The translations under genes and the position numbers were made by a program. This document shows, piece by piece, positions 1 through 64,000 of a DNA stretch of 64,000 bases. Positions within the stretch are counted from its first letter, which is position 1. Each line of letters begins with the position of its first letter. The stretch spans positions 124,001 to 188,000 of the forward strand of contig SHVE01000002.1 in NCBI GenBank assembly GCA_009694365.1, written 5' to 3'. This DNA comes from Thermoleophilia bacterium. Its GTDB lineage: Bacteria; Actinomycetota; Thermoleophilia; Miltoncostaeales; Miltoncostaeaceae. The notes beneath the pieces were generated by a model. The model was given only the letters and a program-made list of their open reading frames with translations, was not told where the DNA came from and did not search any database.

Positions 1-981
1 CGCAGCGCGTGGGAGGCCTGTGCCGAGGAGGGCAGCACCGGCGTCCTGCTCGACCGTCTCTTCCGCCAGGCGCTCGAAACCGGTAAGCGTGTGCGCACCG
101 AGACCCGTGTGGCCGCGCGCCCCGTGTCGGTGTCCACCGTGGCAGCCGACCTCGCACGCGAGGCACTTCCCGATCTGGGGGGCCGTCGTGGCCTCGTAGT
201 GGGGGGCGGCCGGATGGCCGAGGCAACTGCGCGAGCGTTGATGGAACGTGGCCTTGGCGAATTGGTGGTCATCAACCGCACGGTCGGTACCGCCCGTGAG
301 ATTGCCGAGCGCCTCGGGGGCCTCGGTCTGGGCTTCGACTGCCTCGCCCAAGAGCTTGCGAAGGCCGACGTGGTGGTGTGCTCCACCGACGCCCCGCACC
401 CGATCATCTCGGCCCCGCAGGTGACGGAGGCGCTCGCCGACCGCCCCGGGCGACCGATGGTGCTCATCGATATCGCGGTGCCCCGTGACGTGGCGGCCCC
501 GGCATCGGCGGTGCACGGTGCCGTGCTGTTCGACATCGACGACCTCGAGCGAGTGGTGGCCCACAACCGCGACGAGCGCGAGGAGCACGCACGGCGTGGC
601 GAGGTGATCGTGGTCGAGGAAGCCGAGCGCTACGCGGACTGGCGCTCCGGACTCAGCGTCACCCCGGTCATTCTCTCGCTCCGCGAACTGGCTGAGGCCA
701 TCCGTGTGGGCGAGGTGGCACGCGTGACGGGGTCGGGCGAGGTTGCTGCCGAGGAGGAGATCGAGCGCATCGACCGCGTCACCCGGGCCATCGTCAACAA
801 ACTCCTGCATGAGCCCACCGTCCGGGCACGCGAGGCGGCAGCGTCCGCGGACGGGCTGCGGCACGTCGAGTCGCTACGCCATCTGTTCGGCCTCGACCTC
901 CCCGATCGGGGACCGACTCATCCCGATGACTCGGACGCGAGTGATCAGGTGACATCCCATCACCTGGGTCAGTCCGGCTGA
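1..981 (+). CDS. hemA: Glutamyl-tRNA reductase, 3' part (5' end outside window)
   Basis: Reduces glutamyl-tRNA to glutamate-1-semialdehyde with NADPH, the first committed step of C5-pathway tetrapyrrole synthesis in the cytoplasm. The reading frame is open from base 1. Its first residues (AWEACAEEGSTG.., then FRQALETGKRVRTET) match the conserved stretch that ends the catalytic domain. The NADPH-binding Rossmann domain follows (GLVVGGGRMAEATARAL, ..VVINRT..), then the helical dimerisation domain (ITRAIVNKLLHEPT). The N-terminal catalytic cysteine region lies upstream of the window. hemC starts 8 bases after the stop and the cobA-hemD fusion follows, so this is a haem/sirohaem operon. Confidence 0.95.
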   Translation, partial: RSAWEACAEEGSTGVLLDRLFRQALETGKRVRTETRVAARPVSVSTVAADLAREALPDLGGRRGLVVGGGRMAEATARALMERGLGELVVINRTVGTAREIAERLGGLGLGFDCLAQELAKADVVVCSTDAPHPIISAPQVTEALADRPGRPMVLIDIAVPRDVAAPASAVHGAVLFDIDDLERVVAHNRDEREEHARRGEVIVVEEAERYADWRSGLSVTPVILSLRELAEAIRVGEVARVTGSGEVAAEEEIERIDRVTRAIVNKLLHEPTVRAREAAASADGLRHVESLRHLFGLDLPDRGPTHPDDSDASDQVTSHHLGQSG

Positions 982-989
982 TCCACGCG

Positions 990-1862
990 ATGCGTGTCAT
1001 CGTGGCCACGCGTCGTTCGCCCCTCGCACTCGCGCAGTCGCAGGTCGTGGCAACCGCACTTCGGGCGGGCGGGCATGACGCCCGGCTCGTGCCGATGACC
1101 ACCACGGGTGATTCGTGGAGTCTCGCGACCCCGCCCGATTCGTCCGGAGGGGACGTCAAAGGGATGTTCGTGAAAGAACTCGAGGAGGCCCTGCTCGACG
1201 GCCGGGCCGACATCGCCGTGCACTCGGCCAAGGATCTCCCCACCGACCTTCTCGCGGGGCTGGCCATCATCGCCACACCACCCCGCGAGGACCCTCGGGA
1301 CGTACTGGTAGGGAGCCCCGGCGGCCTCGCGGCCCTCCCGGCCGGCGCCCGCGTGGGAACCACGAGCCCGCGGCGGCGCGCGCAGGTGCTCGCCGCCCGC
1401 CCCGACGTGCACGTAGTGGAGGTCCGCGGCAATGTGGACACCCGACTGGCACGCCTAGACGCCGGAGACCTCGACGCGCTCGTCCTTGCGGCAGCGGGCC
1501 TCAACCGGTTGGGTATCGCGCGTGGTGACATGGTCATCCTGCCACTCGATGTGTGCCTACCCGCAGCCGGCCAGGGCATCGTGGCCATCGAGGGACGCAC
1601 ATCCGACCCCGAGATCCGTCGTGCCTGCGCGGTACTCGACGACCCCGCCGCGCGGGTGAGCCTCACGGCCGAGCGGGCCTTCCTCGCGCGCCTCGGCGGC
1701 GGCTGCTCGGTACCCGCCGCGGCACTGTGCGAGGTGGACGGAACCGACCTGCGCATGCGCGCGTGGTGGGATGCCACGGGGCGCTCCTGCGACATCCACG
1801 GCTCCGCCGACGACCCGGTCGCGCTGGGCATCCGTGCCGCCCTCGAGGTGGGTGCGCCGTGA
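990..1862 (+). CDS. hemC: Hydroxymethylbilane synthase (porphobilinogen deaminase)
   Basis: Polymerises four porphobilinogens into hydroxymethylbilane. 290 aa, the family's usual size. It opens with VIVATRRSPLALAQSQVVA, has the KGMFVKELEEALLDGRADIAVHSAKDLPT block, the RRRAQVLAARPD segment, and the GGGCSVPAA motif whose Cys carries the dipyrromethane cofactor. The stop overlaps the GTG start of the next gene by four bases (GTGA at 1859-1862), which implies translational coupling to the enzyme that uses its product. Confidence 0.97.
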   Translation: MRVIVATRRSPLALAQSQVVATALRAGGHDARLVPMTTTGDSWSLATPPDSSGGDVKGMFVKELEEALLDGRADIAVHSAKDLPTDLLAGLAIIATPPREDPRDVLVGSPGGLAALPAGARVGTTSPRRRAQVLAARPDVHVVEVRGNVDTRLARLDAGDLDALVLAAAGLNRLGIARGDMVILPLDVCLPAAGQGIVAIEGRTSDPEIRRACAVLDDPAARVSLTAERAFLARLGGGCSVPAAALCEVDGTDLRMRAWWDATGRSCDIHGSADDPVALGIRAALEVGAP

Positions 1863-3367
1863 GCCGGGGCATCGTCTATCTGGTGGGGGCCGGTCCGGGG
1901 GATCCCGGGCTCATCACCGTGCGTGGGCGTGAGGCGCTCATGCGCGCCGACGTGGTGCTCTTCGATCGTCTCGGCACCGAGGCGCTCCTGCACCTCTGCC
2001 GCCCGGATGCCCAGCTCGTGGACGTGGGTAAGGCACCCGGCCGACAGGCCATGAGCCAGGACGAGACCACCGCGCTCCTCATAGCGATGGGCGAGGCGGG
2101 CAAGGTTACGGTCCGGCTCAAGGGCGGCGATCCATTCGTGTTCGGTCGCGGCGCCGAGGAGGCCGAGGCCCTCATTCGCGCGGGTATCCGCGTGGTGGTG
2201 GTTCCCGGGATCACCTCCGCCATCGGTGCGCCGTCGGCGGCGGGGATCCCCGTGACCTACCGGGCCATGGCCACGGCGTTCACGGTGGTCACGGGGCACG
2301 AGGACCCCACGAAGGACGCCGAGCAGACGGACTGGGAGGCCCTCGCACGCACACCGGGCACGCTCGTGGTGCTCATGGGCATGACCCGGCTCGCCGGAAT
2401 CACGGAGCGCCTGATCCGGGCGGGTCGTCCGGCCGACCAGCCCGCCGCGGTCGTGCAGTGGGGCACCACGCCCCGCCAGCGCACGGTCATCGCCACGCTC
2501 GCAACACTGGCCGATCGCGCTCAGGCGGAGGGGGTCGACAATCCCGCGGTCGTGGTCATCGGTGACGTGGTATCGCGCGCACCCGCGCTCGCCGCCGCCG
2601 TGCGCGGCCCACTCGCCGGTCGTACCATCGTGGTCACCCGCGCGCGTGCTCAGGCCAGCGACCTACGCACAACCCTCGAGATGCTGGGCGCCCACGTGAT
2701 CGAACTCCCCGTCATCCGCATCGCGCCCATCATCGGATCGCCCGACATCATGGCCTGTCTCGGGCAGATCGGCGGTTACGACATCATCGTGTTCACGAGC
2801 GCCAACGGGGTGCACCAGTTGGCCGCGCGCCTCGCCGAGCGCGGTCTCGATGCGCGGTCCCTGCGCCCCGATCAGGTGATCGTCGCCGTCGGGTCCGCGA
2901 CCGCCGAGGCGCTAACGGAGTACGCCATCCGCGCCGACATCGTGCCCGAGCGCTTTGTGGCCGAGGGAGTTCTCGACGCGCTCGCCACCCTCCCCATGAA
3001 GGGACGCCGAGTGCTGGTGGCCCGCGCCCGCGAGGGGCGGACCGCTCTGGTGGAGGGCCTGCGCGCCCGCGGTGGCGAGGTGGACGAGGTCGCCCTGTAC
3101 GCGACCGTTGCCGAGGCCCCACCCGGTGACGCGCTCGACGCGGCCCTCGCGGCCGACCTCATTACGTTCACCTCGTCATCCACGGTCACCAACACCCTGG
3201 CGCTGTTCGACGACACGGGCCGCGCCCGCCTCATCGCCGGACCCCGCGTGGTCTCCATCGGGCCCATCACGTCCCAGACCGCACGCGAGGCGGGTCTCAT
3301 CGTCGCCATCGAGGCCCACCCCCACGACATCCCGGGACTGGTACAGGCGATCCTCGACGACGCCTGA
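1859..3367 (+). CDS. cobA-hemD: Uroporphyrinogen-III C-methyltransferase / uroporphyrinogen-III synthase fusion
   Basis: A 502-aa two-domain protein. Residues about 1-250 are a SAM-dependent uroporphyrinogen-III methyltransferase (VYLVGAGPGDPGLIT, VRLKGGDPFVFGRG, VVPGITSAIGAPSAAGIPVT, LVVLMGM), which leads to precorrin-2 for sirohaem or B12. Residues about 255-502 are uroporphyrinogen-III synthase (GRTIVVTRARAQASDL, IVFTSANGVHQL, LITFTSSSTV), which cyclises hydroxymethylbilane. Such fusions are known in Actinobacteria and Firmicutes. The GTG start at 1859 overlaps the hemC stop; the frame is open further upstream, but only as a shadow of hemC. A B12-dependent ribonucleotide reductase in the same window needs the corrinoid branch or cobalamin uptake. 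Confidence 0.95.
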   Translation: MSRGIVYLVGAGPGDPGLITVRGREALMRADVVLFDRLGTEALLHLCRPDAQLVDVGKAPGRQAMSQDETTALLIAMGEAGKVTVRLKGGDPFVFGRGAEEAEALIRAGIRVVVVPGITSAIGAPSAAGIPVTYRAMATAFTVVTGHEDPTKDAEQTDWEALARTPGTLVVLMGMTRLAGITERLIRAGRPADQPAAVVQWGTTPRQRTVIATLATLADRAQAEGVDNPAVVVIGDVVSRAPALAAAVRGPLAGRTIVVTRARAQASDLRTTLEMLGAHVIELPVIRIAPIIGSPDIMACLGQIGGYDIIVFTSANGVHQLAARLAERGLDARSLRPDQVIVAVGSATAEALTEYAIRADIVPERFVAEGVLDALATLPMKGRRVLVARAREGRTALVEGLRARGGEVDEVALYATVAEAPPGDALDAALAADLITFTSSSTVTNTLALFDDTGRARLIAGPRVVSIGPITSQTAREAGLIVAIEAHPHDIPGLVQAILDDA

Positions 3368-3404
3368 AGTCCTATCTGTCGTACCCACACAGGCTGTGAT
3401 CACC

Positions 3405-3428
3405 TGAGGAGACCCATCCGGGTCCTCA
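3405..3428. terminator. Possible bidirectional hairpin between convergent genes
   Basis: The arms 3411-3415 (GACCC) and 3420-3424 (GGGTC) pair around a four-base loop. They are extended by TGAG/CTCA (3405-3408 with 3425-3428) across a two-base bulge. It sits between the ends of cobA-hemD and the convergent glycosyltransferase and overlaps the latter's stop codon. There is no T-run, so the role is inferred from position and stem. Confidence 0.4.
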
Positions 3429-4145
3429 ACGGCCGTAACGCCCCCGCCAGGCGTTCACCCGCACCCGGCCGATGTCTCTGAGAACGCCCGGCAGGTGCGT
3501 GGACACGTCGAATGTGGAGTGATCACGGAACTCCACCGACACCGGCATCTCCACGATGCGCGCGCCCATGCGGCGGGCCAGATAGAGCACCTCGATGTCG
3601 AAGGCGAATGAGTCGACGGTGGTCTGCGCAAACACTCGCGTGGCCCAGTCGGCACGAAATCCCTTGAACCCGGCCTGGGTGTCCGTGATGACCGGCAGTA
3701 CCAACAGGCGTCGCGTCACCTGCACAGCGAGCCCGGCGGCCAGGCGTGCGGCGCTGCGTTCCGAGGTCGCGTAGTCCGCGGCGCTGCGCCGGCCCGTGAC
3801 CACGTCAGCCGACGACTCGAGAAGCGCGAGAGCCGGCGCGACATGGACCGGTGCGATGTTCAGATCGGCGTCCACGTAGACGCGGTAGTCACCGGTGGCA
3901 GCGAGCATGCCCAACCGCACCGCCGCCCCTTTGCCCCGGTTCACGGGAAGTCGGTTGAGGCGGATGCGCGGATCGGAGGCGGCACTGACTGTCACGAGGT
4001 CCGCCGTGCTATCCGTGCTGCCGTCATCCGACACCACCACCTCGGCGGTGCCGTCGAACGCGTCGAGCCACGTACGCCAGCCGTCGAGTGTCAGCGGGAG
4101 TCGGCGCTCCTCGTTGTACGCGGGGATGACGATGGAGACGTCCAC
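3426..4145 (-). CDS. GT2 glycosyltransferase, dolichyl-phosphate glucosyltransferase (ALG5)-like
   Basis: A 239-aa GT-A enzyme that probably moves a sugar from a nucleotide donor to a polyprenyl phosphate. It opens with VDVSIVIPAYNEERRLPLTL, has VVSDDGSTDSTADLV and NRGKGAAVRLGM, a DxD motif (YVDADLNIA), and ITDTQAGFKGFRADWA plus FDIEVLYLARRMGARIVEMPV near the end, all typical of the ALG5/DPM1 group. The GTG at 4145 is chosen because homology begins there; the longer open frame upstream runs through the tRNA-Phe gene. No neighbour shares its role, but two glycan regions lie further right. Substrate unknown. Confidence 0.85.
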   Translation of the reverse strand: MDVSIVIPAYNEERRLPLTLDGWRTWLDAFDGTAEVVVSDDGSTDSTADLVTVSAASDPRIRLNRLPVNRGKGAAVRLGMLAATGDYRVYVDADLNIAPVHVAPALALLESSADVVTGRRSAADYATSERSAARLAAGLAVQVTRRLLVLPVITDTQAGFKGFRADWATRVFAQTTVDSFAFDIEVLYLARRMGARIVEMPVSVEFRDHSTFDVSTHLPGVLRDIGRVRVNAWRGRYGR

Positions 4146-4357
4146 GGGACCAATCGTCGCAGATGGTGCTGCGTCGCCGGTCCCACCGCAGCCCCTGTCG
4201 GCGCGGCCCGGACGGTGACGGGCGCGGTGACCGAGTACCCGTACGGGACGTGGCGTGGACACCCGGCATCGCGAGCGTGGGCGACCCGCATGACGCAGCG
4301 GCCCCCGAAACGGAGCGCGCCGCGACCTCCTCAAGCGGAGGCGCGGCGCGCACCGGA

Positions 4358-4430
4358 TGGCGAGACCCGGACTCGAACCGGGGACACCACGATTTTCAGT
4401 CGTGTGCTCTACCAGCTGAGCTATCTCGCC
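4358..4430 (-). tRNA. tRNA-Phe (GAA)
   Basis: 73-nt cloverleaf: acceptor GGCGAGA/TCTCGCC, D arm GCTC..GAGC, anticodon stem CACGA/TCGTG around loop CTGAAAA, T arm CCGGG with TTCGAGT, discriminator A. CCA is not encoded. A TAGCGT -10 box (complement of 4441-4446) lies 10 nt upstream of the mature 5' end. Confidence 0.97.
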
Positions 4431-4483
4431 CGGCCGGGGAACGCTAGGGGTGGGCACCGGGCGATGCAACCCGCATGCGGCGG

Positions 4484-4489
4484 TAGCAT
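4484..4489 (+). promoter_or_regulatory. -10 box (TAGCAT) of a leaderless promoter for the response regulator
   Basis: TAGCAT ends six bases before the ATG at 4496, so transcription would begin at or beside the start codon. No Shine-Dalgarno sequence is present. Confidence 0.6.
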
Positions 4490-4495
4490 CGGACG

Positions 4496-5185
4496 ATGGC
4501 CACCGGCGGACACATCCTCGTGGTGGACGACGAACGCGCGATCCGGCGCATGCTCCGCGTACACCTCGATAACGCTGGCTACACGGTGACCGAAGCGAGC
4601 GACGGGGCCGAGGCGCTTGCGCAGATGCGGTCGGCCGGAGTTGACCTCGTACTGCTCGACCAGATGATGCCGGTGATGGACGGCCTAGAGGCCTGCCGAC
4701 GCATCCGCCACGACTTCCCGGGTGTTCCCGTGATCATGCTCTCGGCACGCGATGACGAGGCCAGTCGCATCACCGGCCTCGAGATGGGTGCCGACGATTA
4801 CGTGGTGAAGCCCTTCTCCCCGCGCGAACTCGTTGCCCGCATCCGGGCGGTACTGCGCCGGGTACAGACCGAGGCCGACCCGAACGGCCCTCTGCGCGCC
4901 GGAGCGGCCGAGATCCATCCGCTCGCCCGCGCCTGCTGGGTAAACGGCACCGAGGTGGACCTCACCCGCCTGGAGTTCGACCTGCTGGCCGAACTCGCGG
5001 CACACCCCCACGTGGTGTTCACCCGTGAGCGTCTGCTCGAGCGCGTGTGGGGGTACCAATCGGGGGTGGGGGGCAAAACCGTCGACGTCCACATAGCGAA
5101 CCTGCGTCGCAAACTGGGTACGGACGTCGGGATCGTGGCGGTTCGTGGAGTGGGGTATCGCCTCGACCTCGTCGCGCCCGAGTGA
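4496..5185 (+). CDS. OmpR/PhoB-family response regulator
   Basis: A 229-aa cytoplasmic DNA-binding regulator. The receiver domain (about 1-120) has the acidic pair DD11-12, phospho-acceptor D55 (LVLLDQMMP), the switch Ser in MLSARDD and K105 (VVKPFSPREL). The winged-helix output domain (about 135-225) shows ..LTRLEFDLLAELAAHPHVVFTRERLLERVWG..KTVDVHIANLRRKL. The stop overlaps the GTG of the sensor kinase by four bases (GTGA), marking them as a pair. Signal and target genes cannot be read from the sequence. Confidence 0.95.
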   Translation: MATGGHILVVDDERAIRRMLRVHLDNAGYTVTEASDGAEALAQMRSAGVDLVLLDQMMPVMDGLEACRRIRHDFPGVPVIMLSARDDEASRITGLEMGADDYVVKPFSPRELVARIRAVLRRVQTEADPNGPLRAGAAEIHPLARACWVNGTEVDLTRLEFDLLAELAAHPHVVFTRERLLERVWGYQSGVGGKTVDVHIANLRRKLGTDVGIVAVRGVGYRLDLVAPE

Positions 5186-6486
5186 GCACCGCACCGCACC
5201 GCGCGCGGTTCCTGCCGTCGTCCCACCGCACCCGCATAGCCGTGGTCGTCACCGCCGCGGTCATCGTCGGGGTCGTTGCCGTGCAGATCCTGCTCAGCGT
5301 GTTCGTGGGACAGCGAGTACGTGACGAGGTGGTGCGGGAACTGCAGCAACAGGCCAACCAGATCGCGCGCGTCGCGCATGCCGACGGCTACGCCGGGATC
5401 GCGGCCGCCCGCGAGTTCCTGCCCGGCACCCGCGTAGTGGTAAGCCGGGCCGGGGAGGTCATCTACTGGAGCGATCCGGTGGCCGTGCGCGAGGCCACCG
5501 CCACGGCCACCGACGGGGACATCACGGTCACCCTCGAACGTGCTGCCGATGCGGGCGTGCTGGGAGAGTGGGCACCGCCCCTCGTCATCGGCGGGGTCAT
5601 CATCATCATCGGAGGGATCGCGTGGTGGATCGCGGCACGGGCGACGAGGCGGCTGCGGAGTGACGCTCTGGCCCTGGCGTGTCAGGCGGAGCGTGTGGCA
5701 GCCGGCGATCTGGACGGACGTGTGGATGTGGACGACGAGGAGTTGCACCGGGTTGCGGTGTCGCTGAACGCCATGACCCAGGAACTGGCCGACGCCGACC
5801 GCCGCCAGCGCGAGTTTTTAGCCGACGTGGCGCACGAACTGCGAACGCCGGTGACGGCGATCGACGGATTCGCAGCGGCACTGTCGGAAGGGATCACCCG
5901 TACCGACGAGGACCGGCAGGAGGCAATCAACACCATCACCAGCGAGTCGGAGCGTCTCACGCGGCTCGTGGCCGACCTGCAGGCGCTGACCCTGTCCGAC
6001 CTCAACCAGGCACCGGTAAGCGCGCCACTCGATCTGGTGGATTGCTGCCGCGACGTGGTGCGGCGGTTCGAGGCGGCGGCGGCCGAGCGGGGCGTTCTAC
6101 TCCGGGGGCCCGGGGACGACGTGGAGCCGGTGGTGGTGTCCACGAACGCCACGCACGTGGACACGATCCTCTCCAACCTCACCACCAACGCACTGCGTGC
6201 CACCTCCGCCGGTGGCACGGTGCGCCTCGCCGCCACGTACACGAGCGGCGCGGTGGTGCTGTCGGTGGTCGACACCGGCGTTGGCATCGCCGCCGAGCAC
6301 CTCCCTCGGATCTTCGACCGCATGTACCGCGTCGACGGCGCGCGCGACCGCGCCTCGGGGGGAAGCGGCCTCGGCCTCGCCATCGTCAAGGGGCTTGCCG
6401 GCTCCCTGAACGCACGCCTCGAGGTAGACAGCGCGCCGGGCGAGGGCAGCGCGTTCCGCGTCGTCATCCCGGATGACGCCCCATGA
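5182..6486 (+). CDS. Sensor histidine kinase (HAMP-HisKA-HATPase)
   Basis: 434 aa, partner of the preceding regulator. TM1 at about 17-42 (IAVVVTAAVIVGVVAVQILL), a short extracytoplasmic sensor region of about 90 residues, TM2 at about 132-152, a HAMP segment, then the H box with phospho-accepting H218 (FLADVAHELRTPVTA). The ATP-binding part has the N box (ILSNLTTNALRAT), DTGVGIAAEHLPRIFDRMYR and GGSGLGLAIVKGLA. The GTG at 5182 overlaps the regulator's stop; the longer open frame upstream is a shadow of the regulator gene. Kinase architecture is certain, the stimulus unknown. Confidence 0.95.
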   Translation: MSTAPHRARFLPSSHRTRIAVVVTAAVIVGVVAVQILLSVFVGQRVRDEVVRELQQQANQIARVAHADGYAGIAAAREFLPGTRVVVSRAGEVIYWSDPVAVREATATATDGDITVTLERAADAGVLGEWAPPLVIGGVIIIIGGIAWWIAARATRRLRSDALALACQAERVAAGDLDGRVDVDDEELHRVAVSLNAMTQELADADRRQREFLADVAHELRTPVTAIDGFAAALSEGITRTDEDRQEAINTITSESERLTRLVADLQALTLSDLNQAPVSAPLDLVDCCRDVVRRFEAAAAERGVLLRGPGDDVEPVVVSTNATHVDTILSNLTTNALRATSAGGTVRLAATYTSGAVVLSVVDTGVGIAAEHLPRIFDRMYRVDGARDRASGGSGLGLAIVKGLAGSLNARLEVDSAPGEGSAFRVVIPDDAP

Positions 6487-6720
6487 GGCACGACCGGTAG
6501 CAGCCCAAGGCGCGATGTGTCGTGCCCGTCGGGATCACCGCCACGGTGCCCCACCCCGCGGCCCCACCTGACCTCCCGGCCCGTCCTCGGATGACGGTGG
6601 GGGCCCGACCACCACACGCGCGCCGTCGGCCCCCATTGCTCCCGACCCCAGACCATGGTGCAGGCACGCGGTTGCCATGAGACGACCGGGAATCCCGCTG
6701 CATGGGCGCCGTACGTTGCA

Positions 6721-6726
6721 TAACAT
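6721..6726 (+). promoter_or_regulatory. Candidate -10 box (TAACAT) for trpB
   Basis: TAACAT fits the TANNNT pattern of this window and lies about 47 bases before the GTG start. This would give a leader carrying the AAGGAG ribosome-binding site at 6761-6766. Confidence 0.4.
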
Positions 6727-6773
6727 TCCGACCTGATCCCACGCGCCGAGTTCCCGACATAAGGAGTGCCGCC

Positions 6774-8138
6774 GTGCCACAACATCGCTACCTCCTCGCG
6801 GAAGACCGAATCCCCGACCGCTGGTACAACATCGCGGCCGATCTGCCTTCCATGCCACCGCCGCCGCTCAACCCGGGCACTGGTGAGCCCATCGGCCCGG
6901 AGGCGCTCGCCGGAATCTTCCCGATGGCCCTCATCGAGCAGGAGGTCTCGCAGGAGCGGTTCATCGCGATCCCCGACCCCGTGCGTGAGATCTACGCCAT
7001 GTGGCGGCCCACACCGCTCTACCGCGCGCTTGGTCTGGAGCAGGCGCTCGGGACGACCTGCAAGATCTTCTACAAGTACGAAGGCGTGAGCCCAGCAGGC
7101 AGCCACAAGACCAACACCTCGGTGCCGCAGGCGTATTACAACAAGCAGGCGGGCGTCACGCGCTTGGTCACCGAGACCGGTGCCGGCCAGTGGGGATCGG
7201 CGCTGTCGTTCGCCTGCAATCGGTTCGACATCGAGTGCAAGGTGTTCATGGTGAGGGTGTCGTACGACTCCAAGCCGTACCGCCGCATGATGATGGAGAC
7301 GTGGGGTGGACAGTGCGTGGCGAGCCCGTCGGAGGAGACGAACGCCGGGCGGGCGATCCTCGCCGCCGACCCAACCAGCAGTGGCAGCCTCGGTATCGCC
7401 ATTAGCGAGGCGGTGGAGCAGGCCGCGACGAACGACGACACCAACTACGCGCTTGGCAGCGTGCTCAACCACGTGCTGTTGCACCAGACCGTGGTGGGGC
7501 AGGAAGCTCAGGAGCAACTTGAGATGGCCGGGGCGTACCCCGACGTCGTCATCGGGTGCGTGGGTGGCGGATCGAACTTCGCCGGCCTCGCCTTCCCGTT
7601 TTTGCGAGACAAGATCGCCGGCCGGGAGATGCGTATCGTCGCCGTGGAGCCGGCCTCCTGCCCCACGCTCACCCGTGGGATCTACGGCTACGACTTCGGT
7701 GACACCGCCCAGACCACGCCGCTCCTCGCCATGCACTCTCTCGGCCATGGGTTTATCCCGCCTTCCATCCACTCGGGGGGCCTTCGGTACCACGGCATGG
7801 CCCCCCTCGTGAGCCATGTGGTGCATGAGGGTCTGGTGGAGGCCACCGCCCACAGCCAGATCGAGTGCTTCACCGAGGCCGTGCGGTTTGCGCGGGCCGA
7901 GGGGATCATCCCGGCGCCCGAGCCGTCGCACGCCATCCGGCAGGTGGTCGTGGAGGTCGAGCGCGCCCGCGAGGAGGGCGTCGAGAAGACGATCCTCTTC
8001 AACCTCTGCGGCCACGGACACTTCGACATGGTCGCCTACGCCGACTTCCTGGCCGGGACCATGCAGGACCTCGCCGTAGACGAGGACGAACTCGCCCGTG
8101 CGTCTGAGGCCTTGGCCGGGCTTCCCGCCATCGGCTGA
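6774..8138 (+). CDS. trpB: Tryptophan synthase beta chain, TrpB2 type
   Basis: PLP enzyme that condenses indole with serine to make tryptophan. 454 aa, longer than the classical TrpB1 (about 400 aa), and with the TrpB2 N-terminus (RYLLAEDRIPDRWYNIAADLP). The Schiff-base lysine is K112 in AGSHKTNTS; the phosphate-binding loop CVGGGSNFAG and ending FNLCGHGHFD are present. The GTG at 6774 is chosen because AAGGAG (6761-6766) lies seven bases upstream and homology begins there; the open frame goes to 6702. No trpA is adjacent. TrpB2 enzymes often act alone on free indole, so the partner is unknown. Confidence 0.93.
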   Translation: MPQHRYLLAEDRIPDRWYNIAADLPSMPPPPLNPGTGEPIGPEALAGIFPMALIEQEVSQERFIAIPDPVREIYAMWRPTPLYRALGLEQALGTTCKIFYKYEGVSPAGSHKTNTSVPQAYYNKQAGVTRLVTETGAGQWGSALSFACNRFDIECKVFMVRVSYDSKPYRRMMMETWGGQCVASPSEETNAGRAILAADPTSSGSLGIAISEAVEQAATNDDTNYALGSVLNHVLLHQTVVGQEAQEQLEMAGAYPDVVIGCVGGGSNFAGLAFPFLRDKIAGREMRIVAVEPASCPTLTRGIYGYDFGDTAQTTPLLAMHSLGHGFIPPSIHSGGLRYHGMAPLVSHVVHEGLVEATAHSQIECFTEAVRFARAEGIIPAPEPSHAIRQVVVEVERAREEGVEKTILFNLCGHGHFDMVAYADFLAGTMQDLAVDEDELARASEALAGLPAIG

Positions 8139-8152
8139 CCCGCTGATGGCGG

Positions 8153-8221
8153 TCACGGGGTGGTGTCGCCCGGAACCGGTGCCGCACCGCCAGCGGCCTC
8201 GGCCGCCTCACGGGCGACCAT
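8153..8221 (-). pseudogene. 22-codon copy of the 3' end of the adjacent small membrane-protein gene
   Basis: Read on the minus strand this short frame closely matches the last residues of the protein encoded at 8288-8533 (shared REAAEAA.GAAP.PG.TT). Nucleotide similarity continues through the whole stretch. The two membrane segments have no counterpart here, so this looks like a leftover of a tandem duplication rather than a gene. A strong hairpin separates the two copies. Confidence 0.55.
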
Positions 8222-8236
8222 CGCCTGACCCCGACT

Positions 8237-8267
8237 GCGGTGATCTCCCCCACCGGGGGATCACCGC
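8237..8267. terminator. Strong hairpin between trpB and the convergent minus-strand genes
   Basis: GCGGTGATC, a single bulged T, then CCCCC pairs with GGGGG and GATCACCGC around a three-base loop: a 13-14 bp GC-rich stem. No T-run follows on either strand. Its place between convergent genes suggests a bidirectional transcription stop. Confidence 0.55.
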
Positions 8268-8287
8268 GTCAGCTGACCACGGCCGTT

Positions 8288-8533
8288 TTAGAGGGTGGTG
8301 GCGCCCGGAATCGGGGCCGCACCGGCGGCGGCCTCCGCCGCCTCGCGTGCGGCCCGCTTCTTCACGGCCCCGGCCCCGCGCCACGCCCCGTAACACAGCA
8401 GCAGCCCGATAACGAGGTAGGGCAGCCCGAACAGCACACTGTTGTCGCCGAGAAAGATCAGAAAAACGATCCCCCCGACCACGAAGATGAGTCCGAGAAC
8501 CCAAGTGAAGAGAATCCCGGTCGTGGTGTTCAT
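8288..8533 (-). CDS. Small two-TM membrane protein of unknown function
   Basis: 81 aa. Two hydrophobic segments: about 6-25 (ILFTWVLGLIFVVGGIVFLIF) and about 32-47 (LFGLPYLVIGLLLCYGAW). A basic, alanine-rich tail follows (KKRAAREAAEAAAG..). The ATG at 8533 overlaps the stop of the NifU-N gene upstream (ATGA), so the two are translated together. I do not recognise a family. A fragment like its C-terminus is repeated at 8153-8221. Confidence 0.7.
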   Translation of the reverse strand: MNTTTGILFTWVLGLIFVVGGIVFLIFLGDNSVLFGLPYLVIGLLLCYGAWRGAGAVKKRAAREAAEAAAGAAPIPGATTL

Positions 8534-8814
8534 GCGGATGGGTCCGCGAAGTGGGTCTCGATGGCATCGATGACCTTGGGTCCCAGATCGCCCCAGTCGG
8601 CGGCGTCGATCTTGGTAACGCTCACGAAGTTCGCAACGGCGAACACGTTGGTCACGTCCCCCAGCGCGAAGATGCGCGCGCCCAGCGGTGCCGTCGCCGG
8701 ATCGCTGCCCTCCTTGAAGGTCTCGCCGCCGCCATCCGTCGCCGGGCGGTCGAGCGTGAACTTGATGGCGTTGGGGTTGGGGGTGGACTCGGGTGAGACC
8801 TGTACCACGGGCAC
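8530..8814 (-). CDS. NifU N-terminal (Nfu_N) domain protein
   Basis: 94 aa, a single Nfu/NifU N-terminal domain, recognised by STPNPNAIKFTLDRP near the start and ..IFALGDVTNVFAVANFVSVTK in the middle. In longer Nfu proteins this domain precedes the cysteine-bearing [Fe-S] scaffold domain. Here there is no CxxC domain at all, so cluster carriage by this protein alone is unlikely and a partner or accessory role is inferred. It begins with GTG at 8814 and is coupled to the small membrane protein that follows. Confidence 0.8.
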   Translation of the reverse strand: MPVVQVSPESTPNPNAIKFTLDRPATDGGGETFKEGSDPATAPLGARIFALGDVTNVFAVANFVSVTKIDAADWGDLGPKVIDAIETHFADPSA

Positions 8815-8917
8815 CGTCCGCGTCGTCGGTGGGTTGGTGGTGAAGACTAGGCCGTGGGGTCGCGTTGGCGGACACGAACCGTGTCGTTAGGGACGGCCGT
8901 ACTCCGCAAGCGGTTGG

Positions 8918-8923
8918 TAGCGT
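8918..8923 (+). promoter_or_regulatory. -10 box (TAGCGT) of a leaderless pyrE promoter
   Basis: TAGCGT ends seven bases before the GTG at 8931, the spacing seen at several other starts here. It is the main reason for choosing that GTG over the earlier start candidate at 8865 or GTG 8922. Confidence 0.55.
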
Positions 8924-8930
8924 GGCCCGC

Positions 8931-9494
8931 GTGACACACGCCATCGAACGTCAGCGCCTCGCAACTCTCCTCTCGGAGCGTGCGCTGTTCCGCGAAGCGG
9001 TGGTTCTGTCATCGGGTCGGCGGTCCGATTACTACGTGGACGTACGTCAGGTGCTGCTCGATCCGGAGGGTGCGTACCTCTCGGGTCGCCTCGCCTATCC
9101 GGTCCTCGCCGTCTCCGAACCCGAGGCCGTGGGTGGGCTCACGCTAGGCGCCGACCCCCTCGTGTGTGCGGTAAGCGCAGCCGCCTACGCCGATGGTGTG
9201 CACTGGACCGGTTTCTTCGTGCGCAAGGAGGCGAAGAAGCACGGCCTGCAACACTGGATCGAGGGGCCGTTCGTGGAGGAGGGCACGCCGGTGGCCATCG
9301 TGGACGACGTCCTCACGAGCGGTGGCTCCATGATCACGGCTATCGAACGGGTGCGTGCTGCCGGTGCCACGGTGGTTTCGGCCCTCGTCGTGATCGACCG
9401 CGAGGAGGACGGCGGGCGGGCGACGGTGGAGGCCGCGTTGGACGGCGTGCCACTGCACGCCCTGTTCACCGCGCAGGAGTTGCTCGCCCTCTGA
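8931..9494 (+). CDS. pyrE: Orotate phosphoribosyltransferase
   Basis: Joins orotate and PRPP to form orotidine 5'-phosphate in pyrimidine synthesis. 187 aa from the chosen GTG, the family's usual length. Motifs: SSGRRSDYYVDVRQVLLDP (orotate side), LTLGADPLVCAVS, FFVRKEAKKHGLQHWIEG (flexible catalytic loop) and the PRPP-binding VAIVDDVLTSGGSMITAIE. rsgA follows with overlapping stop and start. No other pyr gene is near. Confidence 0.95.
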   Translation: MTHAIERQRLATLLSERALFREAVVLSSGRRSDYYVDVRQVLLDPEGAYLSGRLAYPVLAVSEPEAVGGLTLGADPLVCAVSAAAYADGVHWTGFFVRKEAKKHGLQHWIEGPFVEEGTPVAIVDDVLTSGGSMITAIERVRAAGATVVSALVVIDREEDGGRATVEAALDGVPLHALFTAQELLAL

Positions 9495-10387
9495 GTAACG
9501 CCGCTCCTCTCGTCATCCGCGTGGCTGGCCCGCTCGCCGAGGTCACGGATGATGCGGGGACGCGCGAGGTACGGCTGGCGCCACGGCTGCCGGGGGGCCC
9601 GCCCGTGGCCGGTGACCGCGTGCGCATCGACGACCGCGGAACCCAAGGAATAATCCGCGAGATCCTGCCGCGCCGGACCGTGTTGCAGCGCATCGGCAGC
9701 GGTGGGCGTGTACGTGTGGTGGTCGCCAACGCCGACCTGCTCGTCGTGGTGGCCGCCGTGGTCGAACCGCCGCTCGTGCCGACGCTCATCGACCGGTACG
9801 CCGTGGCCGCCGTGGCCGGGGGTCTCGACTTCGCACTCGTACTGACCAAGGCCGACCTGCCCCACGACGAGGCCGCGGTGGCCGCGGTCATGCGCCGCCA
9901 GCGAGCCGTGGGGCATCCGGTGCTCATCGGGTCGGCGCACGACTCGGTGCTCGTGGCGGACGTCCGGGATCTCATCGGCGATTCCCTCGCGACTCTCGCC
10001 GGTCTGTCGGGCGTGGGCAAGTCGACCCTGACCACTGCGCTCACCGGATACCCGCGTGCCACGGCGGACGTGTCGAGTCGCCTGCGAAGCGGTCGGCACA
10101 CCACGACCGACCCCCGCCTCATCCCCATTCCCGGTGGTGGCGCGGTGGTGGACACGGCGGGCGTGCGTGCGTTTTGGCTGCCACCGATGGAACCCGGCGA
10201 CATCGCCGCGGGGTTCCCCGACATCGTCGCGGCGGCGGTGCGGTGCCGGTTCCGGGGGTGTCGCCACATGGGGGATGCCGGCTGCGCCGTGGAGCACGAG
10301 GTCGATGTCGAACGCCTCACGTCGTACCGTGCCCTGGTCCAGGCTGCGGAATCGGCGGTCAAATTTGCACGCGGGCGGGTTTCGTGA
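9491..10387 (+). CDS. rsgA: Ribosome small-subunit GTPase
   Basis: Circularly permuted GTPase that checks late 30S assembly. An OB-fold comes first (residues about 8-70), then the permuted GTPase motifs in the order LTKADL (G4), GLSGVGKSTL (G1), RHTTTDPRL (G2/switch I) and VVDTAGVRAFW (G3). A zinc cluster C-x4-C-x-H-x5-C follows (CRFRGCRHMGDAGC). About 298 aa, normal. The start is uncertain: CTG at 9491 overlaps the pyrE stop (CTGA) and gives a natural N-terminus; the first conventional start in frame is GTG at 9521. Confidence 0.9.
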   Translation: MSNAAPLVIRVAGPLAEVTDDAGTREVRLAPRLPGGPPVAGDRVRIDDRGTQGIIREILPRRTVLQRIGSGGRVRVVVANADLLVVVAAVVEPPLVPTLIDRYAVAAVAGGLDFALVLTKADLPHDEAAVAAVMRRQRAVGHPVLIGSAHDSVLVADVRDLIGDSLATLAGLSGVGKSTLTTALTGYPRATADVSSRLRSGRHTTTDPRLIPIPGGGAVVDTAGVRAFWLPPMEPGDIAAGFPDIVAAAVRCRFRGCRHMGDAGCAVEHEVDVERLTSYRALVQAAESAVKFARGRVS

Positions 10388-10389
10388 CG

Positions 10390-10395
10390 TATGCT
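10390..10395 (+). promoter_or_regulatory. Candidate -10 box (TATGCT) for the repeat-protein gene
   Basis: TATGCT lies 62 bases before the ATG at 10458, directly after rsgA. The leader it implies ends with an AGAGG ribosome-binding site. It suggests the repeat protein has its own transcript. Confidence 0.4.
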
Positions 10396-10457
10396 TCAAA
10401 GCGTCGCCCGTTAGGGCGCAGGCAGCATCCCTATCCGACGCCCTGCAGAGGTAACCG

Positions 10458-10880
10458 ATGAGCACGAAGATCACCGGCTGGGAATCACTCGACAAGTGGG
10501 TCGGTTCGAGCGGGGCAGCGGCCCCGGCGGCCCCGGCGGCCAAGGTCACCGGCTGGGAATCACTCGACAAGTGGGTCGGTTCGGGCGGGGCAGCGGCCCC
10601 GGCAGCCCCGGCGGCCAAGGTCACCGGCTGGGAATCGCTCGACAAGTGGGTCGGTTCGGGCGGGGCAGCGGCCCCGGCAGCCCCGGCGGCCAAGGTCACC
10701 GGCTGGGAAGCGCTCGACAAGTGGGTCGGTTCGGGCGGGGCAGCGGCCCCGGCGGCCAAGATCACCGGCTGGGAAGCGCTCGACAAGTGGGTCGGTTCTG
10801 GCGGCGCAGCGGCCCCGGCCGCCGCCAAATCCGGTGGGGGCTTCATCGCCTGGCTCAAGAGGCTCTTCGGAGGCGCATAG
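10458..10880 (+). CDS. Five-repeat Trp/Ala-Pro protein with amphipathic C-terminal tail
   Basis: 140 aa, unrecognised family. After MST come five near-identical units, each a core (I/V)TGWE(S/A)LDKWVG followed by a flexible Ser/Gly and Ala/Pro linker. Units start at 10467, 10542, 10617, 10692 and 10758; the first three are 25 residues, the fourth 22. The copies are also nearly identical in DNA, pointing to recent amplification. A Gly-rich hinge leads to a C-terminal tail (GFIAWLKRLFGGA) that would form a short basic amphipathic helix. No signal peptide, cysteines or catalytic motif. AGAGG precedes the ATG; class I aldolase follows 57 bases later. A multivalent binding or scaffold protein is the inference. 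Confidence 0.8.
   Translation: MSTKITGWESLDKWVGSSGAAAPAAPAAKVTGWESLDKWVGSGGAAAPAAPAAKVTGWESLDKWVGSGGAAAPAAPAAKVTGWEALDKWVGSGGAAAPAAKITGWEALDKWVGSGGAAAPAAAKSGGGFIAWLKRLFGGA
10467..10823 (+). repeat. Five tandem 66-75-bp coding repeats
   Basis: Three 75-bp units (10467-10541, 10542-10616, 10617-10691) and two shorter ones from 10692 and 10758, lacking part of the Ala-Pro linker. Differences are few, and mainly swap Ser for Ala and Ile for Val. The register is in frame throughout. Confidence 0.9.
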
Positions 10881-10937
10881 TCTTCGGAGCGTGCGGGTAG
10901 CATCCTCAGGGTAAGCGCACCCTTGTGAGGAGACCGC

Positions 10938-12011
10938 ATGGCGTCGAGTGACGCATCCATCGGATGGATCGAGGAGATCCTCGGCTCTCAGGCCGAAGAT
11001 CTCCTCGGCCACCGTTGCGAGACCATCCCCGCCGCGAGCATCCACGCTCCGGGCCCCGACTTCATCGACCGGGTCACAGTCCAGAACGTCCGGCCCATCC
11101 CGGTGCTGCGATCGCTCCAGCAGTTGTACGGCCACGGGCGCCTCGGAGGTACGGGGTACCTGTCCATCTTCCCCGTGGATCAGGGTGTGGAGCACTCGGC
11201 TGGTGCGTCGTTCGCAGCCAACCCGGCGTACTTCGACCCAGCGAACATCGTGGAGCTCGCCATCGAGGGCGGGTGCAACGCGGTGGCCACGACCGCCGGG
11301 GTGCTCGGATCGGTGGCGCGCAAGTATGCGCACAGGATCCCGTTCATCCTGAAGATCAACCACAACGAGTTCCTCACCTACCCCAACGGGTTCGACCAGA
11401 TCATGTTCGCGTCGGTGGAGCAGGCCCGTGAAATGGGATGCGTTGCAGTGGGGGCCACCATCTACTTCGGGTCGGACGAGAGCACGCGCCAGATCGTGGA
11501 GGTGGCCGAGGCCTTCGAGCACGCGCACGCCCTGGGTATGGCCACGGTGCTGTGGTGCTACCTGCGCAACTCCGCCTTCTCGACCACGGACGAGGACTTC
11601 CACACGGCCACCGACCTCACGGGTCAGGCCAACCATCTCGGGGTCACCATCCAGGCCGACATCATCAAGCAGAAGGCACCGGCCACCGCCGCGTCGGGCT
11701 TCAACACCCTGGCCTTCGGCAAGACTGACCCGCGCATGTACTCACACCTTATGACCGGTCACCCCATCGACATGACGCGGTACCAGGTCGCCCACTGCTA
11801 CATGGGCCGTATCCCGCTCATCAACTCCGGTGGGGCCTCCGGCGACAACGACCTACACGACGTCGTCCGCGCCGCAGTGGTCAACAAGCGCGCCGGCGGC
11901 ACGGGCCTCATTAGCGGCCGCAAGGTGTTCCAGCGCTCCATGGCGGACGGCGTGGATCTCCTCCGTGCCATTCAAGACGTCTACCTCTGCAACGAGGTCG
12001 GCTTGGCGTAA
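10938..12011 (+). CDS. fbaB: Fructose-bisphosphate aldolase, class I (DhnA/FbaB type)
   Basis: Schiff-base aldolase interconverting fructose 1,6-bisphosphate with glyceraldehyde-3-phosphate and dihydroxyacetone phosphate. 357 aa, close to the E. coli FbaB length. Recognised by [60 protein letters not shown] and the phosphate-binding end (LINSGGASG.., [14 protein letters not shown]). No zinc-ligand set as in class II. GAGGAG lies before the ATG; a TAGCAT box near 10898 could be its own -10. No other glycolytic gene is close. Confidence 0.92.
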
Positions 12012-12023
12012 AGCCACCAGGTC

Positions 12024-12101
12024 GTCGTGGTGCGTACCCCGCTCATCACGGGAGGCGTCGTCCACCGGGTTGTCGTGGTGCGTACCCCGCTCATCACGGG
12101 A
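12024..12101. repeat. Two exact 30-bp direct repeats, 48-bp period
   Basis: 12024-12053 and 12072-12101 are identical over 30 bases, and similarity continues a few bases to the left of each. They lie in the gap between the aldolase and the Nudix gene. No gene, hairpin or promoter explains them. Confidence 0.85.
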
Positions 12102-12161
12102 CCCCGCATCACGTGAGGGATCAGCCCACCGGGTCCCCTTGGCCCGTTCCCCGCGGGGGCG

Positions 12162-12167
12162 TAAGGT
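12162..12167 (+). promoter_or_regulatory. -10 box (TAAGGT), leaderless Nudix promoter
   Basis: TAAGGT ends six bases before the ATG at 12174; no ribosome-binding site is visible. Confidence 0.5.
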
Positions 12168-12173
12168 CGCCCC

Positions 12174-12677
12174 ATGGCACGGGTGCGCCACGAGCGATCG
12201 GCAGGAGGGGTTCTGCTCGTTCCCGTGGGCGCTCACATGCTGGTACCACTCATCACCGTGCCCGGTACCTCGGCCGTGGGGCTGCCCAAGGGGCGGCTGG
12301 AGCATGGCGAGGGGGCGGTGCAGGCCGCCGTTCGAGAGATGCGTGAGGAGGCCGGGCTCACCGGGATGGTGCTCGAACTCCTCGGCACCATCTCGTACCA
12401 CTTCTGGGCGCGCGCGGAGAAGAGCCGCATCAACAAGTCGGTCGACTTCTACCTCATGCTGTACCGCTCCGGTTCACCCGCCAACGTGGACTCGCCGGAG
12501 GAGGTCGAGAACGTACGTCTCGTTCCCCTCTCGGATGCCGAGGGGCTGCTCACCCACAACGGTGAGAAGGCGATCATCCGCGCGGCCAAACGTCGTGTGC
12601 GCGATCTCAGCGAAGACGGCTTCCTCGTGGTGCGCGATGCGGCCACGCGCGAGCGCCTCATCACGTCGGTTGCCTGA
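12174..12677 (+). CDS. Nudix hydrolase
   Basis: 167 aa. A complete Nudix box, G-x5-E-x7-REMREEAGL, at residues about 40-62 (LPKGRLEHGEGAVQAAVREMREEAGL) coordinates the metal that hydrolyses a nucleoside diphosphate linked to another group. The start ARVRHERSAGGVLLVPVG and the fold match diadenosine-polyphosphate and (d)NTP pyrophosphatase-like members, but the substrate cannot be told from the sequence. Probably transcribed as a leaderless message. It ends 18 bases from the convergent collagen-like gene. Confidence 0.9.
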   Translation: MARVRHERSAGGVLLVPVGAHMLVPLITVPGTSAVGLPKGRLEHGEGAVQAAVREMREEAGLTGMVLELLGTISYHFWARAEKSRINKSVDFYLMLYRSGSPANVDSPEEVENVRLVPLSDAEGLLTHNGEKAIIRAAKRRVRDLSEDGFLVVRDAATRERLITSVA

Positions 12678-12695
12678 GGCGCTGTCGGCCCGGGG

Positions 12696-13445
12696 TCAGG
12701 GGGTGGTGCCGAGGAACACGACGGTGAGACTCGGCGTGGTCACCGTGACGCTCGGGGAGCATGAGGGCGTCGCCATCTGGGTGATTTGGAGCTTCACGTT
12801 GTAACTGCCCGGCGGAAGGTCGACCGGTGTCGACCCCTGGGTCACGATTCCCTGGACGGACAGCGAGGTGAACCCGGTTCCGACGGTGATCGGGTCACCA
12901 CTCTCGGTGGAGCCCACGGATCCCGCGTCGACGGTGACGGCCATCATCGCGAGGGATGCCGCGCTGCCGGTGAGGGTCGCCTGGCCGGACACCAGGAGCC
13001 GGACGACTGTCGTCGGGGTGATGACGGTGTTGACGAGATCCAACGTCGAACACCCGGTGACCGCCCCTCCCACATTCGTGAACGTCCGTCCCCACGTCGG
13101 CCCGACGCCACCCGTCGCCCCGGCGGCACCCCCGGCTCCGGGCACTCCGCCCGCGCCCTGCAGGCCGGTGGATCCCGCGACTCCAGTCGGGCCCGTCAAG
13201 CCGGGCAGGCCCGTTTCGCCCTGCGCGCCGGGTGGCAACTGGCCCGGCTTGAAATCCACCGCGAAGAGCGAGTGCTGGCGGACCTTCGAGGAGTCCACGG
13301 CACCCGCGCGGATCTGGGCGGGGCCGACCGAGTTGCGGGGGAGCACGGTGACGGCGTAGCCGGTTCCGGCCAGCGCGACTCCCAGAGCGACGAGCGCGAC
13401 AACCATCGAGGGCGATGGCCAGCGGATGTGGCGCGGGTGTTGCAT
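12696..13445 (-). CDS. Exported protein with short collagen-like (Gly-x-x) region
   Basis: 249 aa. N-terminal signal or anchor helix (about 13-34, SMVVALVALGVALAGTGYAVTV), then a conserved LPRNSVGPAQIRAGAVDSSKVRQHSL segment. Gly-x-x triplets follow from about 75 to 110 (GAQGETGLPGLTGPTG..), then a C-terminal beta-rich domain of about 130 residues. This arrangement is common in Thermoleophilia, where many paralogues occur; no function is established. The collagen part is too short for a stable long triple helix by itself, so trimerisation of the C-terminal domain is an inference. TAGGGT at 13453-13458 lies seven bases before the ATG. Confidence 0.85.
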   Translation of the reverse strand: MQHPRHIRWPSPSMVVALVALGVALAGTGYAVTVLPRNSVGPAQIRAGAVDSSKVRQHSLFAVDFKPGQLPPGAQGETGLPGLTGPTGVAGSTGLQGAGGVPGAGGAAGATGGVGPTWGRTFTNVGGAVTGCSTLDLVNTVITPTTVVRLLVSGQATLTGSAASLAMMAVTVDAGSVGSTESGDPITVGTGFTSLSVQGIVTQGSTPVDLPPGSYNVKLQITQMATPSCSPSVTVTTPSLTVVFLGTTP

Positions 13446-13452
13446 CGGTGGG

Positions 13453-13458
13453 ACCCTA
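13453..13458 (-). promoter_or_regulatory. -10 box (TAGGGT), leaderless promoter of the collagen-like gene
   Basis: The complement reads TAGGGT, seven bases upstream of the ATG at 13445. Confidence 0.5.
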
Positions 13459-13516
13459 CGGTCGCAACCAATCTACCGATTCAGCGGCATTCCAGCGGTC
13501 CGCCACCGGCTGCGAG

Positions 13517-14176
13517 TCACTCGGGCTGCGGAACGATCCTGATGTAGGGCCGGGGCTCTGTCCAGCCCTCAGGCCAGATTTCCGCCGCCTGCTCGTTGGA
13601 GAGCGAGCCGGCGATGATGACGTCGTCCCCTTGCTGCCACTGCGCCGGGGTGGCCACCTTGTGCTTCGCCGTGAGTTGCAGCGAGTCGATAACGCGCAAG
13701 ACCTCGTCGAAGTTGCGGCCCGTGGTCATCGGGTAGATGAGGATCAGCTTGACCGTCTTGTCGGGGCCGATCACGAAGACGTTGCGCACCGTCTGGTTGT
13801 CGGCGGGGGTGCGCAGAAGGGGGTCGCCCTCGATCGCGGCCCCGAGCATTCCGTAGAGCTTCGACACGGCGAAGTCGGCGTCGCTGATGATCGGATAGTT
13901 CGGGGCGGTTCCTTGAGTCTCCTCGATGTCCTTCGCCCATGCGGCGTGGCGATCGAGGGGGTCCACCGAAAGACCGATGATCTTGACGCCGCGCCGGTCG
14001 AACTCGGGCTTGATACGCGCCATGTATCCGAGCTCGGTGGTGCACACCGGGGTGAAGTCCTTGGGGTGCGAGAAGAGCACCGCCCAGTCGTCGCCGAGCC
14101 AGTCGTGGAACCCGATCGTGCCCTCGGTGGTCACCGCCGTGAAGTCGGGCGCGGTCTGGTTGAGAGTGAGTGCCAT
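13517..14176 (-). CDS. Peroxiredoxin, 1-Cys (Prx6) type
   Basis: 219 aa, the normal size for the Prx6 group. It reduces peroxides with the peroxidatic C45 in HPKDFTPVCTTELG. The C-terminal half (DPLDRHAAWAKDIEE.., PMTTGRNFDEVLRVIDSLQL, ATPAQWQQGDDVII) is the long Prx6 extension, and there is no second resolving cysteine. The ATG at 14176 is preceded by GGAGG, so it is preferred to the longer open frame. Its reductant is not encoded nearby. Confidence 0.95.
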   Translation of the reverse strand: MALTLNQTAPDFTAVTTEGTIGFHDWLGDDWAVLFSHPKDFTPVCTTELGYMARIKPEFDRRGVKIIGLSVDPLDRHAAWAKDIEETQGTAPNYPIISDADFAVSKLYGMLGAAIEGDPLLRTPADNQTVRNVFVIGPDKTVKLILIYPMTTGRNFDEVLRVIDSLQLTAKHKVATPAQWQQGDDVIIAGSLSNEQAAEIWPEGWTEPRPYIRIVPQPE

Positions 14177-14305
14177 GGATCCTCCGGGGGACCCGTTGAC
14201 ATCCGCGACGGGTCTGAGTGGGAATAGGTGTCTCTGCCCCACAAAGACTACCGTGACATCGCGACGAGGGGGCCGCGGGCCACCCCGGCATCCTCGTCGC
14301 CCGAG

Positions 14306-14394
14306 CGGAGAGGGGGGGATTTGAACCCCCGTCGGACCTTACGGCCCGAAACGGTTTTCGAGACCGCCGCATTCGACCGCTCTGCCACCTCTCC
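14306..14394 (-). tRNA. tRNA-Ser (CGA)
   Basis: 89-nt class II tRNA with a long variable arm. Acceptor GGAGAGG/CCTCTCC, anticodon loop with CGA, T loop TTCAAAT, discriminator G. No encoded CCA. GATAAT lies about nine bases upstream as a good -10 box. Confidence 0.95.
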
Positions 14395-14493
14395 ACGGGC
14401 GAGATTATCAGCCGACCGTTGCACGCCAGCACATGGTCGTGGCCGCGCACACGGCGACTCCCCCGGCCGTGGTCGGCTAGCATCGCCCACCCC

Positions 14494-14583
14494 GGAGAGG
14501 TGTCCGAGTGGTCGAAGGAGCGCGCCTGGAAAGCGCGTAGTCGGGTATTCCCCGGCTCGAGGGTTCAAATCCCTCTCTCTCCG
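14494..14583 (+). tRNA. tRNA-Ser (GGA)
   Basis: 90-nt class II tRNA with a long variable arm. Acceptor GGAGAGG/TCTCTCC, anticodon GGA in loop CTGGAAAG, T arm GAGGG/CCCTC with TTCAAAT, discriminator G. TAGCAT at 14478-14483 is the likely -10. It runs opposite to the other serine tRNA 100 bases away. Confidence 0.95.
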
Positions 14584-15156
14584 CTGTCTGGCGTGCTGGC
14601 GGGCCACTCCCCAGCCCTCCCGCACGCCGGAGGGGTTCCCCCAGCGCCCCCGCAGTACGGGGTGACGCCCCGGGTCAGTGCACGCCGCCCGGCGGTGCGG
14701 GCGTCGTCATGGTGCACCCCCTCTGCCCGGGCCACCCCCCTCACGTGTATCGGGGTGCGGTGCGCTCGCCCATGGTGAAGCACGCCGGTCATTCGTGCCG
14801 GGGCGACACCGCGCACGGCCCGCCCACCGTCCCGAGGCCGCGCATGGGTACCCCGCTGTGAGCTGGGCGACCGAACACGCCCCAGGATGCCACGCCTGCC
14901 ACGCGAAATACCTGCCACACAGGCGTGACGCACCATTCCCCAGTGCCCAATCGCATGGCCCCGTCGGAGGCCGCAACCGAACACCGGTGACGAGCGCGAC
15001 GTCCGCAATTCGATGGGCAGGGACCCCCGGCGGTGTCCGTGGACGGACCGGCGGGTGACGCGCACCGCGAGTGGCACACCAGCACCGGCGGTACCGCTGG
15101 CCAACCCCCACATAGCTTTCCGTCGGCGGGGTTGGGGGTGGTAGCCTGCCGACCCC
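14584..15156. other. 573-bp gap between tRNA-Ser and tRNA-Val
   Basis: Open frames on both strands have no recognisable protein features and look like GC-rich chance frames. The only supported element is TAGCCT at 15142-15147, the likely -10 of tRNA-Val. I see nothing else. Confidence 0.6.
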
Positions 15157-15228
15157 GGGCAGTTAGCTCAGCGGGAGAGCGCCCGCCTCACACGCGGGAG
15201 GTCACTGGTTCAATCCCAGTACTGCCCA
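15157..15228 (+). tRNA. tRNA-Val (CAC)
   Basis: 72-nt cloverleaf: acceptor GGGCAGT/ACTGCCC, D arm GCTC..GAGC, anticodon stem CCCGC/GCGGG with loop CTCACAC, T arm ACTGG/CCAGT, discriminator A. The box TAGCCT lies nine bases upstream. Confidence 0.97.
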
Positions 15229-15592
15229 CTTGCAGCACCCCCGTCGGGTTGCCGTTCGGAACCTCGGTCGGCACGACATCTCGGGCCGCTCGGCTGATGT
15301 CGGCAGACGATGTCAACCTCGACGAAACTGATGTCGAGGCGACGCGTCGTCCGGGTTCCGACGACCGGGTCGTGAGTTCGGTCCACCGATCCGATTACGC
15401 CTCCCCGGATCGAACGGAGGTGACAGAGGGGAGAGCCGCAAAGCGCGCGATGGGTCGGTTCCACTACTTCAGACGACTTGACTGCCCGCCCGGAGGGCAA
15501 TGGCGACGGCGGATCGCACCACCCCATAGAGGTTCACTCGTCCGGTGGGCCGCCAACGACGCGGTGGCGCACCGGGCGAGCGACCGGGGGCC
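15229..15592. other. 364-bp gap after tRNA-Val
   Basis: No convincing coding frame on either strand. I see no terminator with a T-run and no clear repeat. It may hold the trailer of the tRNA transcript. Confidence 0.5.
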
Positions 15593-16486
15593 TTACAAAA
15601 GGTGCTCGACGAACCAGCTGGTCGCGGCCTCGGATGCCCCGTCGAAACCCGCGACGTACGCATCGAAGTGCCCACCGGGCAGGACGACGATCTTCTTCGG
15701 GTGATGCGCCTTCTCGAACGCGGCGATGCCCAACTCCGAGGGGGTTAGGTGGTCACCGCGTGCGACGATCATGCAGAACGGAGTGGGAGCGATGTACGGC
15801 AGGTACGCGTGCGGCTCGAACTCCGTGAACATCTCGACACTCCGCAGCGTGACCTCATTGCGCCACGACGGGGCGCGGGTCTCAGCGGTCTCGGAGAACC
15901 ACGTCCACGAGTCGGCCGTTGGCAGGGCCGATGGCGCGGTCGGGTCGGGGTCGACCACCGGAATCATGGCCGGCGCCCCTCCGTTCAGTCGGTTGACGCG
16001 ATCCGCGTCGAACGCGCCGCGCAGGCCGGCGAGGAAGTCCGATCGAACCAGCGCACGCAGGTTAGCGTTGCCACTCGCCAGCGGCACCTGCCCCACAACG
16101 CACTTGACGCGCCGATCAATCGCCCCGACGACGATGACCTGGCCGCCAGAGTAACTGGAGCCCCAGATGCCGATGCGGTTCTCATCAACCTCCGGCTGCT
16201 GCGACGCCCAGGTGATGGTGTGACGGTAGTCGCGCACCTGCGCCCACGGATCGATCTCGAGGCGCGGCTCGCCGTCGCTAGCACCGAAGTTGCGATGGTC
16301 GAACACGACCGCAGCGAGGCCCGCGGCAGCGAACGCCTCGGCGAAGCGATCGAGATACATCTCCTTGACCGCGGAGAAGCCGTGCGCCATCACCACGGTG
16401 GGAAACGGCCCGGAACCGGAGTCAGGTGTGTACATCCATGCCCGGAGCGTGACGCCTTCCGCGTCGAACTCGATGTCGCGCCTCAT
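15593..16486 (-). CDS. Alpha/beta hydrolase (dienelactone hydrolase / Xaa-Pro peptidase-like)
   Basis: 297 aa from the ATG at 16486. Alpha/beta-hydrolase fold: an opening strand pair (FDAEGVTLRAWMYTP), VVMAHGFSAVKEMYLDRFAEAFAAAGLAAVVFDHRNFGASDG, the nucleophile elbow GIWGSSYSGGQV, an acid near IVARGDHLTP, and the catalytic His in PGGHFDAY. This pattern fits serine hydrolases with an inserted cap; the substrate is unknown. The open frame runs on upstream to 16855 only because it passes through the hsdM remnant. A G-rich Shine-Dalgarno lies before the ATG. Confidence 0.85.
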   Translation of the reverse strand: MRRDIEFDAEGVTLRAWMYTPDSGSGPFPTVVMAHGFSAVKEMYLDRFAEAFAAAGLAAVVFDHRNFGASDGEPRLEIDPWAQVRDYRHTITWASQQPEVDENRIGIWGSSYSGGQVIVVGAIDRRVKCVVGQVPLASGNANLRALVRSDFLAGLRGAFDADRVNRLNGGAPAMIPVVDPDPTAPSALPTADSWTWFSETAETRAPSWRNEVTLRSVEMFTEFEPHAYLPYIAPTPFCMIVARGDHLTPSELGIAAFEKAHHPKKIVVLPGGHFDAYVAGFDGASEAATSWFVEHLL

Positions 16487-16729
16487 CGTCCCCCCCTTGG
16501 TGTGTGGGTAATCCCCTCCCGGTGAGGCTACGCCCGTGAGACGAGGCCCCGCCCGACGTGAGCCCCGCGTGAGACGAACCTCGTACGGCCCACGGCAACG
16601 GGGGAAAGGCTGCCCGCGCGCCGCAGTCCTCGGTGCGGAGCGGCCACGGGGCCCATCAGACGCGTGGGCCGCGAGCCTCACCCGGGCGCTGGACCTTTCA
16701 CGCACCCGGCCTTCCCCCAGCCCTAATCC

Positions 16730-17072
16730 ATCCTCCGAGAAACCCGCGATGTAGGCCCGCAGGTTGTCGGCCACGTTGCTGGGATCGTCCAGAACCTGCG
16801 TGAGCGTCAGCGGGGAGACGTTGTAGAACTGCTCACCCGCGACCGACTCGAGCACCGGGTCCAGATTCCCGAGCCTTCCCGTTCAACTCTGCGTGCCGGG
16901 CCACCACCTGATCCTTGGTGGGCTCCAGCACGCAGTCGAGGCGGCGGATCACAGTGAGAGGCAGAACGATCCGGCCGTACTCGTAGGGCTTGTAGTCGCC
17001 ACGCAGGAGATCAGCAACCGACCAGATGAACGCGGCATGGTTTCGAATCGTGGAGTCATCATTCGTACCCAA
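16730..17072 (-). pseudogene. hsdM: Type I restriction-modification methylase HsdM, N-terminal remnant with frameshift
   Basis: Starts at a TTG (17072) behind AGGAG. It reads NHAAFIWSVADLLRGDYKPYEYGRIVLP.. and RRLDCVLEPTKDQVVARHAELNGK, the N-terminal helical domain of HsdM. About base 16870 the homology shifts frame and goes on as NLDPVLESVAGEQFYNVSPLTLTQVLDDPSNVADNLRAYIAGFSED, ending near 16730. The SAM-binding and NPPF catalytic parts are absent, as are hsdR and hsdS. So this is the decayed edge of a lost restriction-modification system, next to tandem repeats and 1.5 kb from tRNA genes. Confidence 0.85.
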
Positions 17073-17208
17073 GCTGGATCTCCTCTTGCCGGGGACTGCA
17101 CGCTCGCACCTGCAGTTCTGGTCAGAACGCAGTCGACGTGATCTTGCGGATGAAGACAGCACCGAAACGCTGGGCGGAGAAATGACTGAGCAAAGTCAGC
17201 GCATAACG

Positions 17209-17236
17209 AGGAAGGGGCCCAGCTGGGCCCCTTCCT
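17209..17236. terminator. Perfect 28-bp palindrome
   Basis: A 12-bp arm starting AGGAAGGGGCCC pairs with its exact complement around AGCT. A short CTTTT lies at about 17243-17247. It could be a transcription terminator or the edge of a mobile element; both fit, since an hsdM remnant and tandem repeats flank it. Confidence 0.5.
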
Positions 17237-17244
17237 GAAGCGCT

Positions 17245-17337
17245 TTTCTCACTACTTGGGACGCTGATTTCTCAGAAACCTGAGACGGGGTCATCTCAAT
17301 CACTCGGGATTCCCATCTCATCTACTCGAGACGTCAC
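17245..17337. repeat. Four imperfect 23-24-bp tandem repeats
   Basis: Units about 17245-17267, 17268-17291, 17292-17314 and 17315-17337 share a core of TCTCA, five to seven variable bases, then a GAGAC/GGGA-like end. Some units are themselves inverted repeats (TCTCAG..CTGAGA). They lie just after the nrdJ stop. They are too similar to each other to be chance, and too diverged for a CRISPR array. Confidence 0.65.
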
Positions 17338-17338
17338 A

Positions 17339-20173
17339 TCAGCTGCAGCCCGAGGTGCTCCCGCAGTTCATGCACTTGTAACACGTGCCCGAGCGCACCA
17401 TGGTCCAGCCGCAGGAGCCGCAGATGGCGCCGTCCTGGTCGAGGCGCACCGAGAGGCCCGCGGTCTGGGCGAGGCCCATGTCCATGGAGGTCTGGTCCTT
17501 GGGGCGGGTGGCGGCCGGGGGGGTCTCCACCGTGGTCACGCTTGGAGCGGTTCCGTCGGGGGCGGCCGGGGTGTAGGCGCCGGGCATCTGCCCCTCGAGT
17601 TCGGCCCGCATCTGGTCGGTGATGATGCCCACCTGGCGCTTCTCGTCCTCGGTGAGGAACTTGGCCGAGAGCCAGCGCACGAGGTAGTCGACGATGGACT
17701 TGGCGGTGGGGATCTCTTGGTTGCCCGTGAAGCCGGACGGATCGAAGCGCATGTGGCTGAGCTTGTTGGCCAGGGTGGTGAGGGGCACCCCGTACTGCAG
17801 GGCGAGAGACATGCAGATGGCGAGGGAGTCCATGAGTCCGGAGACGGTGGAGCCCTGCTTCGCCATCTTCATGAACACCTCACCGGGGCTGCCGTCCTCG
17901 TACATTCCGACGGTGATGTACCCGTCGTGGTCGAGGATGCGGAAGTGGTGGGTGATGGCCTGGCGCTCGTCGGGCAGGCGGCGACGGAGAAGTTTGGCGG
18001 GGCTCGCCGCGGCGTCGGTGGCGGCCCGCATGTCGGCGGGGGAGTCCTTGCCGGTGGAGAGCGGCTGGGTGCGCTTGGAGCCGTCGCGGTAGATGGCAAG
18101 GGCCTTGATCCCCGCCTTCCACGCGAGGACGTTAGCGCCCATGATGTCCTCAGGCGTCGCGTCGTTCGGCATGTTGACGGTCTTGGAGATGGCACCCGAG
18201 ATGAACGGCTGGACCGCCCCCATCATCTTGATGTGCCCGCGGTAGTGGATGCTGCGCTGGCCGTTGGTGGGCGTGAATGCGCAGTCGAACACCGGGAGGT
18301 CGGAGTCCTTGAGGCCGGGGGCGCCCTCGATGGTCTCGTTCTCGTCGATGAAGGCCACGATTCGTTTGATGGCCTCCTCGTGGTAGCCGAGCTTTGCGAG
18401 GGCCTCGGGCACCGTGTTGTTGACCATCTTGATAACACCGCCGCCCACCAGGCGCTTGTACTTGACGAGGGCGATGTCGGGCTCCACGCCGGTGGTGTCG
18501 CAGTCCATCATGAACCCGATGGTGCCCGTGGGGGCGAGCACCGACGCTTGGGAGTTGCGGTAGCCGAAGATCTCACCGCGATCCACGGCGACGTCCCACG
18601 ACTCCCGCGCAGAGGCGAGCAGAGCAGCGTCGGCGACGCGGCCGTCGGGGATGTCCTGCGCGGCCCGGCGGTGGCTGCGGATGACGCCCTTCATGGCCTT
18701 CGCGTTGGGCGCGTACCCGTCGAAGGCGCCCATGCGCTCGGCCAGACGGGTGCTCATGGCGTAGGCGCGACCGGTCATGAGGGCGGTCACGGCGGCGGCG
18801 TAGCCCCGGCCGTCGTCGGAGTCGTAGGGCAGGCCGTGGCTCATGAGCAGCGCGCCGAGGTTGGCGTAGCCCAGACCCAGCTGGCGGTAGGCGCGGGCGT
18901 TCTCACCGATCTTCTCCGTGGGGTAGCCGGAGCGGGCCACCACGATGTCCATCGCCGTGATGAACACGTCAATGGCCTGCTCGAAGTCGTCCACCCGGAA
19001 CGTTCCGTCGTCGGTCACGAACTTCATGAGGTTGAACGAGGCGAGGTTGCAGGCGGAGTCGTCGAGGTGCATGTATTCGCTGCACGGGTTGGAGGCGTTG
19101 ATGCGGCCCGACACCGGGCACGTGTGCCAGCGGTTGATGGTGGAGTCGAACTGCAATCCGGGGTCGCCGCAGAGCCACGCGGCCTCGGAGATGTCCTTCA
19201 TGAGGTCCCGGGCCTTCATGGTGTCGACCACCTCACCGGTGGTGACGGCCGTGGTGTGCCAGTCGCCACCGGCTTCCATGGCGTACATGAACTCGTCCGA
19301 CACGCGCACCGAGTTGTTGGCGTTTTGGAACTGGATGCTGTTCCAGGCCTCGCCGTTCAGGCTCATGTCGTAGCCCATGTCACCAAGCGCCCACGCCTTC
19401 TTCTCTTCCTCGGCCTTGCAGTTGACGAACGCGGTGATGTCGGGGTGGTCGACGTTGAGGATGACCATCTTCGCCGCACGACGGGTGGTGCCGCCGCTCT
19501 TGATGGCGCCGGCGCAGGCGTCGGCACCGCGCATGAAGGAGATGGGGCCCGAGGCCTCCCCGCCGCCGGAGAGGCGCTCGCGGGAGGAGCGGACGGCGGA
19601 CAGGTTGATACCCGATCCGGAGCCGCCCTTGAAGATGATGCCCTCCTTACCGATCCAGTCGAGGATCGACTGCATGGTGTCCTCGACGGAGAGGATGAAG
19701 CAGGCGGAGCACTGGGGGTTCTCGCGCATGCCGACGTTGAACCAGACCGGCGAGTTGAACGCGGCCATCTGGTTGACGAGGAGGTAGGCGAGCTCGTGCT
19801 CGAACACCTCCGCCTCGTCGTCGGTGGCGAAGTAGCCCTCCTCCACACCCCACGACCGGATGGTGAGTACCACGCGATCGATAAGTTGCTTCACGCTGTA
19901 CTCGCGCTCGGGTGAACCGAGGGCGCCGCGGAAGTACTTCGACGCGACGACGTTGGTGGCGAGTTGCGACCACGCGACCGGCACCTCGATGTTGTCCTGC
20001 TCAAACACGCTGGTGCCGTCCCCGGACGAGATGCCCGCGCCGCGGCGTTCCCACTCGATGAGGTCGTAGGGGTGGGTGCCCGGCGTGGTGAAGTGGCGGG
20101 TGAGGCCGAGCGACGGAGCCGTCGGGGTGCTCGTGGACGTACGGGGGGTTGTGCCGACAGCGTCAGTCGCCAT
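17339..20173 (-). CDS. nrdJ: Class II (adenosylcobalamin-dependent) ribonucleotide reductase
   Basis: Reduces ribonucleotides to deoxyribonucleotides using a B12-derived radical, so needs neither oxygen nor NrdB. 944 aa, as expected. Landmarks: SPVWFNVGMRENPQCSACFILSVEDTMQSI, GGSGSGINLSAVRSSRERLSGGG, ..NPCSEYMHLDDSACNLAS, ILAPTGTIGF (LAPTGTIGFMMDCDTTGVEPD) and the C-terminal redox tail CGSCGW..CYKCMNCG. The ATG at 20173 overlaps the end of nrdR by 11 bases, so the two form an operon with the repressor first. The reading frame runs further upstream only through nrdR. Confidence 0.96.
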   Translation of the reverse strand: MATDAVGTTPRTSTSTPTAPSLGLTRHFTTPGTHPYDLIEWERRGAGISSGDGTSVFEQDNIEVPVAWSQLATNVVASKYFRGALGSPEREYSVKQLIDRVVLTIRSWGVEEGYFATDDEAEVFEHELAYLLVNQMAAFNSPVWFNVGMRENPQCSACFILSVEDTMQSILDWIGKEGIIFKGGSGSGINLSAVRSSRERLSGGGEASGPISFMRGADACAGAIKSGGTTRRAAKMVILNVDHPDITAFVNCKAEEEKKAWALGDMGYDMSLNGEAWNSIQFQNANNSVRVSDEFMYAMEAGGDWHTTAVTTGEVVDTMKARDLMKDISEAAWLCGDPGLQFDSTINRWHTCPVSGRINASNPCSEYMHLDDSACNLASFNLMKFVTDDGTFRVDDFEQAIDVFITAMDIVVARSGYPTEKIGENARAYRQLGLGYANLGALLMSHGLPYDSDDGRGYAAAVTALMTGRAYAMSTRLAERMGAFDGYAPNAKAMKGVIRSHRRAAQDIPDGRVADAALLASARESWDVAVDRGEIFGYRNSQASVLAPTGTIGFMMDCDTTGVEPDIALVKYKRLVGGGVIKMVNNTVPEALAKLGYHEEAIKRIVAFIDENETIEGAPGLKDSDLPVFDCAFTPTNGQRSIHYRGHIKMMGAVQPFISGAISKTVNMPNDATPEDIMGANVLAWKAGIKALAIYRDGSKRTQPLSTGKDSPADMRAATDAAASPAKLLRRRLPDERQAITHHFRILDHDGYITVGMYEDGSPGEVFMKMAKQGSTVSGLMDSLAICMSLALQYGVPLTTLANKLSHMRFDPSGFTGNQEIPTAKSIVDYLVRWLSAKFLTEDEKRQVGIITDQMRAELEGQMPGAYTPAAPDGTAPSVTTVETPPAATRPKDQTSMDMGLAQTAGLSVRLDQDGAICGSCGWTMVRSGTCYKCMNCGSTSGCS

Positions 20174-20798
20174 GGGGTGCCTCCTCGGCATCGGTGGTGT
20201 TCTCGGTGGTGTCGTCGGCCTCCACGCCCAAGCCGCCCGCAAGGGCGCGCAGGCGGCGGCGCGGCGCGCGGTCCTCGGTGGCGGCGGCGTCGGTGAGGAG
20301 TTCGAACATGTGGTCGTCGAGGGGTCGCTGGCCACGGGGGAGGGGGGGCTCCGTGGCCAGGCGGCGGAGCTCGTCGGAAAACTCGTCGGTGTCCTCAAAC
20401 TGCCGGTACACCGACGCGAAGCGCACGTACGCCACCGTGTCCACGTCCTTCAGCCTGCGCAGCGCGAGTTCGCCGATGGCGGTGCTCGACACCTCCTGCT
20501 TCAGTCGGTTCCGGAGGCTCACCTCGATGTCACGCACCGCGGACTCCAGGTGGGCGGTGGGAACCGGCCGCTTGTGGCATGCCCGGCGGAGCCCGGACAG
20601 GAGCTTCTCGCGATCGAAGGGCTCTCGGTCGCCGGAGCTCTTGATGACTACGAGGGGCATCTCCTCCACCCGCTCGTACGTGGTAAAGCGCCGGCCGCAG
20701 GTCTGGCACTCACGGCGACGGCGAATGGCGTCTTTGGTGTCCGGAACACGCGATTCCATGACGCGATGATCGGATCCCTCGCAAAATGGGCAGATCAT
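20163..20798 (-). CDS. nrdR: Transcriptional repressor NrdR with C-terminal extension
   Basis: Zinc-ribbon/ATP-cone repressor of ribonucleotide reductase genes; binds ATP or dATP and then NrdR boxes. The zinc ribbon is at the very start (MICPFCEG.., ..RECQTCGRRFTTYE). The ATP cone follows (VVIKSSGDREPFDREKLLSGLRRACHKRPV .. LKDVDTVAYVRFASVYRQF). 211 aa against about 150-160 usually: some 55 extra residues at the C-terminus are Arg/Ala/Asp-rich and look disordered. The ATG at 20798 is set by the zinc ribbon and by the TAGCGT box seven bases upstream. A NrdR box lies just upstream, so autorepression is expected. Confidence 0.95.
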   Translation of the reverse strand: MICPFCEGSDHRVMESRVPDTKDAIRRRRECQTCGRRFTTYERVEEMPLVVIKSSGDREPFDREKLLSGLRRACHKRPVPTAHLESAVRDIEVSLRNRLKQEVSSTAIGELALRRLKDVDTVAYVRFASVYRQFEDTDEFSDELRRLATEPPLPRGQRPLDDHMFELLTDAAATEDRAPRRRLRALAGGLGVEADDTTENTTDAEEAPHGD

Positions 20799-20805
20799 GG
20801 GTAAA

Positions 20806-20811
20806 ACGCTA
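20806..20811 (-). promoter_or_regulatory. -10 box (TAGCGT), leaderless nrdR-nrdJ promoter
   Basis: Seven bases before the nrdR ATG on the minus strand. The NrdR box begins 28 bases upstream of it, over the -35 region. Confidence 0.6.
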
Positions 20812-20838
20812 GGGGTGGGGTGTGCATCATGGGTGGGC

Positions 20839-20854
20839 ACACTACATCCAGTGT
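20839..20854. promoter_or_regulatory. NrdR box
   Basis: ACACTACATCCAGTGT is a 16-bp palindrome matching the known NrdR operator (ACAC-W-ATAT-type centre-GTGT). It lies upstream of the nrdR -10 box, where bound repressor would block RNA polymerase. A second box at the usual spacing is not evident. Confidence 0.8.
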
Positions 20855-20979
20855 GAATCGCGTTTCAAGCCACGGCTTCGCACCAATTGTTACGAAGTGG
20901 CCGCTCGGAGCGTCATTCCTCGCCTGAGCGTCATTTCCGTTCTCTCCGCCGGGATTCACGGGCACTCAGGCGAACTTGA

Positions 20980-20999
20980 GGAAACGCCATGGCGTTTCC
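20980..20999. repeat. Perfect 20-bp palindrome
   Basis: GGAAACGCCA joined directly to its complement. There is no loop, so it is better suited to binding a dimeric protein than to forming an RNA hairpin. Confidence 0.6.
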
Positions 21000-21110
21000 G
21001 GCTCCCAGAGTACACCCGTCAGCCACCTTGCCGCTTCGTTTCATGGCATCGTCCGTGGCAGGCACAGCCGTTGATGTGCGCCCGTGAATTGCCTTACCCA
21101 CCACCGTGCG

Positions 21111-21265
21111 GAACGACACGGTGCCGTGACCGGTGGGAGCGGTCCGTTCGGCGACCGTTTGGTGACTGACACCCTGTCCACAGGACGGATCCTGTGTGGC
21201 AGCCGTTTTCAGCCCCAGGCGTTACCGTTTCCGTGCGGAATGACACGAGGCTGTGACCGGTTACC
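21111..21265. repeat. Dispersed composite repeat, copy 1
   Basis: Two blocks, 21161-21191 (GGTGACTGACACCCTGTCC..) and 21224-21246 (ACCGTTTCCGTGCGGAATGA..), occur in the same order at 33374-33404 and 33439-33461. A shorter version of the second block is at about 21111-21135 (GTGCGGAACGACACGGTG..). Confidence 0.7.
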
Positions 21266-21312
21266 CCTGCGTCCGACCGACCTCCATCGTGACCCTCTCC
21301 CACCGGGCAGCG

Positions 21313-22032
21313 CTACGAGAGGAAACGCATCCGGGTGAGGGGCCAGTAGATGACCTCCGCCTGCCCGATGACGTTGTCACCGGGCGTAAACGCATTGCCG
21401 CTCTCCACCCAAATGTGGGCATCGCACGACCCCGGCCGGTTGTCACCCAGGAGCAGCACCTGCCCGTCGGGCACGGGCGAGAACGTCACCTCGTAGGTGG
21501 GGGTGATCGCACTCGGCACGACGAAGGGGTGGGCCTTCGCCTGCCCCGCTTTTTGCACGTAGGTCACGTATGTGACGTCGCCCTCGCCGAGGGCGTCCTG
21601 CCGTACGTCGTCGGGCCCGAACGAGTCCGGCGCGGTCATCCGGCGACTGGCCAGCGCGCCACCGGGGCGCAGATCGGGGTCGGGGTTCTGTGCCGAAATG
21701 GTCACCATCTCCACACTGACCACGTCACCCGAGGTGCCGATGACTCTTTTCACGAAGGGGACGTCGCCGGGCTCGCTGCATGCGGAACGCGCGGCGACGG
21801 TGGGGTCGAACACCACGATGTCCCCGCGCGCGATATCTCGCATGAGGTAGATGACCCGATTGGCGACCACGCGATCGGGTGAGCGGTCCCCTGCGAAGTT
21901 GGTGCCCTGGATCGCCGGGTACATCGAGTTCGTGGGGATCTCGTACGGCTTGGCCAGCGACGCCTGGATGACGAACGCCAGCGTGACCGCCACGGCCACC
22001 GGCAACACGAAATCCTTCACGAAGGTGCGCAT
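21313..22032 (-). CDS. lepB: Signal peptidase I
   Basis: Membrane-anchored serine/lysine protease that removes signal peptides from exported proteins. 239 aa with one N-terminal TM (about 8-27). Catalytic S36 (EIPTNSMYPAIQ) and general-base K95 (FVKRVIGTSGDVVSVE) are present, as is the box LLLGDNRPGSCDAHIW (family: GDNR/NSxDSR). The gene upstream ends six bases away, so they probably share a transcript. The many exported proteins in this window are its likely clients. Confidence 0.95.
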   Translation of the reverse strand: MRTFVKDFVLPVAVAVTLAFVIQASLAKPYEIPTNSMYPAIQGTNFAGDRSPDRVVANRVIYLMRDIARGDIVVFDPTVAARSACSEPGDVPFVKRVIGTSGDVVSVEMVTISAQNPDPDLRPGGALASRRMTAPDSFGPDDVRQDALGEGDVTYVTYVQKAGQAKAHPFVVPSAITPTYEVTFSPVPDGQVLLLGDNRPGSCDAHIWVESGNAFTPGDNVIGQAEVIYWPLTRMRFLS

Positions 22033-22038
22033 TAGGGC

Positions 22039-22503
22039 CTAGCCATCCGCCGGGGGGTTGCCGTCGTCACTATTGCGACGCGACACGACGGCGTAGGCGA
22101 TCGCGCCAATGAGGGCGATGCCGGCCGCGATGAGGATGAGGATGACCAGTATGGGTACGCCGCCTGCGTCGGGGATGACCTCCCCGGATGCGCTGGTCGA
22201 GGTGCCATCACCATCGACCCCGGCAGCGGAGGGGGCTCCGCACGGCTGATCGGGGCGGCGGATGTGCATCAGCTCCGCCTGATGGATGACGTCCACCGCT
22301 GCTCCGTACTGCTGCTGGTCGGGCCGAATGAGGGTGAGCGCCTGCTCGTACTCGGGTAGCGAGTAGCAGCCGTTGATCTGGCCGTTGTCCTCGTAGTCGG
22401 CGAGCACCTGCCGACCATCACCCAGCGCGGGCACGACGAGGACGCCCACCACCAACGCAATGAGGAACGACATGGCTACGCTGCGGCGGATGATCGTGGT
22501 CAT
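22039..22503 (-). CDS. Exported, C-terminally anchored protein of unknown function
   Basis: 154 aa. Signal peptide about 1-28 (RRSVAMSFLIALVVGVLVVPALG), an extracytoplasmic middle with two cysteines (NGCYSLPEYEQAL.., DQPCGAP), a Gly/Ser/Thr linker, then a C-terminal TM (about 116-140, GVPILVILILIAAGIALIGAIAYAV) with a short charged tail. Short proteins of this layout occur in Thermoleophilia without known role. Adjacent to lepB and read in the same direction. Confidence 0.75.
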   Translation of the reverse strand: MTTIIRRSVAMSFLIALVVGVLVVPALGDGRQVLADYEDNGQINGCYSLPEYEQALTLIRPDQQQYGAAVDVIHQAELMHIRRPDQPCGAPSAAGVDGDGTSTSASGEVIPDAGGVPILVILILIAAGIALIGAIAYAVVSRRNSDDGNPPADG

Positions 22504-22601
22504 TGAGTCGGCAAGGTACCTTCACCATCGGTGGCGAACAAGCGCCGTGGTAAAGCGGTGACCGCCTGACCCCACGATGGAACACCGCCCACACGCCGGT
22601 C

Positions 22602-24509
22602 GTGGTGGGCGCGGTACTGCTCGCCCTCTGGGCCGTGCTCACGACCCGGAACGGTGGGATCGACCTCGGCGATGGCCTCGCCACCCGTGGGGCCACCGCC
22701 GCCACGCTCGCGATGTTCGTTGCCGCGCCGGTCGCGGCATGGGCAACGATGCGCGCACGCCGGCAGGCGGCCGTGGTGTCGGGGCCGTCCCTGCTCGCCG
22801 TCCTTGGCACCGGCGGGCTGGCCGCATGGGCCGGGCTCTCCATCATTTGGGCGCTCGCTGGCGATCTGGCTTGGACCGAGGCCAACCGCGTAGTGCTGAG
22901 CGGGTTGGCCCTTGTCATCGGCATCGCCCTGGGCTCGCTTATCCCGCGATCGCCCCAACGCTTCGCCATCGGGCTCACCCTCGCTGCCGCCCCGGTCGTG
23001 GTGTACGCCCTCCTTGCGCGCTGCCTGCCCGAGATGTTTGGAAGCGACTACGAGCCATCGCGCCTCCAGTCCCCGGTGGGGTACTGGAACGCCCTCGCGC
23101 TGGTGGCGGTCATGGCGATGCCGGGGCTTCTGTGGTGGGCGTCGCGCAAGGGGGTGAGAAACCTCTGCCTCATCGGTGCCGCCACGGGCATCGCGGTTGC
23201 CATCACGGCACTGGTGCTCACCTACTCCCGCGGGGCGCTGCTGGCGTTCATCCTCACGCTGGTGATCGTGGTGGGCATCCTTCCCGGCCGGGTGCGCCAG
23301 ATGTCGGCGGTCATCGGTGGAGTCGTTGGGGCGACCTTGCCGATCTGGTACGGGCTCACCACGGATGCGCTCACCGACGACGCCCTCCTCACCAGCGACC
23401 GGGCGGGTGCCGGACTCGGGCTGCTCTGGCGCATCGTGGTGGGAATGATTATCGCCGGGGTGCTGGCATGGGCCCTGCACCGGGTTCTGTCGGGGAGGCT
23501 CACGCGACGACGGGGCGGTCGTGCCGTGCTCGTCGTCATGGTGCTGGGAGCGGCAGTGCTCGGTGGCTACGCACTGGCCGTGCCACGTGAGGTGGGTGGG
23601 TTCGTGTCGGCACGGGCGGCGGAGATCGCCGGTACCTCGTCCGGGCTCGGTAATACCCCGAGCCGCATGGGGAGCCTCGACACCAACCAGCGGGCGCAGT
23701 GGTGGGCGGAGGCGGCGAGGTCGGTGGAGCAGAGCCCGGTCATTGGAGAGGGCGCCGGGTCGTTCGCACTGGTGCATCTACGTGAGCGAGAATCACCCGA
23801 GGATCGCCTCAACGTGCGCCAACCGCACAACCTCGTCCTCGAGATCGCGTCGGGCCTCGGGGTCATCGGACTCGCCCTGTTCGCATGCCTCGTTGCCGGC
23901 ATCGCGTGGGCCGCGGTACGCGCATGGCACGACCGCGCACCGCCCGAGGTCGCGCTCCCCCTCGCGATTTTCGCGGCGTTCCTCCTGCAGTCGCAACTCG
24001 ACTGGAGTTGGACCGTTCCCTCGCTCACCATGGCGGCGATGGCGGCGGGTGGGATCATCATCGCCGTGGCCACGCCCAGTACAGCGGCGGCGATCCGGGT
24101 CATCCCGCGCTCGGCCATCGCGGGGGCGTGGGCGATCATGCCGTTCCTGATCCTCTCGGCGCTCCTGCCCTGGTGGAGCCAGGAGCGCGTGGCAGCGGGC
24201 AATGCCGCCATCGCATCCGGGCAACCGGCGGTCGCCAACGCGCGGGCGTCGGAGGCATCCGAACTCAACCCACTGGCCATCCAGCCGTGGCTGCTCAAGG
24301 CGCGAGCATCCGCACTCTTGGGCGACACGGTGGCAATGCGTCAAGCCGCACAACGGGCCACCGAGGTACAGCCCGCCAACCCCACCGGTTGGACGATCCT
24401 GGCAATCGCCTACGGAGACTCCCCCACCGGTGAGGCGGCATGGCGCCAGGTACTTATGCTCAGCCCATTCGACGCGCGGGCGCGAGCAGTACTTCAGGCC
24501 ATCGAATGA
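22602..24509 (+). CDS. O-antigen ligase/polymerase-like membrane protein with C-terminal TPR-like region
   Basis: 635 aa. About 12 hydrophobic segments, with a long external loop before the final TM group holding RAQWWAEAARSVEQSPVIGEGAGSFALVHLRERE.. and ..RQPHNLVLEIASGLGVIGLALF, the signature of the Wzy_C/O-antigen ligase family. After the last TM, about 100 residues (AAIASGQPAVANARASEASELNPLAIQPWLLKARASALLGD..) resemble tetratricopeptide helices. It would polymerise or attach lipid-linked glycans outside the membrane. GTG at 22602 is the earliest usable start; no ATG is in frame nearby. It stands alone here, away from the glycan locus. Confidence 0.82.
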   Translation: MVGAVLLALWAVLTTRNGGIDLGDGLATRGATAATLAMFVAAPVAAWATMRARRQAAVVSGPSLLAVLGTGGLAAWAGLSIIWALAGDLAWTEANRVVLSGLALVIGIALGSLIPRSPQRFAIGLTLAAAPVVVYALLARCLPEMFGSDYEPSRLQSPVGYWNALALVAVMAMPGLLWWASRKGVRNLCLIGAATGIAVAITALVLTYSRGALLAFILTLVIVVGILPGRVRQMSAVIGGVVGATLPIWYGLTTDALTDDALLTSDRAGAGLGLLWRIVVGMIIAGVLAWALHRVLSGRLTRRRGGRAVLVVMVLGAAVLGGYALAVPREVGGFVSARAAEIAGTSSGLGNTPSRMGSLDTNQRAQWWAEAARSVEQSPVIGEGAGSFALVHLRERESPEDRLNVRQPHNLVLEIASGLGVIGLALFACLVAGIAWAAVRAWHDRAPPEVALPLAIFAAFLLQSQLDWSWTVPSLTMAAMAAGGIIIAVATPSTAAAIRVIPRSAIAGAWAIMPFLILSALLPWWSQERVAAGNAAIASGQPAVANARASEASELNPLAIQPWLLKARASALLGDTVAMRQAAQRATEVQPANPTGWTILAIAYGDSPTGEAAWRQVLMLSPFDARARAVLQAIE

Positions 24510-24789
24510 CCGAGGGGGCACGGATGATCGTCGTCGGTTCCCCCGCGGCGATCGTCGGGGCTCATGCTCACGCGGGGACGCTGCGGGGCCACCGCTGGTC
24601 GGCAGCCGACGGCGGCGCAAAGCGCGCGGGCACTGACCGTGGATTATCAACGCACGCCGCCACACCAGATACCGCCTTGGCGCGGTGTCTCCCGGACACC
24701 GACCGTGGGTCATGGACGAAGGCTGCCCTCGCAGAGGGCCCGCCGGGTAGCCGCAGCCCTGAGGCGCGTCACCGAGGCCACCGCTGACC

Positions 24790-25500
24790 ATGGCCACGAT
24801 CGTGTTACTGCACCCCTTCCCGGTCGACGCGTCGTTCTTCGACGACGTCGTTCCCACGCTTGAGGCCGCCGGGCATGAGGTACTACGGCCCGATCTGCCC
24901 GGTTTCGGTGCGCGGGTGCGGGTGCCCGGCTGGACCATCAATGAAGAAGCCGACCGATTGGCCGCTCAGATCCCCGCCGGGTGTGCAGTGGTGGGCCTCT
25001 CCCTCGGGGGCTACCTAGCGCTGTCCCTCGTTACGCGCCACCCGGATCGCGTCGGTGCGCTCGTGCTGGCTGACACCCGCGCCGAGGGCGAAACTCTGGA
25101 CGGGGTCACGAGCCGGTGCGAGACCGCGGCCACGCTCCGCTCTCACGGCAGCGCGGCCTTCCTCAAAGCGTTCGTGCCGCGCGCGCTCGGCCCATCACCC
25201 CGTGCGAGTGTCATCCGGACGCTCGATGCCATCGCGCAACGGCAGGGAGCCGAGGCCATGGCCGATGCCATCCTGGCCATCGCCGAGCGTGACGACTACA
25301 CCTCCGCGCTCGCTGCCATCGGCACGCCCACCTTGGTCATCGTGGGTGAGCACGACGTCGTCACGCCGCCGGCGATCGCGGTGGCCATGGCCGTGGCCAT
25401 CCCGGGCGCCTCGCTGGCGATCGTCGGCGGAGCCGGCCACATGACCGCCCTCGAGGAGCCGACGGAGTTCGCCGAACTGGTCCTGCTGCACCTGGCCTGA
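24790..25500 (+). CDS. Alpha/beta hydrolase
   Basis: 236 aa. Alpha/beta-hydrolase fold with HPFPVDASFFDDVVPTLEAAGHEVLRPDLPGFG, nucleophile elbow VVGLSLGGYLAL (Ser), acid in VIVGEHDVVTPP and His in GGAGHMTALEEP. Catalytic triad complete. It resembles 3-oxoadipate enol-lactonase and similar esterases, but no pathway genes are nearby, so the substrate is open. The preceding 280-bp gap shows nothing clear. Confidence 0.88.
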   Translation: MATIVLLHPFPVDASFFDDVVPTLEAAGHEVLRPDLPGFGARVRVPGWTINEEADRLAAQIPAGCAVVGLSLGGYLALSLVTRHPDRVGALVLADTRAEGETLDGVTSRCETAATLRSHGSAAFLKAFVPRALGPSPRASVIRTLDAIAQRQGAEAMADAILAIAERDDYTSALAAIGTPTLVIVGEHDVVTPPAIAVAMAVAIPGASLAIVGGAGHMTALEEPTEFAELVLLHLA

Positions 25501-25821
25501 CCCCGGTCGGCGAGCGGAGCGGGGTGCCTGACACCTGGGGTACACCCGCCCCCGGTGCATGAGTGGACCGTGGTGTCTGACACCGGAAGTACGCCCGACC
25601 CCGGGCTACCGGGAACGTAAGGGTCTCACACCACGTGTCTGACACCGGAGGTGCGCGCGGCCCCGATGCATGGGCGAATGTTAAGTGCCTGACACCGGGG
25701 GCGTCGGTGGGTTGTCTAGGAAATGCCTGCCCAGAGCCATGTTTATTGACTCAGGGGGCCTCGTGCACCTATCCTCTTCGGCCGCACGTCCCGAACATCC
25801 GCACGTTACCCAGGAGTCTTC
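25501..25821. other. 321-bp gap with four GGTGTCTGACACC-type palindromes
   Basis: Between the two hydrolase genes. The palindromes at 25523-25535, 25572-25584, 25634-25646 and 25684-25696 account for the visible structure. AGGAG for the next gene is at about 25812-25816. Confidence 0.7.
25523..25696. repeat. REP-like array of four 13-bp palindromes
   Basis: Core GGTGTCTGACACC, variants with C for T or a changed first base, at spacings of about 49, 62 and 50 bases. Flanks are partly conserved (..GG.GTACACCCG / ..GAAGTACGCCCG / ..GAGGTGCGCGCG). Palindromes of this kind occur dispersed in many high-GC genomes and are linked elsewhere to TnpA-REP transposases; none is in this window. Confidence 0.75.
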
Positions 25822-26526
25822 TTGCCGTCTCTCCCGCCTGCGATCAACCTGTCGTTCACCATAAGTGGGGATGGCCCGCTCGTCGTCGCACTCCATGATG
25901 TCGGTCGGCCGACGAAAGACCTGAGGAAAGCCCTCAAGCCACTCCTCAGCGACCACCGCCTGATGGTGCCCGAACTCCGCGGTCACGGCGACTCGCCATG
26001 CCCCGCAGGCCCCTGGAGCATCGACGACTTCGCATCCGATGTCGCACGTCTGGTGGCATCGGAGGGCGGTGGCGCAACGATTCTGGGCATCGGCCTTGGC
26101 GGTGCCACGGCACTGGCGCTTACGCTCGGACACCCCGGCCTCGTGGCAGGCCTCCTGCTTTCGGGCATTGGCCCACGTGGCGAGGACCCCGAGGGGCGTG
26201 ACCGCTGGATGCTCATCGCGCGTGCGCTCCGCGAGCGTAACCGTGACGAAGGCCAGGCGCTTGCCGCCGAGGCCATGGCAACCCGCCCGGACTGGCGCGG
26301 GGCTCTCGCGCAGGTGGATGCCCCGGTAGTCATCATTGCGGGCAGCAAGGACAAGGCCGTTCCCACCCAAGACCAGCGGGAGCTAGCCATCTGGCTCCGT
26401 GCCGCCACGTTCGACGTGGTCGACGGCGTAGGTCACGACATGGCGCGGGACGGTGGGACCGACCTGGTCGCCGCGATCCGGCGCATGTCGCTCACCGGCA
26501 CGCCCGGGGTGCTCACCGCGTCGTAA
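25822..26526 (+). CDS. Alpha/beta-hydrolase-fold protein lacking the nucleophile serine
   Basis: 234 aa from a TTG start behind AGGAG. Fold features: PLVVALHDVGRPTKDLRKALKPLL, VPELRGHGDSPCPAGPWSIDDFASDVARL, VVIIAGSKDKAVPTQDQ (acid) and DGVGHDMARDGG (His). The nucleophile elbow reads GIGLGG, with G91 where Ser is expected; one base change (AGC to GGC) would do this. The rest is intact, so either the protein has a non-catalytic role or a different residue serves. No frame disruption is seen. The gene has a complete paralogue-like neighbour upstream. Confidence 0.82.
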   Translation: MPSLPPAINLSFTISGDGPLVVALHDVGRPTKDLRKALKPLLSDHRLMVPELRGHGDSPCPAGPWSIDDFASDVARLVASEGGGATILGIGLGGATALALTLGHPGLVAGLLLSGIGPRGEDPEGRDRWMLIARALRERNRDEGQALAAEAMATRPDWRGALAQVDAPVVIIAGSKDKAVPTQDQRELAIWLRAATFDVVDGVGHDMARDGGTDLVAAIRRMSLTGTPGVLTAS

Positions 26527-27060
26527 CTACTGACCGGTGCCGTTCGTCTCGGCCGCGTCGCCATCCGCCGCGTCCTCGACCTCCATCTCGCCGTTCGCGA
26601 TCTGGGAGAGCGCACGGATGACGGTCACACAGAGCGCGTCGCTCACGGCCACCTGCACCGACGAGCCGTCGGCGTCCTGCAGCTGGACGGTCCAGTGCGG
26701 AACGATCCCGATCTCGGGGTTGACGTGCGGCGGGGTCACCGCCACACCCACGAGGCTCTCGATGTTGACACCGAACAGCATGGCGGCCGGAAGGACCGTC
26801 GCCTCCGGCTCCCACTGCTGGGCTTCCGGGGGCATGTCGCCCCGCATCGGCTCGGCTTGGGTGAATGCACCCATGAAGTTCTCCGCGTCCTGTCGGCTGA
26901 CGAATGCGCTCACCTGTACGGACGGGCCACCGAGGAACACGATGAGGGCCGAGGGGATCTCCTCGGGAGACGGCCCCTCCTCGCCCTCGGGCACCTCGAT
27001 CTGTACATCGACCGGCCCGGCCTGGAACCCGGTGGCCTGGAATGCGATGGTCTGACGCAC
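26527..27060 (-). CDS. Conserved-looking protein of unknown function
   Basis: 177 aa, acidic, probably cytoplasmic. No signal peptide or TM. VRQTIAFQATGFQAGPVDVQIEVPEGEEG.. then a beta-rich body with VQVSAFVSRQDAENFMGAF, ..PHWTVQLQDADGSSVQVAVSDALCVTVIRALSQI, and an Asp/Glu-rich tail. I recognise no family. The GTG at 27060 is chosen because GAGAGG lies upstream; the open frame extends to 27150 without a better signal. It is divergent from pabB, whose start is 38 bases away. Confidence 0.65.
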   Translation of the reverse strand: MRQTIAFQATGFQAGPVDVQIEVPEGEEGPSPEEIPSALIVFLGGPSVQVSAFVSRQDAENFMGAFTQAEPMRGDMPPEAQQWEPEATVLPAAMLFGVNIESLVGVAVTPPHVNPEIGIVPHWTVQLQDADGSSVQVAVSDALCVTVIRALSQIANGEMEVEDAADGDAAETNGTGQ

Positions 27061-27084
27061 GTCCGGAACCCTCTCGTCGTGATG

Positions 27085-27090
27085 TAGCGT
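27085..27090 (+). promoter_or_regulatory. -10 box (TAGCGT), leaderless pabB promoter
   Basis: TAGCGT ends eight bases before the ATG at 27099. Confidence 0.55.
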
Positions 27091-27098
27091 CGGCGTCC

Positions 27099-28412
27099 AT
27101 GAGTCAGGACGCCAACGTGAACGCTCTCGCGGGACCCGGCATTCTCGCACGCAGAGGGGGACCGGTGGCGATCCCTCTCACGAAGCGGGTTCCCGCAGAC
27201 CACCTGCTCATGGCCGTATCGCACCTCGACCGCCCGGTCCTAGTGCGCCACTTGGGACGCACCATCGTGGCTGCGTGCCCCGACGAGGTGGCCACCGGCG
27301 CCTCGATCTGGGACGCCCTCCGGCGACCGCAGGGCGTCGTACCGACCGCTGACCCCATGTGCGGCGGCTGGATCGGCCTGCTGGCCGACCGCCTCGCCGG
27401 TACCGTGGAACTCCTGCCCGGTTCGCCCCCGGACGAGGCCGGGCCGCCGGCCGGATCCATCGCCCGGTACCCCGCCGTGTTCGTGGTGGACGACGACGGC
27501 ACCGCAACGTTGGTGGCGGAATCCGAGGGTGATGCTCTCGAGGCACTCCGGGCGGCCGTCATCCACGCCGGGCCGCTGCCACGCGTCCCGCCGCCGGGCT
27601 CGGCCGTGCTCTCATCGTTGCCGGGCGACCTGTACGTGTACGCCGTGGAGCAGGCCCGCGAGCTCATCCGCACCGGAGACGTGTACCAAGTGAACATCGT
27701 GCAGCGGCTCGATGCCGAGTGGACCGGTGGGCCACTGGCGCTGGCGCGGGCGCTGTGGGCCGCCGCCGGCCCGGCACCGCATCGCGCCTATGTCGCGTTG
27801 CCGGAGGGCACGGTGGTGTCGGCCTCGCCCGAACGCATGGTTGCGAGCGATGGTCGTACCGTCTGGAGCGAGCCCATCAAGGGCACCGAGGCCCCGGGTG
27901 ACTTTGCGCGTCTTGCCACCAGCCTCAAGGATCGCGCCGAGCACGTGATGATCGTGGACCTCGTACGCAACGACCTCGGTCGCATCGCCGAGGCCGGCGG
28001 GGTGTCGGTGCCCATTTTGATGGGTCCGCTCAGCACCGCGTACGCCGCCCACATGGTCAGCCACGTCACCGCCCGGCTGCGCCATGACGCAGGGCCGACC
28101 GACGTGCTTCGCGCCGTCTTCCCCGCGGGGTCGGTGACCGGGGCCCCCAAGGTGCGGGCGCTGGAGGTGATCCGCGAGATCGAGCCCGTCGGCCGCGGAC
28201 CCGCGTTTGGCAGCGTGGTGGCCGTGGGCACCGACGAATCGCTCGATGCGAGTGTGACCATCCGCACCGCGTGGATCCCCCGCGACGTCCCCCGCGCCCA
28301 GTACTGGGCGGGGGGCGCCGTCGTGTGGGACTCCGACCCGGTTGCCGAGCGTGCCGAGAGTTGGCGCAAGGCGGCGCCGTTCCTCGCCGCCATCGGCGCC
28401 GAGGTGCCATGA
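27099..28412 (+). CDS. pabB: Aminodeoxychorismate synthase component I
   Basis: Aminates chorismate to 4-amino-4-deoxychorismate on the way to p-aminobenzoate and folate. 437 aa. Chorismate-binding domain in the second half: YVYAVEQARELIRTGDVYQVNIVQRL, VSASPERMV, EPIKGTEAP (the PIKGT type of PabB, not the PIAGT of TrpE), HVMIVDLVRNDLGRIAE, and FPAGSVTGAPKVRALEVI. The stop overlaps pabC (ATGA). The amidotransferase PabA is not in the window. Confidence 0.93.
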   Translation: MSQDANVNALAGPGILARRGGPVAIPLTKRVPADHLLMAVSHLDRPVLVRHLGRTIVAACPDEVATGASIWDALRRPQGVVPTADPMCGGWIGLLADRLAGTVELLPGSPPDEAGPPAGSIARYPAVFVVDDDGTATLVAESEGDALEALRAAVIHAGPLPRVPPPGSAVLSSLPGDLYVYAVEQARELIRTGDVYQVNIVQRLDAEWTGGPLALARALWAAAGPAPHRAYVALPEGTVVSASPERMVASDGRTVWSEPIKGTEAPGDFARLATSLKDRAEHVMIVDLVRNDLGRIAEAGGVSVPILMGPLSTAYAAHMVSHVTARLRHDAGPTDVLRAVFPAGSVTGAPKVRALEVIREIEPVGRGPAFGSVVAVGTDESLDASVTIRTAWIPRDVPRAQYWAGGAVVWDSDPVAERAESWRKAAPFLAAIGAEVP

Positions 28413-29215
28413 GCGTGGTCATGTCCCTCAACGGGTCGCTGGTGGACGCCGACGCCGCCGTGCTCCCCATTACCGATCCCAGCGTCCGCTGGGGCGACGG
28501 CCTGTTTGAGACCATGCGTGCCGAGGGTGGTCGCATACCGCTTCTCGAACGGCATCTCGCCCGCCTCGCCGCGTCCATCGCGGTGCTCGGGCTCGAACCC
28601 GTGCCGTCGGGTTCGGACATCCGCGCGGCGATCGCCACCGTGCTGACCGCCATCGGCCCTGAAGTCCACCGGGTGCGCGTCACCGTGACCACCGGCCCCA
28701 CCCTGCTCGTGGAGGCCACGCCCTACGCGCCGCGGGACGCCGGTACGGGAGTCACCGTGGTGGCGCTGCCCGGAACTTGGTGGCCTAGGAACGAACTGCA
28801 TGAACACAAGACCCTCTCCTACGCCGGCCACCGCCTGGCCCATCGGCGCGCGGTCGCCGCGGGCGCCGACCATGCGCTGCTCATTGACGACGCCGGACGC
28901 CTCGGCGAGAGCGACGCGGCCAACGTGCTGATGGTCATCAACGGCACTCTGGTGACGCCGCCCGTGGAGGGGATCCTCGGAGGGGTCGCCCGCGAAGTGC
29001 TACTGGAAGCCGCCCTCGCCGGAGGCATCGCCACCGAGGTACGCCATGTCCCGGAGGCCGAGTGGCGGAGTGCCGACGAGATGCTGCTGTGCAACGGGCT
29101 GGCCGGGGTCACCCCAGTTCTGGCAATCGATGGCGTACCGGTGGGGGATGGACGACCCGGACCGGTGAGCGATCGTCTGCGCCAGGCCTTTGCGGCGGCG
29201 AGCGGCGGGGCTTAG
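28409..29215 (+). CDS. pabC: Aminodeoxychorismate lyase (class IV PLP enzyme)
   Basis: Splits aminodeoxychorismate into p-aminobenzoate and pyruvate. 268 aa, typical. Class IV fold: ITDPSVRWGDGLFETMRAEGG, PLP lysine K134 in NELHEHKTLSYAGH, ..GADHALLIDDAGRLGESDAANVLMVINGTLVTPP and ILGGVAREVLLEAA. A D- or branched-chain aminotransferase of the same fold is the alternative, but the ATGA overlap with pabB favours PabC. The stop overlaps the convergent PucR gene by four bases. Confidence 0.9.
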   Translation: MSVVMSLNGSLVDADAAVLPITDPSVRWGDGLFETMRAEGGRIPLLERHLARLAASIAVLGLEPVPSGSDIRAAIATVLTAIGPEVHRVRVTVTTGPTLLVEATPYAPRDAGTGVTVVALPGTWWPRNELHEHKTLSYAGHRLAHRRAVAAGADHALLIDDAGRLGESDAANVLMVINGTLVTPPVEGILGGVAREVLLEAALAGGIATEVRHVPEAEWRSADEMLLCNGLAGVTPVLAIDGVPVGDGRPGPVSDRLRQAFAAASGGA

Positions 29216-30864
29216 CCCTTGGTCCCCCGTGCGGCCTTAGTTCCGTGCGCGGGCTTCTCGCGGTTGGGGGGTGTGACCTTGCGACCCAGCAGGCGCATGG
29301 CCTTGAGGCCGAGCGAGAGCTTCTCGCGATCGTCGGTCTTGCCGATGTCGAGACCCGCGAGTTCGGTGATGCGGTCGAGGCGGTAACGGATGGTGTGCCG
29401 ATGGGTGTACAACGTGGCGGCGGTGGCGGCGAGGTTGCAGTCGAGATCGAGATAGGTGGCCACCGTTCCCACCAACTCGGTCTGGTACTGCTCGTCGTAG
29501 CGCACCAGCGGGGCCAAGGTCTGCTCGTAGAAGGCATCGAGTTCCTCGGGTCGATCGGCGAAGACCTGGAACAGCAGTTTGTAGGTACCGGTCTCCTCGA
29601 AGGTCACCACCTCGCCCGTGCGGCCGAGGCGCTCGCCGATACTGAGCGCGAGTTGGGCCTCGTCGATGGCCGACCCCAGCCGTTCCGGATCCATCTGGTG
29701 GCGCGACAGCGCGAGCGTGAGGATGAGGCCGGGCACCGTCGGTCCGGTTGCGGCCAGCAGTCGGCGGGCGAGCGTGTGCGACAGCTCCTCCGGGGTCTCT
29801 CCCTCCTCCCCCTCGGCGCGCGGCGGCAGCAGAATGACCAGCAGATCCTCGTGCCAGTCCACCAGCGCCTTGGGCCAGTGCAGCTCGAGAACACCCCGGG
29901 TCTGCTGCATGAACCGCCGCACGAGGCGCGGGTCGGTGATGACGCGACCCTCGGTGTGTGGATCCTGCAACTTGCCCACCAGTGCGACGGCGCCCTCGGA
30001 GAGGTCGGCGCCGAGGTGACGCGCACGGCGCACGAGCGACTCGCGGCTGACAACCTCGCCCGCCAGGAGTTCCTCCACGAGGTCGCCGCGAAGACGCGCC
30101 TCCGTGTCGACCCGCGTGTTCTCCCGCACGCGCTCCACCAGCAGGGCGTCGGTGAGGGCCGGGAGCGCGGGGTCCAGTGGGGACGGGGTCGGGCCCCACG
30201 TAACGAGAACGCCAGCGAGCACGTCATCACCCTCCAGCCGCATGATGGACGCGCCCGTGATGCCCCCCACCTCGAAGGGGCCGAGCAGCGACGCCGGCCC
30301 GTGACCACGAGCGCCCTCGATGGCATCGCCCAGTGCCTCGTCGCGTACATCGGTGAGGCCTGAGGCCCCCAGCACGTCGAGGTACTCGTTAAGGATGGCC
30401 ACGGGTGCTCCAAGAACCGCGGCCGCCGCTTCGGCGATGCCCGGGACACCACGGCCCGAGATGAGCGCCCGACGAAACGCGGTGCGAGCGTCGCGGTCAC
30501 GGCTCTCACCCGACATCGCGCCCTGAAGGGCGCCGAGGACGTCGCCCCAAGGACGATCGTCGGGGATTCGGATGACCGGCACCTTGGAGGTGCCCGGGAC
30601 CCCGGATCGGGTGACGATCGCCACCACTCCGGCGGGGATCGGTGTCGGCACGCCGGTGGGCGACACCAGTAGAGCACCCGCCTCGGGGCGCGCCCCGGGA
30701 TCGTCGAGCACTAGGGCGCTCACGTAAACGCCGGCGGCGGATCCCTCGGGCACGACCGTGACTCCGTCGAGCGCGGGCAGCGCGAGGATGTCCGCAAGGG
30801 GGCGCCCCACCGGCGCCGATGTGTCATCGGCCACGCCGGATCGGCGGTTTGCGCGAGTGCTCAC
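29212..30864 (-). CDS. PucR-family transcriptional regulator
   Basis: 550 aa. N-terminal PucR-type ligand domain (PLADILALPALDGVTVVPEG..), a middle GAF/GGDEF-like region, and the C-terminal PucR helix-turn-helix (LVGTVATYLDLDCNLAATAATLYTHRHTIRYRLDRITELAGLDI), then a short basic tail. PucR proteins sense nitrogenous metabolites such as purines in other bacteria. Here it is divergent from a type III glutamine synthetase, with a type I enzyme beyond, so control of ammonium assimilation is a reasonable inference. GTG at 30864 is chosen; CATGCT lies six bases upstream. Confidence 0.85.
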   Translation of the reverse strand: MSTRANRRSGVADDTSAPVGRPLADILALPALDGVTVVPEGSAAGVYVSALVLDDPGARPEAGALLVSPTGVPTPIPAGVVAIVTRSGVPGTSKVPVIRIPDDRPWGDVLGALQGAMSGESRDRDARTAFRRALISGRGVPGIAEAAAAVLGAPVAILNEYLDVLGASGLTDVRDEALGDAIEGARGHGPASLLGPFEVGGITGASIMRLEGDDVLAGVLVTWGPTPSPLDPALPALTDALLVERVRENTRVDTEARLRGDLVEELLAGEVVSRESLVRRARHLGADLSEGAVALVGKLQDPHTEGRVITDPRLVRRFMQQTRGVLELHWPKALVDWHEDLLVILLPPRAEGEEGETPEELSHTLARRLLAATGPTVPGLILTLALSRHQMDPERLGSAIDEAQLALSIGERLGRTGEVVTFEETGTYKLLFQVFADRPEELDAFYEQTLAPLVRYDEQYQTELVGTVATYLDLDCNLAATAATLYTHRHTIRYRLDRITELAGLDIGKTDDREKLSLGLKAMRLLGRKVTPPNREKPAHGTKAARGTKG

Positions 30865-31096
30865 GCCCCCAGCATGAAGCACGGCATAGGACCGAACAAG
30901 CGCCGGGGGGGGCGGTTTGTACCCATGCACAACCGCCCGGCACCCCGTGTTGGCCCCGGCGACGGTCCCAGTGAGGCCCAACAGCCGTATTGTCTAAGAG
31001 CCGGATCGTCGATTCCGGCGTGCGATGCGATTCCCGGGGGCGTTCATGAGGCCCATACCCATCGCGCGAATACGTGCCAGGAGGACGGACGAACCG

Positions 31097-33244
31097 ATGC
31101 CAACCCGACAGAAGAACGTGGGCGCCGCCCAGTGGTTCCCGGATGGAGATGGGGTCGAGATCCTCGATCTCACCATGCCCGACAACAACGTCTTCGGGGA
31201 GAACGTGTTCGGCCCCGCGGCACAGCGCGCGCGCCTACCGAAGGCCGTGTACCGCTCACTTCAGGCCGTGATCGAGCGCGGTTCCGAGCTCGATCCCTCC
31301 ATCGCCGATTCCGTGGCGGCGGCCATGAAGGACTGGGCCCTGGCCAAGGGTGCGACCCACTACACGCACTGGTTCCAGCCGCTCACCGGCTCCACCGCCG
31401 AGAAGCATGACTCGTTCTTCGGGCCCACCGGCGAGGGTACGTCGCTTGCCGAGTTCTCGGGCAAGGAGCTTATCCAGGCCGAGCCGGACGCCTCGTCGTT
31501 CCCCACCGGCGGCATCCGTGCCACGTTCGAGGCCCGCGGTTACACCGCATGGGACCCGACGAGCCCAGCCTTCATCTTGGAGAACCCGAACGGAGCGACG
31601 CTCTGCATCCCGTCGGGATTCATGTCGTGGACGGGTGAGGCACTCGACAACAAGATCCCGCTTCTGCGCTCGATGGAAGCCCTGTCGACCGCGGCCATCA
31701 CGGCACTGCGCCTGTTCGGTGACAACGACGCACGCCGGGTGTTCACCACGGTTGGCGCCGAGCAGGAGTACTTCCTGATCGACGAGCAGTACTTCTACGA
31801 GCGCCCCGACCTCATCAACACGGGTCGGACGCTGTTTGGCGCAAAGCCCCCCAAGGGCCACGAGCTCGACGACCACTACTTCGGGGCGATCCCGGAGCGC
31901 GTGCTCGCCCTGATGATGGACGTCGAGAACGAGCTCGCCCGCCTGGGCGTGCCGATCAAGACCCGCCACAACGAAGTCGCACCGGCGCAGTACGAGGTGG
32001 CGCCGATCTTCGAGAGTTCGAACGTGAGCGCCGACCACCAGCACCTGACCATGCAGACGCTGCAGCGGGTAGCCCGCCGCTACGGGATGATCTGTCTACT
32101 GCACGAGAAGCCCTTCGCCGGCATCAACGGCTCGGGCAAGCACAACAACTGGTCGATGGGCACCGACACCGGCCTGAACCTGATGGATCCCGGTGACACG
32201 CCCCACGACAACCTGCAGTTCCTGTTCTTCGCCGCGGCCGTCATTCGCGCGGTCGACAAGTACGCCGGCCTTCTGCGCGCCTCGGTGGCGACCGCCGGGC
32301 AGGATCACCGTCTGGGTGCCAACGAGGCTCCGCCAGCCATCATCTCCATCTACCTCGGGGCCGAGATCCAGACGGTCATGGAGGCCTGTGCCAGCGGCAA
32401 GGTGATGAAGAGCACGCCACGGTCGTTCCTGGGCCTTGGGACACCGGTCTTGCCGGCGATGCCGCTGCACGCGGGAGACCGGAACCGCACGAGCCCGTTC
32501 GCCTTCACCGGGAACAAGTTCGAGTTCCGGGCGGTTGGCTCGAACCAGGAACTCGGCATGGCCAACACCGTTCTCAACACCATCGTGGCCGAGTCGATCG
32601 AGTACATGGCGGGCGAGCTCAAGAAGAAGGTCGCCCGGCGTGGTGCCAACGCCGACACCGCCGTGGTCGAGGTGGTGCGGGACGTCTACAAGGCCCACGG
32701 CCGCGTCGTGTTCGACGGCGACAACTACTCCGATGCGTGGCACGCGGATGCCGAGAAGCGCGGCCTCCTCAACCTGCGCACCACCCCGGAGGCCCTGCCG
32801 CAGTTCGTCACGCCGTCCGCCATCGCGGTGTTCGCCAAGTACAAGGTGCTCGACAAGCGTGAGCTGTCGGCACGCTACGACGTCTACGTCGAGCAGTACA
32901 TCGCCAAGGTCACCATCGAGGCCGAAACCGCCGCGAACATGGCGCGCACACTCCTCCTCCCTGCCGCACTCCGGCACATCGAGCTGTGCGAGGGGGCGGG
33001 CATCGAGGATCTGACAGCCGAGGTGACGGGCCTCACGCAGGAGTTTGTCACGACGATCAGGGCGCTCGAGAAGGTGAACGCCAACCACCCCCACTCAATT
33101 GCCATCAAGCACGCGCAGTACATGCGCGACACGGTGCTCCCCGCCATGGCGGCCGCACGGGTGGCGGGCGACAAACTGGAGGGCATCGTGGCCGACGACC
33201 TGTGGCCGCTTCCCAAGTACCAGGACATGCTGTTCGTGAAGTAG
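31097..33244 (+). CDS. glnN: Glutamine synthetase type III
   Basis: Makes glutamine from glutamate, ammonia and ATP. 715 aa, the large GSIII size. Signatures: [92 protein letters not shown] and [25 protein letters not shown]. The ATG at 31097 is chosen with AGGAGG at 31079-31084; the frame is open to 31025. The 232-bp upstream gap is shared with the divergent PucR gene. A clear terminator hairpin follows. Confidence 0.95.
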
Positions 33245-33270
33245 CGCGGCATCCGTGCCGCGGCAGGACC

Positions 33271-33294
33271 ACAGGGCGCCTTCGGGCGCCCTGT
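33271..33294 (+). terminator. Terminator hairpin after glnN
   Basis: ACAGGGCGCC, loop TTCG, GGCGCCCTGT: a perfect 10-bp stem with a UUCG tetraloop 26 bases after the stop codon. The T-run is weak (GTCGTTCTC). Confidence 0.85.
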
Positions 33295-33373
33295 GTCGTT
33301 CTCGGTTCGCGGCGAGAACCCGTACACCGGGCCAGAAGTGGACATGCCCGGAACGGTATGACCGTCCCCATAC

Positions 33374-33529
33374 GGTGACTCACACCTTGTCCACAGGCCG
33401 GATCGGCCGTTGGAAAGACGTTGTCCGCCGTCGGCGTGACCGTTTCTGTGTGGAATGACACGGTGGTGTGACGGGTTGACCCTGCGGCAGATCGGCGTGA
33501 GGCGTATCCGTTTCCGTGCGTACTGACCC
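33374..33529. repeat. Dispersed composite repeat, copy 2
   Basis: Blocks 33374-33404 (GGTGACTCACACCTTGTCC..) and 33439-33461 (ACCGTTTCTGTGTGGAATGA..) match copy 1 at 21161-21246 in order and orientation. A third, weaker block lies at 33506-33529 (ATCCGTTTCCGTGCGTACTG..). Confidence 0.7.
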
Positions 33530-33578
33530 GGCGTGGCCTGTTACCGTCGCATCGCGGCACACCGTCTGAAGGGAAGCA

Positions 33579-34901
33579 ATGGACCGCGACGAGATTCTGA
33601 CGCTGGTGGAACAGCGCGACATCAAGTTCATCCGCCTGTGGTTCACCGACATCCTCGGGCAGCTGAAGAGTTTCGCCATCACGCGCGAACAGTTGCCCGA
33701 CGCGATGGACCAGGGCATGGGCTTTGACGGCTCATCGATTACCGGGTTCAACGCGATCGAGGAGTCGGACATGATCGCCATGCCCGACCCGGCGACCTTC
33801 GCGGTGCTTCCCTACCGCCCCGAGGTGCAGGGAGTCGCGCGCATGTTCTGCGATATCCAGCTGCCGACCGGCGAGCCGTACGAGGGTGATCCACGGCAGA
33901 TCCTGCGCCGTGCCCTCGAGCGCGCGCGTGGCATGGGATACGACCACTACTTCATCGGCCCGGAACTCGAGTTTTTCTACTTCCGGGATTCGCAGAGCAC
34001 CGTCCCCCTCGACCGCGGGGGCTACTTCGACCTGACCACGCTCGACGCCGCCAGCGATCTGCGCCGCGAAACGGTTCTCTCGCTCGAGGCCATGGGGATC
34101 CAGGTGGAGTACTCCCACCACGAGGTGGGTCCGTCGCAGCACGAGATCGACATGCGATTCGACGACGCCCTGCGCATGGCCGACAACGTCATGACGTACC
34201 GCACGGTGGTGAAGGAGGTGGCCCACCGCGCCGGCATCTATGCCACGTTCATGCCGAAGCCCCTGGCCGGTGAGAACGGCTCCGGAATGCACACCCATCA
34301 GAGCCTGTTCCAGGGCGAGCGCAACGCCTTTTTCGACCCCGACGACGAGTACCTGCTCTCGGACACCGCGAAGGCCTTCATCGCCGGACAACTGCGCCAC
34401 GCACGCGAGCTCTCCTGCGTGTTCGCCCAGTGGGTCAACAGTTACAAGCGCCTAGTACCCGGATACGAGGCCCCCGTGTACATCGCGTGGAGCCGTCGCA
34501 ACCGGTCGGCGCTCATCCGCGTGCCGATGTACCACGTGGGCAAGGAGCGGGCCACCCGCTGCGAACTGCGCGCGCCCGACCCCGCCTGCAACCCCTACCT
34601 CACCTTCGCCGCACTGCTGCACGCCGGCCTTGACGGCATCGAGAAGGGCTACGAACTGCCTCCCCCGATGGAGACCAACCTCTACGAACTCGGCCCCGAG
34701 GAGCGCAGCCGCGAAGGCATCGACGCCCTTCCTGAGAACCTCGGCGAGGCCATCGAGATCGGTGCGGCGTCGGAGTTGCTCCTCCGGGCGTTCGGTGAGC
34801 ACACCCACCGGCGGTTTGTGGAGATCAAGCGCGCGGAGTGGGAGGAGTACCGCGTGCAGCTGACTCCGTTCGAGATGGAGCGCTACCTTCCCATCCTCTA
34901 G
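33579..34901 (+). CDS. glnA: Glutamine synthetase type I
   Basis: 440 aa, the size of the GSI-alpha group. Motifs: MGFDGSSITGFNAIEESDM, GPELEFFYF, HHEVGPSQHEIDMRFDDAL, FMPKPLAGENGSGMHTHQSL, KRLVPGYEAPVYIAWSRRNRSALIRVP and the Tyr-containing ..NLYELGPEER. In Bacillus GSI-alpha an Arg in GFVRIEESDM mediates feedback inhibition; here that position is Ala (GFNAIEESDM). The Tyr of the adenylylation loop is present, but this motif also occurs in unadenylylated enzymes. It lies downstream of glnN but separated by a terminator. MscS follows after a three-base gap. Confidence 0.95.
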   Translation: MDRDEILTLVEQRDIKFIRLWFTDILGQLKSFAITREQLPDAMDQGMGFDGSSITGFNAIEESDMIAMPDPATFAVLPYRPEVQGVARMFCDIQLPTGEPYEGDPRQILRRALERARGMGYDHYFIGPELEFFYFRDSQSTVPLDRGGYFDLTTLDAASDLRRETVLSLEAMGIQVEYSHHEVGPSQHEIDMRFDDALRMADNVMTYRTVVKEVAHRAGIYATFMPKPLAGENGSGMHTHQSLFQGERNAFFDPDDEYLLSDTAKAFIAGQLRHARELSCVFAQWVNSYKRLVPGYEAPVYIAWSRRNRSALIRVPMYHVGKERATRCELRAPDPACNPYLTFAALLHAGLDGIEKGYELPPPMETNLYELGPEERSREGIDALPENLGEAIEIGAASELLLRAFGEHTHRRFVEIKRAEWEEYRVQLTPFEMERYLPIL

Positions 34902-34904
34902 GCG

Positions 34905-35765
34905 ATGAGCCTTTCCCCTCCGGCAGACGTCATGGGCATGCCCGATTGGGCCGGTCGGTTCGTGATCGTGGCGATCGTGCTGCTAGCCACGATCGTCCTG
35001 CTCTCCATCACGCGATGGGCAGAGCGACGATCGGTCGTACGCATGACCGCAAGTATCGCTCCCGGACCGGCCCGCCAGCGCACCACGGCCCTCTCGGCAG
35101 CGGCCACGGGTATCCGTGGAATCGTCGTCATCGGTGCCCTCATCGCGCTGATCGCAACCTTCTTCGGAGCCGACAGCCTCGCCACCATCACGGGGTCAGC
35201 CGTTGTGGTGCTGGTCATCGGATTCGCCGGCCAGAGGCTCCTCGCCGATCTCGTGGCCGGATTCTTCATCCTGTTCGAGAACCAGTTCGCGGTGGGCGAT
35301 CTGGTGCGGCTCGACGCCACCCTGCCAATGGGCATCGTGACGCGCCTCACCCTGCGCTCCGCGTCGGTGCTCACCTTCAACGGTGATCTCGTTGTCATGC
35401 CCAACTCCCAGATGAAGGCCGCCGAGCGCATGTCCAACACCATGCGCGACATGGAGATCGGCTTCTTTGTCGCCGACGACGCGGGGGTCGTACGCGCGGT
35501 CCGTGACGCCGCCGACATCGTGGGTCCGGGCGGAATCCGCTTCGGCACCGCGCCGGTCATCACCCGCACCGACGATCTTGGCGACGGCGTGCTCTGGGTG
35601 TGCCTGCGCGTCGACGTCCCCCCGGGATTCGAGTGGATGGCCACCCGATTGCTGGTGGACCTCATACGCGCACGCTGCGGTGACGCGTTGCTGGGTGACC
35701 CCGTGGTGAGCGACACCCAGCGCGATCTCACCGGCACCTACCAAGATACGCTCACCGCGAGTTAG
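34905..35765 (+). CDS. Small-conductance mechanosensitive channel (MscS family)
   Basis: 286 aa. Three N-terminal TM helices (about 18-36, 70-90, 93-125), the third being the pore helix, followed by the conserved GFAGQRLLADLVAGFFILFENQFAVGDLVRL, the MscS beta domain (..GIVTRLTLRSASVLTFNGDLVVMPNSQM) and a C-terminal alpha/beta domain. It would release solutes under osmotic down-shock. The adjacency to glnA (three-base gap) suggests co-transcription; glutamine/glutamate as osmolytes could explain that, but this is inference. The stop overlaps the convergent GT4 gene. Confidence 0.9.
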   Translation: MSLSPPADVMGMPDWAGRFVIVAIVLLATIVLLSITRWAERRSVVRMTASIAPGPARQRTTALSAAATGIRGIVVIGALIALIATFFGADSLATITGSAVVVLVIGFAGQRLLADLVAGFFILFENQFAVGDLVRLDATLPMGIVTRLTLRSASVLTFNGDLVVMPNSQMKAAERMSNTMRDMEIGFFVADDAGVVRAVRDAADIVGPGGIRFGTAPVITRTDDLGDGVLWVCLRVDVPPGFEWMATRLLVDLIRARCGDALLGDPVVSDTQRDLTGTYQDTLTAS

Positions 35766-36928
35766 GCCGGCGTCACCTCGGCGAGGAGTTCCTCCCACCG
35801 TTGGACACAGGCGTCCCATGTCCACCGGGCCGCGAACTGCCGTCCGGAGGCGCCCATCGCCGCGCACTCCGCCGGCGAGGCCGCCATACGCGTGAGCTGC
35901 CGGTCGTAGGTCGTCGCGCCGGTGTACAGCAGGCCACCCCCGCTGCGAGCGGTCTGGCCCGCCACCACGGCGGCATGCGCATTCCCAAGCGTCGGCCTGC
36001 CCGCGCGCCAAGCCTCCAGCGCCACCAGCGACAGGCTCTCGTACGGCGACGGCACCACCACCACCGCGCTCGCCGCAAGTAGATCGGCGCGCTGGGCGTT
36101 GGTGATGAACCCAGTGGTCACGACCCAGTCGGGGACGATCAGCCCGGGAGTCGCGCGACCCGCGAGGACCAGCCCGAGGACGCCCCCCGCGGCCCGGTAC
36201 ACGGCGTGCATGCGGATGAGCGCGTCCACACCCTTCGCCGAGTCCACCCGCCCCAGATACAGGGCGAAGCGCGGCGGCAGCGCCCAGGTCCGACGCGCTC
36301 GCGCGGGATCGCCGTCCGCCTGGGGGTCCAGCCCCGCGCCCACCACCACGCCCGGTGCGCCACCGGTTCCCACCATCTGCTCAACCAGCGACCGCTCCTC
36401 GGGCGTCATGTACGCCAGTGCGCGAGCGGTGCGGATGACCCCCCGCGTGAGATCGAACCGCAGCATCGGCTCCTCGTGGGCCAGGGGAACCAGCACCGCC
36501 CGGTCGGCGACAATGGGCATGGCCAGCTGGGTGGTCGCATAGAGATAGGTCCAGCAGACGACCGCGCGGTAGCGGGTGTACCCATCGGCCAGCGTGCGCA
36601 GCATGCCGCGCGACACCGGGCCCTGGGCCATAGCCCACTCGGCCTCACCCGCCGCATCGCCCGGGGACAGCCCCAGACGACGCACGAGGTCGGCCGACCG
36701 TGACGGGTCGGGGGCCTGCACAGGAAAGCGTGTAACCACGACCCCGTCGTCCACCTCCGATCCCTCGGCGTAGTGCGGAGCCCAGGTGAGGTAGTCACGC
36801 GCGGTGGTGGTGTAGACGGTCACCTGCCGACCGGCGCGTACGAGGGCCCGGGCGGTATCGCGGCAGAGCCCCTCGGCGCCACCCGCCACCTCGGCGCCGT
36901 ACCGCTGCACCACGAAGGCGATCGGCAC
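35762..36928 (-). CDS. GT4 glycosyltransferase
   Basis: 388 aa, GT-B fold. N-terminal acceptor domain (PIAFVVQRYGAEVAGGAEGLCRDTARALVRAGRQVTVYTT), the linker RFALYLGRVDSAKGVDALIRMHAVYRAAGG.., and the donor-binding VVVVPSPYESLSLVALEAWRAGRPTLGNAHAAVVAGQT, the E-x7-E region of GT4. Donor and acceptor unknown. It ends a minus-strand group with a coiled-coil protein and the phosphoglycosyl transferase, consistent with surface glycan assembly. Confidence 0.9.
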   Translation of the reverse strand: MPIAFVVQRYGAEVAGGAEGLCRDTARALVRAGRQVTVYTTTARDYLTWAPHYAEGSEVDDGVVVTRFPVQAPDPSRSADLVRRLGLSPGDAAGEAEWAMAQGPVSRGMLRTLADGYTRYRAVVCWTYLYATTQLAMPIVADRAVLVPLAHEEPMLRFDLTRGVIRTARALAYMTPEERSLVEQMVGTGGAPGVVVGAGLDPQADGDPARARRTWALPPRFALYLGRVDSAKGVDALIRMHAVYRAAGGVLGLVLAGRATPGLIVPDWVVTTGFITNAQRADLLAASAVVVVPSPYESLSLVALEAWRAGRPTLGNAHAAVVAGQTARSGGGLLYTGATTYDRQLTRMAASPAECAAMGASGRQFAARWTWDACVQRWEELLAEVTPA

Positions 36929-36933
36929 GGGAG

Positions 36934-37215
36934 CTAGTCCCGGTCGCGCTTCTCAAGATCCGCGATGCGGGCCTCGAGCCGGGTGATCTCGGCCTGCATA
37001 CGGTGACGATCGCGCTCGAGCTGCACCAGAAGCTCGGCCAACGTCGGCGTGATGAGGCGCATCACTGCGCGGCGCGACCACCCCACGGCACGACCCGGCA
37101 GGCCCCCGCGCGCCGATGGCGCCGGGTCACCTACGCTCAGCGGCGGCAACACGGGATCTCCCGCCGCGTCCCGCAGTCGCGCAAGGAGCACGTCGGGATC
37201 GGGCTCGGTGCCCAC
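36934..37215 (-). CDS. Small protein with C-terminal coiled coil
   Basis: 93 aa from GTG at 37215, which shares one base with the stop of the phosphoglycosyl transferase gene. Pro/Gly-rich first half, then LITPTLAELLVQLERDRHRMQAEITRLEARIADLEKRDRD, a clear heptad coiled coil. Proteins like this sit next to glycosyltransferases in several actinobacterial glycan loci; a role in oligomerisation is possible, not shown. Confidence 0.65.
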   Translation of the reverse strand: MGTEPDPDVLLARLRDAAGDPVLPPLSVGDPAPSARGGLPGRAVGWSRRAVMRLITPTLAELLVQLERDRHRMQAEITRLEARIADLEKRDRD

Positions 37216-38735
37216 TAGAAGGCGCCCTTCCGGATCAGCACGGCCGGGATCGTGCGTACGAGGATGACCAGATCGAGCCAGATGGTCCACGTCTCGATGT
37301 AATAGAAGTCGAGACGCACGAGGTCGTCGAACGAGAGGTTGGCCCGACCGCTCACCTGCCAGAGCCCGGTCATCCCCGGCAGCACCAGATAACGCTTGCG
37401 GTGCAGGTCGTCGAGTAGCAGGTAATCGCGCTCGGGCAGCGGGCGAGGACCAACCAGCGACATCTCGCCACGAAGCACGTTGACGAGTTGTGGCAGTTCG
37501 TCAATCGAGAACCGGCGCAGCAGCCTTCCGACGGGAGTGACCCGCGGGTCGTCGATGATCTTGAAGAGCGCCCCGTCCGCCTCGTTGCGGTCCTCGAGCG
37601 CCACCTGCTCCGCATCGGCGCCGAGGCGCATGGTCCGGAACTTGAGGCAGTCAAAGGGGTGCTCCTCCACACCGATCCGCTTACTGCGGAACAGGACCGG
37701 CCCGCGATCGGTGAGCCACACCGCGAGTGCCGCGGCTCCGAGGATGGGTGACAGCAGCACCAGCAGCAGGGCACCCACCACGATGTCGAAGGCCCGCTTG
37801 GCCAGGAACGCCACCCCGGAGAGCACCGGGGGACGGAGTTCGAACAGGGGCAACCCGGGGGCCGGAACGGCGCGGATGGAGTGCGAAAGCAACTGAGCGG
37901 TGGTCGGCGCCAGGCGCACCGGGATACTCCGGCGGCGGCACACGTCGAGAAGGTCGAGGATCGGCTGGTCGCGCCCCGCTGTACCGGCCAGGATGACCTC
38001 GTCGATCTGCTCGGGGTCGAGCAGGTGATCGAGCTCACGGGCGACGGCGGACGCGTCATCCGTTCCCACCCCCTGCACCAATGTGTGTGTGCCGACAACG
38101 CGATAGGCCACTCCGTGGCGATCGGTTGCCGACCGCGTGAGGCTCGCGGCGATCGGATCCGTCATGTCCGGGGACCCCACCAGGAGAGCCTTGCGCTCGA
38201 AGCCCGCCCAGTCCAGCAGCAAGGCCGTGATGCTGTCCCACGACATCCTGAGCACGATGACGAGCACCGAGATGACGAACCACGACGAGTAGACCACGTA
38301 GAAGGTCTGGAACCGCCATCCGCTGGCCAGCACCAGCGCCAACACGACGAACATCGCGATGGTCACCGACGAGAGGATGCGGGCAGAGCCGCCGCGCTCC
38401 TCGCGTTCGGCATACAGACGGTTCTTCGCGAACACCAACACCAGTGTGATGGTGACGATCGGGAGCGCCTTCTGCTCCACCGACCAGATGGCCCCCGAGT
38501 CGAGCAGTTGCCCCGTGACCCAGAGCTTGAACGCCAACACGGCATAGAGGCCGAGGAATGCTGAGGCCACATCGATGGCCACGAGTGCAACCACCGACGC
38601 TGCGCGCCTCAGGTAGTCGCGGTGCTGCCGCCCGCGGAAGATCGCGACGAACCGCACGTCGCGCGAGGCGCGACGCTCCGACGTAGCGGTCGGTGTGGCC
38701 GTGCGTCCGTCGGACGGCGGGGGTGGCGAGGTCAC
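37215..38735 (-). CDS. Polyprenyl-phosphate sugar-1-phosphate transferase (WbaP/WcaJ family)
   Basis: 506 aa. Four N-terminal TM helices (about 45-165), a cytoplasmic CoA-binding-like domain (KALLVGSPDMTDPIAASL..), a fifth TM in KRAFDIVVGALLLVLLSPILGAAALAVWL, and the catalytic domain: GPVLFRSKRIGVEEHPFDCLKFRTMRLGADAEQ, ..GRLLRRFSIDELPQLVNVLRGEMSLVGPRP and LPGMTGLWQVSGRANLSFDDLVRLDFYYIETW. It starts lipid-linked glycan synthesis by placing a sugar-1-phosphate on undecaprenyl phosphate. Likely the priming enzyme for the glycan locus of 49.6-63.6 kb, though encoded apart from it. Confidence 0.94.
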   Translation of the reverse strand: MTSPPPPSDGRTATPTATSERRASRDVRFVAIFRGRQHRDYLRRAASVVALVAIDVASAFLGLYAVLAFKLWVTGQLLDSGAIWSVEQKALPIVTITLVLVFAKNRLYAEREERGGSARILSSVTIAMFVVLALVLASGWRFQTFYVVYSSWFVISVLVIVLRMSWDSITALLLDWAGFERKALLVGSPDMTDPIAASLTRSATDRHGVAYRVVGTHTLVQGVGTDDASAVARELDHLLDPEQIDEVILAGTAGRDQPILDLLDVCRRRSIPVRLAPTTAQLLSHSIRAVPAPGLPLFELRPPVLSGVAFLAKRAFDIVVGALLLVLLSPILGAAALAVWLTDRGPVLFRSKRIGVEEHPFDCLKFRTMRLGADAEQVALEDRNEADGALFKIIDDPRVTPVGRLLRRFSIDELPQLVNVLRGEMSLVGPRPLPERDYLLLDDLHRKRYLVLPGMTGLWQVSGRANLSFDDLVRLDFYYIETWTIWLDLVILVRTIPAVLIRKGAF

Positions 38736-38751
38736 GTGGTGAGCGTACCGG

Positions 38752-40206
38752 CTACGTGACCCTCACCATGACCGGCCAACTGCTTCTGGTCTGGCGGGGG
38801 CCACTCGGAACGTCGCCGGTCCAGATGGCGCGATAGAGGGTGGAAAACGCGGGCCGGACATTGAGCGCGAAAGAGCCGTCCTTGCCGGTGGATACCACCG
38901 CCTGCTCCACCCATGAGGCCCCGACCTTTCGTTGCACGGTGACCTGCGTGGTCTGGCGGGTCGTGCGCACCTGGCCCACCAGAGTGGCGGTGCCGCCCGA
39001 CCGGATGGGCGTCGTCGACACGGGCGCCATGGGAATGCTGAACACCTCGGCGGCGGGTTTGGCCGTGCCCGACTGCGTGAGCAGACCCGAACCCCACGCA
39101 CCGTTGTCCTGCAGGAAGTACCACACGAACATCCCGATCCGTGTGTTGGAACGCACCCGGCGATAGGCGTCCTGGAGATACTGCGCCTGCTCGACCTCGC
39201 TCACGTTCAGCGCGTAGTCGATGACCTTGACGGTGGAGAACCCGAACTCCGTGAGCCAGATCTTCTTGCCGCGCAGGTAGGTCCGGTCCACCTCCGCCTG
39301 GAAGCGATCGAGGTTGTAAAGGTCGATGTACGACGACTCCGCAAAGTTGGTGTCGCGGGGCGTCGTGATGGGGTAGGGGTGATGGCTCACCGCGGTCATC
39401 GGCGGCCGCAGCCCGGGCTTTGCCACCTCGGCGAGGAACGCCGAGGGCGTCATCCGAGAATCGGCGCTCCGGGGGCATGACGACGGACACTGGTCGCCGG
39501 CCGGCGCCGTGACGAGGCCGGCGATGCGGGCACCCGTGTCGATCGCCTTGATGTTCGCGTAGAAGGTCCGCGCGAGTGCCGTGTAAGTGGCGGGGGATGC
39601 CGGCACCCACCTGCCCCCCTGCTTCCGGAACTGTGGACGCAGGAAGATCGGGATGTTGGGCTCGTTCCAAGCCTCCCAGTCACGCACGCCCCGTGGCGTG
39701 TAGCGGGACGCCAGCGCGTACGCGAAGTTGCCGTACTCGACAGCCGTCAGGGGCTGTCGGGCGTAGTCGGGGTACCGCGCGGTCTTTGCCACCGCCGGAT
39801 CGGCGGCCCAGTCCGGCGTTCCCCACACCGTCATCAGCACGCGTACCCCGCGCGGTGCAGCCGCGTCGACGATTGCGTCGAACGCATCCCACCGGTACGC
39901 GGGATCGTTTTGGTCCTTAGGGCGCGCGGGGCGCGTCGGCGCCACCACATCCCACCGCACGTCGACCCGGATGATCCGGGCGCCCATCCGGATCATCTTC
40001 TCCACCCGGGCTTCGATCTGCTTCGGTGCAACCTGCCAGGCGCGATCGTCCTGAAGGCCCGCGAGTGGCGACGTGGTGGGAATCCCCGTGACCGTCCCCT
40101 TGCTGACCGTGGATTGAGCAGCTCCGCCACCACATCCTGCGAGGGCTACCACCACCAGGGCGGCGGTGGCTCCACGGGCGACCATCATCTGTGACCGGCT
40201 ACGCAT
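38752..40206 (-). CDS. Glycoside hydrolase-like lipoprotein (clan GH-A, GH39-like)
   Basis: 484 aa. Lipoprotein signal with lipobox LAGC (C25). The TIM-barrel carries the acid/base E182 in WEAWNEPN and nucleophile E320 in IWLTEFGFST, as in clan A glycosidases of GH39/GH5 type. ..GVRVLMTVWGTPDWA and VSHHPYP are other conserved strands. After about 370 comes a beta-sandwich domain (TATLVGQVRTTRQTTQVTVQRKVGASW..). It would be outside the membrane and cut or edit surface polysaccharide, in keeping with the phosphoglycosyl transferase next to it. Substrate unknown. Confidence 0.85.
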   Translation of the reverse strand: MRSRSQMMVARGATAALVVVALAGCGGGAAQSTVSKGTVTGIPTTSPLAGLQDDRAWQVAPKQIEARVEKMIRMGARIIRVDVRWDVVAPTRPARPKDQNDPAYRWDAFDAIVDAAAPRGVRVLMTVWGTPDWAADPAVAKTARYPDYARQPLTAVEYGNFAYALASRYTPRGVRDWEAWNEPNIPIFLRPQFRKQGGRWVPASPATYTALARTFYANIKAIDTGARIAGLVTAPAGDQCPSSCPRSADSRMTPSAFLAEVAKPGLRPPMTAVSHHPYPITTPRDTNFAESSYIDLYNLDRFQAEVDRTYLRGKKIWLTEFGFSTVKVIDYALNVSEVEQAQYLQDAYRRVRSNTRIGMFVWYFLQDNGAWGSGLLTQSGTAKPAAEVFSIPMAPVSTTPIRSGGTATLVGQVRTTRQTTQVTVQRKVGASWVEQAVVSTGKDGSFALNVRPAFSTLYRAIWTGDVPSGPRQTRSSWPVMVRVT

Positions 40207-40947
40207 ACGGACGAGTGCCTCCGGAGGACGTCTGTTTCAGGGATAGGGCCTCTTCTTGCGCGCCGACGAACATGGCGCGGGAGCCCCAGACGCCACACAG
40301 GCTAGGGCTCCGTCGGCACCGAGGGTGACAGACCATCCGGGATCAACGCGTCCTGTTCACGAGATCCTTACGGTCTCGGCCCGATTTCCCCTGCCCCACG
40401 GGAGCGCAGGTAGAGGACATGGGTCATTCGGCGGTCCGACGCACCTCGGCCCGAAGTGCACCGGATGATCGGGCGACGGTGCCGTCATCCACCGTGGTGG
40501 ATATCCCCGACCGGCGCGGGCCGGGCGTCCCACCGCAGGAATCCGCCCCCCACCCGGGAGACGACCATCCGGGGACGATCATCGATCGCGACGCATCGGC
40601 ATGGACCGGCTCCGGGTGTACCCATCGCACGATCCCAGACGTTTACATCCCTGAACGGCCGTGCCGACCGCAGCCATTCGGGCACGCGGATGGGATCCCT
40701 CGGCAGAGCGTCCGGTGGTGGGACCGATGCCCGACTTCACCTAGGGATGACGCACGGCACGCCGTCGGGGAACCATGGCGTAAGACACGTGGGGCCTGAT
40801 GTCGAACAGGGCGCCCCGTGTCATTACTGGCACCGCGGGCCGCCGACACGGGTCCATGGCACCGATCCCCGTCGGCAGCCCCACTGCGCGCCGGATGCGT
40901 CGAGCCGGTGACGACGGCATCCGGTGGTAGATCGCCTCTCCATACCG
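40207..40947. other. 741-bp gap with a structured leader candidate
   Basis: Frames on both strands look like chance. On the minus strand, 56 nt before the glycosidase start, stem arms GCCGACG (40311-40317) and GAGCCC (40305-40310) pair with GGGCTC (40281-40286) and CGTCGGC (40262-40268): two stacked stems with a 12-nt internal bulge. It matches no riboswitch I know, including the c-di-GMP and c-di-AMP types. Nothing else stands out. Confidence 0.5.
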
Positions 40948-41439
40948 TCACGCCGTCGCCGGGTCGCTCCCCGTATCCATGAGATCACGGGCCAGATCAC
41001 CGACCGGCAGGCCATCGGCGGCGGCCTGCTCGAGTGCCTGCCGAACGTCACCCGCACGGTCAAGGCGTATGCGCAGCGTGGCATCGATCGCGGCGAGCCA
41101 TTCGCTCACGCGGTCACAGTGCACCAGTAGCGCACCGTCGTTACCCGCCAGCACCGTGGCCACGTCGTCCGCCAGGAGAGGAATCGCCGCGCGCGCCTGC
41201 GCAACGTCCCGGAGCGGGTGCCAGCGCACGTGGTATCCCGCCTGTGCGTACTCCACGAGCCCATGCCGACTCCGCATGGCCGACACGATGGTCCGCACGC
41301 CCTGCGCGTGCCACCACGCGAGGTCGGCCTCCCGGCGGGCAACGCGGTGGCTACGCCCGCCGCCGCCAGGGCGCTCGGCGATTGCCAGTGATCCGGGCAC
41401 GATCCATGCATGCACCGGCGGAGTAGTGAGGTAACCCAT
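40948..41439 (-). CDS. Dual-specificity phosphatase-like protein missing the P-loop arginine
   Basis: 163 aa, ATG preceded by AGGAGG. The fold is that of small dual-specificity/tyrosine phosphatases: WIVPGSLAIAERPGGGG.., LAWWHAQGVRTIVSAM, ..GYHVRWHPLRDVAQA (general-acid loop) and LLVHCDRVSEW at the P loop. The canonical motif is HC-x5-R; here C108 is present but position 114 is Trp. Without the arginine phosphate binding should be poor, so a phosphate-sensing or dead-enzyme role is possible. Neighbours give no clue. Confidence 0.7.
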   Translation of the reverse strand: MGYLTTPPVHAWIVPGSLAIAERPGGGGRSHRVARREADLAWWHAQGVRTIVSAMRSRHGLVEYAQAGYHVRWHPLRDVAQARAAIPLLADDVATVLAGNDGALLVHCDRVSEWLAAIDATLRIRLDRAGDVRQALEQAAADGLPVGDLARDLMDTGSDPATA

Positions 41440-42243
41440 CGGTCCTCCTGTCGCTTAGGGTCTCGGTTTATGGGGGACGGTGGCCCACTACCCGGTAGCG
41501 ACTCCACACCCGCGCGTGCCGAATCGCGCATCGCTCCCCATCAGTGCACCCCGCCACTCATCGCGTACGGACGCGTTGATCCGATCCGGGCCGGGCCCAC
41601 GGTGTTCCCCATGACCGCATCCCGGCACGGCCCACCCGCATGGCAAGGCGGTGGGACGCAGAACTTCAGACAAGGCGGCGCTGACGTTTCGCACGTGACC
41701 GCGGCGGCGCGAGACATCGCGCGCATGGCATCTCCGGCGAGGGGAGTGATGAGGGTCACGGGACTGCCCCCGAGCATCGACGGGGGGTGCGGATGAGTAC
41801 CCCCACGGCCACCGTCCCCTTCGGGGCCGACCCCTCGCGTCGCGATCACGCTCGGCCGTGACGGCGTGACACACCCCGCCACCGAACGTCAGTCGGGTCG
41901 GTAACAATCGCGGCGGCTTGGGTCAGCGCGGTGGTCAGGCGAGGGAGTGGATACCGCTCCCCCCGAGCGTTACTCGGGGGGAGGCCCCGCGCGCAGCGTG
42001 GTGTCAGTGCGGTGGGATCTCACGCCACGGGCCGTCACACGAAGGGCGGACCCGGTGCCGATCTGGGTAGCGTTGCGTCCCTGTCTCTCGCCATGGACGG
42101 TCACACGAGTGATCTCCGCGGGCGCGACGACGGAGAACGAGGGGCTGCTGTGCACCATTTCATGGGCGAGCGGTGTGGACCCGCATCAGCGGATCCCGGT
42201 GCCCCGGTGCGTGCACATCGACACCCGCCCCGCGGGGGTCGCG
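41440..42243. other. 804-bp gap without a supported gene
   Basis: Several open frames of 60-180 codons occur on both strands but are Arg/Pro-rich and unlike any family. I see no RNA gene or strong repeat. It may hold a decayed gene or regulatory DNA. Confidence 0.5.
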
Positions 42244-42654
42244 TCACGCAGCCGTCGCGGCCTCGCGGATCCAATCGGGCACGCGAACGGGAGTGCGCCC
42301 GGCGCGTTCGATGCACACGTGCACCAGCTCTCCCTCAGCGCAGAGCTCCGTCCCGCGCAGAAACCGGTGGCGACTGCGGAAGGACGTGCTGCCCACCCCA
42401 CCGACGGTGGTCTCGATGGTGATGATGTCGTCGAGCAGAATCCGGGCATCGAACCGGCACCGGCTGTCGACGACGGGAATGCCCACGCCCTCCTCGATTA
42501 GCCGGGTAAAGGGCCAGCCACGGTCGGCCAGCCACTCGCAGAGGCCACGATCCATCCACGCGTACGCGGTAGTGAAGTGGACCTGGCTCACATCGATCTC
42601 CGACATCACGATGCGTCGGGTCTCGCGTCGTACCTGAGGTGTGCCCGTGCTCAT
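42244..42654 (-). CDS. Acyl-CoA thioesterase (hot-dog fold, 4-hydroxybenzoyl-CoA thioesterase-like)
   Basis: 136 aa. Hot-dog fold pattern: VMSEIDVSQVHFTTAYAWMDRGLCEWLADRG.. (active-site region around Asp/Tyr), ..IPVVDSRCRFDARILLDDIITIETTVGGVGSTSFRSRHRFLRG and ELVHVCIERAGRTPVRVPDWI. It hydrolyses an acyl-CoA thioester; chain type unknown. TAGGCT at 42662-42667 lies seven bases upstream of the ATG. Confidence 0.85.
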   Translation of the reverse strand: MSTGTPQVRRETRRIVMSEIDVSQVHFTTAYAWMDRGLCEWLADRGWPFTRLIEEGVGIPVVDSRCRFDARILLDDIITIETTVGGVGSTSFRSRHRFLRGTELCAEGELVHVCIERAGRTPVRVPDWIREAATAA

Positions 42655-42661
42655 CCACGTG

Positions 42662-42667
42662 AGCCTA
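42662..42667 (-). promoter_or_regulatory. -10 box (TAGGCT), leaderless thioesterase promoter
   Basis: Complement of AGCCTA, seven bases upstream of the ATG at 42654. Confidence 0.5.
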
Positions 42668-42840
42668 CGCGGCTATTTCCCGCTACGAGCAGCGGGGCGC
42701 CGCGTGGTGTGGCACGAAGGGGGGGAGCAACTGACGCGCCCAGACGTTTCAGGGGCACATCCCGCGGGAACCTCAGCGCGCAACATCAATTGTACGGAGC
42801 AGGTACTGAAACCACACGTCCCCACCACGATCGCGCCCTG

Positions 42841-44109
42841 ATGGAACCCGCGTGCCTCGGTACCTCCACCGGTTCCGCATCGACCACCGTCGATACGGCC
42901 GCCGATGCACGCCGGCGGCTGTGTCTCGGGGCCATGGCGGGTGCCCCCGGCCTCCTGCGCTATGCGGCCCGGTTCGCGCCGACGCTCCAAGACGCCGAGG
43001 ACGCCTACCAGCGCGGCATGGAGGTCGCACTCAGCAAGGGACCCATCGGCGACCAGCAGGAGTTCATCAACTGGCTCCATGTCGTCATCAGGAACGAGGC
43101 CACCACGCTGGCCCGCATGCGCACCCGTGAGTTGCCGGCCGGTGACGGTGTGGTGGTGGACACCATCGACGCCATCGGCAACGACCCGCGCGAACCCGCC
43201 GCCGTGGCCGAGTGGCGCGAGCGGTACCGCACCTTGCAGGACGCCCTGACCTCGCTGAACGAGGCCGAGCGGATCTGCCTGCTGCTTCGCACCGCAGGTG
43301 TGAGCCGTGCCGAGATCGGCACCATGACCGGCTTCACCGATCGCAAGGTGGAGCGGTCCATCGTTCGCGGTCGGGCACGACTCAACGAGTGGCATCTCAC
43401 CCTTGCCTCGGGCGAGCGCTGCACCACGGTGCGCTCCGCCCTCGAGCGCATCGCCGACCGCGACGGCGACGGCCGCGACCGACGTCAGGTATCCCGCCAC
43501 GTGCGCCACTGCGGCCACTGCCGCGCCACGCTACGGTCGCGGCGCCAGACCAATGCGGGCCTGCTCCCCTTGATCCCGGTTGCCATCATCGCGACCACGA
43601 CCGTCGGGGCCGTGGTACCCGACCCGTCACTCGGCATCACCCTGGCGGAGCGCGGCACCGCCCGTATGGCGGTGGGTATCGGGCAGGCGTGGCAGGGGCT
43701 CATGGATTTGCCAACCCTCATGACCGCGCGCGTCGGCGCAGGTGCCATCGCCATCACGGTGGTCGGCGTGGCCGGTGTGCCGCTGATGGCCAGAACGGTT
43801 GCGGATGGTCAGCGTACGACCACCCCGCTGGTCGCAGTGATGACCACCACCACGGCCAGCGTCGGTGCCACACCACCGGCTGCCGCTCTGGCCGAGCAGC
43901 GACGGCTTCAAGACCAAATCGCCCGTGATCATGAGCGGCGGGTCGCGCGACAACGCGCCGCGCGGGAGGCCGCTGACACACGGCGACGGCGCGCGGCAGC
44001 AGCGAACGCCGCGGCGACTGGCGGCTCCCGAGGCAGCTCTCCCTCACTCACGATGGCCACCCCCGCCGCGACGCCTGAGACCCAACCCCAGTTGGAGTTC
44101 GGACCATGA
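42841..44109 (+). CDS. Sigma-70 family (ECF-like) sigma factor fused to zinc anti-sigma motif and two TM segments
   Basis: 422 aa from the ATG at 42841; the frame upstream overlaps the thioesterase and lacks features. Region 2 is at about 34-95 (LLRYAARFAPTLQDAEDAYQRGMEVAL..EFINWLHVVIRNEA) and region 4 at about 130-182 (LQDALTSLNEAERICLLLRTAGVSRAEIGTMTGFTDRKVERSIVRGRARL). Then C194 and H220-x3-C224-x2-C227 form the zinc pattern of ZAS anti-sigma factors. Hydrophobic segments follow at about 240-258 and 298-318, then a Thr/Ala-rich and Arg-rich tail. So a membrane-tethered, self-inhibited sigma factor is inferred. ATGA coupling to the exported Ig-like protein suggests that protein is its output or signal. 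Confidence 0.82.
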   Translation: MEPACLGTSTGSASTTVDTAADARRRLCLGAMAGAPGLLRYAARFAPTLQDAEDAYQRGMEVALSKGPIGDQQEFINWLHVVIRNEATTLARMRTRELPAGDGVVVDTIDAIGNDPREPAAVAEWRERYRTLQDALTSLNEAERICLLLRTAGVSRAEIGTMTGFTDRKVERSIVRGRARLNEWHLTLASGERCTTVRSALERIADRDGDGRDRRQVSRHVRHCGHCRATLRSRRQTNAGLLPLIPVAIIATTTVGAVVPDPSLGITLAERGTARMAVGIGQAWQGLMDLPTLMTARVGAGAIAITVVGVAGVPLMARTVADGQRTTTPLVAVMTTTTASVGATPPAAALAEQRRLQDQIARDHERRVARQRAAREAADTRRRRAAAANAAATGGSRGSSPSLTMATPAATPETQPQLEFGP

Positions 44110-46505
44110 GTGCCCGCATCAGCATCACCACGTGCACCATCGCACTGGTCGCCATCACCGGCGGCGCGACGGCCACCGACGGGAACCTCTACACGCAGGG
44201 CGCGACCCCATTTAGCACCGGTGCGGGCGTGACGACCACCCAGCCCGCGCCATCGGTGGTGCAGGTGACCGCCACGGCGACCAACGCCGCCCCAACGGGC
44301 ATTACGTGGAGCATGGGCTGGGGGTGCCCGGTACCCGGCAGTGAGATCGCGTCGGTGAGTTGGAGCGCGCTCCGGTACGCGGCGCCGTCGAGCGCGGGTG
44401 TCCAGGTCACCAGTAACGGCGCGCGTCTGTGGGCCGAGGGTGACTCCGGCATGCCGCGGTCACCGGCCGGCGGCCGTGGCTACGGTGTGAGCCTGCCGGG
44501 CGGGATCTGCGACCTCCGACTCGAGATGGTGCAGAGGGAGCGCCGCCAGCAGCATGCACGAGTGTGGTGGATCGGTTCCCCCAGCGTGGTGGTGCGTGAT
44601 GTGACGGCACCGGCGGCGTCCATCACCAGTACCCCAGCCAACTGGGTACCGGGTGGCCAGGGATCGCTACGCGTGGCCTGGCAGGCGACCGACAACTTCG
44701 CAAGCGACGGCATCGCGGGCCAGCGGGTGCAACTGAGCGGCGAGGTGCGGTGGGCGGGCACCCCCGGACAGGGTCAGCACGCCGTGGACATTCCGCTCGA
44801 CGGCGTTCCCGATGGCACGCACCGCATCCGCGTAGAGGTGGACGGGGATGGCACGGGCGCCGCCGCAGCGGAGAGCACCGTGCGCATCGACCGCACTGGG
44901 CCCGAGACGGGAGAGGTCACGACCACCTATCCCCCCGGCAGCACCAAGCCCGAGGTCTCGTGGAGCGCGACGGATGTCACGAGCGGGCTGCAGATTTCCG
45001 CGGCGGAGGTGAACACCGCCGTCGATGGCAGTCAGGCCGGCGCATGGGTGACCGCCGGTGCGGCGGGGCCCGCGAGCGCCGGACTGCGCGTGACCCGCAC
45101 CGTGGGATCGGGCCTCGCCGACGGCGTGCACACGTGGCGGGTGACGGCACGTGACGTGGCCGGCAACGTCACCCAGCAACCCGCGCCCGACCGGCTCGTG
45201 GTGGACACCACTCCCCCCACAATCGACATGCAGCCCATCCCCTCCGCCTGGACCAGCACCCTGCCGCTCGATGTGATGCTGCGCGACAACCTCGACGGCG
45301 TACTCGGTCTGGGCGATCTCGACGTGGAGGTCAACACGGCGGCGGATGGCACTGCCAACGGCGAGTGGGTCCTCATGATCCACCAGGCGGCGACCCCAGG
45401 ACGCGACGTAATGGCCGTGCCGCTCGTGGGCCTCGGTGATGGCCTCCACCTCGTGCGCCTGAGGCTGCACAACGGCGGACCGTTCAGCCAGGTGCTGGTG
45501 GCGACACGCCTTGGCCTCGTGCGCACCGACCTCACGCCGCCGGACCTTGCGCGCGCGGTACTCACGGCCATGAGCGATGGACGGGTGCGCATGACGTGGT
45601 CGGCCGACGACGCCCGTTCGGGCATCGCGACGGTGAGGCTGCAGTGGCTCGATGGCGAGACGTGGCGGACCGTGATCGAACGGCCGGCGTCGAACGGCAG
45701 CGGCATCGTGACGCTCGATCCTGCCCTCGTCCCCGACCCCACCGCTCGGATGCGCGTGCAGGTGACCGACGTGGCCGGAAACACCCGAGGAATGGAGATG
45801 GACCCGGCGCCAGTGCAACGTCCCGGCGGCCCCTCCGGTCCTGCGGGGCAGATGGCGACGGAGGCCCGAGAGGGGCTGCTGAACCTCGGTCTCACGAACG
45901 CCGACCTCGAGACCGTGGAGGGCCAGCAGTACCGGGTGGCCACCCTCCGGGCTGGAGACACCGTGACGGTGACGGGTCGCCTCACCAACGCCCAAGGGCA
46001 GCCCCTGTCGGGATTCACCATGGTGGCCCGTCAGGACGCGCGCGATCTCGCGGTGGGTATCACGGGTCCCGGCGGATCGTTCGCCCTGCAGGTGACCCCC
46101 ACCCGGAGCGGCCCCATTGACGTCGGCGTTCCCGACGGCACCACGGTGATACCCGTGCCCACAGGGCCCGCCATCGCCGTACGCCTGCGAGCCACCGTAA
46201 CGCTGATGGCGTCATCCCACTCGGCCGTGGCCAAGGGCACCCCGGTCGTGTTCACGGGCCGCATGCTCCCGGCGCCGGGGACCGTGGGTGGGAGAAAGGC
46301 GATCGTGCTCGAGTGGCTCGACCCGTTCCGCAAGGTGTGGCGCCCGGTCGTAAACGCCCGGGCGAACGCCGACGGCACCTTCCGGGTTCCGTGGCGGTTC
46401 CAAGCGAGCGGCCTGACCGTGCCGTTCCGGGTACGGGTTCCGAGGGAACGCGGATGGTTCATCGAGCCCGCGATCTCGAGAATCGTCGTGGTGAGGGTGC
46501 GTTAG
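44106..46505 (+). CDS. Large exported protein with repeated Ig-like domains
   Basis: 799 aa. Signal peptide about 1-24 (SITTCTIALVAITGGATA). About four Ig-like/fibronectin-like domains follow, marked by linkers such as VVRDVTAPAASITSTPANW, RIDRTGPETGEV, VVDTTPPTIDM and RTDLTPPDLARAVL, and by ..DGTHRIRVEVDGD, ..ADGVHTWRVTARDVAGNVTQQ. Then a carboxypeptidase-regulatory-like domain (TVTGRLTNAQGQPLSGFTMVAR..) and a C-terminal beta domain. No sortase motif or membrane anchor. It overlaps the sigma-factor stop (ATGA), so the two are expressed together; an adhesive or surface-layer role is inferred from the fold. Confidence 0.85.
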   Translation: MSARISITTCTIALVAITGGATATDGNLYTQGATPFSTGAGVTTTQPAPSVVQVTATATNAAPTGITWSMGWGCPVPGSEIASVSWSALRYAAPSSAGVQVTSNGARLWAEGDSGMPRSPAGGRGYGVSLPGGICDLRLEMVQRERRQQHARVWWIGSPSVVVRDVTAPAASITSTPANWVPGGQGSLRVAWQATDNFASDGIAGQRVQLSGEVRWAGTPGQGQHAVDIPLDGVPDGTHRIRVEVDGDGTGAAAAESTVRIDRTGPETGEVTTTYPPGSTKPEVSWSATDVTSGLQISAAEVNTAVDGSQAGAWVTAGAAGPASAGLRVTRTVGSGLADGVHTWRVTARDVAGNVTQQPAPDRLVVDTTPPTIDMQPIPSAWTSTLPLDVMLRDNLDGVLGLGDLDVEVNTAADGTANGEWVLMIHQAATPGRDVMAVPLVGLGDGLHLVRLRLHNGGPFSQVLVATRLGLVRTDLTPPDLARAVLTAMSDGRVRMTWSADDARSGIATVRLQWLDGETWRTVIERPASNGSGIVTLDPALVPDPTARMRVQVTDVAGNTRGMEMDPAPVQRPGGPSGPAGQMATEAREGLLNLGLTNADLETVEGQQYRVATLRAGDTVTVTGRLTNAQGQPLSGFTMVARQDARDLAVGITGPGGSFALQVTPTRSGPIDVGVPDGTTVIPVPTGPAIAVRLRATVTLMASSHSAVAKGTPVVFTGRMLPAPGTVGGRKAIVLEWLDPFRKVWRPVVNARANADGTFRVPWRFQASGLTVPFRVRVPRERGWFIEPAISRIVVVRVR

Positions 46506-46814
46506 CAGTCCGCCTCCGTGCGTAGGCCATATGAGGACGACCCCCACGCCCGGACGTACGGTTGAGGTCACCGGGGAGCCGCACGACGTCTGCCGACGGG
46601 TGCCGCAGGTCTCACGAATCAGCCGGGCGACCACCGTCTCCCACACGTTGCCAACCTGTCACCACTCTCGTCGCCGTGGACGAATAGCACCACTCGATCG
46701 GCCGTACGATCATCCCCCACGGAGCCGTCGAGGGCTCTGGGAGCCATCCCGACACTCACACCACGATGCTCGGCCGCCAGTCCGTCGCGCTCCGGGCGAG
46801 TGTGGGAAGGACGG
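46506..46814. other. 309-bp gap between convergent genes
   Basis: Between the Ig-like protein and the convergent phosphoesterase. I see no gene, and no terminator with a clear T-run. Confidence 0.5.
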
Positions 46815-48113
46815 CTACCGCACGTGGGTGGTGGCGCGGACAACGCGCACAGGTACACGAGCGGTGGCGCGGCGAACGACGGGAGTACCGCCGTGCGGCA
46901 CCACCGTTATGCGGCTGACCACCGACGCCATGGCCACACGCTGAAGGAACGCCACGGCCGAACGGGCAAGCGGCACCACGATGGTGCGCGACGCCGGTCG
47001 CACTCCGCCCGTGCCCACCCGCACCGTCGTGGCGCCCCGGCCAACCACCCGGCCCGCGACCGACACCACCGACGCCACGCGCACGGTCGCTCCGGACGGA
47101 GCCGTCCCTGCGAGCGCCACGCGCACACGCACGCGGGCCCAGGCTGCCGAGCGGATCACCTGCGTCCACACCACCCTCACGGTGGCGGTCGGCGTGGCCG
47201 GCACCGTGGCCGTGGGGGGGTCGGCGGGCGGAACATCCGATTGGTGCGCGAGACGGAATGTATCCCGCACGATGCCGTCGGCGCTCTGGAACGTACCCGT
47301 GAGTTCGTCATCGGTGGCGACGAGGCGCATGGCCCCGTTGGCACCCGTGTAGTGCGCAACGCTTTCGGGAACGAACGCCGCCGGGGCTCCCGTCGGGGCC
47401 TGACCCCCCAGTCCGTTGACGATGTAGGGAATGCCACCGGAGGTCAGGCGCTCATACACATGGTCGTGGCCACTGAGTACGAGGTCGGCGCCCCACTCGG
47501 CGAACGGCCAGCGCATGGCCGGGTACGGCCCGCGCGTGCTCGACGTATAGGGCGGGTGATGCATCGCTACCACCTGGAAAGGGGCCGTGCTCGCGGTGAG
47601 GGCCGCCTGGAGCCACCCTCTCTCGGCCACCATCTCACCCGGCGTCCGGAGTGACTCATCGCTGTCGAGCACGAAGAGGTGAACCGGACCTAGGCGCACA
47701 TCGAAGTAGCGCTCATTGCTGGGCAACGAGAAGTAGGCGAGGTGGTTGGCGATACCGAGATCCGAGTACTCGTGATTTCCGACTGCGGGCCACAGATGGT
47801 TAGTGGGTGACGTCCCCCCCGCGCACCAGGGTCCCGGGGCCGCACCCGCCATGAACCCGCAGTAAAACCGCCCTACCGAGCGGTCAAGCCGGTCCGTTCC
47901 CGTTCCGCCCGCCGACGCGTAGTAGTTGTCGCCGAGCAGCACCACATCGTCGGGCGCCCAGCCCGTGACCATCGCCGCCACCTGAGCCGCGCCCGCGCTC
48001 GCGGTACCCGGATCCCCCACGACGGCGACGGTGGTGGCCCCGAGGGCCGAGGTGGCACTAGCGAGGGCGACCGCGGCCGATATCGTGACGAGCGCTCGGG
48101 TGCGCGTGGTCAT
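46815..48113 (-). CDS. Exported metallophosphoesterase
   Basis: 432 aa. Signal peptide about 1-25, then a calcineurin-like phosphoesterase: D34 (VAVVGDPG), GDNYY 61-65, GNHE 112-115 (WPAVGNHEYS), VVAMHHPPY and LVLSGHDHVYERL, all the metal ligands of the purple acid phosphatase/alkaline phosphatase D-like fold. The last about 100 residues (..VRVVWTQVIRSAAWARVRVRVALAGTAPSGATVRVAS..) form an Arg/Val/Thr-rich beta domain of unknown role. The ATG at 48113 overlaps the stop of the upstream exported protein. Confidence 0.9.
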   Translation of the reverse strand: MTTRTRALVTISAAVALASATSALGATTVAVVGDPGTASAGAAQVAAMVTGWAPDDVVLLGDNYYASAGGTGTDRLDRSVGRFYCGFMAGAAPGPWCAGGTSPTNHLWPAVGNHEYSDLGIANHLAYFSLPSNERYFDVRLGPVHLFVLDSDESLRTPGEMVAERGWLQAALTASTAPFQVVAMHHPPYTSSTRGPYPAMRWPFAEWGADLVLSGHDHVYERLTSGGIPYIVNGLGGQAPTGAPAAFVPESVAHYTGANGAMRLVATDDELTGTFQSADGIVRDTFRLAHQSDVPPADPPTATVPATPTATVRVVWTQVIRSAAWARVRVRVALAGTAPSGATVRVASVVSVAGRVVGRGATTVRVGTGGVRPASRTIVVPLARSAVAFLQRVAMASVVSRITVVPHGGTPVVRRATARVPVRVVRATTHVR

Positions 48114-49411
48114 CGGCCGTAGACCACGAGCGGCTGGCTATGGCCCTCGGACAGGGTGGCGTACTCCGTACAGGCGGCGTTCACGGCCACAGCCTCACCC
48201 TGCGGCTCGGCGAGGTACGGGCGGGCGACGCCGGGTGCGAGGAGCGCGGCGGCAAGGCCGAATGGTGACTCGTGCACGAGAAGGCCGCCATACGTCTTCA
48301 CCATCACCGTACGGCCGTCGTCGCAGGCCGACGCCCCGACCACCCACCCGTACGCGAGTTCCCCGACGAATTCGAGCACTCCCCCACCGACGAGGACCTG
48401 GGCGGCGTCCAGACGGTAGATACGCGACCGCGCCTCCCGCTTGGTGATGATGTACAGGTGACCCTGCGTGCGGTCCACCACCAGCGCCTCGGCGTCACGT
48501 GGCCCGTCCGGGTAGACGAGGGTGATCGAGGTGACACCGACGGGTGCGAGGACCGCACCGGGGGCGATTCCCGACAGGTCGGGCTCCACCAGACGGTGAA
48601 CCCGTACCGACGCACGTACCGCAGCGTTGTCGCCGATATCCGCCACGTAGATGAACTCGGTTCCAAGAGGTCCGGGGCCGCTGGCGATGTCCTCCACATC
48701 AACCGCACCGATACCCGCGAGGGGAACCGTCGCCCGGATTGCGCCGTCCCGTCCGATGGCGAAGATGCGGGCCGTGTCCCCACTGTCGTTGTGGGTCCAG
48801 AACACACCCGCCTGCGAACGACTCATTGCGAGCCCCGAGGCCTCGATGACCGGCGCGCCCACGAGTCCCATAACGGTGCGTGTGGTGCCGGGAAGGCGAG
48901 TGGTGAGTGGTGGCGCGACCAGTATGGGGGCGAGTGGTGAAGCATCCGGTATCGAGGGGGACGCCTCGTCGGCCGGAACCGTGACCGGTGGGACCCGCTC
49001 GGCAGCGGGGGGATCCACGACGACGACGCCGCTCAAGGGCGGGGGGGCGAGGCGTCCACGAACCAGCTGCACCCGTCCATGGCCGGGGATGACACGGGCG
49101 CTCACGGTGATGGCGGCATGCGTCGCCGTGCAGTCGTACAACGAGCCCGCACGAAGACCCACGCGAATGGAGACCGGGCCACGTCTGCGGAACGACCGCG
49201 TGGCGTGGTGGAGGACAAGTGATATGTCTGCGGTGGCGACAACACGTATGCGTCCGCGGGAGGCGGTCACGCCCCGCACCGTCACGACCAGCGTCTCCGA
49301 ACCCGCAACACACCTGGGTTCCACCGACATGCGCGGTGTACCGAGCACGGGACCGGCCAGCACTCCGAGGCCGATGAGGACTGCCACACACCCGCTACGG
49401 AGGGATGTCAT
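48110..49411 (-). CDS. Exported protein with beta-propeller-like domain
   Basis: 433 aa from the ATG at 49411, behind GGAGG; the open frame upstream is not supported. Signal peptide about 1-25 (SGCVAVLIGLGVLAGPVLG). A beta domain with two cysteines follows, then a Pro-rich stretch, and from about 175 repeated strands (VIEASGLAMSRSQAGVFWTHNDSGDTARIFAIGRDGAIRATVPL.., DVEDIASGPG.., FIYVADIGDNAAVRASVRVHRL, DAEALVVDRTQGHLYIITKREARSRIYRLD) like a beta-propeller that binds metal or sugar. Coupled to the metallophosphoesterase (ATGA). Together they may scavenge phosphate outside the cell; no direct evidence. Confidence 0.78.
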   Translation of the reverse strand: MTSLRSGCVAVLIGLGVLAGPVLGTPRMSVEPRCVAGSETLVVTVRGVTASRGRIRVVATADISLVLHHATRSFRRRGPVSIRVGLRAGSLYDCTATHAAITVSARVIPGHGRVQLVRGRLAPPPLSGVVVVDPPAAERVPPVTVPADEASPSIPDASPLAPILVAPPLTTRLPGTTRTVMGLVGAPVIEASGLAMSRSQAGVFWTHNDSGDTARIFAIGRDGAIRATVPLAGIGAVDVEDIASGPGPLGTEFIYVADIGDNAAVRASVRVHRLVEPDLSGIAPGAVLAPVGVTSITLVYPDGPRDAEALVVDRTQGHLYIITKREARSRIYRLDAAQVLVGGGVLEFVGELAYGWVVGASACDDGRTVMVKTYGGLLVHESPFGLAAALLAPGVARPYLAEPQGEAVAVNAACTEYATLSEGHSQPLVVYGR

Positions 49412-49554
49412 GTGATCATCCTCCCCTCGCACGGCACCACGTGCGTCCGTGGAGGCTCCCACCTCACGAAAAGCGAACGAAAAGTGAACGAAATCCACCC
49501 TTCCGCATATCACCGCGGCATGAGTCGTGCATCGGTCATCGTGGCCGATGCGGG

Positions 49555-49560
49555 TACGCT
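49555..49560 (+). promoter_or_regulatory. -10 box (TACGCT), leaderless promoter of the glycosyltransferase operon
   Basis: TACGCT ends eight bases before the ATG at 49569, at the head of four overlapping glycosyltransferase genes. Confidence 0.5.
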
Positions 49561-49568
49561 GCCGACGC

Positions 49569-50669
49569 ATGGATGCCGATGTTCTCTTCGACGCCACTCC
49601 CCTCGGCCGAGACCATTCCGCCCGCGGCATCGGTGCGGCCGTGCGGGGAATGGCCGAGGGTCTGGCGGCACAAGCTCCGAGACGGCGCCCGGCGTTCTTG
49701 GTCGAGGGCGAAGGCGTGGAGGTTCCGCTCATCCCCGAGCGCTATTCGGTGAGGTGGCCGAACGTCCGCATTCGCCGACTTCCCGACCCGTGGCCCGTGG
49801 CACACGTCGCTCGGGTCGTGCGCAACCTCACCCCGCGTCTGTTCCACTCCACACAGCCCGACCTCATGCCGTCGGGCATTCCGAGCGTGGTGACGCTGTA
49901 CGACCTCATCCCCGCCGCCTACCCCGACCTGTTCCTGTCCGGGGGCAGCCACGCGGCCACAACGGCCGCCTACCGCCGCTGGATGGCCCGGCTGCCGGAT
50001 GCCCGCCTCCTGTTGTGCATCTCGCAGGAGACCGCGGCGGACGCCGTGCGCCTGGCCGGCGCCGACGCCGCGCGCTGCCGGGTGATCCCACTCGCCTGCC
50101 CGCCCATCGCGACCGCCGACGGTGAGACCCCGGAAGACCCCTACATCCTCATGACCGGTGGACTTGAGCCGCACAAGAATCCGTGGCCGGTCATCTCGGC
50201 GCTCGCGCTGCTGCCCGAGCCCCTGCGCCTTGTGATGACGGGCCAGTGGAGTGGTCGCCGCACGCGCCGGGTACACGACTACGCCCACCGTGCGGGCGTG
50301 GCGCATCGGGTGGATCTACTCGGCCACGTCCCCGCCACGTATCTGGCGGCGCTACGCCGGGACACCGTGGCCGTGGTCGTTCCGAGTCTCAAGGAGGGCT
50401 TCGGCCTCCCGGTGCTCGAGGCCATGACCACCGGTGTACCCGTCATCGCCAGTAACACCCCGGCGCTCCGGGAGGTGGGGGGCGACGCCGCGCGCTACGA
50501 GGACCCGTACGACCCGAGCGGGTGGGCCGACGCCATCGCCGAGGCCTGGCAGGAGCCCGAGATTGCGAGGTCGGCGGCCATCGGGGGGCCGTCGCGGGCA
50601 CGGAGGTTCTCGTGGGATTCAACCGCGACACAGTTGCTCGCGGCCTACGACGAAGCGCTCACCCAGTGA
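49569..50669 (+). CDS. GT4 glycosyltransferase 1
   Basis: 366 aa, GT-B fold, first gene of the polysaccharide operon. DATPLGRDHSARGIGAAVRGMAEGL at the acceptor side, FHSTQPDLMPSGIPSVVTLYDLIPAAYP (a motif of mannosyl/rhamnosyl GT4 enzymes), ILMTGGLEPHKNPWPVISAL and VVVPSLKEGFGLPVLEAMTTGVPVIASN with the E-x7-E pair. The donor could be GDP-mannose or dTDP-rhamnose; not decidable. The stop overlaps the GTG of the next gene. Confidence 0.9.
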   Translation: MDADVLFDATPLGRDHSARGIGAAVRGMAEGLAAQAPRRRPAFLVEGEGVEVPLIPERYSVRWPNVRIRRLPDPWPVAHVARVVRNLTPRLFHSTQPDLMPSGIPSVVTLYDLIPAAYPDLFLSGGSHAATTAAYRRWMARLPDARLLLCISQETAADAVRLAGADAARCRVIPLACPPIATADGETPEDPYILMTGGLEPHKNPWPVISALALLPEPLRLVMTGQWSGRRTRRVHDYAHRAGVAHRVDLLGHVPATYLAALRRDTVAVVVPSLKEGFGLPVLEAMTTGVPVIASNTPALREVGGDAARYEDPYDPSGWADAIAEAWQEPEIARSAAIGGPSRARRFSWDSTATQLLAAYDEALTQ

Positions 50670-51757
50670 CCACACACCGGGTACGGCCCCTCGTGGTGGT
50701 AGATGCCCGCCTCGCCCACCGCAGGGGCACGGGAATCGCGCGGGTCATCACCCGGACCCGCAACTCCATGCGCGAAAACCCGCCACCCGATTTGGACGTG
50801 CTCTTTGCCGACGGGCCCCGTGGGCTGCCCCGACGGAACGTCCTCACCAGCCTCGGCAACCTGATCATCGACATGGTCTGGCTCGGAGTGTTGCTGCCCC
50901 GCACGGCCCGCAAACACGGCGCCGCGCTCATCCACTCCCCCATGAACTGGGGGCCCGTCCGGGGCCGCACCCCCATCACGGTGATGATCCAGGACCTAGC
51001 CTACGAGCGCATGCCCGAGTCGTACCCCGCGCCCTTTCGCATGTGGGCGTCTCTCCTCGGCAGGCGCACCGCGCGGCGCGCGACGTTGGTGATGGCCACG
51101 ACCCGGGCGGGTCTGCACGATGTGCAGGAGATCTACCGGGTTCCGAGTGACCGCATTCGCGTTGTGCCCCTCGGCGCCGATGCCGACGGACAACCGGACG
51201 ACCCCCCGGCTCGTGAGCCGTTCATTCTCGCCGTGGGTGAGTTTGAGCCCCGCAAGCGCGTGCTCGACCTCATGACGGGGCACGGGCAGTACGTCACGAC
51301 GGCGCCCAGCCATCCCCCCGTCTGCCGACTCGTCGTCGCCGGCGGCGGTGGCAGCCAGGAAGACGAGGCGAGGGGTCGGTGCGGGCCGAACTGCGATCTC
51401 GTGGGGTTCGTCTCCGACGACGCCCTCGCCGACCTCTACCGCCGCGCCACGCTGTTCGTAAGCCTGTCGGCGTATGAGGGGTTCGGACTGCCCATCGTGG
51501 AGGCCATGGCGCACGGGTGCCCAGTGCTGGTGGCCAACAACTCCTCCCAGGCCGAGGTGGCCGGAGACGGCGCCTTCCTTATCGACGACCCCTCCCCCGA
51601 GGGGCTGGCGGCGGCGCTCACCGACGTGCTCTCCGACCGGGCGGAGTTGGCACGCCGGGGTGAGGCGGCCCGGGCCCGCGCGGCCGAGTTGACGTGGGAC
51701 ATGACGGCCCGGCGCACGGCCGACGTGTGGCGCGAGGCGCTCGGGCTCACCCGATGA
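50666..51757 (+). CDS. GT4 glycosyltransferase 2
   Basis: 363 aa. GTG at 50666 overlaps the previous stop (GTGA). RPLVVVDARLAHRRGTGIARVITRTRNSM, IHSPMNWGPVRGRTPITVMIQDLAYERMPESYP, ILAVGEFEPRKRVLDLM and TLFVSLSAYEGFGLPIVEAMAHGCPVLVANNSSQAEVAGDGAFLIDD are the GT4 features. It works in series with genes on both sides; the stop overlaps the next ATG. Confidence 0.9.
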   Translation: MTTHRVRPLVVVDARLAHRRGTGIARVITRTRNSMRENPPPDLDVLFADGPRGLPRRNVLTSLGNLIIDMVWLGVLLPRTARKHGAALIHSPMNWGPVRGRTPITVMIQDLAYERMPESYPAPFRMWASLLGRRTARRATLVMATTRAGLHDVQEIYRVPSDRIRVVPLGADADGQPDDPPAREPFILAVGEFEPRKRVLDLMTGHGQYVTTAPSHPPVCRLVVAGGGGSQEDEARGRCGPNCDLVGFVSDDALADLYRRATLFVSLSAYEGFGLPIVEAMAHGCPVLVANNSSQAEVAGDGAFLIDDPSPEGLAAALTDVLSDRAELARRGEAARARAAELTWDMTARRTADVWREALGLTR

Positions 51758-52827
51758 GGGTGGCGGTGGACGCCCACGCGGTGGCCCAGCCATCGGCTGG
51801 CGACGCGGGCAACGCACGGTGGATCGAGAGCCTCATCCACGCTCTGGTGCAGACGGCCGCTCCGGGTGACGACGTGGTCGCCATGGTGGCGCACGATCCA
51901 GCGCGCGAGCGAATCGACCCCTCCGTGCCGCTCCTCACGGTCACCGGGTCGAACATACGACGCCTGCTATTCGACGCTCCCCGGGCGATGGAGCGGGCCC
52001 ACGCCGACGTGGGGGTCTTCAACTACGTCGTTCCGCTCCGGGGCCGGACCCGCTCGGCCGTGGTGGTGCACGACGCCGCGTTCGTCACCAACCCGGAATG
52101 GTTCAGCACACGGGACACCGTCCTGCTCGGACGGATGGTGCCGCGGGCGATCCGGCGCGCCGACATAGTCATCTGCGTGTCACACGCTGAGGCGGCGATC
52201 GTGACCGACGTCTTTGGCATCGACCCCACCCGAGTGCACGTGGTGCGCACGTTCCCGGCGCCCATGTTCACGCCCGACCCGTCGGGCACGGCGGGCGCCC
52301 GGGTGAAGAGCCAGTTCGGACTGGGCCGGTACGTGCTGGCGGTGGGCGACATCCACCCGCGGAAGAACATCGCCGCGCTGGCCCGGGCGATAGAACTGAT
52401 CGGGGACCCGACACTTCAGCTGGCCCTGGTTGGCCGCCCGGCGCTGAACGGCGACGCCATCGTGCAGGCAGCCAAGGCCCACTGGCTGGGGCACGTGGGC
52501 GACGACCAGTTGGCCGACCTCTACCGGGCCGCCGCGGTGGTCGCCGTTCCATCCCTCTACGAGGGCTTCGGGCTGCCGATTCTCGAGGCGATGGCGTGTG
52601 GCGCGCCCACCGTGGGCAGCAACCGGGGGGCCATGCCCGAGGTGGCCGGCGCGGGCGCCATCGTGGCCGAGCCCACGGCCGATTCGTTGGCCGAGGCCAT
52701 TGTCGCGGCACTTGAGCCGGGCACGGCGGACTGCCTGCGCCGCGCCGGACCCATCCAAGCCGGAACGTTTACTCCCCAGGCCATGGGGCAAGCGGCGTGG
52801 GATGCGCTCGGACGGACCTGGGCATGA
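51754..52827 (+). CDS. GT4 glycosyltransferase 3
   Basis: 357 aa, ATG overlapping the previous stop. MRVAVDAHAVAQPSAGDAGNARWIESLIHALVQ.., VVHDAAFVTNPEWFS, YVLAVGDIHPRKNIAALARAIEL, and the donor region DDQLADLYRAAAVVAVPSLYEGFGLPILEAMACGAPTVGSNRGAMPEVAG. A paralogous fragment, about 80% identical in DNA over the shared stretch, reappears at 63232-63564 behind rfbH. The stop overlaps the next start. Confidence 0.9.
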   Translation: MRVAVDAHAVAQPSAGDAGNARWIESLIHALVQTAAPGDDVVAMVAHDPARERIDPSVPLLTVTGSNIRRLLFDAPRAMERAHADVGVFNYVVPLRGRTRSAVVVHDAAFVTNPEWFSTRDTVLLGRMVPRAIRRADIVICVSHAEAAIVTDVFGIDPTRVHVVRTFPAPMFTPDPSGTAGARVKSQFGLGRYVLAVGDIHPRKNIAALARAIELIGDPTLQLALVGRPALNGDAIVQAAKAHWLGHVGDDQLADLYRAAAVVAVPSLYEGFGLPILEAMACGAPTVGSNRGAMPEVAGAGAIVAEPTADSLAEAIVAALEPGTADCLRRAGPIQAGTFTPQAMGQAAWDALGRTWA

Positions 52828-53930
52828 GGATCGCCCTCATCGGCACCCGTGGCATTCCTGCGACCTACTCCGGCTTTGAGACCGCCGTGGAGCACCTCGC
52901 CCAGCAGTTCACCGACCGTGGCCATCAGGTGACGGTGTACTGCCGCCCCCACATGACCGAGCGCCGGGATGAGCACGCGGGTGCCAAGCTCGTGTTCCTC
53001 CCCACCGTTCGGAACAAGTACCTCGACACCATTCTGCACACGACGCTCAGCACCGCGCACCTCATCACGAGGGAGCGACCCGACGTAGCGATCTACTTCA
53101 TCGCGGGTAATGCACCGGTCGTTCCGTTTGCGCGCATGGCCGGCGTGCCGAGCATCCTGCAGATCGACGGAATGGACTCCGAACGGGCCAAGTGGCCGAC
53201 GCTGGCCCGTCGGCTCATCCGCCAGGCCGAGCGAATGTCAGCGGCGGCGGCCACCGTCGCCGTGACCGACAGCGCAACCGTGGCTGACCTCTACGAACAG
53301 CGGTTCGGCCGGCGCATCCTCGCCATCCCTTACGGGGCCGACCTGCCCGACCCCGGTGGCACCGCCGAGTGCGAGCGCCTGGGCGTGGAGCCCGGGCGGT
53401 TCATCCTGTTCGTCGGGCGGCTCGTGCCCGAGAACAACGCCCACCTGCTGGTGAAGGCCCATCGCCTGCTTTCCCCCGGCTGGCCGCTGGTTATCGTGGG
53501 CGACGCCCCGTACTCGGGTGAGTACATCGCGGCCCTCAAAGCCGACAGTGACGAATCGGTGATCTTCCCGGGCTACGTTTTCGGCGACGGCTACGCGGAA
53601 CTGGTACACCGGTGTGGCGTGATGTGCGTGCCCACCGAGGTGGGTGGCACACATCCGGTGATACTGGAGGCCATGGCCGCCGGCGCACCCATCGTGGTGA
53701 GCGATCACGCCCCCAACATCGAGGTGGTGGGCGACACGGCGGCCACGTTCGCGCTCGCCGGTGGGTTTGAGGCGCTGGCGGTAACGCTGGACGAGATGAT
53801 GGGGGATCCGGCATGGCGCCGCGCGCTGGGCGAGGCCGCAGCGAAGCGGGCGGCGGAGCGGTACGGGTGGGGCCGGTGCGCCGAGCGGTATCTGGCAATC
53901 GCGGAGGCGATCACGGCGCACACATCCTGA
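52824..53930 (+). CDS. GT4 glycosyltransferase 4 (DUF1972-type)
   Basis: 368 aa. The start MRIALIGTRGIPATYSGFETAVEHLAQQFTDRGHQVTVYCR is the signature of the DUF1972/rhamnosyltransferase branch. Then ILQIDGMDSERAKWPTLARRLIRQAERM, RFILFVGRLVPENNAHLLVKAHRLL and VGGTHPVILEAMAAGAPIVVSDHAPNIEVVGDTAATF with the E-x7-E-type loop. It ends the four-gene coupled run; a terminator-like hairpin follows. Confidence 0.9.
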   Translation: MRIALIGTRGIPATYSGFETAVEHLAQQFTDRGHQVTVYCRPHMTERRDEHAGAKLVFLPTVRNKYLDTILHTTLSTAHLITRERPDVAIYFIAGNAPVVPFARMAGVPSILQIDGMDSERAKWPTLARRLIRQAERMSAAAATVAVTDSATVADLYEQRFGRRILAIPYGADLPDPGGTAECERLGVEPGRFILFVGRLVPENNAHLLVKAHRLLSPGWPLVIVGDAPYSGEYIAALKADSDESVIFPGYVFGDGYAELVHRCGVMCVPTEVGGTHPVILEAMAAGAPIVVSDHAPNIEVVGDTAATFALAGGFEALAVTLDEMMGDPAWRRALGEAAAKRAAERYGWGRCAERYLAIAEAITAHTS

Positions 53931-54038
53931 ACCTCGCCATCGGCCGCCGCCGCAACGGTGCTCGTGCTCGAGTACCACCGTTGGGGCGGTGACGCCGACG
54001 AGGACCTGTCCGCGCGCGCTGTGACCTGCTGCACCGTG

Positions 54039-54063
54039 CCGGCGTTGCATGGCGCAACGCCGG
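54039..54063. terminator. Hairpin between convergent glycosyltransferase genes
   Basis: CCGGCGTTGC, loop ATGGC, GCAACGCCGG: a perfect 10-bp stem between the GT4 operon end and the convergent GT2 gene. Confidence 0.65.
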
Positions 54064-54096
54064 TGGGCCCGGCCACGACTTCGGGCTGCTCTGGGC

Positions 54097-55034
54097 CTAG
54101 CGGCCGGGCTTCTCCGGGCCGATCTCCTCGGCCACCACGTAGTTGGGCCTGGCACGGACTTCGTCGTAAATCTTCCCGACGTACTCGCCGAGGATCCCCA
54201 GAAACGTGAAGATGAACGCGGCGAGGAAGAACATCACAGTCATCACCGATGTCCAGCCTTGGGTGGTACCGGTTCCGAAGATCGCCCCGATGATCACCCA
54301 GACGAGGCCGGGCACTGCAAGGACAGTCATCAGAAAGCCCATGAGGGTCATGAGGCGCAGGGGCAGTTTGGAGAACGAGAAGATTGCGTTGGTACCGCCG
54401 AGTGTGCGCTTGACCAGTGAATACTTGGTCTCCCCAGCCGCACGCTCACGACGCTCGGCCTCCACGGGTACCTGACGGAATCCGGCAAACGCGCGAAGGC
54501 CCGGGAAGTACCGGCCCTTCTCGGGCAGATCGTTGATCACGTCAACCACTTGACGATCCATCAACGAGAACGGACCGGCACCGCGCGGCAGGTCGATGCT
54601 CATCACCCGTGAGGCCAGACGGTAGAAGCCGCTGAACGCGGAGCGGAGAAGGCGCCCCTCCTTGCGCCCCTGCGCACGGCATAGACCACATCCGCGCCCT
54701 CACGCCATGCCCCAATGAGCCGGGGGATGATCTCGGGGCCATCCTGCAGGTCGGCATCCATCACGATGACCGCATCGCCACGGGCCGCGCGCAGCCCCGC
54801 CTCGATCGCCGCCTCATGGCCGAAATTGCGGGAGAGGATCACCGCACGCACTCGTGGGTCGCGCGCTGTCAGCTGGCGCATGACGGATGCGGTCTGGTCG
54901 CGTGAGCCATCATCGACAAACACGAACTCGAAGTCGTCGGGCAGTCGGTCGATCTCCTCGGAGACCTCGCGATGGAAGGCCTCGAGAACCTCTTCCTCGT
55001 TACACGCCGGGACAACCAGCGAGATCAGCGGCAT
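54097..55034 (-). pseudogene. GT2 polyprenyl-phosphate glycosyltransferase (GtrB/DPM-like), frameshifted
   Basis: N-terminal part (from ATG 55034): MPLISLVVPACNEEEVLEAFHREV.., FVDDGSRDQTASVMRQL, RNFGHEAAIEAGLRAARGDAVIVMDADLQDGPEIIPRLI. The frame then runs out near 54640 (stop after VWPHG). The expected continuation RRGRKEGRLLRSAFSGFYRLASRVMSIDLPRGAGPFSLMD is in the next frame and goes on through two TM helices to 54097. One G missing from a G-run (complement of 54667-54670) accounts for it. A repaired protein would be 312 aa. It may be a true mutation or an assembly error. Confidence 0.85.
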
Positions 55035-55085
55035 TCGTCGCCTCGTCGAAGTGGGGCCAGCGTAGTGGACCACCGCGACGCGCCG

Positions 55086-55091
55086 TACCAT
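55086..55091 (+). promoter_or_regulatory. -10 box (TACCAT), leaderless flippase promoter
   Basis: TACCAT ends six bases before the GTG at 55098, and is on the opposite strand to the GT2 gene, 63 bases from its start. Confidence 0.5.
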
Positions 55092-55097
55092 GCTGCA

Positions 55098-56423
55098 GTG
55101 CCGAGCGCTCAGTCCTCACACCGCGACAACGACATCCGCAACTCGCTGATTGTCGGTGCGTCCATCGCCGGATTCAGCCTCGGGGCCTTCGCGTTCTACC
55201 TCGTCGCGGGGCGTGCGCTCGGCCCCGAGGCCTACGGGCTCGTCGCTGCGCTCCAGAGTGTGCTCGTGGTTGTCGGAATGCTCGTGATCGCACCGCAGTG
55301 GTCCATCGCCCGTGTGGTCGCCGGCAGCGAGGGCGCCGGGCGAATCGACGCACTCGCCGCCTATCGGCGCGGGCTCATCCTCAGCACGGCAATCGCCGCA
55401 GGCGTGGGTTTGCTCGCCACGATCGTCACGGTCATCCTCAACGAGGTACGCGGCGGGATTCCCGTTGCCCCGCTCGTCATCACCTACGCATCGATCGTGG
55501 CGCTTGTCCCGTTGGTGATCGCGTGCGGCGCACTGCAGGGCCAGCGCCGCTATGCGGGACTCGCCTGGAGTTACGCATTGAGCGGCATCCTGCGGGCGCC
55601 ACTCCTTGCCGTATTCCTCTTCATCCCATTCCTCAGTGACGTTGACGGAGCAGTGCTTGCCGTGGGCGCGGCAATCGCGCTGGGCGCCGTGTGGGTCGTG
55701 TGGCTCACCCGTAGTGATCTGCGCATCGCCAAGCGCCCGAGCGCTGCGACGTGGCGAAACTTCGTGAGCGCACTGCCTGCCGTGATGGTGGGACTCACAG
55801 GAATCGCAGTGCTCACCAACGTGGACGTGATCGCAGCGAAGTTGTCGCTCGGTGGCGAGCAAGCAGGGCTGTTCGGCGCAGCAAGCGTGGTGGCCAAGGC
55901 GCTGCTGGTGGTGCCCCAGGCACTTGTGATGGTGCTCCTGCCACGGGTCGCAGAGCGCGAGTCACGCGGGCAGCGCACCGGGTCGCTGCTGGCAGCGGGC
56001 ATCCTGGTCATGGCACTGGCGGGTGCGCTCGCGATGGTGCTCGCCGTGCCCCTCGCCGAACCGATCATGAATATTGCGTTCGGGGCTGAGTACGCCTCGG
56101 CATCAAGCCTGCTCGTCCCATTCTTCGGCGCCACAACGCTGCTCGGTGCCCTGCTCATTCTCGTCAACCATCATGTGGCGCGCAGCGACCACCGCTTCGT
56201 ATGGGCGGTGGGCGGGCTGGCGGTGCTGCAAATCGTCCTGCTGACGATGTTCTCAACTTCCGACAAGGCCATCATCACCGTTGATGCGGTGGTCGGGGGC
56301 ATCGGGCTTGTGGTGCACGAGATGATCTACTTCAACACTGACGAAAGCATGCTGCGAGGGGCCGGAGCACAGTTTGCGACGGTGCTGCGACGCATCACCC
56401 ACCGCGGACAAGGAGCGGAGTGA
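55098..56423 (+). CDS. Polysaccharide flippase (Wzx/MATE-like)
   Basis: 441 aa, about 12 TM helices throughout (SLIVGASIAGFSLGAFAFYLVAGRALGPEAYGLVAAL at the start). It moves lipid-linked glycan units across the membrane. ..GALQGQRRYAGLAWSYALSGILRAPLLAVFLF and the paired helical bundles fit the polysaccharide-transport family. GTG at 55098 is set by the -10 box and the hydrophobic N-terminus. The stop overlaps the GTG of rmlC. Confidence 0.85.
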   Translation: MPSAQSSHRDNDIRNSLIVGASIAGFSLGAFAFYLVAGRALGPEAYGLVAALQSVLVVVGMLVIAPQWSIARVVAGSEGAGRIDALAAYRRGLILSTAIAAGVGLLATIVTVILNEVRGGIPVAPLVITYASIVALVPLVIACGALQGQRRYAGLAWSYALSGILRAPLLAVFLFIPFLSDVDGAVLAVGAAIALGAVWVVWLTRSDLRIAKRPSAATWRNFVSALPAVMVGLTGIAVLTNVDVIAAKLSLGGEQAGLFGAASVVAKALLVVPQALVMVLLPRVAERESRGQRTGSLLAAGILVMALAGALAMVLAVPLAEPIMNIAFGAEYASASSLLVPFFGATTLLGALLILVNHHVARSDHRFVWAVGGLAVLQIVLLTMFSTSDKAIITVDAVVGGIGLVVHEMIYFNTDESMLRGAGAQFATVLRRITHRGQGAE

Positions 56424-56980
56424 AGAGCCTCCCCACCAACATTCCGGGCCTTCTTGTGCTTGAACCCACCGTGCACGGCGACAGCCGTGGGTGGTTTCAG
56501 GAGACCTACCGGCAGAACGTGTTGGCCGATCTGGGCGTGGCGGACAGCTTCGTTCAGGACAACCACAGCCGGTCGGCCAAGGGTGTTCTTCGCGGCCTGC
56601 ACTTTCAGGTTGGGGATCACCCACAGGCCAAGCTGGTGCGCTGTGCGCGCGGTGCCATTGCCGACGTGGCGGTTGACCTGCGTCGCGGTTCACCTACGTA
56701 CGGCAATTGGGAGTCATGGCAGCTCGATGACGAGCGCGGCCTTCAGATGTACATCCCGGTCGGCTTCGCACACGGGTTCGTGGTGCTCTCCGACGTGGCC
56801 GACGTGGTGTACCGCTGCTCCGACTACTACGACCCCGCCGGCGACAGCGGCATCAGGTTTGACGATCCGGGCGTGGGCGTGGAGTGGCCCGGTGCGCCGC
56901 ATTCGGTGAGCGACCGTGACGCGACTGCACCACTCCTAGCTGACATCGCCGACCAGCTTCCCTTCATCTGGAGCGCATGA
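56420..56980 (+). CDS. rmlC: dTDP-4-dehydrorhamnose 3,5-epimerase
   Basis: 186 aa. Converts dTDP-4-keto-6-deoxyglucose to the dTDP-4-keto-rhamnose form. RmlC cupin: DSRGWFQETYRQNVLADLGV, FVQDNHSRSAKGVLRGLHFQ (catalytic His), VAVDLRRGSPTYGNWESWQL, IPVGFAHGFVVLSDVADVVYRCSDYYDP. rmlA, rmlB and rmlD are not in the window, so dTDP-rhamnose supply depends on genes elsewhere. GTG at 56420 overlaps the flippase stop; the stop overlaps the next gene. Confidence 0.92.
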   Translation: MKSLPTNIPGLLVLEPTVHGDSRGWFQETYRQNVLADLGVADSFVQDNHSRSAKGVLRGLHFQVGDHPQAKLVRCARGAIADVAVDLRRGSPTYGNWESWQLDDERGLQMYIPVGFAHGFVVLSDVADVVYRCSDYYDPAGDSGIRFDDPGVGVEWPGAPHSVSDRDATAPLLADIADQLPFIWSA

Positions 56981-57852
56981 GCCAGCCCGAGCTCTCGGTC
57001 GTCATCGTCTCGTACCGCTGCGGGGCGCTGCTCGATGACTGCCTCACCAGCCTCGATGCCAACCGCTCGACCGTGGACATGGAGGTCGAGGTGGTGGACA
57101 ACGCGTCGGGTGACGACACGGTCGAGGTGGCTCGCCGTCACGCCTGGGTGACCACCACCGCGCTCGACCAGAACCTGGGCTTCGCTCGCGCCAATAACCT
57201 GGCTATGGACCGGGCCCGCGGAAGGACCGTGCTCGTATTGAACCCCGACACCATCGTTCCGTCCGGCGCACTTCGCGCCTGCCTTGACGAACTGTGGCGT
57301 GATCCATCGGTGGGCCTTCTCACCCCTCGCCTCGTTGACGTGGATGGTCGCCTCGACCGCCGGTGCCACCGCGGCTTTCCCACCCTGTGGTCGTCGTTTT
57401 GCTACTTCACCACCCTCGACCGGGTGTTCACGGGACCACGCTCGCGGCGGTACACAATGGGGCATCTCCCGGAGACCGAGGCGGCTGACGTGGAGGCCGT
57501 GTCGGGTGCATTCATGCTGATGCCCGCGGAGGCCATGCGACGGGTGGGTGGCTTCGACGAGCAGTTCTTTATGTACGCCGAGGACATCGACCTGTCGCTG
57601 CGATTTGTGGAGGGCGGCTACCGCGTGCGGTACTGGCCCGAGGTTGACGTCGTACACGTGGGTGCCGGGTCAAACGTGTCGGGCCAGCGCCCGCCAGCGG
57701 CGAACGCCGCCTACTTCCGCACCATGGCGCCCTTTGTACGAAAGCACCGCACGGGCCTGCATGGCTTGGTGCTGAGCGCCACGGTGTGGGTGATGGGAGA
57801 GTTGATGCTGGCGGCCAGCGAGGGCGGCCGGCGTGTGAAGAAGTCGGCGTGA
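56977..57852 (+). CDS. GT2 glycosyltransferase, rhamnosyltransferase-like
   Basis: 291 aa. LSVVIVSYRCGALLDDCLTSL, VVDNASGDDTVEVARRH, NLGFARANNLAMDRARGRTVLVLNPDTIVP (DxD-equivalent), the AFMLMPAEAMRRVGGFDEQFFMYAEDIDLSLRFVEGGYRVRYWPEVDVVHVGAGS block with ED-D. This pattern is common in rhamnosyltransferases of the RfbN/WbbL type; the rmlC neighbour agrees. ATG overlaps the rmlC stop. Confidence 0.9.
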   Translation: MSQPELSVVIVSYRCGALLDDCLTSLDANRSTVDMEVEVVDNASGDDTVEVARRHAWVTTTALDQNLGFARANNLAMDRARGRTVLVLNPDTIVPSGALRACLDELWRDPSVGLLTPRLVDVDGRLDRRCHRGFPTLWSSFCYFTTLDRVFTGPRSRRYTMGHLPETEAADVEAVSGAFMLMPAEAMRRVGGFDEQFFMYAEDIDLSLRFVEGGYRVRYWPEVDVVHVGAGSNVSGQRPPAANAAYFRTMAPFVRKHRTGLHGLVLSATVWVMGELMLAASEGGRRVKKSA

Positions 57853-58973
57853 AGATCGCCCTGGTCTCATGCGTGTACCCGCCATACAAGAGCGGCATCG
57901 GCAACGTGGCGGCGCGCCATGCGCGGCAGCTCACCGACATGGGCCACCGAGTCACCGTGTACTGCCCGGTGCACGACGACGAGCCGGGTCGCGACACCGT
58001 TGACGGCATCGTGGTGGAGCGCCTGCGCTCGCTGGTGCGCCACGGCAACTCGGCGCTGGTGCCGCAACTGGTGCGGCACATGAAGGGCCACGACGCGGTG
58101 TACATCATGTGGCCATTCTTCGGCGGCGCGGAACCCGCCGCCATTGGCGCGCGCATGCACAAGATCCCCTACATCGTTTTCTTCCATATGGATGTGCTGT
58201 GGGATGGCTGGCGCGGAACGATTCTGGACGGCTACGAGCGCACCGCCGAGCCGTGGATCATGCGCCATGCCCATGCCGTGCTGGCCAGCTCAACAGAGCT
58301 CGCACAGGCCTCATCGCTTGGGCATGTGAAGGGCATCAGCGTGCAGCCGTCGGCGTACTCGCTCGATCTCTCGCGCTTTCACCCCCCGGGGGCCGATGAG
58401 CCGCACCCCGCGGTGCCCTCCATCGTGTTTGTGGGTGCCATGGATGCGGGCCACGCCTTCAAGGGCGCTCCACAGCTGATCGAGGCCTTTGCACGCACGC
58501 GCGCGGATGTGCCCTGCACGCTTGAGCTGGTGGGCGATGGCGACCTTCGCCCAGGCTTCGAAGCGCTGGCGCAGGCCAGCGGAGTAGCCGATGACATCAA
58601 CTTCCTCGGGCGCGTTGACGACGACGAGCTGGCGCACACCTACCGCATGGGAAGTGTGGTGGTGCTGCCGTCCACCACCCGGGAGGAGGCCTTTGGCGTA
58701 GTGCTGGCCGAGGGCATGGCGTCGGGCTGCCCGTGCATTGCGAGCGACTTCCCTGGCGTTGACGCGGTGGTGAAGAGCGGCGACGGAATCCTGGTGCCGC
58801 CCGGGGATGTACCGGCGCTGGCTGACGCCATCTCCTCGGTCATCGGCGATCCGGAGCGGCAGGCACAGATGTCGAAGGCGGCGCTTGCCGGTGTGGTCCG
58901 CTACTCCCCGGAGGCGGAGCGGGAGCGGCTCGCGGCCGCCTTCGCAGGAATCCCGGCGGGGTCGCACCGCTGA
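57849..58973 (+). CDS. GT4 glycosyltransferase 5
   Basis: 374 aa. GTG overlaps the previous stop. VKIALVSCVYPPYKSGIGNVAARHARQLTDMGHRVTVYC; IPYIVFFHMDVLWDGWRGTILDGYERTAEPWIMRHAHAVLASS; SIVFVGAMDAGHAFKGAPQLIEAFAR; VVVLPSTTREEAFGVVLAEGMASGCPCIASDFPGVDAVV. Acts in the same pathway; donor unknown. Confidence 0.9.
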   Translation: MKIALVSCVYPPYKSGIGNVAARHARQLTDMGHRVTVYCPVHDDEPGRDTVDGIVVERLRSLVRHGNSALVPQLVRHMKGHDAVYIMWPFFGGAEPAAIGARMHKIPYIVFFHMDVLWDGWRGTILDGYERTAEPWIMRHAHAVLASSTELAQASSLGHVKGISVQPSAYSLDLSRFHPPGADEPHPAVPSIVFVGAMDAGHAFKGAPQLIEAFARTRADVPCTLELVGDGDLRPGFEALAQASGVADDINFLGRVDDDELAHTYRMGSVVVLPSTTREEAFGVVLAEGMASGCPCIASDFPGVDAVVKSGDGILVPPGDVPALADAISSVIGDPERQAQMSKAALAGVVRYSPEAERERLAAAFAGIPAGSHR

Positions 58974-61105
58974 TGGCCACCGCCATGCCCCCGCCTCCAC
59001 CCGCCGCACACCGTGGGCGACGCATCAGCATCGAGGTGCTGGTGGTGCTGGCCGTGGCCGGCCTCATCGCCGTCATTCTTACGTGGCCGCTCGCGGCCAA
59101 CTTCGACACGATCATCGCGGGTGGTGGCAGCGCGGGCGACAACACCGGCTACATCTGGGATCTGTGGAGCAGCTCGCACTACGGGATAGACCTGTGGGGT
59201 GCTGGGCTGCAGGATCACGTGGGGCTCCCGTTCGGTCGCACCGTCATTGGCGGCGGCAACCTGCTGCTCTTCTTCTACAACGTGCCGGGGGCAATTCTCG
59301 GCACGTTCCTGCCCACCATCGCCGCATACAACGTGATGGTGCTGGCGGGCCTGGCGCTCACCGGGGCCAGCATGTACCTGCTGGTCAGGTGGCTTGGGCT
59401 GGGCATTGGGCCCGCAGCATGGGCGGGCCTGGCGTTCGAGATCTTCCCGTACGAGGCCCTGCGCACCGCCGCGCATCCGCCGCTTGCATGGCTCATGTTT
59501 GCCCCACTGCTCCTGATGGCGTGCACCTGGTGGCTGCAGAAGCCCTCATGGCGACGGGCCACCGTCATGGCGGCGGCCACGCTCTTCGCGTGGCTCAGCG
59601 ATCCGTACTTCGGCGCCATGGCCCTGGTGGCCGTTGGTGTCACGCTGCTGGTGGCCATCCCGCTCTTCGCACACTGCTTCGGTGGCAGGGCCGTTCTCGC
59701 CCGCGTGGGGGAGGCCATCGGCGCGCTGGTTGTGATCGTAATCGTGCCGCTGGCGGTCATCATCGCGTCCACACGGGGGGTGGCAGACCAGATCGTCACG
59801 CGACAGCGCGTCGAGCTCGAGCTGTACGGCGCGCATATCGGTGACTACCTCAAACCGGTGTCCGGTCAGTACCTGTGGACCGGAATATTCGGCACCGACG
59901 CCGCCCAGTGGCCCCTATCGAGCCCGGGCGGCGAACGCATGGCATTCCTGGGGTGGACCGTCATGGCGCTCGCGATCATCGGCCTGGCCCTTGGCTGGCG
60001 CCATCGAGGCAACATTGGGCTACGCCTGCGCGCGGCCCTGTTCCTCACCATTCCCATCGCCATCGCGATGGCCCTCTTCAGCCTGGCGAGCCCGTACTCG
60101 GTCTTCGGGCACAGGATCCCCATGGCGTCGTCCTTCGTATTTGACTACCTGCCATTTCTTCGGGTGTACGCACGCTTCTCGTTGTTCGTCATGGCGTGCG
60201 TGCTGGTAATGGGTGCGGTGGGGCTGGCCCTGCTCATGCGTGGACGCAGCATCACCTGGCGCAACAGCATCATTGGGATCGCCATCATCCTCACCGCCAT
60301 GGAGTTGCCCATCTCGGTGCCCATCGGAACGGGCGTGCCGATTCTCCTGAACGGGACGGCACCGGAGAACGTGCCGACCTGGCGCTGGCTCGCGAACCAC
60401 GACCCCGGTGCGGTGGTATTCGAGACCCCGGCCTTTCCCAACGAGACCATCGACCGCGAGTTCCTCTACGGCCAGCTCGTACATGGACACCCACTGGCCA
60501 ATGGGGGGCTCACCGAACCGGGAGCCGTCAGCGACTTCGGACGCGAATACGGCAACCCGCTCTTCCCGGCGTCACCTGCCGCCTACGCGACGGCGGGGAT
60601 CAGGTATGTGGTGATCAACCCGTGGGCATGGCAGCAGGCAGGGCTCACCACACCAGATGTGGCGACGCCGCCGGCCGGGTATTCCGTGGCCGCCACCTTC
60701 CCCGACGGCAGCGGTATCTGGCGGGTTACCGCTGCGCCCGACGTGGCATTCGCTTTCCCCGCCGCCGGATGGACCAACCCCCAGACCATCCGGGGAGTGC
60801 GCTGGCGATACATGGGCGGCACCGCCACCGTCGCCGCATGGGCGCCGCGCGCGGCCACGGTGACCATCCGGTTTCGGGCAGCGGGCTTCGTCGCCGGCAG
60901 CACGTACAAACTCACAGTGAGTGCACCCGATGGCACCACCTCATCGTTCCCGGTCGTCGGGCGCTCCTCAATCAGACTTCGTGCCGCGCTCCCCCAGGGG
61001 GCAAGCACATTCCATCTGGTTGCATCGGGCGCACAGGCCATGCCACTCAGCACCGCTGACACGACTCCGGTGGCAGTGCGGGTGTCACAGTGGGTGATCT
61101 CATGA
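58973..61105 (+). CDS. Large polytopic membrane protein, GT-C/YfhO-like
   Basis: 710 aa, about 12-13 TM helices, then a C-terminal periplasmic-side beta domain (about 590-710). VLTWPLAANFDTIIAGGGSAGDNTGYIWDLWSSSHY near the first loop has the acidic residues expected of GT-C enzymes that use polyprenyl-phosphate sugars. This suits the DPM-type gene that follows. The sugar added and its acceptor are not known. The stop at 61103-61105 overlaps a 50-codon chimeric frame. Confidence 0.75.
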   Translation: MATAMPPPPPAAHRGRRISIEVLVVLAVAGLIAVILTWPLAANFDTIIAGGGSAGDNTGYIWDLWSSSHYGIDLWGAGLQDHVGLPFGRTVIGGGNLLLFFYNVPGAILGTFLPTIAAYNVMVLAGLALTGASMYLLVRWLGLGIGPAAWAGLAFEIFPYEALRTAAHPPLAWLMFAPLLLMACTWWLQKPSWRRATVMAAATLFAWLSDPYFGAMALVAVGVTLLVAIPLFAHCFGGRAVLARVGEAIGALVVIVIVPLAVIIASTRGVADQIVTRQRVELELYGAHIGDYLKPVSGQYLWTGIFGTDAAQWPLSSPGGERMAFLGWTVMALAIIGLALGWRHRGNIGLRLRAALFLTIPIAIAMALFSLASPYSVFGHRIPMASSFVFDYLPFLRVYARFSLFVMACVLVMGAVGLALLMRGRSITWRNSIIGIAIILTAMELPISVPIGTGVPILLNGTAPENVPTWRWLANHDPGAVVFETPAFPNETIDREFLYGQLVHGHPLANGGLTEPGAVSDFGREYGNPLFPASPAAYATAGIRYVVINPWAWQQAGLTTPDVATPPAGYSVAATFPDGSGIWRVTAAPDVAFAFPAAGWTNPQTIRGVRWRYMGGTATVAAWAPRAATVTIRFRAAGFVAGSTYKLTVSAPDGTTSSFPVVGRSSIRLRAALPQGASTFHLVASGAQAMPLSTADTTPVAVRVSQWVIS

Positions 61106-61254
61106 CGCGCGCACTCATCACCGGGCATCGCGGATTCGTGGGTGTGCCTGCGGGGTCGAAGTCCCTCGTGCCGGGGACGGAGTTCCGGTACACATTCACC
61201 ATCGTTTCCCACTTCCCTGAAATGCCGGTCACTCGTGGGGGCCGCCACCGATGA
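61102..61254 (+). pseudogene. 50-codon chimeric ORF with truncated SDR/epimerase N-terminus
   Basis: Starts MTRALITGHRGFVG, the opening strand and glycine motif of NAD-dependent sugar epimerase/dehydratases (GMD/RmlD type). The next 36 residues (..PAGSKSLVPGTEFRYTFTIVSHFPE..) are not of that family. ATG overlaps the previous stop and TGA overlaps the next ATG (61251), so it fits exactly between two genes. Best explained as a deletion joining the start of one gene with the end of another. Confidence 0.6.
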
Positions 61255-62003
61255 ACGATGCGTCGGTAACGACAGAGCCCGTGTGGGTGTGTATTCCCAC
61301 CTATAACGAACGTGAGAACGTCCACGCGCTTGTGACTGCCGTTCTGGCGTCCCTCGACTCTGCTGGCATTGATGCGCACGTACTGGTGATCGACGACGGC
61401 TCCCCCGACGGCACCGGGGCGATCGCCGACCTCATGGCCAATGACGATGTCCGCGTGCACGTGCTCCACCGCCCGGGGAAGGGCGGCATCGGCCCGGCCT
61501 ATATCGCAGGGTTCCAGCACGCACTGGCACAGGGCGCCGGGCTCATCCTCGAGATGGACTGCGACTTCTCCCACGACCCTGCTGCCCTTCCTCGTCTCAT
61601 CGAGGCTGCGGGCGATGCCGATCTGGTGATCGGATCGCGCTACACCGCTGGCGGGGGCGTGACGGATTGGGGACTGGTCCGTCGGGGCATCAGTCGTGGC
61701 GGGTGCCTGTACGCGCAGGTGATCCTCGGTACGTCGGTGAGAGATCTGACCGGCGGGTTCAAGTGCTTCCATCGGCGGGTGCTTGAGGCGATTCCGCTCG
61801 ATGAGGTATCAGGCCAGGGCTATGGGTTTCAGATCGAGATGACCTACCGCACTCTGCTTGCCGGCTTCCACGTTGTCGAGGTGCCCATCACCTTCACCGA
61901 TCGCACGGCGGGTGAAAGCAAGATGAGCCGCGACGTCGTGATGGAGGCAGCCACTCTCGTTCCACGACTTCGACGGCGGCTCGGGCCGATCCCGCGGGGC
62001 TGA
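61251..62003 (+). CDS. Polyprenol-phosphate mannose synthase-like GT2 (DPM1 family)
   Basis: 250 aa, soluble, no [86 protein letters not shown] (DCDFSH is the DPM signature), [52 protein letters not shown]. It would load a sugar (usually mannose) on polyprenyl phosphate for GT-C enzymes, such as the preceding membrane protein. Confidence 0.93.
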
Positions 62004-62031
62004 ACCCCCCAACCAGGGGCTCCCCTCCCGG

Positions 62032-62037
62032 TATGCT
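62032..62037 (+). promoter_or_regulatory. -10 box (TATGCT), leaderless rfbH promoter
   Basis: TATGCT ends seven bases before GTG 62045. The ATG at 62033 lies inside the box and is therefore a less likely start. Confidence 0.5.
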
Positions 62038-62044
62038 GACCCAC

Positions 62045-63232
62045 GTGCCAAATGAGATAACCCCGCAGGACGACGCCGCAGGCGCGGGCCGAGCCCAGAT
62101 CCTTGACCTCGTGCGCGAGTACCACGCGGTCGCCTTCCCCGACACGGCTTTCGTCGCCGGGTCGTCGCCCATCCCGGTATCGGGTCGGGTATTCGACGAC
62201 GACGACATCGCCAAACTTGTCGATAGCTCCCTCGACTTCTGGCTCACAACTGGACGGTTCGCCGCCCAGTTCGAGCGCGAGTTCGCCAAGCGCATGGGGC
62301 TCCGCCACTGCCTGCTGGTCAACTCAGGATCATCCGCCAATCTGGTTGCGTTCTCAGCCCTCACCTCGCCCAAGCTCGGCGACCGCCAGATCCTTCCCGG
62401 CGACGAAGTCATCACCACCGCCACAGGATTCCCCACCACGGTGAACCCGGCCATTCAGTACGGCGCAGTTCCCGTGTTCCTCGATGTCGACGTGCCCACG
62501 TACAACATCGATGTGTCGCTCCTCGAAGAGGCATTGTCGCCAAAGACCAAGGCCGTGATGGTGGCCCACACCTTGGGCAACCCCTTCGACCTGGCGACGG
62601 TCACGGACTTTTGCCGGCGCAACGGGCTGTGGCTCATTGAGGACTGCTGCGACGCCGTGGGCGCCAGGTACGACGGCAAGCCCGTCGGCACCTTCGGCGA
62701 TCTCGCCACCGTGAGCTTCTACCCGGCCCACCACATCACGATGGGCGAAGGCGGGGCTGTGCTGTGCAACCAGGGCGCCATCAAGGTGCTTGCCGAGAGC
62801 TTTCGCGACTGGGGTCGCGACTGCTGGTGCGAGCCGGGCAAGGACAACACCTGCGGCAAGAGGTTTGACCAGCAGTTCGGCACGCTGCCGGCCGGCTATG
62901 ACCATAAGTACGTCTACTCGCACATTGGGTACAACCTGAAGGTGACCGACATGCAGGCCGCCGTTGGCGTGGCGCAGCTCGCCAAGCTTGATGGCTTCAT
63001 TGAGGCCCGCACGCGTAACTTCGATCACCTGTACGAGGGGCTGTCCGACCTGCAGGATGTCCTGGTGCTGCCAGAGGCCACACCCAACAGCGAACCCAGC
63101 TGGTTTGGATTTCCGGTTGCCATGCGTCCCGAGGCGCCGATAAGCCGCAACGATCTGGTGCGCGCGCTGAACGACCGGGGCATCGATACCCGTCTCGTAT
63201 TCGCAGGCAACCTGCTTCGTCTGGCCGCGTGA
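62045..63232 (+). CDS. rfbH: CDP-4-keto-6-deoxy-D-glucose-3-dehydrase (RfbH/ DegT fold), C-terminally truncated
   Basis: 395 aa. PMP-dependent sugar dehydratase for 3,6-dideoxyhexoses such as abequose. The N-terminus and the lines [96 protein letters not shown] match; the PLP-lysine is replaced by His ([10 protein letters not shown]), as in real RfbH, and the cysteine group [15 protein letters not shown] may carry its iron-sulphur cluster. The protein stops after [17 protein letters not shown]; the usual about 40 C-terminal residues are missing because the sequence changes to a GT4 gene. Confidence 0.88.
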
Positions 63233-63564
63233 GCGACGACCAACTTGCCGACCTGTACCGGGCGGCCACGGTGGTGGCGGTGCCATCGCTCTACGAGGGA
63301 TTCGGCCTGCCCATTCTCGAGGCCATGGCCTGCGGGGCGCCCACCGTGGCGAGCAGCCGCGGGGCCATGCCCGAGGTCGCCGGTGAGGGCGCCATCGTTG
63401 CCAACCCCACCCCAAGCGCGCTGGCCGACGCCATTCGCGAGGCGCTCGATCCAGTGGTGGCCGACCGCCTGCGTGCGGCGGGGCCGGTGCAGGCGGCCAC
63501 ATTCACCCCAAGCGCCATGGGCAGGGCCGGATGGGATGCGCTCAGGCCGGTGCTGACTCGGTGA
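63229..63564 (+). pseudogene. GT4 glycosyltransferase C-terminal fragment
   Basis: 111 codons from a GTG overlapping the rfbH stop. It encodes [51 protein letters not shown].. and a full C-terminal end, parallel to residues about 247-357 of GT4 number 3 (51754-52827). The whole acceptor domain is missing, so activity is very unlikely. It reads convergently into the last gene and overlaps it by 23 bases. Confidence 0.85.
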
Positions 63565-64000
63565 CGCCGGTGCGGGCTGGCAACGCGGCATTTACCGCAG
63601 CCCAGATAACAACGATGGACCAGAGCATGCCGGTGTAACTGAACACCACGGCGAAGCCGCCGTCCCCCACCGGCCAGGCGAGTGGTGCCATCGAGGCGAC
63701 GATCGCCACCAGAACGAACCCCGCCCATATCTGCCAGCGCATGCGCGTCCCAAACGCATTCGCGAAGAGACCGCGGCCCTCGGGCTCCGGGCGGCCGAGC
63801 CACGGCACCGCCGGCTGGGCGATGATCACGGCCGCAAGCGGGGGGACGAAGGCGAGGTAGTAGCCGAAGCTGAGCGCAGGAACCAGTGCGGGCAGGGCCA
63901 TCACCGTTACCACCACTGCCGCACGGGGTACTGAACGGCCTCGCCAGAGAAAGACAGCCACAACCAGAATGGTCAGAAGCAGGCCCGGAAGGAGCGAATG
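63542..64000 (-). CDS. Polytopic membrane protein, partial (5' end beyond window)
   Basis: Open from the window's right edge; 152 codons visible. At least four TM helices (LLPGLLLTILVVAVFLW; VVVTVMALPALVPALSFGYYLAFVPPLAAVII; WAGFVLVAIVASMAPLAW; MLWSIVVIWAAVNAAL), ending in a short polar tail. It could be an O-antigen polymerase or a GT-C/DUF2029-type enzyme of the glycan locus; the family cannot be settled from this part. Confidence 0.7.
   Translation of the reverse strand, partial: HSLLPGLLLTILVVAVFLWRGRSVPRAAVVVTVMALPALVPALSFGYYLAFVPPLAAVIIAQPAVPWLGRPEPEGRGLFANAFGTRMRWQIWAGFVLVAIVASMAPLAWPVGDGGFAVVFSYTGMLWSIVVIWAAVNAALPARTGVTESAPA

What the first reader, a model, noticed from the sequence alone, without database searches (positions are those of the whole stretch)
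10458..10880. Unrecognised five-repeat protein with a C-terminal amphipathic tail
Seen: 140 aa built from five copies of a TGWE(S/A)LDKWVG core joined by Ala-Pro/Gly linkers, nearly identical in DNA, with a basic amphipathic C-terminal helix (FIAWLKRLF). Such multivalent, tail-bearing designs are typical of scaffold or encapsulation proteins (compare amphipathic targeting peptides joined to Ala/Pro linkers in microcompartment cargo) and membrane-tethered adaptors. None is known to me with this repeat. It lies between rsgA and a class I aldolase with its own likely promoter. This is the strongest candidate for something undescribed.
Basis: partly seen in the sequence, partly recalled or inferred. 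Interest (0 to 1): 0.78.

Follow-up and report, generated by a model that had tools for sequence, protein, structure and literature searches.

The report
Membrane-tethered repeat adaptor of Miltoncostaeales
A small unnamed protein, found in one bacterial order and apparently in every member whose genome can be checked, strings 2 to 14 copies of one nearly unchanging 11-residue motif on floppy linkers and ends in a membrane-anchoring tail like that of the cell-division protein MinD, so it probably gathers some still unknown partner at the cell membrane.

Summary
Window 10458-10880 encodes 140 aa: five TGWE(S/A)LDKWVG cores on Ala/Gly/Pro linkers and a basic amphipathic C-terminal helix. It is a real gene. 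It was found in 35 of 42 genomes of its family (order Miltoncostaeales, class Thermoleophilia); in the other seven no rsgA locus with intact 3' flank was found. It was not credibly found in 357 other class genomes or 386 sampled phylum genomes. Copy number runs from 2 to 14. T, G, W, E and L are identical in 163/163 repeats (V in 162), while linkers drift (pN/pS 0.19 in the cores). Each genome carries one such gene; the motif occurs in no other gene.

The tail contains LKRLFGG, identical to the E. coli MinD membrane-targeting sequence KGFLKRLFGG. One genus replaces it with a transmembrane helix. Microcompartment shell proteins and RuBisCO are absent from the family, and encapsulin from this genus. 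The aldolase neighbour is genus-specific; rsgA always lies upstream, and the gene has its own conserved promoter.

Best explanation: a membrane-anchored, disordered, multivalent adaptor presenting many copies of one short helical binding motif to an unknown cytoplasmic partner. Membrane anchoring is well supported; the partner is inferred. It belongs to no known protein family.

The parts
10458..10880 (+). REP: 140-aa tandem-motif protein (pI 9.3, 56% A/G/P/S)
   Evidence: ORF; homologues at the same locus in Miltoncostaeales; pN/pS 0.19
10473..10505 (+). core 1 TGWESLDKWVG
   Evidence: predicted helix
10548..10580 (+). core 2 TGWESLDKWVG
   Evidence: predicted helix
10623..10655 (+). core 3 TGWESLDKWVG
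   Evidence: short predicted helix
10698..10730 (+). core 4 TGWEALDKWVG
   Evidence: predicted helix
10764..10796 (+). core 5 TGWEALDKWVG
   Evidence: predicted helix
10836..10877 (+). C-terminal amphipathic tail GGFIAWLKRLFGGA, MinD-type membrane-targeting sequence
   Evidence: predicted helix 130-137, best-scoring part of the model; LKRLFGG identical to the E. coli MinD MTS tag; replaced by a TM helix in L071
10390..10395 (+). probable -10 TATGCT, 3 nt after the rsgA stop codon
   Evidence: ACGTATGMT conserved in 17/17 congeneric upstream regions
10406..10417 (+). GCCC-GTTA-GGGC stem-loop in the probable 5' leader
   Evidence: GCCC-N4-GGGC, with variable loop, in most congeners
10447..10451 (+). 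ribosome-binding site AGAGG
   Evidence: conserved AGAGGTA just before the ATG in the genus
9494..10387 (+). rsgA, conserved upstream neighbour
   Evidence: Pfam PF03193 / TIGR00157; upstream of REP in every locus with sequence available
10938..12011 (+). fbaB class I fructose-bisphosphate aldolase; adjacent only in this genus, not part of the system
   Evidence: NF006707 611 bits; absent next to REP in other genera

Best explanation
REP is a cytoplasmic, intrinsically disordered adaptor fixed to the inner face of the cell membrane by its C-terminal amphipathic helix, a MinD-type membrane-targeting sequence. Each TGWEALDKWVG unit becomes a short N-capped helix (T-x-x-E capping box) with one conserved face (W3, L6, W9, V10). 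It acts as a short linear binding motif for one cytoplasmic partner. Two to fourteen copies on flexible Ala/Gly/Pro linkers give avidity, so the partner is clustered at the membrane (stickers and spacers). Shown by sequence: the repeats, their extreme and selective conservation, the single locus, the MinD-like tail and its swap for a TM helix. Inferred: membrane binding in the cell, cytoplasmic orientation (no signal peptide seen), the existence and identity of a protein partner, and clustering.
For: 1) Core positions T, G, W, E, L are 163/163 and V 162/163 across 12 genera, while positions 5, 7, 8 vary and linkers drift in sequence and length (11-37 aa). A generic membrane helix would tolerate L/I/F/V exchange; the tail does (F/L, M/I/F/L/W/V, W/F/A/K), the core does not. 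2) Copy number varies from 2 to 14 with the motif intact, as expected of valency. 3) The window tail has LKRLFGG, identical over 7 residues to the E. coli MinD MTS KGFLKRLFGG, with GF upstream and three extra residues (IAW). An AKI insertion into the MinD MTS, adding one helical turn, raised membrane affinity (PMC8155659). The tail moment is above shuffles (P 0.01-0.05). 4) In G029/L071 the tail is replaced by an uncharged TM segment in the same ORF, with no amphipathic tail in the other frames. 5) In genus g8 an apolipoprotein-like amphipathic stretch precedes the tail (below cut-off). 6) AlphaFold2 puts short helices on each core and the tail with unfolded linkers (mean pLDDT 53.6, no global fold). 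7) No other gene in these genomes carries the motif, as expected if REP alone presents it.
Against: No partner was identified. The tail resemblance is 7 contiguous residues, and a profile search of PDB with the tail did not return MinD (solved MinD chains may lack the tail). The TM variant is one genome (7% contamination estimate). AlphaFold confidence is low throughout. No expression or localisation data exist. Core amphipathicity is only borderline against shuffles (P about 0.03-0.07).
Confidence: 0.6

Rival explanations
1. The repeats bind each other rather than a separate partner: REP self-assembles into a membrane-attached homotypic condensate or mesh, like trimerising encapsulation peptides or the oligomerising stickers of PYCO1.
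For: Short helix plus disordered linker peptides can form trimeric bundles and condensates (PMC12339742); PYCO1 stickers oligomerise (PMC10288592). The exclusive presence of the motif in one gene fits self-recognition.
Against: AlphaFold did not build a compact fold from the five cores of one chain (pTM 0.17). T1 and E4, which need not face a hydrophobic bundle, are invariant, though they may serve as helix cap.
Confidence: 0.2
2. The cores themselves lie in the membrane surface, so REP is a membrane-coating or membrane-stabilising protein (apolipoprotein/LEA-like) with no protein partner.
For: Each core is a short helix with W, L, W, V on one face; g8 members have an apolipoprotein-like segment and g4 has amphipathic linkers.
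Against: Exact residue identity at W3, L6, V10 is not needed for membrane partition; W9 becomes H in genera g3, g5, g9, which weakens membrane insertion; core P values are borderline.
Confidence: 0.12
3. Encapsulation or cargo-targeting protein of a microcompartment or encapsulin shell.
For: A short amphipathic helix on an Ala/Pro linker at the C-terminus looks like an encapsulation peptide.
Against: BMC shell domain PF00936 in 0/42 family genomes, with working controls; encapsulin PF04454 in 0/20 genomes of this genus and only 8/42 of the family.
Confidence: 0.02
4. Scaffold for the neighbouring class I aldolase FbaB.
For: fbaB follows REP by 57 nt in the window and follows REP in the congeneric loci with downstream sequence.
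Against: Outside this genus fbaB is not beside REP, which keeps the same motif.
Confidence: 0.04
5. Repeat expansion without function, or a precursor of small peptides.
For: Repeats within one gene are nearly identical in DNA, showing recent duplication.
Against: pN/pS 0.19 and 29 DNA encodings of one core; kept in reduced 1.5-Mb genomes; no leader or cleavage pattern and a conserved anchor tail.
Confidence: 0.02

Closest known systems
EPYC1 / CsLinker / PYCO1 pyrenoid linker proteins
   Same: Largely disordered, repeated short helical stickers at regular spacing (PMC11570498 criteria: disorder, repeating structured elements, 20-120 residue spacing; REP repeats are 22-25 aa apart in the window).
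   Different: Eukaryotic; their client RuBisCO is absent from all 42 Miltoncostaeales genomes; no detected sequence relation.
MinD C-terminal membrane-targeting sequence (E. coli KGFLKRLFGG)
   Same: C-terminal position, amphipathic basic helix, LKRLFGG identical.
   Different: REP has no ATPase domain; its helix is three residues longer; no MinD above the family cut-off in 37 genomes of the family and class. Likely convergent.
Bacterial microcompartment encapsulation peptides
   Same: Short amphipathic helix joined to a disordered linker.
   Different: No shell proteins in these genomes; the repeat copies lie in one protein, not on enzymes.
SepF / FtsA-type membrane adaptors of FtsZ
   Same: Amphipathic membrane helix coupled to binding of a cytoplasmic partner (from the papers listed and general knowledge).
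   Different: Folded partner-binding domains; REP has only repeated linear motifs.

Membership tests
Multivalent sticker-spacer linker (EPYC1-like), as a way of working | largely disordered with repeating short structured elements 20-120 residues apart | tested here: met
   AlphaFold helices only at cores and tail; period 22-25 aa in the window; linkers 11-37 aa family-wide
Multivalent sticker-spacer linker (EPYC1-like), as a way of working | stickers bind a defined client and cross-link it | not testable with these tools
   partner unknown
EPYC1/PYCO1 family proper | RuBisCO client present | tested here: not met
   PF00016 0/42
MinD-type membrane-targeting sequence | C-terminal basic amphipathic helix resembling the MinD MTS | tested here: met
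   LKRLFGG identity; predicted helix 130-137; moment P 0.03
MinD-type membrane-targeting sequence | binds lipid bilayers | not testable with these tools
   indirect: TM helix replaces it in L071
MinD protein family | deviant Walker A ATPase domain | tested here: not met
   no Pfam or NCBIfam match
BMC encapsulation-peptide cargo | BMC shell proteins in the genome | tested here: not met
   PF00936 0/42
Encapsulin cargo | encapsulin shell gene in the genome | tested here: not met
   PF04454 absent in own genome and all of genus g1; 8/42 in family
Any described repeat or domain family | profile match above curated cut-off | tested here: not met
   Pfam, NCBIfam, PHROGs, PDB

The most novel reading that the evidence does not exclude
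Miltoncostaeales possess an order-specific, membrane-anchored multivalent scaffold, a bacterial counterpart of EPYC1 tied to the membrane, that organises a membrane-bound condensate or a patch of an unknown client through an undescribed binding motif TGWExL[DE]KWV, with valency tuned between species by repeat number.
Probability: 0.3. Interest if true: 0.75.

Novelty: new variant of a known kind. Interest (0 to 1): 0.56.

Why it matters
A single-copy gene that marks one bacterial order, keeps one 11-residue motif nearly unchanged through 12 genera, and varies mainly in how many copies it carries is a natural experiment in valency. If the partner is found, it gives a new peptide-binding pair and a natural, tunable membrane scaffold for synthetic biology. 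It would also be a first handle on cell organisation in an order with few cultured species. A complete single-contig family genome (G030) suggests a cultivable relative could be used.

Tried and rejected
Known domain: no match (the weak NCOA1, beta-galactosidase and PHROG hits are chance or low complexity). Mobile or phage origin: no match in phages, plasmids or viral contigs. Motif as a tag on other proteins: not found; all exact-pattern hits in family genomes lie in this gene except one chance hit in G021 (one search used a pattern one base short and is void). Gene missing in relatives: the seven absences all trace to a missing or truncated rsgA locus. BMC, encapsulin, RuBisCO. Aldolase partner. 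MinD in the organism: no hit above the family cut-off, only weaker matches of the kind given by ParA-type ATPases. G029 tail as a frameshift artefact: no tail in other frames. Literature search for the motif: nothing. A fold search was not run because the model is low-confidence.

Full report
What is there. The ORF 10458-10880 (+) encodes MSTKITGWESLDKWVGSSGAAAPAAPAAKV... with five TGWE[SA]LDKWVG cores 22-25 residues apart and the ending SGGGFIAWLKRLFGGA. No Pfam, NCBIfam, PHROGs or PDB family matches the repeats above cut-off, and the motif occurs in no held paper. I call the gene REP here.

It is a conserved gene. Protein search of relatives finds homologues throughout the window's family, whose named records include Miltoncostaeales (taxonomy). 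A profile of single repeats (A1) finds it in 35 of 42 family genomes. Among the other 357 genomes of the class there is only one marginal hit, E 8e-4. In a phylum sample of 396, all 10 matches lie in the family. In the seven family genomes without a hit, the rsgA locus is missing or cut by a contig end, so the data are consistent with presence in every member. No phage, plasmid or viral contig carries it.

One locus, one motif-bearing gene. In every locus with flanking sequence the order is pyrE-rsgA-REP. Downstream, fbaB follows only in the window's genus. Elsewhere a NUDIX gene, an ASCH-domain gene and groEL are found. An exact DNA pattern for WExLxxWV matches up to 14 times per family genome, all inside this gene except one chance match in G021. 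It is therefore not a docking tag shared by enzymes.

Selection. Over 163 repeats, positions T, G, W, E, L are invariant and V is 162/163. Position 9 is W in 155, H in 7 (genera g3, g5, g9) and Y in 1. Position 7 swaps D/E freely, and linkers are 77% A/G/S/P and 11-37 aa long. The repeat finder in that call required W or L, but it recovered no weaker copies beyond the strict pattern. One core peptide has 29 DNA encodings. The ratio pN/pS of cores between species is 0.19, a rough Nei-Gojobori-like count.

Tail. The last residues are conserved in character but not in letter: GG[FL]xx[WFAK]L[KR]x[LFIV]FGG in most members. LKRLFGG is the E. coli MinD membrane-targeting tag KGFLKRLFGG (PMC5471200), with one more helical turn. 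In MinD, adding a turn (AKI) increases membrane affinity, and the single E. coli MTS alone does not hold monomeric GFP at the membrane (PMC8155659). In G029 (L071) the tail is replaced by ...GWALGIALLVIGVVILIVALLS, a transmembrane segment, in the same ORF; no tail is left in the other frames. Swapping an amphipathic anchor for a TM helix is the strongest evidence that the tail's job is membrane attachment. It is one genome.

Structure. AlphaFold2 on a 21-member alignment gives helices 7-16, 33-41, 59-64, 82-91, 104-113 and 130-137, with unfolded linkers, mean pLDDT 53.6 and pTM 0.17. This fits isolated short helices and gives no global fold. T-x-x-E at the start of each core is a classical helix capping box (general knowledge).

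Transcription. In the window's genus ACGTATGMT lies just after rsgA in 17/17, followed in most by a GCCC-N4-GGGC stem-loop and AGAGGTA. In the other genera all 16 upstream regions have TTGACC (once TTGACG, once TTGCGT), 17 to 19 nt, then TA(A/G)(G/C)(T/C)T. In 11 of 16 an inverted repeat TTYGTGC-N6-GCACRAA overlaps the -10 end (mean best arm match 5.4 of 7 against 4.15 +/- 0.19 in shuffles). This looks like an operator, geometrically similar to CRP/FNR-type sites (resemblance from memory only). The promoter lies at or near the rsgA stop codon, which may by itself explain why rsgA stays upstream.

What it does. Specific residue identity in the core, tolerance in the tail and linkers, variable copy number and exclusive use in one gene together favour a multivalent linear-motif adaptor on the membrane. 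The best analogues in mode of action are the pyrenoid linkers, disordered with regularly spaced short helices (PMC11570498; PMC10288592). It is not a member: RuBisCO is absent. Encapsulation is excluded as a general role. Self-association is the main rival, since helical encapsulation peptides can form trimers and condensates (PMC12339742). The partner is not known, and I could not identify it with these tools.

Verdict. A real, undescribed, order-specific protein family. Membrane anchoring is likely (about 0.8) and specific protein recognition by the cores probable (about 0.65).

Noticed in passing
upstream of REP in 16 non-g1 loci (e.g. L069, L102, L075): Conserved promoter TTGACC-N17/18-TARGTT with an operator-like palindrome TTYGTGC-N6-GCACRAA over the -10 end in 11 of 16; the regulator is unknown and the site is absent in the window's genus.
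   Followed up: partly
window 12014-12101: Two near-identical 40-nt direct repeats, 48 nt apart, directly downstream of fbaB, with a third partial copy at 12126.
   Followed up: no
window 12696-13445 (-): ORF with collagen-like Gly-X-X stretches (GLPGLTGPTGVAGSTGLQGAGG...), possibly a surface protein.
   Followed up: no
L088, L104 versus L075, L102: Some family genomes outside the genus (G027, G135) carry two RsgA-type GTPases: the short one linked to pyrE and REP, and a second, 386-388 aa one.
   Followed up: no
N-terminus of REP outside the genus (L061, L063, L065, L070, L102): A second conserved N-terminal motif RFxPPxAGGAxxTGW, lost in the window's genus; possibly another linear motif.
   Followed up: no
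L033, L037, L047, L040: Public records carrying this locus have titles such as Bifidobacterium breve or Acidobacteria although the sequence is Miltoncostaeales-like: probable mislabelled MAGs.
   Followed up: no
window 9185-10960 (-): A 591-aa antisense ORF is open across rsgA and REP, a usual by-product of high G+C coding.
   Followed up: no

Follow-up and report, generated by a model that had tools for sequence, protein, structure and literature searches.

The two genes described here lie in a 64,000-nucleotide stretch of DNA (the window) from a freshwater bacterium of the class Thermoleophilia. Its genome is streamlined: 1.50 Mb at 98% completeness, with a G+C content of 68% as measured in the window. 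Only four sigma region-2 matches occur in the whole genome, and the product of the first gene is among them. This gene encodes a chain of 422 amino acids in which a sigma factor is followed by a zinc anti-sigma (ZAS) motif, hydrophobic segments, a linker and a conserved C-terminal tail. The second gene encodes an Ig-like exported protein of 799 amino acids. As the initial annotation had reported, the stop of one and the start of the other overlap in an ATGA at 44106-44109. The features, in window coordinates, are these:

42244..42654 (-): divergent 4HBT-type thioesterase gene; a neighbour kept in several genera of the family
42767..42791 (+): candidate promoter/operator, a GGAAC element followed by a degenerate TGCAA-N5-TTGCA repeat; from aligning the regions upstream in 10 genus members
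42841..44109 (+): sigma-ZAS-TM-linker-tail fusion gene, 422 aa; open reading frame and HMMs, with genus orthologues beginning at about the same position
42946..43128 (+): sigma-70 region 2, residues 36-96; PF04542, 24.8 bits (cut-off 24)
43231..43383 (+): sigma-70 region 4, residues 131-181; PF08281, 28.9 bits (cut-off 25.7), and fold match to ECF sigma region 4
43420..43524 (+): zinc anti-sigma (ZAS / zf-HC2-like) motif, C194..H220-x3-C224-x2-C227; zf-HC2 HMM and conservation
43561..43617 (+): hydrophobic segment 1, residues 241-259; mean Kyte-Doolittle 2.18
43732..43788 (+): hydrophobic segment 2, residues 298-316; mean Kyte-Doolittle 2.05
43879..44019 (+): Arg-rich charged helix in the linker, residues 347-393; AlphaFold, with pLDDT around or above 90 over most of it
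44092..44106 (+): conserved C-terminal tail, LEFGP
44106..46505 (+): gene of the exported Ig-like protein (799 aa); open reading frame, Big_13 HMM and structure model
44187..44600 (+): N-terminal beta-sandwich domain, residues 28-165; structure model
44604..45821 (+): chain of Ig/FnIII-like domains, residues 167-572; fold comparison
46188..46502 (+): C-terminal Ig-like domain, residues 695-799; alignment and fold comparison, with the end kept in relatives

The pair sits amid polysaccharide glycosyltransferases. Also around it in the window are a PF02397 sugar transferase, a GH5-like protein, the thioesterase and a metallophosphatase, and similar neighbours are seen in other genera. In two family members (L064 and L066), a glycosyltransferase-like gene lies directly 3' of the sigma gene with no Ig gene between, as judged from the translation start. 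This neighbourhood suggests polysaccharide genes as targets of the sigma factor.

Domains and topology of the two proteins

Both sigma regions claimed in the initial annotation are recognized above cut-off, by PF04542 and PF08281 and by TIGR02937 (48.5 bits, cut-off 42.9). With regions 2 and 4 and no region 3, the protein is of the ECF type. The proposed zinc motif holds up as well: C194, H220, C224 and C227 are invariant across 53 aligned rows, and zf-HC2 recognizes 45 of the 53 (best E 2.5e-10), the window protein alone falling under the Pfam cut-off of 22.2 (18.9 bits over residues 194-228, E 0.0017). The invariant motif, the zf-HC2 matches and the modelled helices identify a Class I ZAS domain, that is, a helical domain with Hx3Cx2C and an upstream Cys or His. 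AlphaFold models sigma-2, sigma-4 and three ZAS helices confidently and residues 297-344 with low confidence. Foldseek and VIA-align comparisons of this model lead to ECF sigma factors, several of them taken from sigma/anti-sigma complexes. Nothing besides the sigma and zf-HC2 domains was found by Pfam, so the chain lacks the NPCBM domain of ECF52. The initial interpretation is thus partly supported: a sigma factor, ZAS domain and membrane segment in a single chain agree with the HMM matches, with the conservation and with precedents already described.

How does the chain meet the membrane? Two TM segments had been predicted at the outset. Two hydrophobic segments do exist (we scored mean Kyte-Doolittle over 19 residues and counted values of at least 1.6), but two spans are not established. 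Segment 1 reaches the threshold in 10/10 genus members and in 10 of 43 others; segment 2 does so in 10/10 and in 32 of 43. In the AlphaFold model segment 1 is a short broken helix, and no helix appears at 297-344 (pLDDT < 50), so that segment 2 is not modelled as a helix. Segment 1 is probably not a general TM segment of the family, and segment 2 is likely to be a membrane span. Because only segment 2 is widely conserved, we consider two spans less likely than a single one, which would leave the C-terminus outside; AlphaFold backs neither. Flanking charges favour N-in/C-out in 28 of the 53 rows, are equal in 13 and point the opposite way in 12, and N-in/C-out is not favoured in the window's own genus. 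The linker is Ala/Pro/Ser-rich and variable between family members. Its Arg-rich stretch, taken alone, would suggest the cytoplasmic side.

The 799-residue protein was described at first as exported and Ig-like, and this description is upheld. It begins with a signal-peptide-like stretch and matches Big_13 at 34.4 bits (cut-off 27); with Ig domains and an export signal, it is a bacterial Ig-like (Big) exported protein. The structure model has a pLDDT of 86. Its best fold match, over residues 265-572, is PTPRD FN4-6 (Z 11.3, rmsd 5.3, 279 aligned); bacterial matches include RbmA (Z 10.0, rmsd 19.6, 183 aligned) and the HPI S-layer protein (Z 9.6, rmsd 17.1, 352 aligned). These matches to repeat-Ig proteins, drawn from a predicted model, are a likeness of shape only. 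No lectin is among the fold matches listed, comparisons that barely cover the N-terminal beta-sandwich (residues 28-165). All 28 exported-protein rows aligned have a signal-peptide-like start, and none of the 28 has a C-terminal anchor, either LPxTG or hydrophobic. Therefore something else would have to hold these proteins.

Conservation of the fusion, the pairing and the tail

The sigma chain is matched in 35 of 61 relatives at E <= 1e-3, more than chance would give, and the exported protein in 18 of 37 genomes. Scanning a genome collection for the sigma chain gave 75 loci, mostly in Thermoleophilia MAGs, the closest including Miltoncostaeales. Hx3Cx2C is seen in 64 of the 74 loci taken (a contig-edge fragment, L148, was omitted). 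The 53-row alignment holds the window protein and 52 of the 54 complete chains, omitting L093 (truncated at its start) and the short form L122. Across 246 genomes of the phylum, strong full-length matches all fall within the class; matches outside it are weaker and mostly partial, being sigma-only, ZAS-only or ECF52-like. Sigma/ZAS fusions as such are already known, as the accounts of ECF48/52/53 (PMC8999054) and IutY (PMC5411451) describe. The present fusion is class-wide in Thermoleophilia, which is new as far as our searches go; among open-licence PMC papers they turned up none on this module. New as well are the pairing with an Ig-like gene, the conserved tail and the occurrence of such tails on other membrane proteins encoded before Ig-like genes.

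Of the 50 members with room for one, 28 have an Ig-like gene that begins no more than 150 nt from the sigma stop; in 20 of them the two genes overlap by 4 nt. The figure is an adjacency count and not an independent discovery, as the Ig profile was built from 27 of these partners plus the window's. The window's exported protein alone matches 15 of the 28 (one, L109, being a fragment), and most of the others connect through each other. The suggestion that the neighbour could be the regulated product or the sensor of surface state is thus strengthened as far as a conserved two-gene module. The remaining 22 members lack an Ig gene this close. We searched the genomes of 13 of these, together with 3 coupled members, and all 13 have some Ig-type match elsewhere; in four genomes this match is a weak one (E about 1e-10 to 1e-15), and Ig repeats readily give matches.

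The end of the sigma chain, which the first reading of the sequence passed over, is to us the most telling feature of the locus. In 31 of 53 rows the chain ends in E[FM][GAS]P. Another 15 have other EF/FG-type ends: [FM]G[FL]E plus at most one further residue in 11, EFxPE near the end in 3 and EFSFEPGR in 1. Seven rows lack such a tail, one of them ending in GEF. After clustering at 60% identity, 17 of 22 clusters carry an EF/FG-type tail (that of L107 counted through its three EF[GAS]P members). Among the 22 cluster representatives the last four positions have values of 1.24-2.42 bits, against mostly 2.6-3.2 across the final 40; the Pro-rich positions 23 and 27 of the final 40 have 2.42 and 2.27. 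As aligned, few of the final 40 positions vary less than the last four, and we reject the idea that the tail is mere low-complexity linker. Some linkers contain a second, internal EF motif.

Could the tail be a by-product of the overlapping ATGA start? It is present in nine members that have neither a nearby Ig gene nor an overlapping start, and L098 keeps it with an Ig gene that begins 82 nt downstream. Ten EF[GAS]P members thus have the tail without the overlapping start; therefore the constraint acts on the protein and the tail is not a start-codon footprint. Nor is it a general C-terminus in these genomes: a search for EFGP plus a stop, with a pattern that also admits TGG, found 0 to 2 matches per genome in eight genomes, 1 of the 7 being TGG.

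Such tails extend beyond this fusion. We searched 119 genomes of the class for the exported family, and 32 were positive at 1e-35. A tail-bearing open reading frame lies directly upstream of 33 of the 69 distinct Ig-family genes with room for one, compared with 104 of 3543 background frames, these loci being phylogenetically related and not independent. Eight of 77 Ig genes were left out of the count for want of space upstream, and one of them (L230) has the tail; the tail pattern used misses GPGP variants and L241/L242, and the choice of upstream frame misses some sigma genes that are present (L058, L062, L063 and L072). The upstream genes include other sigma fusions, some without the zinc motif (L188, L235 and L238). 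Five further upstream proteins have one hydrophobic membrane span and the tail without any sigma domain (L183, L187, L241, L242 and L243), and four of these (L183 and L241-L243) have a comparable Arg-rich stretch. Ends among these other fusions and non-sigma proteins are EFGP, EFGQP, FGPGP, EFGL, QFGLP and EFxPGPW. Where the sigma-family profile matches the non-sigma proteins, it does so mostly through its TM-linker-tail half, and given the biased composition there these matches (E 5e-10 to 7e-6) are weak. Outside the class, in another group of the phylum, L279 is a single-chain sigma-ZAS-TM-Ig protein with a Big_7 domain.

Upstream of the sigma gene we looked, as the initial annotation had advised, for a shared promoter motif. 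The GGAAC footprint is aligned in the genus members, one of the 10 having GGAGAC instead. It is not enriched in the window (8 seen, 4.76 expected), and a regulon is unsupported. A stricter form occurs 15, 14 and 12 times in three genomes, with 5, 0 and 3 in reversed controls.

A possible route from the cell surface to transcription

Several known systems bear on how the pair may work. ECF52 (SCO4117 of Streptomyces coelicolor) has, according to the account in PMC5826349, an ECF sigma factor, zinc finger, TM segment and Pro-rich extension, a domain order that our chain would share; the zinc finger and an Ala/Pro/Ser-rich linker are present in the window's protein, whereas AlphaFold gives it no TM helix. 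The sigma-family profile reaches proteins of ECF52-like architecture (L288, L290 and L294) through the ZAS and TM parts. ECF52, however, ends in a fused carbohydrate-binding domain (NPCBM in L288, 102.6 bits), where the window's chain has a short EFGP-type tail and the exported Ig-like protein comes from a gene of its own. ECF48 and ECF53 are likewise actinobacterial fusions, carrying a zinc finger and either one or two TM helices; the description of them in PMC8999054, on which this comparison is based, gives neither an EFGP-type tail nor an Ig partner, and expects ECF48/52/53 to be released by proteolysis. IutY (ECF243) joins sigma and membrane anti-sigma in one chain, has a surface partner and is freed by Prc and then RseP, as outlined in PMC5411451. 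In FoxR/FoxA, a domain of the surface protein FoxA binds the C-terminal domain of the anti-sigma factor FoxR and guards it from proteolysis (PMC11637429); there sigma and anti-sigma are on separate chains and FoxA is an outer-membrane receptor.

The partner of IutY is a siderophore receptor, whereas the window, from an actinobacterium, pairs a ZAS domain with an Ig-like protein. The anti-sigma part of IutY is of the FecR type; our sigma chain has no FecR match in Pfam or NCBIfam scans and is not of the IutY type.

We propose, at a confidence somewhat short of even, that the two genes form a surface-sensing sigma system built on a single chain. The zinc anti-sigma domain, fused C-terminally to the ECF sigma factor, would keep it inactive, and hydrophobic segment 2 would tether the chain to the cytoplasmic membrane. 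The charged, Pro/Ala-rich linker would bring the EFGP-type tail to the outer side; there the tail may be the meeting place of the sigma chain with the Ig-like protein from the overlapping gene, docking it. Through the docked state the chain would read the cell surface, probably the polysaccharide of the surrounding glycosyltransferase cluster. Upon a change in docking, tail and linker would be trimmed, a site-2 protease, such as the genome encodes, would cut the span and the sigma domain would reach RNA polymerase. That the Ig-like protein holds the tail, and that a surface change exposes it to proteolysis, we suppose by analogy with IutY, ECF48/52/53 and FoxA.

A simpler account makes the Ig-like protein merely a target-gene product, a structural surface or matrix protein co-expressed with its regulator and never in contact with it, with the tail acting in stability or membrane-complex assembly or as a protease tag. 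Autoregulation alone accounts for the operon order and overlap, the GGAAC footprint lies upstream of the sigma gene, and the tail persists where no Ig gene is adjacent. Yet autoregulation leaves unexplained why membrane proteins without a sigma domain, encoded immediately ahead of Ig-like genes, should bear such tails, and it is set against the excess of upstream tails over background; we consider this account rather unlikely. The tail might instead be a site-1 protease tag: a PDZ or tail-specific protease would read the C-terminus and start regulated intramembrane proteolysis, with the Ig-like protein at most shielding the tail. The genome encodes a site-2 protease with a PDZ domain and has PDZ_2 matches, but no site-1 protease is among the neighbours scanned around the locus. 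Usual PDZ ligands end in a hydrophobic residue, and a tail ending in Pro, as EFGP does, is atypical. Even with the precedent of Prc, which trims IutY ahead of RseP (PMC5411451), a protease tag seems to us improbable.

In a two-span hairpin, both hydrophobic segments would cross the membrane and leave linker and tail in the cytoplasm, beyond the reach of the Ig-like protein. The strength of segment 1 in the window and its genus would agree with this topology, and the Arg-rich linker suits the cytoplasmic side. Against it, segment 1 is weak in 33 of the 43 other members while tail and pairing persist, it is modelled as a broken helix, and the non-sigma tail proteins have one hydrophobic span. 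We regard the hairpin as decidedly unlikely.

More tentatively than the surface-sensing system itself, we suggest that Thermoleophilia possess a general docking system in which EFGP-tailed membrane proteins hold co-encoded, anchorless Ig-like exported proteins; one branch would carry a self-inhibited sigma factor inside and couple surface assembly to transcription. If the surface-sensing reading is right, the pair would be what cell-surface signalling looks like in actinobacteria when built from two genes, and its five-residue handle would render the signal step testable. It would place one of the few sigma factors of this genome beside surface polysaccharide genes, and it would offer a route to function for many uncharacterised Ig-like exported proteins of Thermoleophilia.

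Upstream region and neighbouring genes

When the upstream regions of genus members are aligned, several relatives carry an inverted repeat, TGCAA-N5-TTGCA, lying 3' of the GGAAC element and upstream of the sigma gene; the window copy (42767-42791 region) is degenerate. Two neighbouring ORFs in the window matched no Pfam family:

40948-41439, minus strand: 163-aa protein, conserved in the family
48110-49732, minus strand: 540-aa ORF, whose true start may lie further into the frame, adjoining a metallophosphatase gene

Related proteins at other loci

An acidic N-terminal part, carrying an LVP[LI] motif ahead of the membrane span, is common to four tail proteins that have no sigma domain (at loci L241, L242, L243 and L183). 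Outside the class Thermoleophilia, one locus (L279) encodes sigma, ZAS, TM and Big_7 parts in a single chain, which also has an additional C-terminal region, possibly a beta-propeller.

L241:2589-3368: non-sigma tail protein
L279:277-2568, minus strand: one-chain sigma-ZAS-TM-Big_7 protein

Titles of database records

The Thermoleophilia-type sigma locus is also present in six records titled 'MAG: Bifidobacterium breve', namely CAMCDF (L085), CAMCOB (L087), CAMAVU (L089), CAMCVN (L125), CAMDBT (L141) and CAMDLG (L144), and these titles look wrong. The same type of locus occurs at L093 in a record titled Acidobacteria, which looks likewise mistitled.
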